NCBI GenBank assembly: GCA_015345905.1
Contig: JADDTR010000002.1
Location: forward strand, 496,001 to 560,000
Direction of reading: 5' to 3'
DNA: 64,000 nucleotides
From: Aotearoamyces nothofagi
Taxonomy: Eukaryota > Ascomycota > Leotiomycetes > Leotiales > Tympanidaceae
Shown: positions 1-64,000 of the stretch, one piece after another
Position numbering within the stretch: position 1 is the stretch's first letter
Layout of the letters: each line of letters starts with the position of its first letter
Program-made: the position numbers and the translations under genes
The notes under the pieces: model-generated
Databases searched by the model: none
What the model saw: the letters and a program-made list of their open reading frames with translations, nothing else
What the model was told of the DNA's origin: nothing

Positions 1-1313
<1,313 letters not shown>

Positions 1314-2260
1314 AACATGATGGCATACTTTATCTCTTTTTTATTATCATTTAGAATATTAAGCGTATATGTATATAGATGATGTACCCATCGGTCGATT
1401 GCTGTATTTCAGTACAGCGGGGAGGTTTCTTACAAGCTCCAATTCGATGAAAGTATTGAGTGAAGGCTGAAAGCGGCCATGACCTATCACAATTAGTATT
1501 TCACATTCTATGTAAGTATTGTGGATTTCACTTTATAGGTATTTGTAGGACAGGCAGGGCCGCGGGGGGTTTGTCTTATAAAGAAGCAAAAAAGAGATTT
1601 AAACCTTGATTAACATCTCCATTTTTAAGGGTGGTATGATACCAAATCAGTATATTACGTGCTTCAAGCTAGTACCAGTAAATTCTTTATACTTGAGGAA
1701 GACTATCAATTTCATCAAATTTGTAGGCTAATTTTCAGCCGTTGGATACTTACACCAGCTTCAGGTACCATGAACACCGTGTGACGAGCACTTTTTACAT
1801 ACAGAAGCTTCGCAATTCGCGTGCGGCAAAATTCGAAATAATTTGGTGTGCTGGGTATGCCGGAATGAAACAAAACAAAAGCTTTTACCTATCCAGTAAT
1901 GCTTGATATTGCTTCCATTTTACGTGTAGACGTACATTTATTTACAGGTACACAGGAAATCTTGTGGCTCTTTGTCAGGGATCACCTATCCCCGTTCCTT
2001 CCTTCCCCACATTTTGTGGCTCAAGCTCTTTTCCCTAATCGGTAGCTGTAAGCCTCGCTAAAAAGTAAGGCTGGCCGCTTTGGCCTGCGTAGATCGATAA
2101 GTAGCTTAAATGTTGCTTTGTCGCGCTCGTCTACTTTTCTTGTTCTCCTCCACATCGCGCACCTATGTGACTCTAATTGACCCACGATTAGCGCAACTGT
2201 GCATGAATGCTCTGACACTTGTCAGACCTTTTCGCATGACATCCTGAGATCACGATCGCT
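1314..2260. other. Intergenic region, monooxygenase to ulp1
   Basis: About 950 bp of AT-rich sequence with no convincing coding frame; the short open frames have no recognisable motif. It must hold the 3' end of the monooxygenase transcript and the promoter of the SUMO protease gene. I see no repeat or RNA gene. Confidence 0.5.
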
Positions 2261-5191
2261 ATGGCTTCGGGGGTCTCGATAGAATGGGAACCTGAGATGC
2301 CAGGACAATTCAACTCTCAACTCCGCATTCGTCGCAAACGCGCTGCAGAAGAGGCAGGTCTCTCACCCGATAGACCAGAGGCTCACGGTGCTGCATTTAG
2401 CACTATACAAGAGGTACCTAGCTTTGGAACGATTGGAGAGCTGCGCTAATTCATCAGCAATCCACCACTGAGAACGCTGGAGCGGGACTTCTTGTAGCCG
2501 TCCTTAAGACCACCTTCAACATCTTAGGGACGCTACTTAGAGCACCCGTTATTGGTATAAAGATCACAAGACGCGGAGTGCAAGGTGAGGAGCTAACGCG
2601 ATAACTTCCTCGATCTTTTACTAACCATCCTCAAAGCGGCAGCAGAAAACCGACAAGTTGTAGAGATTCGGCGCATCACCACGGGCGGTTACCAGTCCGT
2701 CAAGCGCAGGGCTACAAACGTGATACGACCTGTTGCAGAGACGGCGCATCAAGTTATGCGCCGTAGACGTTCAATAGCACGTCCAAGAGATACTCATACG
2801 CCACCAAGGCACAACCATCTCCGACCTCAATCAACGCTAGACGGGCTTAACCAACCTCAATATTTCGAACAACGAACACCGCTGCGAACTATCGTCACGT
2901 CACCGCAAGCTCCGGTTGAGGTCAATCAACATCGGGAGAACTTGTGGCAGCACATGTCGAATAAAGCTTCCCGAATCACAGATATCATGGCACAAGATAT
3001 ATTACATTCGCCTCAGCAGACGGCCCATGTCCAATTACCTCATACGAATTCGGATTCTATAGATGATCGAGAAGTAACTACGATATACCTACCTTCTAAT
3101 ACTACAGAGTCTAGCTCAATTGCTCGAGAGACGGAGGCAAGACTTACGGATTTATTTGTCCCAACGCCTTTACCTGGTGATGATCTACGAGACAGCATAA
3201 AGGAGTTGTTAATTAGTGGTAACCGTCTAGATGTAATAGAAGGCATCCAAGCCAGACCCCCAAGACCACATAGGATGCAACGGCGTCCTGAACGGTCAAA
3301 CAATGAGTGGGATATGGCGGTAGTGGTGGAGAGCCAGAGGATCTGTCGGACCAAAAATCCGCGCAAGTACTGTCCTGTAGATGCAAGAGAGCAACTACAT
3401 CCCAACGGGAGAGTAAATATTGTACCTACTCAAATGATCACCTCAACCAGCGGCATGGACAGTTCAGACCCCACATCGACTTCTCAACCCAACAAGAAGG
3501 ATATTTGGGCGGAGTGTCCTAAAAGCGAGGTTCGCAGAAATACACTCCTGTCGAAGGAACGACAGGTTATCCCATCCCCGACAACTAGTTCGCAGGATCA
3601 GTTCAAGGACGCTGTCCACAAAACGAATACAGAGATGCCGAGAAAAGATACTCGAGTGAAGCTTTTGGACACTCCAGCTAAGAGACATGCCCGCATTGAG
3701 ATTGATTCAAGGAATGGATTGCCCAAAGAGAGCGTCGTCTCATTTTTGAGGACTAGTATGGTTGGCGTGTGGGAAGCCTCCAGTCCATGGTCGGGAGAGC
3801 AGGTCAACAATGCCCAACTAGACCTTAATGGCCATATACGGTCACTCATGACACCAACTGAGCCGGCTTCAATACCTCCCGGAACTCCTATAACATATCC
3901 AAACAGCATAGCTACACACGAAGACCCCAGTTACAACCTCGGTCCCAACCGCATTTTCACACCCCCGAATGCACGTCAACCCGACTTGATAGCAGCGCCA
4001 ACCAACCCGACCATAACTCCTATAAATCCCAATGCACAACTACATTACGCCTTGCTTGAGTCGCTGACCCAACCTCTGACGCCGCCAGAGCTCGAAGCGA
4101 GAAAATATCACAACCCAGATGATGAAGAACACAATGCCATCGCCCCAACGGGTAGTAGATCACTCATGGAGTTGCAGAAGATTGAAAACCATGAGATTCC
4201 TAAGACTCCAGAGAATCTTGAGAACGCCGAGACAAGCCAACCAGCTTCTGCTAGTGGAATGATAGTAGACTTTGTTAGTAAATTCGACGAGATGACCATG
4301 TCGTCATCGCAAACAAGCAAACGGGCTGAGAGGATAAGGCAACGAGAGGAGGCCAAAGCAGCGAAACAGGCTGCGGAAGAGGCTGCAACAGCCAAGGCAA
4401 AGGCCGAGGCAGAAGAAGCTGCTCTTAAGGCAAAGTCTCAGCGACGCATTCCTAAGAAGAAGCTTGTTCATCCCCTCAGCAAGGAATGGGAAAGCAAGAT
4501 TGCTGAAGCAATGCATAAAAGTGACAGCTCTATACTCACTACGACCCTCGATGGCACCGAACTTAGGAGGAAGGACTTTTTGACTGTCCTCGGCGCGACA
4601 GCTTGGCTTAATGATGAAATCATCAATGCTTATCTGGAGTGGATTGTCGACTACGCTAATATGAAAGCTGGACGACATGGGCGAACAGCCATACCCAAAA
4701 TTTGTGCCTATAACAGCTTTTTCTACAAAAGATTGGTGGACTCGGGTCCGGGTGGAGTATTGCGATGGTCGAAACGAAAGAATATTAACGGGAAAAAGCT
4801 TCTTGAAGTTGATCAGGTTTTGATACCGGTCAACAATGCGTCTCACTGGACACTCATTGTGGTATCGCCGAAAGAGCGGGCAGTAGAATATCTAGACTCG
4901 TTTGGTGGGAACAGCCGGATATTCGTCCAACATACGCTAGCATGGCTTCGGCTGGAGTTGGGTAAAGACTGGAAGGAAGACGAATGGAGAGTTCTGGAGA
5001 CAAAGTCAGCCAGCCAAAGAAATGGCTATGATTGCGGCGTTTTCACAATCACCAATGCAGAGTGCGTCGCTGGTGGGATTGCTACGGACAGCTACGACGG
5101 CGAGGACATGGCGGGGCAGCGGCGCAGGATTGCAGCTGTACTGCTAAACCGTGGATTTGGCGGGGATTTGGTAGCGGGAGAGGAGTTGTAA
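2261..5191 (+). CDS. ulp1: Ulp1-type SUMO protease (C48 cysteine peptidase)
   Basis: Exons 2261..2413, 2458..2584 and 2637..5191 encode 944 residues; introns of 44 and 52 nt have good donors and acceptors. The first ~640 residues are polar and low in complexity, followed by a Glu/Ala/Lys-rich probable coiled coil (~655-695). The C-terminal ~200 residues are a C48 peptidase domain: LNDEIINAYLEW, then His830 (NASHWTLIVV), Asp847 (YLDSFGG), Gln887 and Cys893 (QRNGYDCGVF), so the whole catalytic set is present. The family matures SUMO and removes it from proteins, often at nuclear pores. A catalytic domain at the extreme C-terminus fits Ulp1 better than Ulp2. The start is the ATG before MASGVSIEWEP; an upstream exon cannot be excluded. 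Confidence 0.9.
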
Positions 5192-7096
5192 CGGGCGGTG
5201 GGGTTCTGGGTCTGGCGTTTGGCGTTCCAAAAAGGAGTGGTACTCTCCTCTTTTTTGGGCTATGATAGGACGGCTATAGCTTCCGTTCCTGTTGATGATT
5301 GAAGGATAAAATTGATACCCCTGGATAGCTGCCGTAAGTCCCTACGGGGCGGGCCTGAATAGAATTACTCCTTTCGAATGATGTTGGGGTGTTGTACGGT
5401 CGTTACTAGTGCTCTCGTCTGTAACTGATAACAAGGGATGTACACACGTCAATAATAGATAGATAGCCGCATTTGATTGTAAATTTCTAGAATCAGACAT
5501 GTATCTGTAACTAGTTTATTATAACTGTACCGCAGTTATGTATGGTATCCTCTTTCCTCCTGGGTCGAGAGGATCGACGATAGTGAGATTTCTAGCCGTC
5601 AACACAGAAAATAGTATCAATTCCATATATAGCGTTAAGTCGGAGGCGAAGGCAGAGTATTGTAGATAGGTTCCCCTGTTCCTGCTCTGGCAGGTGTGGA
5701 TGGAGGCGCAACTCATACCTATACCCCTCTCAACTAGGCATTTTTGAAATGTCGTGGGAGAAAAAGAGGAGGAGGCTTAGAAGGGAAAGAAGAGAAGATT
5801 GTCGTTGCCGGCTCAGCTCGGCTTAGCTAGCAGCAGCCATTAAATTTCCTTTTTCTTCCTTCTCAGTCAATGAGAACGTAGGCAGTAGCGGTGTAGGACC
5901 TACCGTATAATCATGAGGATTTTGACCCTGGATTCCTGATAGGATTTTCTTTTCTTTGCTATTTCTTTTTTCATCTCTTTATGTCTTGCTTTCCTGACCC
6001 GAGGACCCAGGGTTACACGGTATATGCAGTGCGGCAGTGCGGCACAATGCAGGCAAGGCTGGAAGTGTGAAGAATGAAGATGTAGATATGATACGACAGT
6101 TATCGATTACGGGACGGGGGCCTTCCTGTCGGTTCGTGAGCTAAGAGTAGGCGAGGGCGGGAGTTTAGGGTGATCGGGATGTTCCAGGGACGAGAGACGA
6201 GGGATCAGAGGCGAGAAGCGAGAGGCGAGAGGCGACGGAGAGGGAGCGGATTTGCATATGATAAGGCTGGGATGGGATGGGCTGCTACTGTACTTAGTGG
6301 CCAGGATGGCACACATGGATTACGGAAGATGCCTCTCTGCATATCTGCCTCGCCTCTCCCGCCCTCCTTCCCTCTGTCTTTCCATCTCTCATCTCTCTCA
6401 TCCCCTCTACGGTCTGCTCATCCTCTAATCCCTCCTATCCCTATTATATCTGATATCCTGCCTGGGTGCAGGATGGTGTCCTCAGTTCTTGCCCTCAGTT
6501 CTCTCATCCATCCGCTGTTGGTGGCAGCTGGCTGTGGCAGCTGGCTTGCCGTAGGAGCGTGACTGACTCCTTGGCAGTGTAGGGATATGAGGATGATGCG
6601 GTGCGACGGGCATGGATGCTGGCTCCTCAGGCGCTGATCGGGACTTCTGGAACGCATCTCCAACACAATCCGCAACAGTCAGCAACAGCACAAGAGCAGC
6701 AAGTCAGTAAGTTACACGCACGCCATCCTGCAAGACAATACTCTAATTCTGCTTTCTACCCTAGGTATTGCCTCCCACCTATGTGCCTGATACATCCCAT
6801 TTATCTTCCGCTTTCTACAGCCATGTAGGGTTATTGTATATATCCACCTGTATCTACATTATATATATACCCCCAGCAGCCTAGCTACAGGCTGGCATAT
6901 GTAGCATGTGGAAGATAGCATTGCATCTCATCTATGCCATATGCCCGCCCTCCCCTGCGGTTGTGGAGTGGGAGGTGGCTGAGGGAGGTAAGAGAGAGTG
7001 CAAAGTCAAAAGCGGGTGCGACCAATTATATATAATCGTACCTAACGTTACTGCTGAATCTATACTGCAATGGCCGCAAAGCTAAGACGAGTTGTG

Positions 7097-7135
7097 CCAG
7101 CATCCAGCATCCAGCATCCAACATCCAGCATCCAG
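7097..7135. repeat. 7-nt tandem repeat (ccagcat)n
   Basis: About five and a half copies of ccagcat, one carrying a base change, visible by eye. Confidence 0.85.
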
Positions 7136-7202
7136 CGTCGAATGAAGCCTTCATAACCCGACCTGACTGGCCTTGTAAAGACCATCTTTATTGAAGTCGT
7201 CA

Positions 7203-7280
7203 GTCTTCCGTCTTCCGTATTTCGTATTTCGTCTTCCGTCTTGCGTCTTCTGCGTTTTGCTTTCCGTCTTCCGTTATCCG
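7203..7280. repeat. Degenerate pyrimidine-rich repeat (cttccgt-like)
   Basis: Roughly ten imperfect copies of cttccgt / atttcgt / cttgcgt follow one another, a decayed short tandem array with strong strand asymmetry (pyrimidines on +). Confidence 0.7.
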
Positions 7281-7446
7281 GCATTGTTCTCCACCGGTGC
7301 AGCACATAGTTACAATATAGTACGCACAGTAGAGGAAGCTCCGGAACAGCACCTCTATCCTTCTCTCGCCCTGCAACCAACTGTCTACTAGCCAACTTAC
7401 CTTGGGTCGACTTGATCCGATCGAACCGAATGAACGGAACGAGCGA

Positions 7447-7470
7447 ACTGACTGACTGACTGACTGACTA
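7447..7470. repeat. Tetranucleotide microsatellite (ACTG)n
   Basis: Six uninterrupted units of actg. Confidence 0.9.
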
Positions 7471-8838
7471 AATCCACAGACCGCGGTGAAGTCGCTGGCT
7501 GAATTCAATGGCTGACCTCCCTGACTGCGGCTAACAGTGCTGCAATCTGATCAGTGCTCAACAAGCTTACACGCTACCTCAGCCTTGGGCGCTAGCTGCC
7601 TTGCTGCCTGGCTGGCTGCTCAAGCGGAAACGGAAGAGATGCAGTGCTGCAGTACCAGAAACTGGGCCGCTTTTGCTAACGCACGCCTGGCCAAGCCAGC
7701 CAGTCTCTGGCCAATGCGCTGCCTCTGCTGCCTTCGGGGGTATCTTTAGTGGAGCCAGGCCACGTCTAGCAGCACCGCTAGCGCCGCAACAGACCTAGCC
7801 CGCGTGCCGCCATCCACTGAGGCCCCCTGTCGCGCACGCAAGCCCTCTCGGCCTGGCACGCCAGACACGTCTGGCTCGGCCTATCCTGGCTTAGCATTGG
7901 CCAGAAGCGGGGGTCAGCCGCGCTAGGGCAACACTTTAGCGGGGCATCCAAGCTCACTGGGCGTGGTGTGAGGCCCTGGCGTCGCTGCAGATAGGGAGGC
8001 ACTGGCAGAGAGATATGACTTGGCTTGGGAGGATAGAGGGCACTGGGCGTGCGCTGTAACTGCTGAACCCGTAGGAAAGAACGAGGTGTATAGGTATCGC
8101 TGCCTGCTCTACAGTGCCTGGAGGGAGACGCAGGACGCTCGCTGTACGGCAGAGTACCGTGCCAATCTCCCATCTCCCATCTCCCTGGCTGTCTGGACGG
8201 CTTTGCTGTCGGGCTGCTGCCCTGCGACGCTTTGCTCTCTCTGCTCTCTTTCCCTGCCCGCTGCGAGCAACTATATACTCCTCCATCCTCCTCCATCTGC
8301 TGCTTCATCCTTTCCCTCCTTGGCCTTGCACAGTACTCTTCTTCGTCCCGCTGTGCTGAGCTGCTTCTGCAGATGCGCGAGCCTGAGTCCGAGTCTGCCC
8401 GTCCCGTCCTGTTCTGTACGTTGTAAGAGACCCACTCCTTATCGGTATCGTTGTTTGCATTCACGGGCACTGGTACTTTGTTCGCCGTAAGACACTTCAT
8501 TATTCGCAATCTGGCTGCCGTTTGATGCAGCGCGTCTCGGACGGAACAGTACGCACGCCTTTGAAACCCGTCAGCCTTCAGCAATGCAATGTGTTCTTGA
8601 CTGACAATCGTCTGCAGCGTGAACGCGCCATCACACCTTGCTTGTCCATTCTTCGAGCTTGGCGATATCCTTATCTGTTGCAGTGGCCCGACGACGCAGC
8701 ATTCCTCACGACGCCGACTTCGAGTGTGCATAGGACCTCTTTCAACGGCGGCTCCTTGCATATGAACAACCGCTATATCCTGCATCGCAACTGGCTTTGC
8801 ACTTGCATGTCTGGCTGCTTTCTGCATCTACTTCTGCA

Positions 8839-10981
8839 ATGGCAACAGTAGCAATGGCACGGCCTGTGCCGTCTCGGCGCTCTTCCTCGCCGGCGCCTCC
8901 TCCACCGAGTCATACCTTGAATCTCGACAATATAAATACTTCTGCAGCATGCCCTATACCGATTCCAAATAAACACCTGCCAATTTGCCCTCCTGGTCCC
9001 GCTCCCACGGAGAAGCCGGATACTCCTCCTGCGTCTCCTCCTTCGAAGCATACTGACTTACAACCGAATTCCCTCCTCTACCCACCCGACAATTACAAGT
9101 TAAGATCCTCTACCGTATATGAAATTGATGCCGCGGGCTTAGCGGCAGCCATCGATCACGTATCAGGCCAGCCGCTTCCAAGTCCATCACAGGTCTTCCC
9201 TTGGCTACACGGTCTACATCCAAACAATCATATACAGCAAGCCTTCTTTCTCGCACGCCGGAGGGCCCTGAGAAAGACACCAAAATGCCTACGGGGAATA
9301 ACAATTGTCAAGGCAGGTGGCGACTTGAGTTGTGCAAGGCTGAAAGGCGCAATTGCTCCGCACGAGATCTTGAAAAGCGGGAGCACCCCAGAGTTTAGAG
9401 AATGCGACCCTCGAGAAGGCTTCTCGGTTCGCAACTTCCATATCCAAGCACCCAAGGCGGCCTTGGTATCGGATATTGTTGTTTATGGTGGAACCGAGGA
9501 AGAAAACGAGAGGCTGGCTGAAGATATTGCAGCTGCTCAACAAACATGGCGAGATACGCATGAAAGATGGGGTCATGAATTACCCTGGTATAACACTTTT
9601 ATCTGTACAACGCCCTTTGAACTGATTGAGAAGGATTATCCGGACATCGTTGCCACGGATTCTAGTGGCCAAATGACCGGCGACGTCATGGATTTCTTCC
9701 ATCAAGAACGTGTCGAAATGGCAACCATGACAAAGGCCTCAGAAATACAGAGGAATGTCTGGCTTGGTCCAACTCCTGATTCGGCAATAGATCCGTCTTT
9801 GCTTGACGACGAAGACGAGGCTTTCGATATACTTATAGAATGTAGTGACTTGGGCCGTCTTAATCCGAAGGCGTTGAAAGCCTTGGCCGAGGATCTTGAC
9901 GAAGGAGAGAATCGACAAACATACCTTGAATTCCCTTCGTCTGGCAGCATTATGCCACCTTCGTGGTCTCCCACCGAAGCCGATGCTATCCTCGAGAGTT
10001 GTAAATGGATATACAATCTGGCCAATGGCATTCGGCCATCCCCGACTCCACTGCCTGTTGACTCGGAGGGAGACAGTCCAATGCCGAGTGTAACATCTGT
10101 GACTAGCAGACCTCGGAAGATACTCTTGCATTGCACGGATGGCTATACGGAGACCTCAATGCTCGCTCTCGCCTACTACATATATAGTTCTGGTGCTACA
10201 GTCTCTCAGGCCTGGCTACAACTACACCTGGACAAGCGCCGGAACTTCTTTGCTTATCCCTCAGATGTTGCTCTTCTGAATGCAATCTCGCCTCGCCTTC
10301 TGGCCGAGTCGCCTTCGCTAGAAGAGAAGAGTCCACAAGAGATAGCTGCCATGGTCCAAGCAGAGCCAAGCTGGCTGCCATTGATGGACGGATCTCTGCC
10401 CAGTCGAATTCTTGATTACATGTATCTCGGCAATCTTAACCATGCAAACAATCCGGAGCTCTTGCGAGCTATCGGAATACGCCAAATACTAAGCGTAGGC
10501 GAAACCGCAACCTGGCGGGAGGGCGAACTAGAGCAATGGGGCGAGGACAATGTTTGCGTTGTACAGGGCGTACAAGACAATGGTGTCGATCCCCTGACGG
10601 AGGAATTCGAACGATGTTTAGCATTTATTGGTAAGTTCTTGACATCTTCTTGTACTAAACAATGCTAACTCGATGCCAGATCGAGGCCGCCGTGCCGGAA
10701 CTGCAACCCTAGTACACTGCCGTGTGGGCGTCTCGCGCAGCGCGACTATATGTATCGCCGAAGTGATGAGAGTTAAGAATCTTTCCTATCCTCGTGCATA
10801 TTGCTTTGTGCGCGCGAGAAGACTGAATGTAATAATTCAGCCGCATCTTCGCTTCAGTTACGAATTGCTCAAATGGGAAGAGGCACTGCAGCAGCGCAGA
10901 GGCGAAAGAGTAAGAAGAGAGCTTGAGTGGGGTGAGATCGCAAGAGAGATTGCAGCCATGAATAGGCCGTACTCTAGATGA
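8839..10981 (+). CDS. pps1: Dual-specificity protein phosphatase, Pps1-like
   Basis: Exons 8839..10630 and 10680..10981 (intron 49 nt, GTAAGT...CCAG) give 697 residues. The C-terminal catalytic domain starts near SRILDYMYLGNLNHA and has the full signature HCRVGVSRSA with nucleophile Cys611; the intron lies just before it. This is the Cys-X5-Arg motif of dual-specificity phosphatases. Upstream, around residues 330-500, a second phosphatase-like segment (NVWLGPTPD ... HCTDGYTETS, Cys432) keeps His-Cys but has Glu438 where the catalytic Arg should be, so it is probably inactive. Architecture and length resemble yeast Pps1, which is linked to S-phase control. The start is the first in-frame ATG (MATVAMARP); the open frame upstream of it has no ATG. 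Confidence 0.85.
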
Positions 10982-11723
10982 GGAGAACGAGCACGAGCAC
11001 GAGCACGGTGGGGTTATATCTTTTGCTGTCTTAACACCATTATTGAGAATTTTAATGATTTATGAGATACGAGGAGCTGGGCTGGCACGTATATCCTTAG
11101 GATGGATGGACACATTTTTATGGATTCGGGATTGGAATCGGAAGAGTTTGGCGCCCATAGGGGGGACCTGGCCACGGAAGATGGCTTGGATATATACCGA
11201 TTTCTATCTGTAGGGTTATATTGTTACTGCGCTTTGGCACGTGAAGCCGTCAAAAAGCGCCTGCTTCTCGCGCGCTCATAGGGTCTCGACGATCTTTTTA
11301 CCCATAAAGTGTTGGGTGTTTTAGGAGTTTAGAATTATTTATAGTTTTATACATGTGATCTATTTGCCCCGTTGTCAATTGTCATCTTCTAGAAGGGCCA
11401 ATCTCTTGCCGTAGCCAGAGCCCTCGGCGAATACTCATGCTACCTGCTCCCAATGACAGGCTTGAGAAGCGGAGAATAAGAGGCTCACAGGAGCTCTTCG
11501 CGTCATGGCCTACGGCGGCCAGGAAGACGGTACAGGCGTGAACCCGACTCTATACTGCCCTCATCACCCAGGCGGGCAAATGGCAAACCGCGCCAGCCAC
11601 GGCGAATGCAAGCAAAGACGATGTCTGTCTGTCTAGGCGATTCGCCGATTCGCCGATTCGCTGTAAGCAGACCTGCACAACGGCAAGCCTGGTATGCAGG
11701 GCAGTAGGCAAGAATCAAACGCA

Positions 11724-11770
11724 AGGTATCACGGTATCACGGTATCAAGGTATCAAGGTATCAAGGTATC
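11724..11770. repeat. 8-nt tandem repeat (aggtatca)n
   Basis: Six units of aggtatca / cggtatca, the last one truncated. Confidence 0.85.
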
Positions 11771-11949
11771 TATCTCAACGGCGGGATCGGCAATGCGTGG
11801 ACCGGATGGGGGCGAGAGCACGAGGCCCTCCAAACGGGATCACGTGCCCGCTGTCTCGTCTTGCATCTTGCACACAACACAGACAAGAGAAGCAGACAGG
11901 CAGAGAGGAGAGGGGGAGGGGTGCAGGCCTGAACCGTTAGGACGACATG

Positions 11950-11980
11950 GCTACGCTACGCTACGCTACGCTACGCTACG
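11950..11980. repeat. Pentanucleotide repeat (ctacg)n
   Basis: Six perfect units of ctacg. Confidence 0.9.
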
Positions 11981-12159
11981 CACACCTGCATGCCTTGGTC
12001 TCCGGCTGCCTACGGTCTTCCGTACCGCCCACGCCAACCTAAGGCTCCGCAGCTGCAGCACATGCGGCTTCCCCGCTTTCCAACGCCGGGCAGCGTCGGC
12101 TGGGAGGGCAGAAGACGGATGGCCGAGGGTGGGTGGCCGACGAGGGGTGGCTTGACTGT

Positions 12160-12207
12160 CTGACGGTCTGTCTGCCTGACGGTCTGTCTGCCTGACGGTC
12201 TGTCTGC
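12160..12207. repeat. 16-nt tandem repeat, three perfect copies
   Basis: Three identical copies of ctgacggtctgtctgc, flanked by partial ctgcctg copies. Its palindromic tone (ctgacgg / gtctgtctg) may reflect replication slippage. Confidence 0.9.
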
Positions 12208-12770
12208 CTGCCTGACTGGGCATCCGACACGTCCGTTCCCAGCGACGGCAGATGGGGCGGGAGGGCGAGGGCGGTGACCGCATGTGCGACCCACGAGACC
12301 GGGCGATCCGTACTTCACGAATCGCGCCTTGTCAGCACGAGCACTATAGTCTTTATTGCAGTGTAGCAGCCGGCGATGGACTCGGCCGGGGAGGCACGAC
12401 CGTTTGTAGGTAGGCGGCGGCGCACGGCGAGCGACGAAGGACGAAGTACTGTGCAGTGCAGCATGTCGAGTTACTACCTGGTACGGGTTGGCCGCACGGC
12501 AGACCTGCTGACGAGCACGCGAACGCAAACGCGGCGGCGGGATGGTGGGTAAGGTAGGTTCGGGATGCCGTGGGGATGGGATGGGAGGTGATGGGTCGTA
12601 GAGGGGAGGGCACGGTAGGGTTGGGTAAGGCGTGTCTGGGGGGGGTGTGTTTGGAATGCTGCGCCGAGTCATGGCACCTGTGGCTCACGGCTGGCGCAGG
12701 TGGTGGAGGGAGGGACCTGGCAGATTACTCTTAAGGACTAGGACTGGAGTAGGACAGTAGAGGAAGTAAG

Positions 12771-12931
12771 TAGATGCAGAGCAAGAAGACGCAGAGCAAG
12801 TAGAAGATGCAGAGAAAGTAGTAGATGCAGAGAAAAGTAGTAGATGCAGAGAAAAGTAGGTGTAGAGAAAAGTAGTAGATGCAGAGAAAGTAGTATATGT
12901 AGAGAAAGTATATGCAGAGAAAGTAGATACA
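12771..12931. repeat. Degenerate ~18-nt purine-rich minisatellite
   Basis: About nine imperfect units of the type agtagtagatgcagagaa. The + strand is almost all purine for 160 nt. Confidence 0.85.
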
Positions 12932-12954
12932 GACCTCCTCTATGGCCGCTGGGA

Positions 12955-13000
12955 GAGGGCGAGGGCGAGGGCGAGGGCGAGGGCGAGGGCGAGGGCGAGG
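12955..13000. repeat. Hexanucleotide repeat (gagggc)n
   Basis: Seven and a half perfect gagggc units directly after the 18-nt purine array. The G-runs are regularly spaced, so a quadruplex is conceivable. Confidence 0.9.
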
Positions 13001-14323
13001 CACAGGGATTCTTCGGTTGTCATTCATGATGAACGACGGATGGCGGGTTGTGGATGCTGGTGGGTGGTGATGCTGCAGACAATAGACAGACGGGCGTACA
13101 TACGGATACATATAGACGTGCATGCGAGATTTGACATGTGCCAGATTTAGAAGCACGACGACCTTCTCCGAAGCAGCCGCCATTGGGCAGCTTGTAGCAG
13201 CGCTGCAGCTGCAGCAGCAGTGTGGTTGAAGAAAGGAGGAAGAAAAGCGAGAGGAGGAAGTTTATGGGCAGAAGAGAGGCGTTTTGGCCAACGGCTCGGG
13301 GTGCCGGGCAGGGCACGCATTCGAGGTCATAAGAGTAGAGGCCGTGGATGTTTACCTCCGCAGCCTGCGCTGCTGGCCGACTCGTCGTTGGCTGCGTCTG
13401 TGGGCAGGGCCGAGGACAAGCAAATAAGAGCGGGTGAGAAGGGACACGGGCGCTGGACGAGGGGCTCGTGGCAAACAGGCCGGTCTCCAGTGTGATTGAT
13501 CACAAAGTGCGAGACTACGTACGAGTGCTGTACAGTAGGAGCTGGGGGTCGCGATGGAAAGCTTCCGAGAGAAGTAGAAGTGACGTGGGAAGGGGGAGGG
13601 GAGACATCTCAGGGCAGGGCAGGGCAGGGCTGGACTGGACTGGATGGGCCGGTACTGTAGGACTCCTACAGTAGGAGTAGGTACAGTGCAGTACAGTGCT
13701 GACATGGAGATGCCGGAGGTTTTGTTGATGCCGGGCGGGAGTGGAGTGTCTCTTCTAGACCGGAGCGGCGAGAGGGAGCCACAGAGACACGAAGCCAGGC
13801 CACAACAAAGTCACAACGAGTATGCACGGTGGGCATGCAGACGAGGAGACCAATGGACGATGCAGACTCTGGATATCCTGATTCGGTGCGCTGCGCTGGT
13901 GCCCGCCGGTGCCCACTCGCACTCGCCTGGTGGTTGATAAGAGAGAGGGTACAATACAAGTTGCGTATAAGGTCGGCTCACAGACAGCGGCACGACGCGA
14001 TGCGATGCGATACGGTAGTCGAAATCATGTTTACAGAGCGAAACGAAGTGCCGTGTCGGCCTCCGAGCGAGACGAGACGAGGGAGGGCGTTGGGGAGGGA
14101 TGGATGACTTCACTTCGGCAATGCTGCATAATGCACGTAGGAGTGCCTGCTTGGGCGACCAAGTATTACTCGCTGTAGTGTACTGTACGTACTGTACTTG
14201 TACATAGTGTACTGTATGCACTGTACTGTATGTATACACATGGGGGAGATAGAGGATGGTAGCTACATCGATAGCCTGCAGACAACAACAACAACAACAG
14301 TAGCAATAATAAATAACAACAGC

Positions 14324-14369
<46 letters not shown>
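14324..14369. repeat. Trinucleotide microsatellite (aat)n
   Basis: About fifteen uninterrupted aat units, preceded at 14282..14299 by a short (aac)n tract. It creates the poly-Asn and poly-Ile frames here, which are not genes. Confidence 0.95.
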
Positions 14370-14550
14370 TCACCTTTACTGTATACCCTCTTCCCTCTAC
14401 CCTTACCCTCCTTCCGCCACGCCTGCACAGCCCGGCGTCTGCTACGACTGAACAGAACAGTACACGAGAACAGCAGCCGCTGCTGCAGTGCTGGAGTCCG
14501 GACTCCTTACTCCTTACCTTCTTACCTTCTTACCTACCTCACTCTTGCGT

Positions 14551-14610
14551 ATTCCCTACTTCTGTATTCCCTACTTCTGTATTCCCTACTTCTGTATTCC
14601 CTACTTCTTT
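14551..14610. repeat. 15-nt tandem repeat, four copies
   Basis: Three identical copies of attccctacttctgt and a fourth with one change, followed by decayed copies to ~14655. Confidence 0.9.
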
Positions 14611-14957
14611 ATCCCCTACCTCGGCTTTTCCTACTTCTATACTCCCCTACTTCCCTGTATGATAAACACCGCCTGCACTCTGCACTGCTGCACTGCTGCA
14701 CTCTGCAGCGAAACGAAACATAAACATGCACTGAAATATGCAACTGAATGAAATATGCACACTACCCACTCTCTCCCCCCCCCCGACACATCGCACCATC
14801 GCACAGTCGGACCTAGCCTTCTCGTCGCCGGGCCCTCGCCGCCTGATTGGCCCACCGCCCGCGGCCTTCCCCGCTTTCCTAGCATGGATTCGGCCGTCCG
14901 CGTCCACGGCTGCCGAAAAGCGCTGGCGCTCGAGGCTTCGGTGAGCGAGCCATCGGT

Positions 14958-15001
14958 CAGGCATCCCTCAGGCATCCCTCAGGCATCCCTCAGGCATCCC
15001 T
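14958..15001. repeat. 11-nt tandem repeat, four perfect copies
   Basis: Four identical caggcatccct units. Confidence 0.92.
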
Positions 15002-15229
15002 CGCCCGTCCCTCACCCATCCTCCCCTCCGTCCCTCTGCCTCTGCCTCAGGCACCCATCTCCCAGCACCCGCTGCTCTGGTGGCCGGCCTGGTGCTTCCA
15101 CACGCGGTTGCGTCGCTGAGACGAGACGAGACGGGCCCGCCAGGGTAGGCTCGCCGTATCGTAGGCCGCCCAGGAATTATTTCCTACCACAACCACTCTC
15201 CGTCACATCACATCACCACTGCCATCTCG

Positions 15230-15274
15230 CGACCACCACGACCACCGCGACCACCGCGACCACCGCGACCACCG
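15230..15274. repeat. 9-nt tandem repeat (cgaccaccg)n
   Basis: Five copies, the first differing at its last base, within ~430 nt of the rim15 start codon and so possibly in its leader. Confidence 0.88.
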
Positions 15275-15662
15275 CCATCACCACCGCCAAATCTACAGAG
15301 GGGCAATTCTGCCTGCCCGCCACCTCGCTCGGCCATTCCCGTTGCCTGAGCGCAGAGGCAGTCGTGCCGCGCCTGTTGGGAGACCGTTGCGGGCCCCGCC
15401 GTGGGAAGCTCCATATCAAGGGCGCTTCTCGAAACCCTCAGGACATCGACCACAAATCGCCATGATGTCTTGCCTCGCCGCCAGTTTCTAGCAACAGCCA
15501 CGTGCCTGATTGCTGAGCACCCCACGCCGACGCCGCAGGAGCAGGATTCACAAGCAGAGGCACTTCCTGCCCGTCCATGGGCAGCCTGGACTCTCGCGCC
15601 GCCCAGACACGACAAAGCACGGTTCATGTTGGCGCAGCGATACACCTTCGACAACCAGAAGC

Positions 15663-18600
15663 ATGGCAGAGGAGGACGACACGATGCTGGCGCCCCCAGC
15701 TGTGACGCAGCTGCGTGCTCACGCTGGGGGCCCGATGGAGCGGACGCTTAGTTCCGACATACGTGAAGAGAGGGAGGACCTTCGAGAGGCTGCAGAGCAG
15801 ACGCTCAATGTCATCATGGATCTCAGCCTCAATGGGGTTGTACGATGGGTCAGCCCTTCGTGGAGAGATGTCATTGGCACCCCACCGGAGTCGGTACAGG
15901 GCAAGTCGATTGTAGACCTGATCGTCGGCGACAACAAAGATGTCTTTGCTGAAGTCGTCGAGGCGATGCAGAAGGACGATTCTCACAGCCAGATCATTCG
16001 TTTTACCGTGCAGTTGGGTCCTGCTTCCAAATTGGCACCGCTCGACAACACCGACCCACAAGAAGAGACAATAGATGCAGTCACACCACAGGGCGAAAAC
16101 GAGCCGGCCACGCTTGACCTGGAAGGCCAAGGCATCATGGTATACGATCGCTCGTCTGGGGGAGAGAGTCACGTAGGTTATATAGCCCATCTCCAGACAT
16201 ATCAATGCTGACAATGCTAGACCATGTGGATGGTTCGTCCTTGGCTCGCTCCTCGAAAAATCGAAATCGACCTGCCTTCAGTCATCGTCGAAGGATTAGG
16301 CTCCGGCGCTGAGGTGCTCGCCAGCTATCTTACTACGCTCGCCGAGTCGGGAACCGATGATCCTTCTAACCACGCTCCCCCGCTTCCTGTGCTCTGTCGG
16401 ATCTGTGAGCGTCAGATCCCGCCGTGGTGGTTCGAAAAGCATACCGAGCTATGCCTTCTCGAACATAAGGCTGAGATGGAGGTCCAGATAGCCCAAGAGA
16501 ACCTCACCGAGCACCGCCATGCCATTGTGAAGGTGCTGGATGCCCTCGAAGCCCGAAAGAGTCGATCGATCTCTGGGGAGCATATCGCATTGGCAGGGCC
16601 CCAAGCCGAATACAAGGGTCTGCCCGTTGGCCCCTCCTCAAGCACAGCTTCTTCGTCGGGCAGCGCCTCGCCGGCTTCTCATACGGCTCGCTCCAGGGAC
16701 GTATCGTCATCTGGACCCGGCCATTCGAGGGCGCGGTCATTTGCAGTTCGACGACCGCAGGCTAGAATTGTTGAGCTTCTGCTTGATCTCTGCGACACGT
16801 CACTTGAGATTAGTACTCCCGCAATCAAAGAATCGTCTTCCCAGGCACCGGGAGAATTTCGGACCCAGTCTCCGCTATCTGAATCTCGCATTTCTCAAGT
16901 CATACAATGGCAATCGCCAAGCACAAACACGGTAGATCAGGAACAGGGCCTGGCTTTGCTATATTCAGACAGCGAGAAAGCAGCCAAAAACAAAGTCGAA
17001 GCAGTGCTGAGACATAGAAGAATCATTGAGTATTCCGAAAGACTTCGTACTGAGTTTTCAATCCTTGTCCAAGATTGTATCGATGAGGCTATGAGAAAAG
17101 CAGCTCGTATCGCTGCTGGTCACTTGACGGATTCAACTGACGAAGATGAGGAATCCACTCTAGCTCCGGATGATGGCTTCTTCAGTGGCTCCTTTGATGG
17201 CCCTTCGTCACTTGCAGCAGCTTTGCGGGAGGCGGAACTGGCTCAGCATGAAGGACGGCGGGCGTCCTCGACGGCCGTTTCTACTAGATCAAACAGTCCT
17301 AAAGAATGCCCAACACCACGCTCACACAACTTGAGCATTCCTAGGCAGACGAGCAGAAACTCGCGGCGAGGCTCTTTATACTGCGAGAGCGATAATAACG
17401 ACAGCGAGGGCAGTGTCAGATCACCGTCAATCATGTCTCGGGCAGCTCGTGTTGAGTCTCCAGTTTCCGAATTTGGTGATCTCCGTCGTGCCGCAAGCTC
17501 ACGCCAACGGCATAGGCGTAGTATTGTCCTTCCTGGTACAAGCTCACCACAACGCCAGGAGTCGCCATCTCGATTGCCTCAGCCTTCTTCTCCACTGAGG
17601 ATTGCAAAACCACGTCAGCTTAGTACGGCTCATGAAGGTATCAGGTCACCTGTAACTTCTCCATTACTGAGCCACCACGAGTTTACATCGCCTTCTCTTC
17701 TCCCCCACCACCATCGAAGACAATCATCCACCACGGGTACTGGACCTCCACCATCTCCGAGGTTGAGCTCTGTCAGTGCACCACAGGCGCGTGCAGTCCC
17801 CCCATCTATCAAGGACTTTGAAATCATCAAGCCTATCAGCAAAGGCGCATTTGGAAGTGTCTATCTCTCCAAGAAAAAGTCTACCGGTGACTATTTTGCC
17901 ATCAAAGTGCTCAAGAAAGCAGACATGGTTGCCAAGAATCAAGTCACGAACGTCAAGGCGGAGCGAGCTATCATGATGTGGCAAGGAGAAAGCGATTTTG
18001 TTGCCAAACTGTATTGGACCTTCTCAAGCAAGGATTATCTGTATCTTGTTATGGAATACTTGAATGGGGGTGACTGTGCTTCTTTGATCAAGATTCTTGG
18101 TGGCCTACCGGAAGATTGGGCAAAGAAGTATCTTGGAGAAGTCATATTAGGAGTTGAGCATCTACACAATCGGGGAATTGTCCATCGAGACCTGAAGCCA
18201 GACAATCTTCTGATTGATCAGAAGGGACATCTAAAGCTTACGGACTTTGGACTCTCGCGGATGGGTCTCATTGGGCGCCAGAAGAGGGTTCTAAACAGCA
18301 CCAACCCTAGTGAGACTGCACCCGACCTGCTCAGGCAAGGTCCCTTTGCACGATCTGTTTCTATCGCTTCGTCTCGGTCAGCGTCATTTGACTTTCAGGG
18401 CCACCATTCTCCAGGATCGACACCGCAGATAACGCCAGATGCAGCTGGTGCTGTCGGTCAGCCATCGTATTTCAGCCTTAATCGAGACAGCAGCCTCGGC
18501 CGAGAGTCACTTCGAAGCACGGGCCACCGAAGCGATAGTGGTGGGAGTGACACTTTGAACACAATGTTTGGCAGCTTCTCTCTTCACGATGGCCAGATGC

Positions 18601-21425
18601 GTCATTCCGAGCAGCGAAGCCAACCAATCGAGGAATTGAGTGAGAGTGAAGGCCATGTCTCTCCAGACATGTTATCCCTTAACCATATCGCTAGCCACTC
18701 AAGTTCTGAACCACAGAAGAACACTCCGCCTCAAAATAGCATGATGCCACCTCCGATGGCGCTCTTCGATCCTGATGATAGCAATCGTAGGTTCGTTGGC
18801 ACACCCGATTACCTCGCACCAGAAACAGTCAATGGCGTTGGGCAAGACGAAATGAGCGATTGGTGGTCTGTCGGCTGTATTTTATTTGAGTTCTTATATG
18901 GCTATCCTCCTTTTCATGGCGAAACACCTGATCAGGTTTTCGAGAATATTCTTGCTAGAAAGATATCTTGGCCCGACGAAGATGAAGACGAGGTGTCTCC
19001 AGAAGCTAAGGACCTGATGAACAAGCTGCTCTGCATGGATCCTCGAGACCGTCTTGGCTCAAATAGAGAAGAGAAATTTGCTAATGGCGGCGAGGAGATA
19101 CGCTTACATCCTTGGTTTGAGGGCACCAATTGGGAGACATTGCTTGAGGATGAACCTCAATTCGTCCCTGCACCTGAGAACCCGGAAGACACTGAATACT
19201 TCGACAGTCGGGGTGCCACCCTGCAGACTTTTGCTGAAGAGATTGAGGATCAACATTCTCCACCAACATCAGCTCCAGGCACCGAGTATCCGGAAAGGCC
19301 ACACGATGCACTCTCTCGAGTCCGAACCCAGGTCAACTCGATGAAACGTGGTTTAATGCCTCTTCATATCCCGCCTCACGTACGTGATATCATGAGTCGA
19401 AGGCTTAGCGAACCTGTTGTTGCCGATGATTTCGGTAATTTTGCGTTTAAGAATCTTCCTGTTCTGGAAAAGGCGAACAAGGACGTCATCCAGAAGCTTC
19501 GTGCAGAGGCCATGGCCGCACAAAGTAAGCCAATAATGGTGAGTCCCGGCGCAGGGACCAATAATGTGTCTCCCATTCCGACACTTGAAGGCAGCCCGAT
19601 TATACCGATGCCTCTTCAACGGACAATATCGAATGCAAAGTCCAACAATCGACCTTCGTCGCCTTCTGGATTCAGCAACAATAATTCGTCTCCAAGCCGA
19701 TCTTCGCAACCGTCATCTCCACTCTTGGTTTCTTTTGTGGCCGGGCAGAATGGTGAAACTCGCCGAAAGACATCTAGTACCTCTTCTAGTCTTTCTCACC
19801 AGTCTAACAACTCCCTACAGCCTGGTAGCTTCTTCGACCTTCCAAGAATGCCGGCAGGTCTTCAAAAGTCCGTTAGCGCTAGTGTTGCAACATCACCAAA
19901 CAAGACCCGGGGGCCACCAGCTCCATTGGCCTTATCTCCCCAGAAGCTGACTACGCAGCCTAAAGGTAGCACTCCTACAAGCAGAGCTCGTTCCCAAACA
20001 GTTGGATCCCAAGAAGGAAGTCCAATCACCAATGACCTGTTTTCTCATCGGAAGCGGCGCAGCCAAGTCTTTGATATATCTCCATCATCATCGGATAATG
20101 AAGGTGATAAGGCTAATGCCTTGCTGCGCGTTCAAAGACGCAGGCAAAGTTCTCGACGCATGTCTCAAATCAATTTGCTCGATGGACCTGTTTTTCGGCC
20201 GTTGGATGTACTCATCTGTGAAGACCACCCTGTTTCACGAATGGTTATGGAAAAGCTCTTGGAGAAGCTTCGCTGCCGTACGATAACAGTCTCCAACGGT
20301 GCCGAAGCTATGCGTTATGCCATGAGCGAAATCAAATTTGACATTATTATGATGGAATTCAAGCTACCACAAATCAGTGGAGCAGATGTTGCACGGATGA
20401 TCAGAGACACAAAGAACGCAAACTCGCAAACGCCAATTGTGGCCATTACTGGATATCTAAAGGAACTTCAAGCACCTCATTACTTCGATGCACTTATTGA
20501 GAAGCCACCGACCACATCTAAGCTTACCGATGTCATGTGCAGGCTGTGTCAGTGGAAGGCGCCTTTGCCAGGTCAAACTGGATCAGGACCCTTGACTTAC
20601 CCAATGCCATCTGGCCTTCGGCAGGAGAATTTGAGACTCGATGACAGTCCCACTTCGGGCTCTTCTGGCTATGCACATATGCCTGGAAGCAGCTTTAGAG
20701 GCTCTAGCCGTGAAGATTCAATAAGCTCCAGTCTATTTGGAGACTCGGAGTCTGTCATAACAGATGATGTACCTGTCATAATTAGTCGCAAGGCCACTGG
20801 AGAATGGGACGAGACAGGCCTTGGTATCAGCGAAGAGTCCATGCTCGACCCCACGGACATAGTGAAATCATCTCTGTCTCAGCTCGTCCATATAGAGTCT
20901 GCACCTACACAGCTGGATCATTCTATAAAGCTACCCATTCGACGTCGGTCTTCTGAAAAAATGAGAGCTAAGCGAGAATCAATAGAAAAGCACCGTCACG
21001 AATGTGGTGAATCCGGCGATGATGAGGATGAAGAACTGGGCGACGTTTCAGTCAAAGAGAAAAGTCCTAAAAGTGCAAACAGATCTCATCGTGGATCCAA
21101 ACTTGGAACCGAGATGATGCGCACAAATAGTCGTGGCAGCGTCGTATCTGGCTCCGAGCACAGTATTCTTGACGGCGAGATTCCTGCGCCGACTAGCAAC
21201 CCAGAACTCCTGCCTGCTGCTCAGATCACTGGGGCGACTTTAACCCCTCCAGAGGTCTTCAGTGAGCCGGGCACAGAGGTTGCGGTTTTTGATATGGATG
21301 AAACGCCAAAGCCACGTTCAGTCGCAAGCACAGGCTCTCCAGATGAAGAGCCAACACCTCGAGCAACGCCGGCCGTGGCCAATTCCCTAGATTATCTTAG
21401 CGCAGGAGAACCGTCATTGCGCTAG
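15663..21425 (+). CDS. rim15: Rim15-like PAS/AGC kinase with response-regulator domain
   Basis: Exons 15663..16172 and 16221..21425 (intron 48 nt, phase 0) give 1904 residues. In order: a PAS-like domain (~40-140), a C2HC zinc finger (~229-250, CRICERQIPPWWFEKHTELC), long Ser-rich linkers, and a protein kinase (~703-1134) with SKGAFGSVYLSKK, the AIKVLKK lysine, HRDLKPDNLL, LTDFGLSR and GTPDYLAPE. About 170 residues are inserted between DFG and APE, as in Rim15/Greatwall kinases. An AGC tail with a PENPEDTEYFDSR-type segment follows, then a receiver domain (~1498-1620). The receiver keeps Glu1504/Asp1505 and EKPP but has Glu1549 (IIMMEFKLPQ) at the phospho-acceptor site. Rim15 acts in the cytoplasm and nucleus, links TOR/PKA signals to quiescence, and phosphorylates endosulfines to inhibit PP2A-B55. 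The start is MAEEDDTML, the first in-frame ATG. Confidence 0.93.
20355..20357 (+). other. Glu codon at the receiver phospho-acceptor position of Rim15
   Basis: The codon GAA encodes Glu1549 in IIMMEFKLPQ, where canonical receivers have Asp (…MD/P motif). The site therefore probably cannot be phosphorylated by a histidine kinase. Confidence 0.75.
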
Positions 21426-22400
21426 CACCCTAGGCTCAACCTTACACATTTCGCCTTCGAGGCCATCAAAGTGATATTTTCCTATGTTTTGTGATACTTG
21501 TTTTATAGCGTGGCGTTGGCAGGCGGATGGACACGGAGTTGTCCGGCTGCATATTGGGTTTCTTGTCGGGATACAAATCCAAACCCCTCTCGCTATTCTA
21601 TGACAATATAGTCATGACTATAAATTCTTCTTTGTACAGTTTGCGGCAATTGCACAGTTTTTTTTTTTTGAAATTGAATCATCCACCCAAGAGCTGGGGT
21701 TTCCTTTTTTTGCTTTGCTTAGCTGGATTTGAGGTCTGAGGATGGGTGTTAAGTCTACGAGGTTTTAGCCTTCGGCGGCAATGTGTATACATCACTAGAA
21801 AACTTCCACCGTCAGGTATTTTCTAGAAAAAAAAAGTGTTAAAACCTTAAATTACTTGAAAATTAAAACTTTTTGTGATCCCATCAGGCCCTTTGTGAGA
21901 GACTGTTAGTAATGGTTTAAGATTGGAGAAAGGGATTGGTGATAGCGAGTAGGCAAGTGGATGTTACGAGGTTTGAGGATACGTTGCTCTGGTAATTTCA
22001 TTATTCTCATTGATTGAACGGTGAAGTCAACCACCAGTTCTCATAGCAGCCTCGATGAAATAAATGATTGTGAATTTGCAACGAAGCTCGAGGAAGAGTA
22101 TGTATCCCGAATACACAGTCTCATGATGTCCCAGCCTAGCCGACCTAATCCCAGCAAGTCCAATTACTTGCCAGCAATCATATGCCCTGCCCTTATTACG
22201 CCATATTCATAAGAACCTTGCTTGTTTGTCCATCAATGCAAACAATAAAAAACAGGAGCTCCTGTCCTATTATGAGAGGTATCAACATAGCAACGCTAAA
22301 TTCAGAGAAAGAAGAATGAATTTTGTCCCAAAAGTCAAAGTCTGTGGAATTATTCCCTAGTGAATTTAGTGGTGGTTCAATATGTTATCATGTATGGAAC
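21426..22400. other. Convergent 3' region between rim15 and the E2 gene
   Basis: AT-rich, with a run of about ten T near 21660 and several A runs; it presumably holds both 3' UTRs and poly(A) sites. No coding frame is convincing. Confidence 0.5.
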
Positions 22401-24128
22401 TTACTCAATACTTTGCTGTACATCTCTGCGCAACCTACGGTTGTAGTTCTTTCTGTCATCAGCCGTGCCCCAGTACAACTTGGCAGCTTCGGGGTTGACC
22501 ATAGTACGAGGATCATACGGCGGAGACTCTTCCTCTAGGGCTTCTAGTATAGCATCGATATGTGCCTTAACATCTTCGGGACGTGCAGGAGTATAGCAAG
22601 GTGTGCCATCAGTCGCAATGCGGTGGTGGAATAGCTTTGTCTCAAACTTGGCTCTGGGCTGCTCCTCTGGGAAGCGTGGACTGAAGTATAATTTGATGCG
22701 GAATAGACCACCATCCAAATTTGTCATCGGTCTACCAAAATAGGTGAGAGTCCAGACGAATGGATTCTTATCAACAAGCATAACATCAAGGGTTACAGAC
22801 GAGTCACGCTTGTACGCTTCGACCACCTGTTCGAATTGGCGTTGAAGATTTGCCGAGACACCAGACTCTCTTCTTTTTGCATTTATACCTTCATCAGCCC
22901 AATGAAGTGTCTCTTCATCAAGAGCCTTTTTGATGACTCCTAGTCTTCGCTCGAGTTCTGTGTAGTTAAACTTGCCAGACATATCATTGCCTTGCCCTTC
23001 AAATGGCATTCGAGTGAATACTTGCCCATCATGAACATCTACTTTCGCCTTGCTTATTGCTAGTAGATATGAGTCATAGTACCAGATGAAACGACGCTTG
23101 CAGAGATCTTTGAAGGGCTCGAACGATGCAGCAGACTCGTCTCCAGTACCATCTATGTCGCGGTCGCTATCATATTCGTCCGGTGGGGATGGAGCTATGA
23201 CTGCTCCATTTGATATGTGGAGATATTCCTCCAATCGTTGGATAACGGAGATTCGAAGGGTCTCATGGCGAATCTGAGTATGTTGATGTTAGAAGAGGCA
23301 AAGTTAAATACACAATTATGGGTACCGACCTTTGCAACATAGTCTTTCTGATTCTTCTTATCGAATGGCTCCTTAGCATCTTCAAATCCCGGCTCATTCT
23401 CGTACGGATTCGAGGACATAAGACTTTGAATAGAAATAAGGATAGATTCAAGGCCCTGAGCAGATGACCATTCTTCTCCTCTCTCTCCTCGCCAAGTTCT
23501 ATATTTTTACACGGTCAGTTCAGAGCTCTGCCTTCCGTTTCGTGCAGGGAGATGTACCCAAGGATCGATCTGCATTAAGAGTTAGGCAAGCCTTCAAGGT
23601 TTTGGATATTGACGTACAAGCAAACCTTCCCTTGAGCATAGATATTGGGGTTGAAGCGGCATCTTCCTCCATTCGTTGTTGTTGCATTTACAGACGGTGC
23701 CTTGCCTGGGTAATCTGCGGTTCGCTTCAGCCTTCTGTCACACTTGTCACTTTCCCAGCGGATTAGTACCTCTGCCAAACTTCACTGCAAACTGGGTAAT
23801 AATTAGCCTTCGGAACTATACTTGCGAGCAGTGCACCAACCTCGAAGAATCCAAACTCATACGGCGTGTCTGGAGGACCTATGATGATTGCCTTTACATT
23901 TCGTACGTCCACATCTCGACAAGCAACTGCGATGGCTGCGAGGGATGCCCGTTAGCAAATGATAGAGTACTCCTAGTATATCAAAGCCGCAGTAGGGTTG
24001 CATACATAGATCAGAGGACTTTTGGATCCCACTCAGCTCCTACGTCGAGTTGTCAGCCTCGCGAACCCACCGGCGAGCCTGGCCGGCAGCCATACCTTTG
24101 TAATGCGTATTATGGAGTGGTTCGACAT
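22401..24128 (-). CDS. UBE2Z-like ubiquitin-conjugating enzyme with two UBC-fold domains
   Basis: Eight exons on the minus strand: 24096..24128, 24006..24039, 23841..23935, 23770..23791 (22 nt), 23618..23714, 23558..23569 (12 nt), 23330..23498 and 22401..23273. All junctions are GT-AG and keep the frame, giving 444 residues. The first domain (from MSNHSIIRITKEL) has IIIGPPDTPYEFGFFEF, FNPNIYAQGKVCLSILGTW with catalytic Cys93, and LISIQSLMSSNPYENEPGFE, close to human UBE2Z (USE1), an E2 charged by UBA6. Residues ~310-444 form a second UBC-like fold: GGLFRIKLYFSPRFPEEQP, HHRIATDGTPCYTPA with Cys380 where an E2 cysteine would sit, and NPEAAKLYWG, but the HPN motif is HHR. Human UBE2Z has no second UBC domain. 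The small exons follow from exact conservation across the joins. Confidence 0.85.
23558..23569 (-). other. 12-nt microexon in the E2 active-site region
   Basis: It encodes the S-I-L-G part of VCLSILGTW, between introns of 48 nt (23570..23617) and 59 nt (23499..23557). Without it the conserved segment just after catalytic Cys93 would be missing; with it the three exons read VCL-SILG-TW exactly. Confidence 0.85.
23770..23791 (-). other. 22-nt microexon in the E2 gene
   Basis: It encodes FAVKFGR plus the first base of the next codon, between introns of 49 nt (23792..23840) and 55 nt (23715..23769). It joins FGFFE to DYPGKAPSV, matching the UBC core FxFxΦxFPxxYPxxPP. Confidence 0.85.
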
Positions 24129-26425
24129 TGTGAAGTGACCATGGAGCAAAGAGAGTGGCGAGGTTCTGGACTTCGGTATGGAGACCCACGCAGAGTGGGA
24201 TCGAGAGAAGATAGTCTACGCCGGCAGGTGCCCTCGAGGTTGTAAGTTGATTTCGCTCGTTACGCTCGTTACGCTGGCTGCGCTCGTTAATGCTCCCGCA
24301 CGCCCCTAGAGCATTTGTTAGCTTGGCCCGGACTAGCGCCATCGGCCGGCAGCGACACTAAACCCGTGAGGCTGAACAAGGGGGGCAGGCGAGGGAGAAA
24401 GGGGGAAATGGGGGAAGGGGCAGGCGTGAGCCAGCTCAACAGGTCCCTTATCCTGAGTGTATACAGTCTCTCGCTCTGGATACGTATGTAGGCACTACTG
24501 ACGGGTTTCCCTTTCTCGGCCAGTCGACGTAAGATGTGTGGGAATGGGAGACCGCAGGCAGGGTGCTAGATGATTCTCGGGTTTTCAGTGAATGAGAAGC
24601 CGCCGTTAGACTTTTCACAGATCGTAATGGGTTTTGGCTTTTAGATTGGCATCGTGGGTCTGCTAGATTTTGATTTACTAAAGTCAAAACCAATCTGGTA
24701 CTACTGCTTTTTTGTCGTGATTCGTATCTGTGGATGGATGCCATGTATGACGGTAGGAGCTGCCATTTTCTGGGCTCTAAGTTCCCCAGTTCATAAGTAG
24801 GGAACTACTTCTAACAACGATCGATGGCTATAACATTATATATATAGATATATAGATATATTCTAGGTTGTACACTAGATACGCTATAGCCTTTCTTGTG
24901 TAGGCGTTGAAGGAGACTCCAGAGTAGAGGGCGCACTTTCAGCATCACGATGCCACCTTTGAACGAGCCGTCCACGCAAGTCTGTGCTCCGGTATTTGCG
25001 GTATTTGTGGTATTTGCCATATTTGCCATATGTGTACTCGACAGCCTATACATCCGTCAACAGACATTCCTTCGGGAAGCATAGCTCGGTGTCGAGCACA
25101 TCTGGAGGACCGGTATCGCCGCTGCCAACGTACAGACAGGCCTTTAAAGTGAGCTCAGGATTGTCCAGTCGAGACTGATGGCCTGTACTCTGTAAGGAGA
25201 ATACGGCTCAGACGACAGCGGCTGCCCCAGTCTCCAGGGCCACGACGAAGCTCTGCAGCACCTTCGCTGGCCACCATCCGCCATTCGGGCCCGGCTGGAC
25301 GCTCACGCATTCTTGTCGCGGGACGTGAGCAGGAACAGGAAATGCCCGCTTCGTGCTTCGTGCTCCGTAATTGTAAGCGGCCGAGGAATGCTTAAGGCGT
25401 TTTGTGGGTCCGTCTGGTATCTGTACGTACTCGACTACTCGTCCAGGAAATACAGGCTCAAGAGAAGGGCGAGGTCGCAGCCATCTGAGGCTATAAACGC
25501 CCGCCTGCAGCATCGAACGACGGCCAGTTGCGCGCATAGTTTAGTAGAGCACCGAGTGCATATATTCCTCTTTGCGGCCGAGCAAGAAACCCAACAGGGC
25601 CTGGATCTGCTCTCAACAGAGGCGTGAACTGTCCGTTGTGACCCTGGGTTTAGCGTTGTCGCCTGAGGCGCGAAGCTCGCTGCGCCATTCTCGTTCCAAA
25701 GTGTTGGTAAAGCAGGTCAGTATCAATCCAGAAGCCCACAATTCAACCCTCGTCGCATTCCTTCTCACTGCCAGAAGTCCTCTCAGACTGGGCTCGTCAA
25801 TCTTTTCTCCATCCAGATCGGAAAACAGACAAACTGCGAGAGCTGGATATGCTTGAGCGCTCCTCGCATGCTCGAGCTGTCTTGTATTGCTGCGCACGGT
25901 CAATCGAGAACAACTGTACAGACCTTAATTAACGTCCCCTACACCTCTCCTCTCTTCTGCACCTCCGCCTCCGCATCCTCCCCTCGACAACGTCGTCTAT
26001 CTTTTACGCGACAACCAGAGAAGACGCTCATAATACGGTATCCAGCCCTTCTCCAGCAAGCAGCGCGCATAGAGATCGTATTTGGTCGGCGAGAGCAGGG
26101 TCAGAAGCCAGAGGATCGCGTTTCTATTCTGGTTCGAAAGTAGACCCTGGCCCGTTTCAGGACCTGCATGCTGGGCCACCTCGACTCTTGAGTCGCCAGT
26201 ACAATATAGCGCATCTTGGTGATTGCAGTTATCTTTGCGACTGACCAACGTCACATTTGTGCTGCATTTCGAGCTTGAGCTGCCTCTGTCCGTCTTGTTG
26301 ACCGCGTCGACGACACCACGCTGGCGCACGATCAACTGCCCAAGCTAGGTGGTTGTGATAGAGATCGGCAGCAAGCTGGGTAGACTTTGGTCAGCTAACA
26401 GTGGCACATCTCTCCGGTGTTCACC
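24129..26425. other. Divergent intergenic region, E2 gene to lrg1
   Basis: 2.3 kb between head-to-head genes. It has a short AT microsatellite-like tract near 24833..24862 (tatatagatatatagatat) and a gcggtatttgcggtatttg-like local repeat at ~24993..25025. Open frames up to ~110 residues show no domain. It presumably contains both promoters and a long lrg1 leader. Confidence 0.5.
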
Positions 26426-29400
26426 ATGGGTCCTCAATCGGAGGGAGGCCCAGCAGGCGACGGTCGTACATATGGGGGTTCGCCAGCAACCGGGCCTGAC
26501 AATCGATATCAGTCAGACCGCGATATTGACCCTGTGATGTTGAATCAACAGCATAGGCACCCAAATGCTAGATATAGCGCTGATAGAAGAGCACTTCTGC
26601 CGCCTGCGTCACCTGCAGCCAGTAGCCACGGCCAGGACAAGGACTCTGAGAACACCAAGGTGAGCGAAGAGCGGGAGCGCTCACGTACTCGAGGTAATAG
26701 AAAAGGAAGTGGTCAGCTGCGGCTTTGCAAAAAGTGCGGCGAACCGCTGACTGGGCAGTTTGTGCGTGCACTTGGCGGCACGTTCCATCTTGACTGCTTT
26801 AAATGCAAGGTTAGCAATGACCGATATATTGACTGTCCTGATAGTTCGTTTTAAAGCTGACTTGCATTTTAGGATTGTGGAGAAATAGTAGCTTCCAAAT
26901 TCTTCCCTGTCGACGAAGAGGAAGGTGAAGGACAGTATCCACTGTGCGAGACAGATTATTTCCGACGTTTAGATCTCATATGCCACCAATGTGGAGGAGC
27001 GCTTCGCGGATCATACATCACAGCTCTGGAACGCAAATACCACATCGACCACTTTACGTGTTCCGTTTGTCCTACGGTCTTTGGCGCTCAGGATAGCTAT
27101 TATGAGCACGATGGAAAAGTCTTTTGCCACTATCACTATTCTACAAAGTTTGCGCAGAGATGCAATGGCTGCCAAACGGCGATTCTAAAGCAATTTGTGG
27201 AGATTTTCCGCAATGGCCAGAACCAGCACTGGCATCCCGAATGTTACATGATTCATAAGTTCTGGAATGTGCGACTTGCTGAAGCTTCGAATGAACAGTT
27301 TGAACATCCTTTGCTCCCACAAGAAACCAGTGAAGCTGAACGCAATGCAGTGCGCATTGAAGAAGAGAGGATGGAAGAGAAAGTCTACCGGATATGGAGT
27401 GTTTTATCCACATTTGAGGAGTCTTCTGCTGCCTGCATATCAGATATGCTCCTGCACGTCAGTAATGGAGCTTATGTAGACGGGGTGCTGGTGGCGAAGA
27501 AGTTCATATGGCACGTCGACATTCTCTTCAATTCGGCGGACACGCTCGATGCGACAATGACGATTCAGGGAATGAAAGGTATGCACTTTCGTATGCTAAA
27601 ACCGGGATATATCATAGCTAATTAAATCTATAGGGCTGTCATATTCGAGAGAGGCGAAACTACTCTGCAAGAAGATTGTCGCTTTCTTCTCGCTTTTGTC
27701 TAAGACTCAGGAGACTGGTGTCCGGAAGTTAGGAGTTACACAAGAACTCCTCTCTCTCGTAACAGGTTTGGCACACTACTTGAAGCTCCTAATCCGGATA
27801 TGTCTTCAGGCTGCACTGAAGGTAGAGCGGGAGACGAAGGATACCGTTGGACTGAGCCATTTCCTTGACGATCTAACCGACATGGATTCTAGCAAGGAGG
27901 ATAGCAAGTCTCTCGAAGAAACCACTGGCACAACGGGGCTCGCTGGACCACACTCCGATCAATGTTCTCACTGCCAACGACCTATCGAAGATGAATGTGC
28001 TCGCAGCGGAGAGAGAAGATGGCATCTCATATGTGTATCTTGCAGTAACTGCTCTAGGGATCTCAACCACAACCTTGAAGATGCGCGGTGGAATGAGACA
28101 GAGCATCACCTGTACTGCAATACGTGCGAAGATCGAGTAGGAGGCGCTGCTACCGGGTTTGTCCACGTAACGAGGTTGCAGCAGTATGTATTTCTCCTGA
28201 GAGTCGCACTAGCAAGGCTACTTTCAATGTTGCGCAACAGTGGTACGCTCCCACATACATCTGATGATCCCAATTTAAACGGTTACGATTCAAAAGAAGG
28301 GCATCGTTTAGGCCGTGAGCTTGAACCACGCCTCCGAAATGATACTCGGTCAAAATCCTATGGCGGCGTGGTAGATGAGAATCCAAGAGAATCATCTTAT
28401 GAGAATACTCTTAACGATGTTCGTCGACTCAGGAGTACGCGCATGGACAAGCATCTTTCATCGACAATCAAGAAGGCTCGGACTTCGCGAATCATGGATG
28501 GCCCCGAGGGTCGAAGCGCAAGGCCAGGTTCTGCTGGTGCTGATGGTTCTGATTCTAGAAGCAACGGCTTTCATATCGAGGAGGATCATGATATCAACGG
28601 AGAACCGAGAGCAGAGCTTGTATTTGGCCATCAAGATGCACTTACTCTGGACGATATTCCCCGAATAGTCGCTGCAGAGCAAGCCAAGGAACAGCGACCA
28701 AATGCTTACAAACATGCTCGACATGAACTTTTTAGGACATCCGTCACAGAACCAAAGCTCCTCAATGGCCATCAGCGCAACATTTCTGGTGCACATGAAT
28801 TAGACGGACCTAATGTCGGAGGCGAGCCTTCGCCTCCACGCGGAGGTGGCACGAGATATTTCTCGGAGTTATCTGCGTTGGAGTATTTTATAGTTCGTCA
28901 TGTCGCTGTACTGTCTATGCAACCTTTACTCGAAGGGCATTTCACCCTGGAAGAGCTGCTTTCCCTGATCGAGACACGAAAACCCACCTTTTGGGATAAA
29001 TTCGGAAAGGCGTTCAAGAATGATGGGCGCAAGGGAGCCAAGAAGAAGGGCGTCTTTGGAGTACCACTTGACATTATCATCGAGAGAGATGGCGCTGACT
29101 CAACTGATGGTGTGGGACCTGGTACCTTACGCATTCCTGCCTTGATAGACGACGCTATCGCATGCATGCGTAAGATGGATCTCTCTGTCGAAGGCGTATT
29201 CCGTAAGAATGGTAACATAAAGCGACTGAATGAAACTGTAGCAGCTGTCGATAAGGATGGCTGCGAGGCTGTGGATTTGACCAAGGAAAATGTTGTACAG
29301 GTTGCAGCGCTACTCAAAAAGTACCTGCGTGAGCTACCGGACCCACTACTCACTTTCAAGCTTCACCGACTATATATCACTTCTCAGAAAATTGCCGATG

Positions 29401-30222
29401 AAACTAAGCGTCGGAGGGTCCTCCATCTTACCTGCTGTCTTTTGCCGAAAAGCCATAGAGACTGTCTCGAGATTCTATTTTGCTTTCTCAACTGGGCTGC
29501 TTCGTTCCATCAAGTCGATGAGGAGTCTGGAAGCAAGATGGATACTCACAACCTTGCCACTGTGATTGCACCTAACATCCTCTTCACAAATGCTAAGACT
29601 GCTGGCATGGATGACAGTTTCCTGGCTATTGAGGCAGTACACTCGCTCATTGAATACAATGACCAGATGTGCGAGGTATGTAAATGTACTTCTATTTGGG
29701 AGTATTGCTGGCTAATTCTTTTAACAGGTTCCGGAAGACCTGCTATCTATTCTCAACGACTCCTCGTTGTTTAATAATTCTAGCGATATCACAACAAAAG
29801 AGATTCTTAGGCGCTATGGCGATATTGGCAATAATGGTGATCTGAAACGTCATGTCGAGACCACCCAGCCACCCCTTAGCCGGTCTAAAGAGGGCAGTGG
29901 TCGCGCGCAAGCTCCAGTTGTAACCCGTGTCGATACAGACTCATCCCAAGCCAACGCTTGGCAGAAGGAGAGTAGCGTCCGCCATGTTCAGGAGAACTCT
30001 TTACCCTTCCGTGGTGGCCAAGGCAATCAGAATACTCCTCCCCAACAGTGGCAAGGCGCTGATTATGAGCATCCCTCACCGTATCCACATCGCGAGCGAG
30101 AACGTGCAGGCACACCAGACAGCCAGATTGAAAACGGAAACGGCAACCGAGGCTGGCGTCACTCGGGGTGGGGTGCTCGCCAGCAACAGAATGGCTCTCT
30201 TGGCGTTACTGGAGCGAACTAG
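26426..30222 (+). CDS. lrg1: LIM-domain Rho GTPase-activating protein Lrg1
   Basis: Exons 26426..26809, 26873..27578, 27634..29675 and 29728..30222 (introns 63, 55 and 52 nt) give 1208 residues. LIM1 (from Cys101, CKKCGEPLTG ... FHLDCFKC) spans the first intron; LIM2 (CHQCGGALRG ... CHYHY) follows, and LIM3 lies near 473-530 (CSHCQRPIEDEC ... CNTCED). The conserved ELLSLVTGLAHYLKLLIRI helix sits between. The RhoGAP domain (~836-1044) has arginine finger Arg887 in EGVFRKNGNIKRL and KYLRELPDPLL. The C-terminus is polar and disordered. Yeast Lrg1 and Neurospora LRG1 act on Rho1 at the cell cortex and hyphal tip, controlling glucan synthesis and polarity. The start has a good context (caccATGGG). 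Confidence 0.93.
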
Positions 30223-30914
30223 ATTTTTCAGTATACGACGGATTGATCAAAATTACGAATAATGCATTTCATTCTCTGTGGCTGGTTGCTTCGATGCACA
30301 AGAGCACATTTTTAAGATTCCCCGATGCAAGTTGAAGAAACCAGATTCTTCACTCCATGCATCTACTTTATGAAACGAGCTGTCAGAGTTCCACTATACT
30401 ACACTACAACTGTCCAAAAAATTACGCATATCACCGGTCACATGCGTTACATTTTCTTTTCATGCATCCACCACGGCGTTTGTCACCAGGCTCCTTACCA
30501 AACGGCTTTTCTGATATTAGGGAGACAAGGAGGTAGTTTGGAGTATTACTGGGCCTGGCATCATGACTCCCGATGAACTCGCTTTGATCTTTGTGATCTT
30601 GACGAAAGTGAGCTAAGGGTATACTTCTCTGAGTTAATTAGGATCGATGTTCAACTGTTTTGAGTCATGTGGCTAGCCTGCTTGGTAGGTAGCAATTTCA
30701 AATCAAGTCATACAAAAACATGCATACATATGGTGATTCTTGTTTTGCATATCATGAAATTGTATCGCGAGTCTATTGACTGCCCCTGACTGCCCCCAAC
30801 GCCCGGGTATGCTATTCATACGTAACCGTCCAATGTCATCCAATGCGATGCAATTGTCATCCCAACGTTGTGCGACTTCTAAACAAAATACGCTATATAT
30901 CATCTGGGGTGGGA
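30223..30914. other. Convergent 3' region, lrg1 to unknown protein
   Basis: About 690 bp without a convincing gene; presumably the two 3' UTRs. Confidence 0.45.
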
Positions 30915-32516
30915 TCACATTACAATAACTACCTCACCAGCTCCATCGACCCACGCCGATTCCAACCCCTTAATCCTCCGCTCACTAGCCAGGTAAATCA
31001 GGAGATAGGCATGTCCCACAACCTCACCCCAGCAATAAACTCTCCACCTGTCTTTGTCCTTATCCACAAGCACTTCATTCCCCTCATCAGCCACACCTCC
31101 ATTCGTATCCCCAGCCCAAGTCTGTATACCCATCATTCCGCCTTTCGAGCACCATACTCCCCATCCGGCCTTGCCCCTGCCAACATAGCCGCCCAAGAAC
31201 TTCCAGGCGCGCTCCTGGAGGCCAGCACCCCATGATGAGACAGGGATGGACCAGTAGCCACGCTCAAAAGGCCGTAACGGACGCATTTGCTGTGTGGGAC
31301 GGAAGCGAGTGGAAAGTGACAGCTGGGTAGCAAGCTGGATAAGGGATGGGGTGATTAACGAGGAGGATGAAAGGTGAACTGTTGATGTTGGAGGTAAGGG
31401 AGGATGGATCTCATTGAGCTCAGCCAATGATTTGGCAACAGACGTAGCAAGTGTGGGCGGTGTTCCAGGGACAACAGCCTCGCTATCAAGACGTTTGCGC
31501 TTTAGTAGTGGCAATGATACTAGTGAAGCTGTAGGATTTGGAGGCGTGGTTCGCCGCTGTGGTTCAACGGATGGTAACGTTGATATTTTACGAAGAGCGC
31601 TGGAATCAGAATAAGACCTAGAGAGAGGCGGCGATAGCACTTGTGATAAGACGAAAGTGGGGGAGGCGAACGGTATCGTAATATTTGGCTCCTGTGTCGC
31701 CGGCGGCGAGGGACCGAGTTCTTCAGAATCCTGGATGATCAGGTGAGACAGCAAGTGACCAGGTCTGGAAGAGCCAAAGGATATTGGTGAAGAATCGGGG
31801 AAATCTCCACTGCTGCCGATATGAACCTGCGCAACTTCTTGGGTAGAATTAAAAGATGATTTTGCACCAGATCTGATGAAGTCAGGGCTCTCGAAGTGAT
31901 CTAGATATAGCTCCAGTACTCTTGTAGGGGAGGTGAACTCAGGGATGGCTCGGTTGTATGTGGATTGAGAATCACCCACAACACTTGGAGGACTCTGCCA
32001 CGATCCATCTTGGACAAAGGTCGATGGCCCTGGAGATCTGCCTGCTGACGATGGACGATCGAGACATGGTGCCACAGCCCCAAATATGGGAGAGTCTGCG
32101 TTGTCTAGAATGCTGTTGAAGGATGCTTGAGGAGAGTTTAGAGCCAGACTACTTCTGATAAATGAACGCGTTATATAGGTCTTTCGTACAGGAGATCGGC
32201 ATTGTGATCGGGCCTCCTTGTAGGAATCAAACTCGTTAACAGATAAATCGGCATTGCATTGTTCTCCTCGTCCATCATACGACGAGAGCAATAGTTCTGT
32301 CTGCAACTGGCTTGTGGCACCCTCGTCAACCTCTGACAATTCTACCTCGGGAGACCCATCATTACTTAACCTAAACAGATGGTTGCGCCTCAGAGGCTGG
32401 AAAGCCAGATATTCGGAGGCAAGTGCTCGGTATCGAGCATCATCTGGTCCTCTACTAGGCGCTGATACGTGGACCAATATTTCACAACTGCCACTTGCGC
32501 CTTCGTTCATGACCAT
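30915..32516 (-). CDS. Conserved fungal protein of unknown function (533 aa)
   Basis: A single open exon of 533 residues starts with MVMNEGASGSCEI. Residues ~40-400 are Ser/Pro-rich and probably disordered. The last ~120 residues are different: compact and aromatic-rich, with RPFERGYWSIPVSSW, RAWKFLGGYVGRGKAGWGVW, DRWRVYCWGEVVGHAYLLIY and a final WVDGAGEVVIVM. I recall this kind of C-terminus from other ascomycete hypothetical proteins but know no function. There is no signal peptide; VVGHAYLLIYLAS is hydrophobic but too short to call a membrane helix. An alternative start two codons downstream is equally possible. Confidence 0.75.
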   Translation of the reverse strand: MVMNEGASGSCEILVHVSAPSRGPDDARYRALASEYLAFQPLRRNHLFRLSNDGSPEVELSEVDEGATSQLQTELLLSSYDGRGEQCNADLSVNEFDSYKEARSQCRSPVRKTYITRSFIRSSLALNSPQASFNSILDNADSPIFGAVAPCLDRPSSAGRSPGPSTFVQDGSWQSPPSVVGDSQSTYNRAIPEFTSPTRVLELYLDHFESPDFIRSGAKSSFNSTQEVAQVHIGSSGDFPDSSPISFGSSRPGHLLSHLIIQDSEELGPSPPATQEPNITIPFASPTFVLSQVLSPPLSRSYSDSSALRKISTLPSVEPQRRTTPPNPTASLVSLPLLKRKRLDSEAVVPGTPPTLATSVAKSLAELNEIHPPLPPTSTVHLSSSSLITPSLIQLATQLSLSTRFRPTQQMRPLRPFERGYWSIPVSSWGAGLQERAWKFLGGYVGRGKAGWGVWCSKGGMMGIQTWAGDTNGGVADEGNEVLVDKDKDRWRVYCWGEVVGHAYLLIYLASERRIKGLESAWVDGAGEVVIVM

Positions 32517-33887
32517 GTTGCGAGGTAGAGATTGCGAACATCATTGCTGTCGCTCATGGCAAATGTGAGGCAATGTAGCAGAGCGACAGCGAGGTTGTCG
32601 TGACAATGCCAGGGGATGTTCCAGGCTGACAAAGCGGCCGGATTCTTACGATGTCACGACGTCAGTTATGAGGCAACAATTCTGGGTGCCTCGCGAGCAC
32701 TAGTGGAACATCGGAGACGGGTATTTGGAAGCTGCCACGGCGCCTTTTCAGTCTCACTTCTAAATTGCTGAATTGACGATGGATTTATGCTCTCTGCTCA
32801 CTACTCATCACAGGCACCCTAGACGCGTTGAATTCTCACATCGCTTTCGCAGCCCGTTCTTTACTCATGCCATATTAGAGCTCTGTTGGCTGTAGCTTAT
32901 ATATATCCACCGGCATGCAAAGGAAGTTGTGCTGCAGCATCGCTGGAGTTTCCAACGAAAGAGCAGATGGCGGCATTGGGGCTGAAGATGGAATAATCCT
33001 CTGCGATGTATTGTTGCAGGATTATTGCTCCCTCAAAGAGTCCTATCATCTGGAGTTCTCGTGTCCCAGACTCTTCCAGTTTCATACTTGTCGATGCAGT
33101 TAGAACCCGTGTTTGAGGGAAGCGAGGATGCTGCCAAAATCACGCCGACGAAGTCTGCATAATAATTCAACAAGGGGAAGACGATCCCTATCATCTCTAA
33201 AATCAAGGTTAAATAATCCCTAGATGTCTCGCCGCGTCGGATACGTTGCGTGATTGGTACTTGACTGAGCCAAGAAAATGATATTAAGAGCTGTTGTTTT
33301 TCAAGAGCTGCGCATACACCGTGAACCGCCGACAGCAACGGATTCTGTCCATCTCATACACACATGGATCTTCAGAGCCATCTTTACTGGCTGTAGGCCT
33401 ATAAAGAACCCTGCTACATAAGCCTAGCACTGTTTGGATGTGTAGCAACGATCATGATACTCTACTTCTACGTCTCCTATTGCTTCTATCGCTTGGTTCA
33501 TGACGAAAGAGCTGAGACCGCGCCTAAGATACATATTGGGCCCCTGGTTGGATCTACCAGATTCGACCATAATCTACGTCGAGGACGTGCAGTAGGTTTG
33601 CAAAGAATAAGATTCAACCGATGTTAGCAGGTTCGCGGACATGGCACGAGGATAGGCCGTGCTTGCTCTCATACTTACGACGTTCCATATCTGAATTTCT
33701 TATAAACTCAATCACTTTTTATAACTCCCTCAGCCTGTTGAACTAAGCAGTTGATATCCTAGATATTCTCTGATAGCATTTCATTCTTTCTGCTAGTCAG
33801 CCACGACATACACTCTTTCAATATCCTCTTGTTTTTATAAAGCACTTCCAGACACACCTTATTCAGAAAGTAATCATATCACTCACT
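32517..33887. other. Divergent intergenic region, unknown protein to GPI protein
   Basis: 1.37 kb with no coding frame above ~100 residues and no repeat of note. TATA-like runs occur near the right end. Confidence 0.45.
33832..33842 (+). promoter_or_regulatory. TATA-like element upstream of the GPI protein gene
   Basis: TTTTTATAAAG lies 46 nt before the start codon; other TATAA-like sequences occur near 33700 and 33718. Position and sequence are suggestive only. Confidence 0.3.
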
Positions 33888-34968
33888 ATGCGCTTCACTT
33901 TCCACTTTACCGTTGTGGCCGTAGTGTTATTTGCTACTTTTATTCAAGCTACCCAAGAGACGAAGTCGAACGACTACAGTGCCTCCAGCAGCTCGAGCCA
34001 CTCTCAGAATTTAAAAGTTTTCAGTCCGTCTAAAGACGCGTCTTGGGAGGCTGGAAATAAGCAACAGATCTCATGGGATGCATCTAGCTTGAAAGGACCT
34101 GTGAAATTGCATCTCTGCAAGGGAGGCGCAACGGATGACACTGATATTATCAAGGAGATAGCAAGTACGTGATATTACATCTCGTTGTCATCTTGCAATC
34201 CACTAACAGGCACTGTTAGTATCAATCGATAACAGTGGGTCATACTCGTGGGTCCCAGACAAGTCTCTTCCTTTATATGACAGTTACTCGATCATCATTG
34301 TGGATATAACGACAGTCATTATCATCTCTGATTCATTTACCATCTGGGCCTTGTCTGGTAGTAGCTCAAACTATGGTAGCAACTCACACTACAACAACAG
34401 CCTTGACACAACAACAGGGCATAAGAAAAGCCACAAAACGACATCCGGGGCAGTTTACTCCTCGGTAGTGAAATATACATCTGCAGAGCTCACTACTGCG
34501 GTAGTCACAGCAGCGGGCTCTAGCTCTGAATACAGCACTTCGACCTCAACCCAAACCAGTTTATCCGTGGAGACTCTGCAATCCACCATTGTGAGTAATC
34601 TCGTAGCTGATCTAGTCTTCATTAGACTTCGATTTCATATACTGACAACTCATCAGGTCGAAACGGCGGCCGCCTCCACTGCAGTCGACACTGCACTATC
34701 TTCACTTGTAGCCGAAACGGAAATAACCTCCATTACAGTCGGGACTGTGGTATCATCTGCTGTGGTTGAAACCGCAGTACTCACCAGCGTGTTATCTATC
34801 GCCACGCCACCATACGCAGCAGGAAACAACACAGCTGTGCTTGTGCCGAGCGGAACGGGATCAAGTTCGACTGCAGTATTCACTGGGGCTGCTTCCCGTG
34901 TTAGTCTCGGTGCGGCTTTCTCGATGACCGCAGGTGGAATTCTTGGGCTGGTTGTATTGCTCTTGTGA
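33888..34968 (+). CDS. Kre9/Knh1-like GPI-anchored Ser/Thr-rich cell-wall protein
   Basis: Exons 33888..34164, 34220..34590 and 34657..34968 give 319 residues. The N-terminus MRFTFHFTVVAVVLFATFIQA is a signal peptide. An Ig-like Kre9/Knh1 N-terminal domain follows (VFSPSKDASWEAGNKQQISW ... SIDNSGSYSWVPDKSLP). A long Ser/Thr/Ala-rich region comes next, then a hydrophobic C-terminus (FSMTAGGILGLVVLLL) typical of a GPI signal with the omega site near the preceding small residues. For intron 1, only the acceptor at 34219 keeps the frame; the earlier AG at 34209 leads to an early stop. Intron 2 (66 nt, GTGAGT...TCAG) has no stop and is a multiple of three, so retention would add 22 residues. Members are cell-wall or surface proteins connected with beta-glucan. 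Confidence 0.75.
34591..34656 (+). other. In-frame 66-nt intron of the GPI protein gene
   Basis: It starts GTGAGT, has an actgac branch-like site and ends TCAG. It is 22 codons long without a stop, so spliced and retained forms would both be translatable. Confidence 0.6.
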
Positions 34969-35554
34969 GAAAATATTGGTATTTCTAATTGCATATGGAG
35001 GTTTCGGTCTTGATTAGGCGAACGGCTCAATCGATTAAGGAGGGCTGCTCAGGAAGCACTTTTGTTGTGGCTGCACTAATACAATGTATAAATGTCTGTT
35101 CATATCTAGTGGTGTTTATTACTCAGGGCATTAGAAATTCGTGAATAGTGCAAATGCTGTTAGTCGGTTTCGTTCTTGGTGTACTTGGCAATTTATTTTC
35201 AACCTCAAATTTTAATTGATCCATTCACATATAATTTTAATGCCTCGCGAGCTTTAATTTTTAGTTCCAGATCGAAAGCCATGATTCTGATATTCTGCTT
35301 ACCATGCTTAAACCCAGCTGAGTATACCCTTCGATCTACAAAGCAGCCAATTACTATAAATGCAATTACCTTCAAAGTTGTTATCTACTCTGCTATACCG
35401 AAATGTCGAAATAAGATACAGTACATCCCGATAAGGTTAAGCGCACAATAATAGATAGATGACCCCAGATTTCGGGGATGAGCTTCTAGTTGCAAGCTCT
35501 CCCATTTTCCTTCTCCTACCTTACCTTTAAATCCAACTATTTTTTATCGACAAT
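34969..35554. other. AT-rich intergenic region, GPI protein to erg26
   Basis: About 590 bp, markedly AT-rich. An open frame of 91 residues (35176..35451) starts with an atypical codon context and has no recognisable motif. It may be only promoter. Confidence 0.45.
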
Positions 35555-36749
35555 ATGGCGCCAATTCCAGCAGCGACAAAGAAGCCATTGGGCAACGTCG
35601 TAGTGATTGGTGGTTGTGGGTTCCTTGGACACCACATCGTCGACCTTCTCGTGGAGTCCTATAATAGTAAAGTCTTCGTGGTCGATCTTCGGACAACACG
35701 GAATCGTAAACCTGATTCAGACGGAGTCAAGTATTTCGATTGCGACATCACGGACGTGGAGGCACTACTCTCGGTCTTCGAGGAGATCAAGCCTGATGTG
35801 GTTATCCACACAGCATCACCAGTAGCAGTTGCTGAATCCCCGAGGGAATTCCTATACAAAGTCAATGTAGATGGAACGAAAAGCGTCATCGAAGCTTCCC
35901 AGAAGACGGGTGCGAAAGCACTGGTTTATACAAGCTCCGCGAGTGTGATCAGCGACAACGTCAATGATCTCATCAACGCCGACGAGAGGTGGCCTGTTTT
36001 ACGAGGAAAAGCGCAGACAGATGCTTACTCCGAGACTAAGGTTCGACCATTACCATTACCATGCCATACACATTAAGCATTAAACATATCTAATATATTA
36101 ATAGGCTCTCGCCGAAGACATCGTCCTTGCAGCCAACCGTTCTGCCGAGTATCCAAAATTCCTCACAGCAGCCCTCCGACCCGCTGGTATCATGGGTGAA
36201 GGCGACGTACAGCTCGTTCCTGCAATGCTGGATCTCTTCTTCACTGGGAAAACCAACTTCCAAATGGGCGACAACAATAACCTCTTCGACTTTACGTACG
36301 TAGGCAACCTCGCACACGCACATCTTCTCGCAGCCCTGGCTCTCATCAGCTCCCACAATCTGTCTGGAGTGCCGCTAGACCATGAGAGAGTGGATGGCGA
36401 AGCTTTCATAATTACCAATGATGAGCCAATATATTTTTGGGATTTCCCACGAATGCTATGGAAGATCGCTGGACACAACAAGGGTACGGAGGACAACTGG
36501 GTCATCACTAAGGATATTGGAATACCGCTAGCGGCTTTTCTAGAAACAGTAGGAACTTTGATTGGAAAGCCATCAAAGTTAACACGAAGAGGTGTCAAAT
36601 TCAGTTGTATGACGAGGTACTACAATATCAACAAAGCAAAGCAAAGGCTTGGGTATAAGCCATTCATCAGCCTGGAGGAGGGTGCTACTAGAGCCGTTAA
36701 GTGGATCTTGGATGAGCGTGAGCGTGCAGGTGAGAAAAAGGAACAGTAA
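35555..36749 (+). CDS. erg26: Sterol-4-alpha-carboxylate 3-dehydrogenase (decarboxylating), Erg26-like
   Basis: Exons 35555..36040 and 36105..36749 (intron 64 nt, phase 0) give 376 residues, the usual Erg26 length. It is an extended short-chain dehydrogenase: the NAD(P) Rossmann motif GGCGFLG (residues 19-25), VFVVDLR, then the catalytic Tyr158 and Lys162 in YSETK; the intron falls immediately after the lysine codon. LRPAGIMGEGD and LFDFTYVGNLAHAH are typical of 3-beta-hydroxysteroid dehydrogenases. The reaction oxidises the 3-hydroxyl and removes the C4 carboxyl in C4-demethylation of ergosterol precursors at the ER, with Erg25 and Erg27. A paralogue serving secondary metabolism is the main alternative. 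Confidence 0.88.
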
Positions 36750-37094
36750 ACTCGGCATTATAGTTCGAGCTCTGAAATAAACTTGTGTAAGATATGATCC
36801 CCCTTAGCATAACACAGTAATTATCAAAGATGGAAAACAGACACCTGCGGCTTCAAGTTACAGATAAAGCCTGCCTGATTCTGCATGGTAAATTAATGCT
36901 TTCTTGAAGTGTCCCATCAATCTCAGACCGATTTCGCATGGTTATAGGTTCTAAATTTAACGAAAGTGTTTGCATACATCCATCCAAATTGGCACACCAT
37001 CAACTTCAATTTCAGACGGCCACACGCCTTCATAAACAATGCAAGATGGCACCACTCTTGTCTAGAACCATCTTCAATAAAAGAATGGAAAAGA
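36750..37094. other. Convergent 3' region, erg26 to SnoaL-like gene
   Basis: 345 bp, AT-rich, no gene seen. Confidence 0.45.
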
Positions 37095-38540
37095 TCATTC
37101 TCTATTCATTAGAAACGGGCACTCCGCTGGCGTAATGCGAACCATCTCTTCATGACTGACCCTCGTTTCATCAGTTGAAGGGCCGGTGGTGGTGACGATA
37201 TCCTTAGCTTCCGGGGTGGCATTCTCTACACTAGAGGTAAGTCGAATCCATGACTGACCGGAGGAAGAAGTTGGAGAAGATGAATGAGAGGATGCGTTGG
37301 AAGAATAGCTCGGACTGACAGCCAGAGCTTGCTTGAGGGCCTCGAGAGCGGCAGAGACATCCGCAACTAGCTTGTTGAGCTCGGTTGGGTTGGTCGTGAG
37401 CGGAAGGGGGACGTCGGCGAGCTGCCTGAGAGGTATTCCATCATTATAGATCTTGCGAGGAGGATTCAAATCGGGCGGCCCAGTTGGTGAGCTTGTATCA
37501 TCTATCTCGTCACTTTGGTTCTTGACAGCATGTCTATTGACAACTCTATCGATCTTACTGGTGGCGGAATGCTCGTCAGCAATAACAGCGGCTTCATTTT
37601 CAGCACAAGTATCCGAGGTCTTGTTAAAACCCTCATATAAGCTAGAAGACGGGCCATTGTCGGATGAGGGCTTGTGAGTTTCCTTGTTGGCAGTGCCGTT
37701 GGGAGCAATCTGGCGGAACATCTCGAGGGGATCGAACCACGTCTCAAGCTTCTGGATACGTATTTTGTCGTCGACATGTGCTATTGTTGTTCCTTGGATA
37801 TCGATGGGACCGCCATGAGCTTTGACCGTGACCTTTTCACCCTTACTAGACGTTGTATTAGAGGTTGATGTGGAACCTTTGGTATCGGAGCAAGTGCTTA
37901 CTCATTGAAGCTAACGTAGTCATTCTTCATTGTTCCCCAATGGCGCCATCTGAAAGCAACAACTGGTGGGCCGCTATACACTTCAAGGACCTCCCAAGCA
38001 AACGTTGGCATCATACGCTTGAAGGTCTTGTGGCTTGACGCAAAATCAGACGTCTCGGGGCTGTAGAACTCATTGGCGGCGATGACGGCGTTGTATGTCC
38101 CAACTTTGAGCATATGCTCTGCGGACTGCGGAGGACCACCATTTATAACAAAAGTATATGCATGAGGGTCAACAGTACGCCAGTCAGCCACATTGGACTT
38201 GAAAGAGGCCTCGATCTCCCAGTTTTTAACCAAGTTTTGCACCAGGAATGGAAGGCTGCCAACTTCGTGCGCCTTGCTCTTAGCTAGGGAGTGAAATTAG
38301 TATGTAATTGGCTTGACCATTTGTGTCGAGGTTATGGGCTAGAAATCATACAAGGTAAATAAGAAGGAAACGAAGGAAAGGCTTACTTTGCGCGTATACC
38401 TTACGTGTGTTGGTATAATCAGGAGCATGACCGTAACGCCAAGCGGCATTTACGTCCTTTAATACGGCATTAGGATCAGTGAGATAGTCGGCCAGTACTG
38501 GTGCCGTAGCAGAGGTAGCGTCGACATTGGTAGAGGCCAT
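37095..38540 (-). CDS. Probable NTF2/SnoaL-like domain protein (428 aa)
   Basis: Minus-strand exons 38387..38540, 37902..38283 and 37095..37845 (introns 103 and 56 nt) give 428 residues starting MASTNVDATSA. Residues ~10-240 are well ordered: LTDPNAVLKDVNAAWRYG, HEVGSLPFLVQNLVKNWEIE, a middle part with FAWEVLEVYSGPPVVAFRWR, and GEKVTVKAHGGPIDIQG ... WFDPLEMFRQIAPNG. The mix of long helices followed by curved strands with Phe/Arg/Trp reminds me of NTF2/SnoaL-like proteins, but I cannot name a catalytic residue, so the fold is inferred. The last ~190 residues are Ser/Thr/Pro-rich and probably disordered. There is no signal peptide. The second join (FN-D-KGEK) uses the only acceptor that keeps the frame. 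Function unknown. Confidence 0.65.
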
Positions 38541-40442
38541 ACTGCAAGTCCGGTCAAATATCAATATGAGAGTCAGAAGCTGCTGAAGGGCTTTTGAAGA
38601 TGAAAGAGGTAGCAAATAAGATGTTTACTGGATTAAAGTATATCATGTACTAAGAGACGAAAGTCAAAGACGTTTTCGGCAGTGCTATGATAGGACATCC
38701 TAAGGAAGTAGCAAGACTACGGCAGCCAACCCAGCTCCGCTTCGAGCTATGAATCGTGGTGCTCGATCGAGCCCTCGACCCCTCGACGCCCAAAGGACAT
38801 CAAGACTGGAATCCAGACTGGAATCCAGACCTTCCATAAATGGCAGGCGTGGGCACCCCGAGGTGGATAGAGGATGGCATGCCATGGCTCGCCAATCACC
38901 ACCACCACGCGTGACATGCCCAATGTATACAGTGTCACCCAATCTATTTCCTGCTGCCGTTGCAGGGTCAGGGGCTTGCGATGCGATCGATTCCACGGAT
39001 CCGGATATGCGGTTGCATGCATGCACCTGGTGCTCCTCAGGCGTGGACATGACGGCATCAACATCTACCGGACATGAATCTTGCACCGCGGGTGGCTTGA
39101 CCCCCATCCCCCCTGAGGACCCTCGATGTTCTCCCGGGCCACGAATCGAAGGAGGCCAGCTTCGTAGGATGGCAGGATGCACCAGGCCGTTGTGGTGAAT
39201 ACCGTCTACCGTCGGTGGATTTACAGGGAGACCGTGCCCTCGCCTCGGGCCCGGCATGCTGCAGCATCTTGTGAGACCGTGGTCCACGGCATCTTGGGAC
39301 GAACTCTTTGGATACGCATGATATCACGCCAGCAGCCAAAGCGAGCAGCCCAAGTCCGGAAAACGAGGATTGTGATATTATTGCTTAGTGGAACCTAATG
39401 CCATGCATGCTGCAGTATGCTGGGCGTAGCCATGGTTGACCTGAGAAAAGTGAGAAGTGACTTCTGGGCTTTCGACCCTTCCAGTCGTGCCGTCGCCCAT
39501 TGCATTGCATGGCTCGGCGATGCAACCATGTCGAGGACAGGGGATGCGATGCAGGAAATCTGGTTTAGTAATCTGGAGTGGCGTCTGGAAAAGAAGCAAA
39601 AGCAGACGCTAGGCCCCATATATATCGGCCAGCTGCAAGGCAAAGTTGGACACATTGTCTCTCCATTGAGGCAATGCCGCTCCTATCGTGCCCAGTTGGG
39701 GGATTCATTACTGATATATCCTTGGCCAGTTCAAGTTCAAGTAGCAGGAGTATGGCTTTTGGTATCTATAAAATATATGAAGCAATCATTAATAACGCTG
39801 TGAGGGGTACTAGTAGTGCATGTAATTGAGAGAGAGCTTCGCTAAAGGTTCTGAGAGATAGAAGACGTCTTCTACAGGAGGCCGTAAAGCTATATGAGAG
39901 GGAGCGTTCGCTGAACGTATAGCTTAACTCTTTTAGTATTTTGTGTAGTCAGTAACAAGACTCGGTGAGACACAGCCTACTCTACCCATTTAGGTTACCA
40001 TTGTAAAGAGTCCAACTAATAATAGTCTGCACTATGAGGACGATATAGATACAAAGACCGAGCTAAAAGAACCTGCTCGGATAAACGGGACAGTGCCCTT
40101 TAAAGGAGTGGACCAGCAGCGATTATACAACCCTATACAACCCCGTAATCCCGGAAATAGCCAGCGTTAAGGAAAATCAGGAAATGAAATGTACTGTACA
40201 ATCTATAACACAGAAAGAATTCAGTAAGGCTGCAGACCACATCAAATTATCGTACATCGATATAGACAATGTATGGAGATATGTGCAAGGGTGCAAAGCA
40301 AAAAAACTACCCATGATGGGTATTAAAGAAATATCGCATCGACTTTTCGTTCGGCAAAGTCATAAATTTGACCACGGTAAGCATATGCAAGCTAGCAAGA
40401 GACTTTTTCAGAGAAATCCTTATCCAAACAGCACATCCTACA
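38541..40442. other. Intergenic region, SnoaL-like gene to F-box gene
   Basis: 1.9 kb. The left part (to ~39400) is GC-rich, with a small 12-nt duplication at 38803..38830 (agactggaatcc). From ~39780 to ~40190 the base composition turns AT-rich, and a short Arg/Leu/Glu-rich open stretch (39846..39920) looks like a possible decayed coding fragment; I cannot assign it to any family. No intact gene seen. Confidence 0.4.
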
Positions 40443-43400
40443 CTACTCATACCTCACTTGCCGAATCGTCGTTTGTGGAGGTGGCGCCGGGTGACGAGGG
40501 TCATACTCTTCGTAATACGCAGGGTCCGACCTCGAAACTGGAGCTCGTGTTTCGTAAATTGTCTGCCGTGACGGTGGTTCATCTGCATAAGTGGTGTAGA
40601 CAGGCTCAGGCTCTCGCCTCATCGGTCTACGTAGCACGTACTCTTCCTGGGGATCAGCGACCTGACGATACTCGACTTGATTATCGTACTGAAGTTGGCG
40701 AGTTCGAGGTTCATCAGGATATACACGATAGTACTCTTGTCGTGGAACACGCTCGTACGTGAACCCATCAGATGGAGCATATGGAGTGCGAGTATGGTAT
40801 ATGGGCTCCTGTTGAGCATATCGAGGACCGGGACTGTGCTCGTGGTATTGGTTTGGCGCAGCCCCGATTTTAACGTATACTGGTGATCTAGATCGAGCTT
40901 GATCGCCACCAACTAGGACGCCTTCGTACTGAGGAAATCTACCAGAAGGACGGTGGATAGCATGACTGCCTTGTCTCTCGTCAATGTAGACAGCATCGTT
41001 TGGGTGGTAGCGCTGCCCAATTTCAGGCGAACGAGCACGTGCCTGTTGCGGAGCTCCAGAGAGTGGCGTAAAGTGATCGTCGTAATCATAATTAACAACT
41101 TCTCTTTGCCGTTGATAAGGTTGTCCAGGAACATGACGGGTGTTCAATGTAGTTGTTAGTCTGTCCTGATCTAGACGACGAACAATTGTGCGCTCCTCGT
41201 CATTCTGACTATGGCGGATCCATGGCTGCTGCGGCTCCGTAGGAGACTGGTCCATTCGTCGCCTACTCTCAATATGTTCTGCATCCCAGCCGGCCCTTAA
41301 GGCCTCTTCATTGCACCGCTCAGCTTCCTCGGCTCTCTGAGTAAACTCCTTAGCCTTCTCACTAGGTAGGAGTTCGTCGAGGAATCGATCGGCTGCGCTA
41401 TCTGTCTCGAGAGGAGTTGGTCCAGTCCTAGACTCAGGCTGTGGAGTTGGTTGAACTCTTAATTCACCATCTTCAGAACCAGCTTCAATTGGATCGGGCC
41501 TTGAAGGGTATAGGTTACGAGTTTGCTGCCCAGATATTGAAATAGGCCTAGAGGGAGGACGACGATATTGGTGAAAATCGTCCGTTTGTGCAAGATGAGA
41601 CTCGACACCATCATTTGCTGCGGCAAAGCGACCTGGAACTTCTATCACTCGTGGGATTGAATTCTCACGGGCATACGTGCGGTTGACTCGAGCGAGAATA
41701 GGTTCATCATAAGGAACCATTATGACTGGAGCTCGAGGTCCTCGGCCTCCTACTTCGGGGTCATCACCATGGTAAAGAGGAGCATGATCCGAGTAGAAAC
41801 GGACATCATCGCGGATAGGGCGCCGGCTGTAATCATCGACGGGTCTGGTATGAGACAGACGAGAAGCAGGCCTACGCTCGACGTACGTCACTGGCGGTTG
41901 ATCCTGATACTCCATTGATCGCTCCTCAAAGCTACGATGTCCAGGTGTAGCAATAACCAATGGGGCTTCTATGACCAATTCACCATCCTTGTTTGGATGA
42001 TGCGGGTAATGATCTCTAATTTGAACTTGAGGTCTCTCTTGAGAAATTGTCGTATAGTATTTTTCATGATTGTCTCGAGAAGGAGCCAGCTGCCTATAAG
42101 CATGTTCCCCAGTATCTTCTCTATACAGTAGAGAAGGCGACTGAGACCTCCTGTCTAGTCTTGGCGGCGAGACCCTAAAAGCTTCTGCCAATGCTTCGGT
42201 AATGAGCTTCATCTTGTTGTCATCTATACCTGAAGCATGAGCTAAGGAAGATATTCTGGCATTATCAGGGAGTTCAACCATATCTTTGGACCAGTCCCAT
42301 TCAGGTGGAGGCCCGTTTCCATTCCAGGAAAATTCAGGTGTGCTCCCAACATGTGTAGTTTGGAAGTGATTGAACAGTTGAGGAAGGGAAAACAGTTTTT
42401 TCTCAAGTGTGGCACCGCCTTTGGAAGAGGAAGGGTACGGATTGCCACCACAGGTCCTCTCCAAGCTGCATGCTCTACATGCAAGCCCGTTGACATTGCG
42501 GACTGGTCGCATATCTTTATTATTAGATAGACCATCAATGAGCATAGACAGAGGCGGGTCATCCGGATACTTTGCGCGAGAACGCTGCAAGATATGATAG
42601 AGAATTACATATACTCTCACACTTCCTGGCATATCCTTGACACCGGAGGTGCTATTCCAAATTTCGCGAGCGAAACGAGCCACATCCTGGAGTTGAGATT
42701 GGTATGCCTCCGTTTGACGGATTCCAGGGGGTCGAGTTCCCGGAATATGTTGCCCGCTAGGATGGAACGGAGCTGTCTGAGGAAAGGATTGGCCTGCTTG
42801 ATGACCAGGCTGCTCAGCGATTGATACGGGGTATACTTGACTTGGATGGGGTGAATCGTAAGTCATGGCCGCAGCATTAGAATAGTGATCATTAAAACCT
42901 GGCTGTGGAAATCCGGGAAATGGCTGGAATCCGTTAACCTGACCACCCTGGTACTGAGGACCTTGGAAGCCTTGAGACTGGCCCTGAAACGGAGCAGGAG
43001 CCGCAAATGGTCCTGTCTGCGGTCCTGACTGCGGCCCTGAATACTGTTCACCAAATTGCGGATGACCAAAGAAGGGGCCGGGACTTGGCCGATAGCCTGA
43101 GGGCTGTTGAGTCTGCAAGGGGGCAGAAGCCGGCGCAGAAACCGCAGGATACCCACCATATCCATAAGTCTGCTGCATATTGGTATTTCCATTGGCAAAA
43201 GAACTATTAGACGTAGACGTTGCATAATATCCATTTTTGGCGTTACTAGGATCAGGATTAAATGGAGGATTTTCAGGCCACTCGGCCCTCCAGTGGACAA
43301 CAACGCTACCAAGGCTGAGAGCACTGGTGTGCTTGGCGGCATAGTGCTGAATGACGCCTTCAAGAGCGTAGAACTTGAAATTGTTCTCGCAGCCATTGCA

Positions 43401-45662
43401 GAGGAAAAGTTCCTTACGGTGCTGCTCAGTATGAGGTTTAATCTTCATATCAAATACCCATTTCATATTCTCCAAAATTAGCTTCTGAGTGAATGGACCA
43501 TTTGGCGGATCAACGTTTTGCTGCTGTCCTGCAGCTCGAGCCGCTGCTTCGTCCTTAGCAATTTCAGCATAGAAACGTTTCCTAACATAAATTAGGACCT
43601 CTGCAGCGAATCGCGGGCTGTTATCCTTAGTAACTTTCTCGCCCCGATTCCAGCCATCTCGGATAATTTCGTCAGCATAGCCCCCAATACGGTTTCGAAC
43701 TGGTGTTTGAATTTCCTCCCATTCCCTGTCCACTGCATCTCTAGCATCTTTAACTGGGGCTTCCAGGTGTCGATGTTCATCTAACTTTTCTTGCACCAGA
43801 CGGTTCTGTGCTATGCGATCGTTCTCTCGTTGTTGAGCCTCGCCGCGCTGGGATAACAACCTCGGCTTCAATAACTCCCAAGCGCTATCATCGAACGGCT
43901 TAATAATCTGTATGGCGGCTTGGAATGAACCCATGTGCGCAAGTACACCTGGTGTCAGTGGTGGATCAAGCTGCATACATCGACGTTCGATTTCTGATCT
44001 TCGCGCAGCCTTTAAATCTGCAACCTCTTCTTTGGTTCGCTCGTGCCTATTTTGCTGAAAAGGGCGTGGAGGAAACATACCAAACCCATTCTGAGTGGGA
44101 GAATCGAAGCGGGGAGGTGTATTAATTTGTACAGAGGAATTTATTCCTATACGGTGATTGTTATTAAGATGAGCCATTTCTTAATATGGTAGAGCTTACC
44201 AAATGTAGCGACTACTGTCTGCGGTTGCTGTGACGCGTAGTTGCTAGGTTGTCCGAAATCATTGTTTATAACTGGGATTCGGGAGAAATTGTTTGGCGCT
44301 GTAGTCTGCACAGCATCAGGGCTTGGAGGTGAAGCAACTGGCGGTTGTACAATGTCTTTAGTGACCACCTCTTGGATCTCAGCTGGCTCACTGCTAATCA
44401 TGCGTTGTATCCCACCAGAAGCTTCACATCGTTCCCAACGCAACGCATCGGCTTTTCTGTCCTTACCCTTGTCCTCGAGGCCTTTCAACCATTCCTCAGC
44501 TGTTCCAGAACCCATACTTTTAACCTTAAAGAATTCCATTTTGATATCTTCGACATGAGGCTTGTAAAAGTATTTGCCTATTTGGATATTTGTCGGTGCT
44601 TGCCCTTGTTGAAGCGTACTCGCTGATATGAGGTGGCGCTCATTTGTCAGGAAGATGAACGGCAAAGCCACCATTAAAGGTGATGGGACGGAAGATGAAA
44701 GTAGTAAATCGATTTCCTACCAGAGAATTAGTGCTAGTCCGGTTTCCTTTTCAATAAAAAATAAGCCCGCCTACCTTGATCGTTTTCTGCTGTAAACAGG
44801 ACCCGCAAACCCGAATTTGAAAGGCCCAAATTGAGCGAACGCCGTTTTCACCTGGACCAGAGTGCCATTGGTCCGTAGAAGCTTGAGAGAGGGGATCACT
44901 TCGACTACAAAATTGGCAGGTAGGTGTACACGCCAGTTTCCACATCTCGAGCTCGGAAATACCACTGAGGGGAGAAGGCATCCAGGGACGAAAAAGTCTC
45001 CGTGAAGCTTGCCAGATGGTTTCTGGCTGTAGTAGTGAAGCAACAGAACGTGATAATAGGGCAAGAATGGAAGGACTCGCCGGAGACGAAGGATCAAGAT
45101 ATGCTCTGAATACCTTGTTGGCTTGCAGCAAGCGACCTAGTGATTTGGGAGGAGTGAAAGTGAAGATATGATGCCAAATCTCGGCAGGAAGTAGAGATCT
45201 GTCATACGGTAAATGGTCATCTGCAACCCGATAAGTCCTCAATGATAGATCTGGAGCCAACTCGAGCTTTACACGCTTTTTCTTCTCTCCCCTCTCCGGA
45301 CCCCATGACTGGCTATCAGCACGACTCTCTGGTTCGGACGCTAATTTACGTTTCTTAGAAGAATCTGTAGGAACAAGTCCTTGACTCAGCGTTTGTATGG
45401 CAGACTGCTGTGTAATAATATGTGGGGGCGCCGTTTGCGAACCATCGGCAATGTCTTCATCGGAGTCTTCGGTCTCGGCCGACATCGAGACATCTGATGC
45501 ATCGTCGTCATTGAGAAGTGAAAGCATGTCGGTGGCTGATAAGTTCGTAGTGTTGGGCTGTTGTGGAGTCGCCCGCATGGCAGACGTGAAAGTTGCACTA
45601 GATGGCCGTGAGGGATGCTCGATGGCATATGCTGCCCCTTCACGGTTCGGCGCGTCTGTCAT
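40443..45662 (-). CDS. Large F-box protein with Cys pairs and Arg/Tyr/Pro-rich C-terminus (1702 aa)
   Basis: Minus-strand exons 44775..45662, 44200..44716 and 40443..44146 (introns 58 and 53 nt) give 1702 residues. The N-terminus is acidic and disordered, with a basic KKRKL patch (~103-107). An F-box lies at ~157-195 (LLPAEIWHHIFTFTPPKSLG). Two Cys-X2-Cys pairs near 252 and 287 (CQFC, CGSC) could bind zinc. The middle has an ordered helical block (IERRCMQLDPPLTPGVLAHM) and further Cys pairs (LFLCNGCENNF; CRACSLERTC), which look like degenerate zinc fingers. The rest is Gln/Pro/Gly then Arg/Tyr/Glu-rich. F-box proteins recruit substrates to SCF ubiquitin ligases; the substrate is unknown. An ATG at 44177 lies inside the last intron and is not the start. 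Confidence 0.75.
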
Positions 45663-46279
45663 GGTTGCTGCTGAAGTGTGGATGGTCGTTCATCACAAGT
45701 GGAAGACACGAGAGCAGCGCACACTCTCAACGTATGCGAAGAAAGAGAGAATGGAAGCATAAAATGAAGCAAAAGTTGGCAATGTGGCCAAAACTTCTCA
45801 GCGAGATAACACCACAACAGGCACAACACCGTCGTCACCACTGACAAACTCGCAGATACTTGTCTTCAACCGAAAGATTAAAGACAGGCAGCTGCGCGAC
45901 GGCAGCGACAGAGAGACAAACAAGCAGGATATAGTAGAAGGAGATAGGAAAGGAGGGATCTTTCAGAGGTAGACGATGCACAAATGATATACGCACATAC
46001 ACAGGAGACTGAGTGTGGGTGAGTAAGGGTGCGGCCAGGATTTCTTCTGCTAGAAGTGAGGCGGACGTAAGAGGGCCTAACCTTGATTAGGCCTAGGCCA
46101 GTTCGAGCTACATGCAGCCTTACCGCAATCATCTCGCAGGCGTCGTATTACAAGGCAGCAATACCAGCCTTTGGCGACAGCACCGACATTGAACATAGAA
46201 TTTCTGGACTGAGTGGCCTATATTTGTAACTACCATCATCTTATTTACACTGTCCGGTGATCCGTAAGAGGGACTCAAC
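45663..46279. promoter_or_regulatory. Divergent promoter region between F-box gene and abp1
   Basis: 617 bp between two head-to-head start codons; it must contain both promoters. No clear TATA box or operator-like repeat was seen. Confidence 0.45.
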
Positions 46280-48967
46280 ATGGCGTCGCTAAATCTCTCT
46301 ACAAATGGACCCTCAATTAAGTCTAGCTATCAAGGCGTCATCAGTTCCCCAGCTCCGTCGGGTCCCGCTGCGGGCTCTGCAACATATGGGCAGTGGGCGA
46401 TCTTCTCGGTGTCTGCACCGCTGGTGACAGCATTCCAGCAAGACTCTGGGGGCAAGGAGAGTGTCTTGAAGGTGCAGAGCACAGGAGGTAAGCAATGCCC
46501 ACTCTTGTCCTTGCTTGCTGCTAATATATACATTCAGAGGGCGAGCTACTGGACTTGGTCGAAGACTTCTCCGAAGGACGAATACAATTCGCATTTGTGA
46601 AAGTAAAGGACCCAAATACAACGTTACCAAAATATGTATTAATTGGATGGGTACGGCATTCTGACAACGAGGCCATGGCCACAACGCTAATGTCAATCCT
46701 AGTGCGGAGAGGGAGTCCCGGAGAGAACGAAGGGATACTTTACAAGCCACCTTGCTGCCGTGTCCAAAATATTACATGTATGCCACGGAATAGTCCTTTC
46801 AAATCTACACTACTAACATAATCTTAGGGCTACCATGTTCAGATAACAGCACGATCAGACCGTGATCTCACGCCAGAAGGCATCGTGCAAAAGGTAGCTG
46901 ATGCATCAGGCTCGAAATACTCTGCTAGCACTGCGCCTTCTCCTTCAACTGGGCCGAGACTACCCGTGACTTCTAAACCAGCCTTCACCCCAACTCGCAG
47001 CGGGGGAGGTTCAGGCTTCAATCCTCTAGCAAACTCGCGAGCAAGACAAGGGACACAAGATAGCAACGTTGACGAAGATGGATGGGGTGCCGATGCACCT
47101 CCAGTAACACGATCACAGATCGAGAAAGTCCAGCCAGCGTATCAGCCCACAAAGGTCAACATAGCTGAGCTTACCAAGCAAAAGCCGGAGACGTCGCGAT
47201 TCGATGCCGGCTCACGTCCAGAGGCGGGTACAGACTCTGGAGACGTGGTGAGAGGTGGATATCAACCGGTCGGAAAGGTTGATATTGCTGCTATTCGTGC
47301 ACAAGCTCAAAAGAAGAATGATGATCGGCCAACAACAGTGAAGGGAGCATACGAGCCAGTGGGTAAGGTTGATATTGCGGCCATACGTGCAAAGGCACAA
47401 AAGCCAGCGGATGGTGGAGCTCACTATACTTCACCAGCTGCTGCAAAAGCCCCCGCAGATGATGCGGAGAGCGATGCACCCAAGTCGCTTGCAGACCGAT
47501 CTGCGGCCTTTACACAATCGGAACGACTAACTTCTCTACCAAAACCAAAGGTTGCGAATAGATTTGGATCAAATACAAGCAATTTTGCAGGCACTAAGGC
47601 CCCTATCCCGGGCGTCTTTGGCTTACAATCTGCACCAAGCACTGCAACCTCACCGCCTGTAGGGGCTGCAAGTCGAACTTTTGCAGATGAAGGTGGTAAA
47701 ACGCCAGCTCAGATATGGGCAGAGAAAAAGGCCAGACAAAGAGGCACTAGTGGCGCCGCAGATACTACCATACCAGGCTTAACATCTCCCATTGCAAGCC
47801 AAACAAGTGGAGGTGGTGAGTGGAAGAGTGGATACTCTGGCAAGTCTTGGGGTCCTGTAGCTATTCATGCAACCGGTCGTTCTGGCGCCGGCAGTATTGG
47901 GCAACAGCGGACAGGTGAAGAGGATCACGAGCACGAAGAAGAGGACGCCCCTACGTCTCCAGCCGGGGGGATTAGCGCGTTGAAAGATCGCTTCAACGGT
48001 ACAGCACCCATGGGCGCACCAAGCATATCTAGGGCCACTACAGGAGAGTCATCTCCTCCATTAAATACCTCGAACAAGCCTGTAGGCGGCATTTCAATTC
48101 CAGGTCTACCCACACGCCCAGGTCACGTGGAGAAAGACGAGGAGAACCAGAGTGGTCTGAACATACCACCACCACCACGGGTGCAACGTACACCTACTCC
48201 CCCTACGCCAGAAGCACGTGATATCTCACCGGTACGGATTGCGATTCCGGTTTCTCGAGGAAATGCACGTGAAATGGAGGCCCCTGAAGAACGGCTCTCG
48301 CCTCCCGTAATGCCTGTGCAGACGATGGAAAGAAACATGCCTACCGAAGAAGATCTCACTGAGGAGCCAACTGGTCATGATCCTGCGCGCGGAGCTGGAG
48401 CCGCCATGGCTGAAGCATCCTTCGGCTACAATGCCGCATCTACCGCAAACCAAGAATCACATGCTAGCGGCAAACGTGCACTAGTTCAGTACGATTATGA
48501 GAAAGCAGAAGACAACGAAATTGAGCTTCTAGAAGGTGACTATGTTACCAACATTGAGATGGTTGATGATGATTGGTGGATGGGCACAAACTCGAAAGGG
48601 GAAAGTGGTTTGTTCCCTAGCAACTACGTTGAGATCGTTGAAAGCAATGAGGAACACGCTTCGGCACCTATCAGCCATGCGGCTCCTCCGGCAGCCCCAG
48701 CTGCTGCTCCGGCGCCGAGTGTGGCGGATGTAGCGTCTGCTGGACCAACTGCAAGCGCACTCTATGATTATGAGGCTGCCGAGGATAACGAATTGAGCTT
48801 TCCAGAAGGCGCCACGATTACGGGTCTTGTAAGTAATGCACTATTTATTTGGTCTGGATAAGATTGCTAATATGATATAGGAATTTCCTGATGATGATTG
48901 GTGGTTTGGCCACCATGATGGCAAGTCTGGTCTGTTCCCTTCAAATTATGTTCAGCTCGATGAGTAA
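46280..48967 (+). CDS. abp1: Actin-binding protein Abp1 (ADF-H plus two SH3 domains)
   Basis: Exons 46280..46487, 46538..46650, 46703..46777, 46828..48828 and 48881..48967 (introns 50, 52, 50 and 52 nt) give 827 residues. An ADF/cofilin-homology domain covers ~1-145 (IQFAFVKVKDPNTTLPKYVL; CGEGVPERTKGYFTSHLAAV). Three related Lys/Ala-rich repeats follow (~236-325; YxPVGKVDIAAIRAKAQK). The centre is Pro/Ser-rich with PPPPRVQRTPTPPTP, a possible SH3 ligand. Two SH3 domains close the protein (~682-740, ALVQYDYEKAEDNEIELLEG; ~775-827, ASALYDYEAAEDNELSFPEG), the last split by intron 4. Abp1 binds F-actin at endocytic patches, activates Arp2/3 and recruits Ark/Prk kinases. Yeast Abp1 has a single SH3 domain; two are common in filamentous fungi. 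Confidence 0.93.
47140..47402 (+). repeat. Three protein-level repeats in Abp1 (KVDIAAIRAKAQK type)
   Basis: YQPTKVNIAELTKQK, YQPVGKVDIAAIRAQAQKK and YEPVGKVDIAAIRAKAQK are spaced ~35-40 residues apart. The last two are almost identical in protein but differ at many synonymous DNA positions, so they are selected rather than recent. Confidence 0.8.
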
Positions 48968-49395
48968 ATCCAGCCGGACAGACCAAACTCTGTACGTGGC
49001 CGAATCGAAGGGACGAAAGGGGGGTGGCAAAATGATCAAAAGCACTGTATCATGCATACGACTTCTAGCACAGAAATTTAGAAAATAAGGAGAGATTATG
49101 AATTGTTATCTTTTGCTTAGTGAATGTTGGATTTGAGATGGAATCCATTCCCCTTGTAAAACATATGCTCACTGTACACCAGCAAGGTAGCGTAGCATAA
49201 AAGTCCAATTTTTGGCCACAATCGCATAAAGTAGGCATTACGAGTGGCTATCGGGAACCAGGCCCGTCATAGTCACATGGCGATCAATACATGTACCAAC
49301 ACATACTCTAGTCTCACGAGCCACCTGTCTGCCTTGCACAATGTTTTTCAAGCGTACAGTGTCATCGGTATCGAATCCATTCATCGATGAAACCT
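48968..49395. other. Convergent 3' region, abp1 to CYSTM-like gene
   Basis: About 430 bp, no coding frame of note. Confidence 0.45.
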
Positions 49396-49832
49396 CTAGC
49401 AGCATCCCTCACAGCAGTCGGCGCAGTCGGCGCATGCTTCGCATCCTTCTTCAGCGACGCAGCAACAACAGAGCGCAGCGAGGAGACCACCTAGGCAGCC
49501 CTTGCCTCCACCGCCGCCCGATTGTCGAGGTGGTGGCTGTTGCTGGTATTGCTGTTGGGGATACGCCTGTAAAAAGCACATTGTCAGAGACTCGCTCTAT
49601 GCCTAGAAGTACCTAAACATGTATATACGTACTTGTGGTGGGCCTTGTTGATAATAGCCTCCTTGGGGGGGTCCTTGGGGCGGGTATTGGCCCTGAGGAG
49701 GATAATGTGACTAGAAGGCGAAAAGGTCAGCATAGTCCGAGAAGGGTTCGGGCAGAGGAGAGGGCATCTATCTCATCTCACCTGCTGAGGGTATTGGGGA
49801 CCGCCTTGCTGGTAGTAGTTTTGGTTGGACAT
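49396..49832 (-). CDS. Small cysteine-rich CYSTM-type protein (99 aa)
   Basis: Minus-strand exons 49782..49832, 49633..49710 and 49396..49566 (introns 71 and 66 nt) give 99 residues. The first ~65 residues are Gln/Pro/Gly/Tyr-rich (MSNQNYYQQGGPQYPQQ). They are followed by a Gly run and a C-terminal module GCLGGLLAALCCCCVAEE with many later Cys residues (CEACADCADCCEGCC). This is the layout of CYSTM (cysteine-rich transmembrane module) proteins, short tail-anchored proteins linked to stress tolerance in eukaryotes. The hydrophobic stretch is short, as in the family. The gene is too small and split to be obvious from open frames alone. Confidence 0.75.
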
Positions 49833-49992
49833 TGCGGAAGTCTGCGATAGCCAATGTCAGCGCGAATGCCCGGTGTTCAATCCATCGCGAAGGACAGGCT
49901 AAACCTACAGGCTCGATCTGTTCTAGGAAGTATAGGTATAGGGATTGACCTGAGATAAGGAGGGCTTAGCGTTGATGAAGGAAGAGCGAGCA

Positions 49993-50038
49993 GTGGGTGG
50001 TGGGTGGTGGGTGATGGGTGATGGGTGACGGGGTGACG
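49993..50038. repeat. GT-rich 7-nt repeat (gggtgat / gggtggt)n
   Basis: About six imperfect units, with regular G triplets on the + strand. Confidence 0.75.
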
Positions 50039-50609
50039 AGTGACAAAGTTGATGCGAGGAGTAAATGAGACTTGGCAGGTTGAAGTTTGGGAGTCGGTGG
50101 TCGGCGACGCGGCCTTTAAGAGTTTCGCAGCTACTGGCGGGCAGGAAGGGGAGGCCAACGGGAGCGCAGGCTAAGGCAGGATGGGATGCAGGACGGGGGC
50201 CAAATGGCATCTCGCAGCGCCTGGAATGCGTGTCCTGGCGCTGCGGCCGCACCACAGCAGGGAGCGAGGCCCCCTAGCAGGACTCAGCAAGGACCCAGCC
50301 AGACTCAGCCAGACTCAGCGTCAGCAGGACTCAGCATCGCCCGTCAGCCACAGCCAGTAAGTAAAGTGATAAGTAGAGCAGCAAGACACAGAGGGCACAG
50401 AAGGCACAGAGAAACAGAGGGCATAGGGGCACAGCAGTACCGGGGACGCTCCCTACAGTACTGGCTACGGAAAAGACAGTCCAGCGCCCAGGGCAAGCAA
50501 CAGCAGCAGCAGCAGCACCGCAATCATCTTCCACACACCGGGCCACAGAGTAGAGCATGCGCTGGAAGCCGACGGAAGCATTCCCGCCCGACAGCCATAT
50601 CACCATGCT

Positions 50610-50628
50610 TCATCATTCATCATACATC

Positions 50629-50659
<31 letters not shown>

Positions 50660-50663
50660 CATC
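50610..50663. repeat. 7-nt tandem repeat (catcatt)n
   Basis: About seven units of catcatt, one interrupted by a cata variant. Confidence 0.85.
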
Positions 50664-51815
50664 GTCAAACCCGCCGATTGCTTGCGACCGGGTAGCGCGC
50701 GGTGGGGATTCATGCGCGTGGCGATGCTGCTCAGCCTCTGCGCACGTCTCCACGTTGCCGCCGGCCTAGGGCTGCTGGGCTGCTGGGCTGCCGGGCTGCC
50801 AAGGCCTCACTCAGCCACTGCAAGACTGCACAGCATATGCTCATATACAGCCAAATACGGCCGTATACCGCCAATACCGCACGCTCCTGAAGAGCTTCTT
50901 GTAGACTTGTATGCGTGTAGCCCTCAATAATTCTACTACAGTATGTACTGCACAATCAATACATGCAAGGCGTGCACAGCGATCCAGCAGGCAAGAGACC
51001 CTGGCGCCGCCTGAGGAATGGAACAGTTCCAGTTCCACGACGTTCCACGATGGCCGAGAAACGAGGGCGAGGGCGAGGACGAGGGAGCGTGGTGGCGGAG
51101 AATCACCCGTGATGTCGCGGTACGAAGCAAGGTTCCTAGGGGGACGGCCATCTGGCCCAGCAGGCACGTGAGGGGTGTCGTCTGAGGTCGTGATCTTTCA
51201 TCTTCCTTATCCATCCTCTTCCCTCTCGAGGCCAGCCGGCGCCGTGCACCCAAAATGCCACGCAAAATGCATATCCAGTCAGTAATCGTCTCGTCTCAGC
51301 CACAGATTACGCTGTCACGACGCAGCCACGACGCAAGGACGCTCGAGGCATATTCCTCTCCGGCTGTGTGCACATTGAGCGACTGCAGTAAAAGGAACAC
51401 TATATTATATTGCCCATAGGGCTCAGAGCGAGAAGTGGAGGGCATGAAGGGAGGCAGAGTAATGCGTAATGCGCAATGAGCAATGAGTAGCAACTGATCC
51501 ATCTGTATGCGCGTGTCACGTGGTCTCTCTATCGCTAAAATGACGTTATCCGTGATCGGCACTACCTGCCACAACGAGATCAGATAAATGTCGCGAGAGT
51601 AATCAGGAATCCAATTGTCAATCAATACGCTGGGATAGGCCACCGACCTGCTACCGCGCAGCAAGATTCTCTTTCACATCCATCTCCCATTCTGCACTCA
51701 GATCCTCAACGTCGGCTCCTAAGCATTGCAGTTGCAAAGGGAAAGCTTGATATTTCCCGTTTCTTGCGAGCAAAACTTCATCCTTTCATCTTTGGGGTAA
51801 ACCATCTCCTCCATC

Positions 51816-52739
51816 ATGTCTACAGTGATAGAGATCACCACTGAAGCCGACTTCAACTCTCACATATCCTCTTTGCCACAAACCACCCTCCTTGTCCTCT
51901 CTTTCCACACACCATGGGCGGCTCCGTGCGCGCAGATGTCTACAGTCCTCAAGACGCTCGCCTCGTCATACCCCGCTACTACACCACCCACAACTTCATG
52001 GCTTTCCATCAATGCCGAAGACCTTCCAGATATCTCCGAGAACTACGACGTAACTGCAGTCCCATTCCTCGTACTCGTGCGCAACAATAGCATCCTAGAG
52101 ACCGTATCGGGAAGCGATGCAACAAAGGTTCGGTCTGCAATCGAGAAACACGCAAAAGAAAGCGGCAGTGGCAACGGCTCCGAGCTTCCTCCACTGCAAA
52201 GTGTTACCCCAAGAGAACATACCAATGGTGCCGCAACAAAGGATCCAAGTTCTAATGCGCCTACCGCGAATGGCCCGGCCGCTGCACCACAATACCCCCC
52301 TACAGAACCAGAAAGCCAAAAGGAGGATCTACACAAGCGCTTGAGCAACCTGGTGAAGGCTGCACCAGTAATGCTTTTCATGAAGGGGACACCAAGTTCG
52401 CCGCAGTGCGGCTTCTCGAGGCAGTTAGTTGCGCTACTGAGGGAGCACGGGGTCAGATATGGGTTCTTCAACATTTTGGCAGACGATGAGGTGAGACAAG
52501 GTTTGAAGGAGTTTGCAGATTGGCCAACATTCCCTCAGTTATGGGTTGATGGAGAGCTCATTGGTGGACTTGATATTGTAAGCTGATATTCCTTGGCATT
52601 ATTTGCTTATACTGATACTGTGCAGGTGAAGGAAGAAATAACGAATGATCCGGATTTTTTGAAGGATTATTCGGTGAAGAGCAATGGAGTTCCAGCGGTG
52701 GCACAACAGCAGGCAACTCCTACTGTCCCAACAGCTTGA
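51816..52739 (+). CDS. grx4: Monothiol glutaredoxin, Grx3/Grx4 type
   Basis: Exons 51816..52577 and 52626..52739 (intron 48 nt, phase 0) give 291 residues. An N-terminal thioredoxin-like domain has WAAPC (Trp34-Cys38), a degenerate active site with one cysteine. A Ser/Ala/Pro linker (~115-168) leads to a monothiol glutaredoxin domain: VMLFMKGTPSSPQCGFS with Cys198 in CGFS, then ADWPTFPQLWVDGELIGG. CGFS glutaredoxins of this type bind a bridging [2Fe-2S] cluster with glutathione and deliver iron signals in cytosol and nucleus, including to iron-responsive transcription factors and BolA proteins. The last 37 residues are encoded by exon 2 and end in a Gln/Ala/Thr-rich tail. Confidence 0.93.
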
Positions 52740-54339
52740 TTGAATCGCTTACATCCGCGTATTATCCTCAATTTTTGGATGAAGGACGTTATGCGTTTCT
52801 ACTTAGGCCGGTTGAAAGCCATGGGTTCTTTGAGGTAATCACATTAGATAGAACGGTTGCAACATAATAACGCCTCAGGCGTTCCCGTTTCTGCTTCACA
52901 TGTACCGTATAGCAGCTCAAGACAAGGTAGTTGAGCGCCGGCTTGCAAATCGTCGCATAATTCTACAAGCAAATGGACTCATTTAGGACCCAAATTCAGA
53001 TATAAGACAAACTTACTAATATAAGATCCCTCTTCCTTTTATACTACTATTATTGGGCCCATAAATATAGCGTTGCACGCCAGTTAAAGCACCGAGTTCG
53101 CGACTTCGTCTTTGATAGCCTCCTGGGTAGTCACCTCGCTGTTACTAGCATACCGGGTCCATCGAGGCCGCCAGCAGCATGCATCACCACTTCCTACACC
53201 GAGAAATCGACTGTGCCAAGCACTTACACGTCTCGACAACAACCTCCTGGAAGCCCTTGCCTGCACGGTCGCGGCAATGCCCCCAGCGAGTGTCGTATCA
53301 AGAACCCCATCCGAAGCCCGCAATGCCGCGGAGTCGGCGCAGGGTCTGCTCGCCACGCCCCTGCTGTCCAAGAAGGCGGCCGGCAGTGCGGGCAGCTTTT
53401 TCTTGCTCCGCCCACCCCCCTCCCGGACAGCACCCCCCTCCAGACCCTTTCCTGCTCGCCCGCGCCCGCTTGCTGATCCTTTCTCTCTCCCGCGGCTGAG
53501 CTCGGGGCCATCTCCTGTTGTATACATACACGTACACGTATATCTGATCGGGCACGCGTAGGCGAGCTTCTCCGCAGTTTCGTTGCGAGTTCGTCAATCC
53601 CGTACAAAACCAAATCCCCCTCTCCCCCTCTCCCCCTCCAGTTGCAATCTCTTTGCCGCAGGGATTACCCTCTGGCCTGCACTCTCGATGCAGAGGGCGT
53701 TGCCGCAGCTCACACGTCGAGCCATGCTTCTGAGACGTGAACGCCCTGCGGCCCGAGGGGAGAAGCCTTCGGCCGCGTGATTCTTCACGTGCGCGAGTGC
53801 TAAGTCTTCGGACAGGGCTCAAAGGCTGTCTTGCAGTCTTCGAATGGCCGGAGTCTCCGAGCAGGCAGATAGACGAGTGGGAGAGAACGGCTACCTGCTC
53901 TCTTCCTACGTTATCAGATTTAGGGACGTCCACTGTTGAATGATGCCCTTCTACAGTCTGAAGTACAGGGCACTTTTCATCCGCCGCTGCTTCTGTACTC
54001 TGCATACTGCTACTTGGAAGTATTTAGTGTTTTTATTTTCTGAAAAGTCGTTGACTGTGTGTGATGAACTAGATATTTCTCATTCCAGCCATACGGATTG
54101 ATATCTGTTGGATACATATCATATTGATCTCTATGCACCTGACGACGATGCAGGATCAGGTATCGTTAGAAGTACTGGAGATAAGAAAAACAAGTCTCGT
54201 CCATCTAGAGGCCCCCAAGTAAAGTATTCTACAAACTGTCGTGATGCTCGTCTCTCCCATCAATGCCTCGAATGCGCCTCAAACCACCATAGTGGCTGCC
54301 CAGCTTACACTATACATGCAGATAATTCTGTCTTCATCT
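52740..54339. other. Convergent intergenic region, grx4 to dnm1
   Basis: 1.6 kb. The centre (53100-54000) is GC-rich and has long overlapping open frames on both strands (53112..53561 plus; 53298..54005 minus) without recognisable domains. A small unannotated gene is possible but I cannot support one. Confidence 0.4.
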
Positions 54340-56932
54340 TTACAGGACCTCCCCCACGATCTTTGCCGCCTCTCTATATGTCCTCAACAACTTCTCGCAC
54401 TTCTCTCGCTCCTTCTTCACTGCATCATCTTCATAGAGTAGTTCTTCGAATAGAGACTCTTTGTACAGCTCACTTACTAGTCGGTTCTGAACGACGTCCT
54501 TAGAATGATTGACCAGAAGATGCATGACTGCTTTTGGGACTTGATCGGCTATTGACTCTCTAACAATATTGAAGTACGAGGATATCAATGCTCGGATGAG
54601 TTCTGTCTCCATTGCTTCGCGATCAGTGAGAGCTGGTTCATTGTTATTCCCCTATAATTCGTCAGTTTAATTCATTCAAATATCTCCTACGCAACTCACA
54701 AATGGTGAATTATAGTCGTAATCTCTCTGTGCACGGCCGAGCTCATAGTCATCCTCTCGCGATTGCTGGGCAGGCGTTCGTTGAACGGAACGCTCCTCTT
54801 GTCTTCGAATGCTTTGGCTGAAGCTTGGCTCGGTGCTATGGCTGACATGTCTACCAAGATTTGGATTGTATGCCGAAGACGAACCTTGGCCTGTTCCAGC
54901 AGTACCAGACGGTATCCCACCTTCCTTTCCAAAGAAATAGTTTAGGAACGAATCTCGGGCCCCACCGGCAGTTTGGCCATTAACCCTTGGCGGCGAGCTA
55001 GACCGCTGGCCATTCAAAGTGGCGGCTATGCCACTGCTGCCGTTCTCTCGTATGGCAGGAGACATACTCCGAGCGCCCTTGTGGGGGTTCTTTCGATTTG
55101 GCAAATCTACACCGTTTTCATCATTTTCCTCTGGGGTTTCGGCACCATTGGTATTTGCAAGCTCTTTCTGGCGCCTACGTTCACGCCTCTCACGCTCCTC
55201 TTGCAGGAGCTTTCTTTTTTCCTTTTCCTGCTTATTTGATACGACATTGCTCATAGCTGCCGCAGCTCCAAGGAAATTTGGATGGTTGGTATTTATGTAT
55301 GCTCTTTGTATAGAGATGAGTGATTCGACATAATTCGAAGCAGGCCCTAGACGCTCACGGAGTAGATCAGAAACTACTTCGATGAGTTTACCTTGAAGCC
55401 GTGGAAAGCGTGTTAATTCGGTTGATCCACAGGTATGGCAGATCTTGATAAGCTCTTCATATACGAGCTCTACACATCTTTGACTGGGGATTTCCAGGAG
55501 CTTAATCTGCGGCTTGACAAGGAGGTCGAATGCAAGTTCTGGGACGAAGAGGCTGGGCCGCGGTCCTGTGGAGTTTCTGATCGCTGTCCGGATATCCAGC
55601 GCAGAGAGGTTGGTCGTCGGGTCTATTGTCTCCAAAGAGTTGCCAAAAACAGAATTGAATATGTAGTATATTCTGGCGCCCCCGCAAAGCTCCTTGGTAG
55701 ATATTTCAGTCGATGTACCATCTATAGACGAGATAAAAGACGAGGCGAATCTAGTCATGAGTTGTAAAATCAGCGACCCACGATGTTCCTTGCCACTGAA
55801 ATGCATATCTCCATAGCTTGCCAATTCCTGCTGAGTTTGTCCCATCAGAGTATTCAAACGAGCCTTGATATCAGGAAGACGCTCGCGGATGTGAGCCATC
55901 AGTGTTGAATTCAGGCTCTTAGCCAAGAACTGAGTACCACATCGGTTGGCCATATTCCGATAAGCAGGGTGATGTCTGAAAAAATCCGATTCCGACTTCA
56001 ACGCTTCAGCCAAAGATTTGTTGCCTTGGATATCTTGCTGAGATCGATTTACCACCCCGATAAACCCGAGTTTTAATGGGTAGACTCGTCCAGAGAGAAT
56101 GTCCAGTGCATTGGTACCGTGATCCATAAGATCTATCTTTGTGAGAACACCGATTGTTCGGCGGCCAAGAGGATCGACATGCCGCGCCAGTTTGAGGGCC
56201 TCTGAGTTGACAATATCAACATTTGCAGGCGAGACCGCCAGAATGATGCTGTTTGGTTTTGCAATGTATTCTGAGATTAGGTTTCGTGTCTGTTTCTCGA
56301 TATCGGTGGGCTGGTCCCCAATAGGTACCTGAACAGTGGTTATTAGCTGGCCATATTTTCAACAAGCAGAACGTGCTTACCTTGGTCAATCCTGGTAGAT
56401 CGACCAGAGTCAAGCTAAGTACATGCGGAGAGTATATCTTGAGATTGATGGGCTGCCTATTGATGCCTTTGTTGTTTCCCGCTATCCGCGCTGTCTCATT
56501 CTCGATTTCTCGTTTGACGTCTTGAAAATCGGTAAACCTGCGACTAGGTATGTGATGAAACTCTGCCCATTCTGGCTGTGCTGCTACGCTTGCTGGTGTA
56601 TGTGGGACATGAACTTCGTCCCCTTCTGGTGCATCCTCATCGCTCGGTACGTTGATTAATTGTAGGATGAGGGGCCTTCGTGTGACTATGCCACTACCTC
56701 GAGGCAGGAAATCACGTCCAACGATGTTCTCAAGCACGGATGATTTTCCAGATGACTGCGAGCCTACGACAACCTGGTATGTTGGTTAGAACATAATGAA
56801 CCCTTGGAAACAACAGTTACAGCCGTGACTTACAATCTGTGGCAAATCCAAGGAGTCATTTCCGATCGTGTTAAAGACAAGATCTTGAAGTTTATTCACT
56901 ATCCCAAGTAAATCCTCGCCTAACGATGCCAT
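54340..56932 (-). CDS. dnm1: Dynamin-related GTPase Dnm1 (mitochondrial and peroxisomal fission)
   Basis: Minus-strand exons 56834..56932, 56381..56773, 54700..56328 and 54340..54651 (introns 60, 52 and 48 nt) give 810 residues. The GTPase domain has G1 GSQSSGKS (37-44), G3 DLPGLTK (~158-164) and G4 TKID (~227-230). The stalk includes [17 protein letters not shown] variable insert (~525-690) is charged then Ser/Gly-rich and contains [10 protein letters not shown], the insert-B feature of Dnm1/Drp1. A GTPase effector domain (~707-810) ends the protein ([15 protein letters not shown]). Dnm1 oligomerises on mitochondria and peroxisomes through Fis1/Mdv1-type adaptors. The closest alternative is Vps1, but the insert and the [20 protein letters not shown] block are Dnm1-like. 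Confidence 0.92.
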
Positions 56933-57500
56933 CTTGCTGATTCGGATGCCAGAATGGATGAGCAAAAGATGCTCGCTGAGCCGGACCTAGGGATTCGCGT
57001 CGGTAACAACAGTTCTCTCAATGGCCGCAGTCCCTAACCACTTGGAACGCGTCTGTGTGGTAAACAGGTAGGTGTAATAGTGGCAATTGAAAGATTGATA
57101 AGGTACTGGTCCTCAGCTATCCTTCCGATCAGGGAAGTTTGGCGGCCAATGTTTACTCCGTGGTATATATTCAAGTAACGGGTGAAGTAGCTGCGCTAAC
57201 TCGGGAGGCCATAGCCACATGAGGCGTTTCGGCCAGAACTTTGAGGCCTGCAGCGATAACCATGAATCATGATTTGCCGTGCACTTCCGACTCGGACACC
57301 CCGTCACACGTCTTCTGATTCCTAAAACATAGTTCGTATAAATCTCTTAACCTTGTCATTTGACCTCGTATTATTTGGTTCAGCACAATTCAAATGCACA
57401 TGTAGAGTTACACTTTATCTTAATTGAAATAGCATGGCCACGCGCTCCAAAGGCAGAGAGGCATATGTAGAAAGGGTGAGCCAGAAGAAAGAGGTGCTCC
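56933..57500. other. Intergenic region, PEBP gene to dnm1
   Basis: 568 bp between two minus-strand genes: the dnm1 promoter plus the PEBP 3' UTR. No other feature seen. Confidence 0.45.
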
Positions 57501-58417
57501 TCAAATAGTGTGTGCTACAGTATTCTGTTTCTTATGTTCGGCATAAAAGAAATTTGCCCCCACAACTTTCAAGCCTTCCTTTTCTGCCCAGTCTCGAACC
57601 CCGTGGCGCGCCTTACCTGTTCCCCAATGTGAACGTTCGGATGGTGCAGTAAGGTTTGTATTGTCCCCCTGCAGAAGGACAAATACATAACGGTGAAACC
57701 CTGTATTCTTCGGTGGTGCTGGGGCCTTGTCTGTGGGTGGTGGTATATCTTAGCGATCTGAGGCTTGCTCATGAGAGGATGATAAGTATTATAGAATATT
57801 TAGATTATGACGGAATGTTAAAATAGCTTACACTCGACAAGCTCCTTCAGGCGCTGTGCGACATTCCCTTTGGCTCTTGCCTCTTTCCAGTCGCCATCCG
57901 GCAACATGACAACATCTTCTAGGACAATGGCAACCCAATGGCACATTTCACTTCCCTCAGGATCCTCCCGCTTAGGGACATCGGGATCCGTGAGAGCAAC
58001 CGTGAAATTCAGGCCATCTTCGGGCTTTGAATGGGGGCATGTTATCCGAACGAAAGGTTCTTTCTTGACATCTTTAGGCTTTATTTTGTTTCCCAAGTAT
58101 ACATCATTCTTCGACTTAGGGTAATAGATGCGCAGGAAGCAGATGGGATTGAAATCATCAAGGACTTCGGGAATGATCTTTGCTTTCTCCAGGCTAAGTA
58201 ATCGTTAGAAAGGGGCTTTGTTGAAATAGCAAAGCACTCAAAGCTTGGTTAAAAGGCTGTGAGCTGCAACTTACGCATCGTGGAAATTGTCCAGATCTTT
58301 CCTGTGGCGGTGAGGAAGTACTACCTGCTCGTTCTGCCGATCTACCTGCGGTACCGCCCTACAGAAGTTTAGTGCTGATAGGAAAAGTAGTATGATCCAG
58401 ACCGTGTTCGAAACCAT
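57501..58417 (-). CDS. Secreted phosphatidylethanolamine-binding protein (PEBP family)
   Basis: Minus-strand exons 58275..58417, 57832..58193 and 57501..57748 (introns 81 and 83 nt) give 250 residues. The N-terminus MVSNTVWIILLLFLSALNF is a signal peptide, probably cut after CRA. The PEBP domain has the two ligand-pocket signatures: DPDVPKREDPEGSEMCHWVA (the DPDxP...H motif) and TGFHRYVFVLLQG (the GxHR motif). The C-terminal SHWGTGKARHGVRDWAEKEG and VVGANFFYAEHKKQ are typical of fungal members. The family includes the yeast carboxypeptidase Y inhibitor Tfs1; secreted fungal forms have been found in culture filtrates, but their role is not settled. Lipid or protease binding is inferred only from family. 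Confidence 0.88.
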
Positions 58418-59089
58418 CTTGACAGCGTCGGATACCGAGAAAAAGGAGCTGCCTACGAATGCACTGATAAAGAATTCAATTGGGATTTTGCTTCTGAATG
58501 CATACTGATAAATGGCATACTACCAGATTCTTGGTCGTCACATCCCTTTCCCCGCATGATCTTAAGTTTTACTTGGATGGGGCACCTTATGGATAGACGT
58601 CATCGGAGATGTCGCCATTGGATAACCATTGGCTATTTCACCCTTGGGATCTACGAGATGCTGTATTATCCTAAAGAAGAAACTTGCCACAAGATCGAAT
58701 GCCTGATGCTTTATTCTTTCTCTTGTAGGATCATTAGAAAGCTTGTCGAGGGCTTTCAAAGAGATATCATTGTCGCTAGCGCCTTAGCATCCTCTCCAAG
58801 AGACGGCGACCTACCTTAAGTTGTAGCCCTCCCTGTTAAGGTCGCGGTATATAAACAAGGTCAACCAGGATCCTCTTTACATGACAAGTACATGCAACTT
58901 AACGGGCATACCCAAGCAAGGGAATTTTCAATTTAAGCCAGCAGTTTACGGTCCTACGGGTAAAGCCTGCCACTGTATATATTAACTGCTTACACAGTCC
59001 CATCAAACTTTTGAATTAAATGGTGGGATATGACCAAGGTTCATCACTTCGTAAATTTCATATCATGAACCATACTTTCTAAGAGCAAG
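58418..59089. other. Intergenic region, unknown protein gene to PEBP gene
   Basis: 670 bp, AT-rich; contains the PEBP promoter. An 87-residue plus-strand frame (58556..58819) has no motif. Confidence 0.45.
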
Positions 59090-60112
59090 TCATGATTTCC
59101 GTAAGTGACCAAGGACAAGACTAAGCCGTCTAAGCGCCTTAGACCGCTCATCACGACCTCCATTAGGATCGTGTTTCATCGCTTCGACTTCCTGACGAGC
59201 TTCTATGACGAGAGGCATAAGATCCCCCCAGACTTCATCCGTATATCGAGTTAGGACACCTTCCCATTGATCCATCCACCTCAGCCTAGCTTCTTCGCCC
59301 CGCACACTTTGACCAAAATATATATATGACTCCTCGGCGTTTACATCGGTAATCGGCTGTGCTGAGGAGTTGGCAGAAGCGGTGGCCATCTGGGGCAGTA
59401 GATTCAAAGGATCATCGGCCCGGGGGCTTTTATGAGATTCTGGCAGAGGCAGGAGTTCCTTCATCATTGCCCGAAGCATTAAAACCTGTTGTTTCGTCAA
59501 GTTCCAGTTGTCTGCTTCTTCCTGAGCGGGATCAAGATCCATCCAATCAACTGGCGCAACGGGTTTGGATAGAATTGCTAGTACACCTTCCCCATCATGA
59601 CTCTCCTGCTCTTTGACCGAGTTATAAGGAGTAGGCTGTCGGCTTGGAAAGGATGTGTCCTGTGCCGTAGTTTCATAGGATCCAACGGGCGCTTCTGGAT
59701 TCGTCTCAGCAGACGGAGTGAAGGTATCAATTCCGTCGAGAAATGCAGAAAATTCATCCTCAGCATCGTAAATGTGCTGGTCCGCGGCGCCTTGTCTGAA
59801 CGAGGCAGGTGACTGCTGATGCTGATCAGGAAAAGTCTTGGTATGAGACACCTGAGAGCTCTCAGCCCAAGTTGAGCTGCTACCGGCTCCAGACGATTGC
59901 CCTTTCCCTGAATTTGCTAATACAGAAGCAGCATGGTTATTCAACTCGTTGCTGCCCGGAGGTGCGAATGCACTGCGCGCCAGTCCAACGGCCGAGGTTG
60001 CCATCCTCTCCAGCACAGAGTTTGTTTTTTCATTTGTAACATTCGTGTTGGCATTATTCGTATTGGAATCACCGACGGCGGTTGCGCGTCCTTTGCCCTT
60101 GCCATCGCTCAT
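59090..60112 (-). CDS. Hypothetical protein, 340 aa
   Basis: A single exon starting MSDGKGKGRATAV; the frame is open slightly further upstream, but from a GTG only. The first ~210 residues are Asn/Ser/Gln/Asp-rich and probably disordered, with an acidic DEFSAFLDGIDTF patch and VDWMDLDP. Residues ~205-340 are helical and better ordered: NWNLTKQQVLMLRAMMKELL, SYIYFGQSVRGEEARLRWMD, WEGVLTRYTDEVWGDLMPLV and EARQEVEAMK. I do not recognise the family. No signal peptide or membrane helix is visible. It lies head-to-head with cdc55, so a shared promoter region is possible. Confidence 0.7.
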   Translation of the reverse strand: MSDGKGKGRATAVGDSNTNNANTNVTNEKTNSVLERMATSAVGLARSAFAPPGSNELNNHAASVLANSGKGQSSGAGSSSTWAESSQVSHTKTFPDQHQQSPASFRQGAADQHIYDAEDEFSAFLDGIDTFTPSAETNPEAPVGSYETTAQDTSFPSRQPTPYNSVKEQESHDGEGVLAILSKPVAPVDWMDLDPAQEEADNWNLTKQQVLMLRAMMKELLPLPESHKSPRADDPLNLLPQMATASANSSAQPITDVNAEESYIYFGQSVRGEEARLRWMDQWEGVLTRYTDEVWGDLMPLVIEARQEVEAMKHDPNGGRDERSKALRRLSLVLGHLRKS

Positions 60113-61052
60113 CACGTCGTTGGGGAATCATTGAAATCGTGAAGCTGGACCGGCTGAAGACGAGGCTCGCCCAAATGCATGTGCACGATATAGTATGATC
60201 AAGGCACACTTGCTCCACTCCGCTTAAGGCCCCGCCATAGCACGTGACTGACGTTTTCAATTCTAACGTGATAGAACTTTAGGAAGCCGTAAATATTCGC
60301 AAAACATTGAAAAGTAGAGTAGAAGCTCGGGCATAATATTTAAATGGACATGGGTTCTGAAGGTATGAATTTTCCCAACCTCTATCCAACACTTGGGACC
60401 TTCCGACCTAAATGCGTCGATTAGTACTTTGTCATGCCATGACATTTAGAGAATCTAATATCAATACACATAGAAAACAATTGATTCATAAAACGTCTTA
60501 AGTAGATAGGTTACACAATATCAGAACTTATCACAATGAAGTATAATGAAAGAATTGTGAAGGGATGTTGTTGATTTGCACATTTCCCTGTTCCCATGCA
60601 TCTTTGTAATCGCTACCTACGTATTTGGGCGCCCTGTTGAGGCTGATTGCGCACTACACCTCTCGTCACTTGCCGAATACAGCAAGGACCCTACAACTTC
60701 AAGCACATTCATCTCGACTTTTGACGCGACACCTGATCATATACCCTTTAGGCTGTGACATTCATTCTATCCTCGATAACTTCAGCTTCAGTAAGTCCCG
60801 CACATTTGCTGTTCTTTTCGTCGTCGTTGATGCGAGTCTTCGCCGTGTGGGCTGCTCTTCTTCGCTTTCTCCTCCAGATCACTGCATATGCTAGGACCTC
60901 TTGATCTTACATCAGCCTGACTTTTTGTGCTATAGGAAGACTATAGACAACACCGCACTCACCCGTACATTGAGTCAACCACGGGTCTCGAAAATTACCT
61001 ACGCAGGACACGATATTGAGGAAGGCGGTCACCTTTGAGACGGGTTGGAAAG
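60113..61052. other. Divergent region between unknown protein gene and cdc55
   Basis: 940 bp holding both promoters and a probable cdc55 leader. Short frames (60576..60894) have no motif. Confidence 0.45.
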
Positions 61053-62902
61053 ATGGTAGAAGGAGAAGCGAACTCTCCAACATGGAAGTTCACACAGTTA
61101 GTCAAGCCATTCTCGGTAGATGTTGGACCTTGGCGCAAACAGCTGTCTGCTGCGTTTTGGTTTCTGCCAAAGCGTTGTGGACTGAAACTCAAGATCAAGA
61201 GACGTTTGCTAACTAAGAATGCAGATGCTTCGGCGATAAAGGAGATGTGGAGGACATTACTGAAGGTGAGTAAATTCTTTTCGCCTCAAGGCCATGCACA
61301 TTGTGCAGAGAATCACTTGTTACTGGGCCCCTTTGCAAAAGACTACACAATCTAACGCGTCGTTGATGTAGCCGACATAATTTCCACCGTTGAGTTTGAT
61401 CATACGGGAAATTATCTTGCTACCGGAGATAAAGGTGGAAGAGTGGTGCTGTTCGAGAGGAATGAAACGGTATGGACACAGCGATGATGCTCTTTAATGC
61501 GTCAACATAGCAAGACACTGACGAGCCACAGAAAAAAACCTGCGAATACAAATTCCACACCGAGTTTCAATCCCACGAGCCAGAATTCGATTACTTGAAG
61601 TCACTCGAAATTGAAGAGAAAATCAACAAAATAAAATGGTGTAGACGCCAAAATGCTTCACATTACCTTCTTTCAACGAATGACAAGACGATCAAGTTGT
61701 GGAAGGTATTCGAGAAGTCCTTGAAGGTGGTTGCGGAGAACAATCTTTCTCATGACTTGACGCCGGGGACAGCTGCCGGTGGAGGCGGTGCGCCGCGAAC
61801 TATGTCGAATGTCCATTTCAACAGCTCTATGGATTTAAAACTGCCTCGACTGACACATCACGATACGGTTGTTGCCGCGGTACCTCGCCGTACTTATGCA
61901 AATGCCCATGCATACCACATCAACAGCATATCAGTCAATAGTGATGGAGAAACGTTCATCAGCAGTGACGATCTAAGAATAAACCTGTGGAATATGAATA
62001 TTCAGGACCAAAGTTTCAACATTGTTGACATTAAACCAGCAAATATGGAGGAGCTCACTGAAGTGATCACAGCCGCAGAATTCCATCCCCAGAGCTGCAA
62101 CTGGTTTATGTATGCTAGTTCGAAGGGTACTATCAAACTTGCAGATATGCGAGAGAGTGCTCTCTGCGATCAGCATGCAAAACGTATGCACCGATTCCCT
62201 CAATAGATGGTTCAAAGCTAATATGAAATTTTCAGAATTCGAACAAGAAGAAGACCCCTCCGCACGCTCGTTCTTCTCCGAAATAATATCCTCTATCTCA
62301 GATGTACGATTTTCTTACGATGGACGCTACATCTTATCAAGAGACTACCTCACAGTGAAGATTTGGGATGTGAATATGGAGCGGCAACCCGTGAAGACGA
62401 TACCTATCCATGAACATCTACGCCCTAGACTTTGTGACACATACGAGAATGATAGCATTTTTGATAAGTTCGAGGTTGTGTTCTCTGGAGATGCCAAGAA
62501 CGTTATGACGGGTAGCTACAATAATAACTTCATGATCTATCCCTCGGATCCAGATAAGGAAGTTGAGGTTGTTCTTCAAGCCGATAAGTCGGCATTCAAA
62601 GCCAAGAAGGTAGGAGTGCCAACGCCAATCAACTCCTCCACAAGCCCAACGGCAACAAATGGAAAGAAGGGTGGTTCAAGAGCAGGAAGTCCAGCCGCAG
62701 GTGCAAGCGGACAAGGAGGAAGAATGAGAAAGGAGACAGACGCAGACCAGATTGATTTCAACAAGAAGATTTTGCACATGAGCTGGCATCCCTTTGAAGA
62801 TAGCATTGCGATTGCAGCGACGAATAATGTAAGTCTCCATACAAACTGCCCTCGGATTCCAGCTGACACATATTACAGCTCTTCGTTTTCTCAGCATTGT
62901 AG
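61053..62902 (+). CDS. cdc55: PP2A regulatory B subunit (B55 / Cdc55)
   Basis: Six exons 61053..61096, 61225..61265, 61372..61469, 61532..62183, 62236..62828 and 62879..62902 (introns 128, 106, 62, 52 and 50 nt) give 483 residues. The first exons are tiny (44 and 41 nt) and the last encodes only LFVFSAL. The protein is a seven-bladed WD40 propeller with the invariant B55 segments [79 protein letters not shown] and [19 protein letters not shown] low-complexity Ser/Gly/Lys insert sits near blade 7 ([17 protein letters not shown]). It targets PP2A to substrates in mitotic exit, morphogenesis and nutrient signalling. The start is the first ATG of exon 1 ([15 protein letters not shown]). Confidence 0.94.
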
Positions 62903-64000
62903 AAAGTATTATGGGAAATGGGCATCTTGGTTGGGTCGTGTGGCGTTGAAGTGCGTGGTTGCCCGAAACATTTCTGAGATCTCATTGTCCTTGAGACGTT
63001 GTCTTCGAACTCCTGAACCAACTAGTTATGAGAAATGAGCATGAAGCATCGATGGTAGAATGGCAGGGCACGATGAGGTGGGCGATCATTGCTCAGCGTG
63101 TGCCGTAGAGATACACGGTTGAATAAAGTAGCCAGTGTTGACATATTGGCTGACTACTATACATCGCACATGCATCAAAGCACTTATAGCGTATATGCTC
63201 CCAAATCAGATATCTGCCAACCCATTAGGCTTGCTAAAATTTACAAACAAGTAAAATCTAGGCTATGCTACCATGTTATGTGATAAACTATGTGGTCCAC
63301 TTCAATTGGCTCGATGCAATCTAGAGAGCGTTCTCCCATTGCCCAGTTTAGTCCAGGCTCGTCTTTGTCTAATGCATATCATCATGATTGATGAGACTGA
63401 TGGGTTCTCTTAATCTTCTTCAAAGACACGCGGACCGCCACGTCTTGATCGCCCATTCTAAGGCATACCCCACAAGCACGAACCGAATCCCGACAGCCTA
63501 CTCTGGATTCCAGGCCAAGACCATCCACCCGTGCCCTCCAATCCGCGCCTCCAGAATCCCATTCTGGACATACGTCCTTCTCCTCCCCATCATCTCTCCA
63601 CATTCTCAACACCACCACAGATCCTCGCTGCCGGAAGACGAACGGTCCGGTACCTCCTCCTATGCCTACGCGCAAATCGTCTCTCTGGGCCTTTCTTCTG
63701 GAACTCGAATGTCGATGAGATGATGCCGCGAGGTGTGCTAGGAGCGGGATGGATGGGAATAAGAAGGCCTATGAGAGATGTAAGAGGTATAGTTGTATAT
63801 ATCATGAAACAGATAGAATCATAATATAGCATATAATATGAGTATCTAAGCGAAAACTTATATTGGTTGTTATATGTAGGTTCTATGTATTTTATCTGTA
63901 CTTATGATCTCATCTGAATTTCTCCTTTCGTTAGGCAGGCATATCGGTTAGTCTAGATGCTCAATAGAGTGTTTCTTTTTGAAACCCATCATTTCCAGGC
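62903..64000. other. Region downstream of cdc55 to window end
   Basis: 1.1 kb. Frames of ~80-110 residues occur on both strands at 63380..63830, but none shows a domain or a plausible intron structure, so no gene is called. The last ~200 nt are AT-rich. A gene starting outside the window could reach into this stretch. Confidence 0.4.

Follow-up and report, generated by a model that had tools for sequence, protein, structure and literature searches.

A predicted gene of Aotearoamyces nothofagi with two UBC domains in one chain: a UBE2Z-like ubiquitin-conjugating enzyme followed by a degenerate second domain, putatively a pseudo-E2

The locus described here raises the question of whether a single fungal gene joins two UBC domains in one polypeptide and, if so, what the second domain might contribute to the first. 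An earlier note, made from the letters of the window (the whole analysed stretch of 64,000 nucleotides), had read an E2 enzyme of 444 residues at this place, with a UBE2Z-like N-terminal domain built around a catalytic Cys93 and a C-terminal repeat of the UBC plan, in which Cys380 stands at the catalytic place and the HPN motif is changed to HHR. A gene model with GT-AG introns regenerated its coordinates, strand, length and both cysteines, and the motifs it quoted are found in the predicted protein. The predicted gene, read on the minus strand (24128 to 22401), comprises eight exons and seven introns (48-70 nt), encoding 444 residues:

24096..24128, minus strand: exon 1, from the gene model, with the start codon at 24128; encodes MSNHSIIRITK
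24006..24039, minus strand: exon 2, from GT-AG introns and a UBE2Z alignment unbroken across the junctions
23841..23935, minus strand: exon 3, from the gene model and the UBE2Z alignment
23770..23791, minus strand: exon 4, 22 nt, from the gene model and the UBE2Z alignment
23618..23714, minus strand: exon 5, bearing catalytic Cys93 (codon 23620-23622) as well as the counterpart of loop LA, from the gene model and the UBE2Z alignment
23558..23569, minus strand: exon 6, a 12-nt microexon supplying the SILG of CLSILGTW, adjoining the catalytic cysteine
23330..23498, minus strand: exon 7, coding for the counterpart of loop LB (Trp100) and for the larger part of what remains of the first UBC core
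22401..23273, minus strand: exon 8, 873 nt including the stop codon, an open frame free of stops until 22401

The exon junctions are supported by the spliced protein, which aligns continuously to human UBE2Z, microexon included; the motif CLSILGTW that results from splicing is identical in human UBE2Z and backs the 12-nt exon at 23558-23569. Upstream of 24128, no in-frame ATG was found when searching back to the first stop. Exon 8 closes the first UBC core, continues through the putative counterpart of the UBE2Z C-terminal extension and takes in the entire second UBC domain, and its open frame has a chance of about 1e-7 if base composition alone is considered. Since the C-terminal extension equivalent and the second UBC domain share this exon, two separate genes are very unlikely, and the assignment of the two halves to separate genes or to separate transcripts, the latter named by the earlier note as a finding that would speak against its reading, was rejected on account of the uninterrupted 873 nt. 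In a wider sense, the layout could be an artefact of two transcripts, of misassembly or of a wrong gene model; the donor of the last intron (3' of exon 7), GTCGGT, is off-consensus, and a perfect donor, GTAAGT, encloses the stop codon. Against this stand the stop-free exon, which links the end of the first core to the second domain, and the Pfam UQ_con match as independent evidence, such that an artefact is regarded as extremely improbable.

The 3' end of the gene is nevertheless uncertain because of the position of the stop codon (22401-22403, minus strand) within this donor (GAG-TAAGT, 22399-22406). Splicing from it to an acceptor at 22295 (minus strand) would add a 33-residue tail from residue 444 onwards, part of which is strongly hydrophobic (Kyte-Doolittle mean of up to 2.35 over 19 residues, which may have arisen by chance). 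When 11 downstream acceptors were evaluated by script, nine gave tails of at most 18 residues, the other two being 22295 and an acceptor with a longer tail (1.39).

Concerning the first domain, its proposed likeness to UBE2Z is borne out by a search of the PDB, in which human UBE2Z provides the best matches (E 2.2e-46 to 5.7e-46, residues 4/5-169), followed by BIRC6 (best E 6.8e-34) and UBE2O (best E 6.8e-22). Cys93 does occupy the catalytic place, aligning with Cys188 of UBE2Z, which is given as the catalytic residue in the respective study (PMC4705383). Trp100 aligns with UBE2Z Trp195, which lies in loop LB and, according to the same study, shields the catalytic cysteine (PMC4705383). The stretch equivalent to loop LA (TTNGG) is ungapped and equal in length to that of UBE2Z, as judged from sequence only and with loop positions taken from PMC4705383; over the LB region, the fungal protein has three additional residues in the alignment. 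At the HPN place, domain 1 reads NPN, like human UBE2Z. Downstream of the core, a second HMMER stretch was obtained:

22845..23129, minus strand: putative equivalent of the UBE2Z C-terminal extension, residues 203-297

The match of this part (residues 203/206-297) to the entry 9ylb and to positions 265-348 of 5a4p is weak when taken alone (i-Evalue 0.082 and 0.48), but it is collinear with the core match. In UBE2Z, the C-terminal extension packs against the backside of its core. The N-terminal extension of UBE2Z is absent from the gene model, the match beginning at residue 4/5; an unseen upstream exon is possible. In human UBE2Z, this extension of around 98 residues is required for UBA6 selectivity, as stated in PMC4705383. 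Most likely, domain 1 represents a complete UBE2Z-class ubiquitin-conjugating enzyme.

As to the E1 that might charge it, an exon-by-exon profile search of the fungus's own genome yielded one E1_UFD match and one strong UBA_E1_SCCH gene. Compared with the PDB, the C-terminal part of this gene matches entries named Ubiquitin-activating enzyme E1 1 (yeast Uba1; E 6.4e-101) and UBA1 (presumably the human protein; E 7.5e-81); the values for UBA6 and for the chimeric UBA6/UBA1 entry 7pyv are 8.2e-39 and 2.5e-47. A second SCCH match is weak (30.1 bits, cut-off 21), and its best PDB matches are SUMO E1 subunit 2. No UBA6 was found by this search in the genome, the only ubiquitin E1 found being of the UBA1 type; that a further E1 was missed by the exon-by-exon procedure is possible but unlikely. 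Given a UBA1-type E1 only and a domain without the N-terminal extension, charging by UBA1 follows naturally, and we infer that domain 1 would receive its ubiquitin from this enzyme, though the corresponding human model construct is poorly charged by UBA1: UBE2Z without the N-terminal extension or without loop LB is charged by UBA1 far below UBE2D3, as reported in PMC4705383. A polyalanine stretch of USE1 is recognised by UBA6, according to PMC10897158, and this stretch is taken to lie within the N-terminal extension of UBE2Z because that extension consists of 23% alanine (PMC4705383). Studies of UBE2Z deal with it as a partner dedicated to UBA6, and a UBE2Z-class enzyme beside a UBA1-type E1 only, and without N-terminal extension, would offer a natural test of how the UBA6-UBE2Z pathway evolved.

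The remaining part of exon 8 carries the following features:

22428..22811, minus strand: second UBC domain (UQ_con), residues ~309-436, from Pfam and PDB matches
22620..22628, minus strand: His370-His371-Arg372, replacing HPN, from E2 alignments
22596..22598, minus strand: Cys380, in the catalytic column of E2 alignments

In the whole protein, Pfam UQ_con matches in two stretches with a total of 140.7 bits, the best of them covering residues 8-156; domain 2 by itself reaches 43.9 bits (cut-off 27), so that both the C-terminal UBC repeat and the joining of two UBC domains in a single chain, as proposed beforehand, hold by sequence homology. When the genome assembly (25.5 Mb in 55 contigs) was searched in all six frames, 28 UQ_con matches were listed, domain 2 among them with 43.3 bits. 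Its best PDB match is 2aak, an Arabidopsis E2 by title (E 2.6e-15); 203 distinct PDB sequences match domain 2 at E <=0.001, the best 60 of which were inspected, and the match continues to the C-terminal helices. UBE2A/RAD6, UBE2D and UBC9 are the nearest solved relatives of domain 2 among the matches listed. Identification of this part as an RWD rather than a UBC domain was rejected, UQ_con being the sole Pfam match of the exon-8 protein up to E 10, where the HMMER filters remove most matches above about 0.1. The profiles of NCBIfam gave no match.

AlphaFold, run on exon 8 alone as a single sequence, reached a mean pLDDT of 35.2, and domain 2 with one viral E2 (from contig L021, see below) as a second row gave a low-confidence pLDDT of 63. 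The latter model shows a helix, four strands and three helices, i.e., the order of a UBC fold. In a Foldseek search of the PDB, this model has 271 matches at E <=0.001, and the titles of the best 50 of them all name an E2, by itself or as part of a complex; for these 50, TM-scores by query length are 0.30-0.35 with an rmsd of 17.9-18.7 and no global superposition. Owing to these low TM-scores and high rmsd values, the structural match is only local, and the UBC homology of domain 2 rests on its amino acid sequence.

By homology, the product of the predicted gene is a single chain carrying two UBC domains. These are 19% identical over 83 residues in a two-sequence comparison (E 0.024), and domain 2 is gapped at the LA and LB insertions of domain 1. 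Because of the low identity and these gaps, domain 2 is no recent copy of domain 1, and a recent tandem duplication of the first domain is unsupported. Elsewhere in the genome, the best match to the exon-8 protein has an E of 0.0018 (28%) and that to the UBE2Z part an E of 1.7e-6 (42%), so that the search of this genome revealed no close paralogue for either of them.

Concerning the active site of the second domain, the E2 alignments confirm the position of Cys380 at the catalytic place and the change of HPN to HHR, both as read earlier. Cys380 opens the sequence CYTPARPEDV where E2s usually possess CLDIL...W. An alignment of six rows was made from the nine of a first one, namely domain 2 and five E2 pieces of the same genome (from five of the 28 UQ_con matches); fragment L008, which stops before the cysteine, and two domain-1 pieces of the window (23618-23713 in the wrong frame) were left out. 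Five columns are invariant in these six rows: two prolines, the histidine of HPN, a glycine and Cys380. Domain 2 is 22% identical to one of the own-genome fragments (L002) and 29% identical to the viral UBE2D-like E2 of L021. Near the active site, domain 2 departs from the canonical residues except for the cysteine and the histidine.

With the proline and asparagine of HPN and the residues behind the cysteine lost, and the rest of the domain matched, domain 2 is read as a pseudo-E2. A probability of roughly 0.55 is given to the view that domain 1 is a UBA1-charged E2 and that domain 2 is a non-conjugating pseudo-E2 with a docking or regulatory role in cis. Cys93 of domain 1 would take over ubiquitin from UBA1; domain 2, situated behind the C-terminal extension as a full-length but degenerate UBC domain, would most likely not conjugate ubiquitin, and may instead hold ubiquitin, an E3 or the substrate beside the charged first domain. 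The asparagine of HPN has a role in the transfer step. It is kept in UBE2Z (NPN) but lost in domain 2 (HHR), and a loss of conjugating activity in the second domain is what we infer from its residues. If so, the fused second domain would be a natural example of an E2 that is aided or regulated by a pseudo-E2 in cis. The retention of both Cys380 and the histidine of HPN counts against a pseudo-E2. Furthermore, a changed HPN alone is no proof of inactivity, given that UBE2Z itself possesses NPN and that other active E2s, UBE2W and UBE2J, also deviate from HPN.

The same residues bear on the doubtful alternative that domain 2 works as a further E2, whose Cys380 would be charged with ubiquitin or another Ubl, either directly by an E1 or by a relay from Cys93. 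Cys380 being among only five invariant columns in the comparison with own-genome E2 fragments fits such an enzyme, as do the match spanning the last helices and the functioning of UBE2Z with an imperfect HPN, whereas the missing proline and asparagine of HPN, together with the missing hydrophobic residues and tryptophan past the cysteine, argue against it. Were domain 2 to work in this way, a two-cysteine E2 could build or hand over ubiquitin inside one polypeptide. The specific case in which ubiquitin from Cys93 is relayed to Cys380, or meets a second charged modifier there, appears quite unlikely; if true, one enzyme would carry out a transfer otherwise needing two E2s or an E2 and an E3 of the HECT or RBR type.

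An active and a non-canonical UBC domain side by side are also found in UBE2N-UBE2V, there as two chains, and UEV proteins lack both the catalytic cysteine and the last two helices. By analogy, domain 2 might be UEV-like, binding an acceptor ubiquitin non-covalently and offering one of its lysines to the ubiquitin on Cys93, thereby setting the chain type. The resemblance to UBE2N-UBE2V in arrangement and the loss of HPN, which suits an inactive partner, are in line with this. Here, however, both domains belong to one chain, domain 2 keeps its cysteine, its match reaches the C-terminus, and the low-confidence model includes the last helices; moreover, the PDB entries that match it best are ordinary E2s, and Pfam UEV matched weakly and in domain 1 only (E 0.12). 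A UEV-like function is therefore considered unlikely.

Finally, domain 2 could serve only for localisation or for the recruitment of partners, without contact to ubiquitin, as additional parts of other class IV E2s may do. Extensions of E2s are described in PMC11354881 as governing localisation, regulation and the contacts to particular E3s, and residues around the active site of domain 2 that are non-canonical except for Cys and His would agree with such a module; nothing points to a particular partner, though, and the kept cysteine would be left unexplained, which makes this reading distinctly improbable.

Compared with known systems, the gene product is most similar to UBE2Z (USE1, a human class IV E2; 5a4p), which likewise possesses FNPN and CLSILGTW with the catalytic cysteine; an equal LA-loop length and the tryptophan of LB are common to both, and the C-terminal extension is weakly matched. 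Despite this similarity, there are several differences: the protein described here lacks the N-terminal extension, its LB region is longer by three residues, a second UBC domain is appended, and UBA6 was not detected in its genome. BIRC6 (BRUCE) and UBE2O, both hybrid E2/E3 enzymes, also contain E2 cores within larger proteins, with the match confined to domain 1. In contrast to ordinary E2s, domain 2 exhibits HHR instead of HPN and CYTPA instead of CLDIL, and it is fused to another E2.

Among filamentous ascomycetes, automatically named proteins that have this length and contain two UBC regions may be widespread; if so, the layout has been seen but not studied. In the open-access literature (titles and beginnings of abstracts), no tandem-UBC enzyme is described among the matches listed. 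UBE2O, UBE2Z and BIRC6 are named as cases of multidomain E2s in PMC11354881, and according to a review (PMC8631298), nothing had been published at its date on the UBC proteins of C. neoformans or A. fumigatus.

Searches for relatives in other sequence sets gave the following picture. In the viral contig set, one stretch matched the protein pattern, and in the genome contig set 11 stretches did so; none of them encodes a relative. A degenerate pattern of the HHR-Cys motif had no match in the viral contigs and one in the genome contigs, of bacterial origin (Alkalicoccus), which is taken as chance. UQ_con, E1_UFD and UBA_E1_SCCH found no match in 14 control genomes, taken from a set that is prokaryotic apart from the fungus's own genome. 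Five viral stretches retrieved with a Rad6-type fragment contain no E2. Two patterns for viral E2s matched one and three contigs, respectively; an E2 was seen in one of three pattern-matched contigs, where an intact UBE2D-like gene is located (L021:1017-1484, an IMG/VR contig). With this E2 as query, its own contig alone was recovered.

On both sides of the gene, further open frames are situated on the plus strand of the window. At 16221-21425, a frame of 1734 codons encodes a response-regulator domain and, split over two stretches, a protein kinase domain; its product resembles fungal Rim15 kinases. This neighbouring frame, the short introns of the gene and an E1 that is nearest to yeast Uba1 agree with a fungal origin. 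At 26399-27625, two open frames exhibit LIM-domain matches and are probably exons of one LIM protein.
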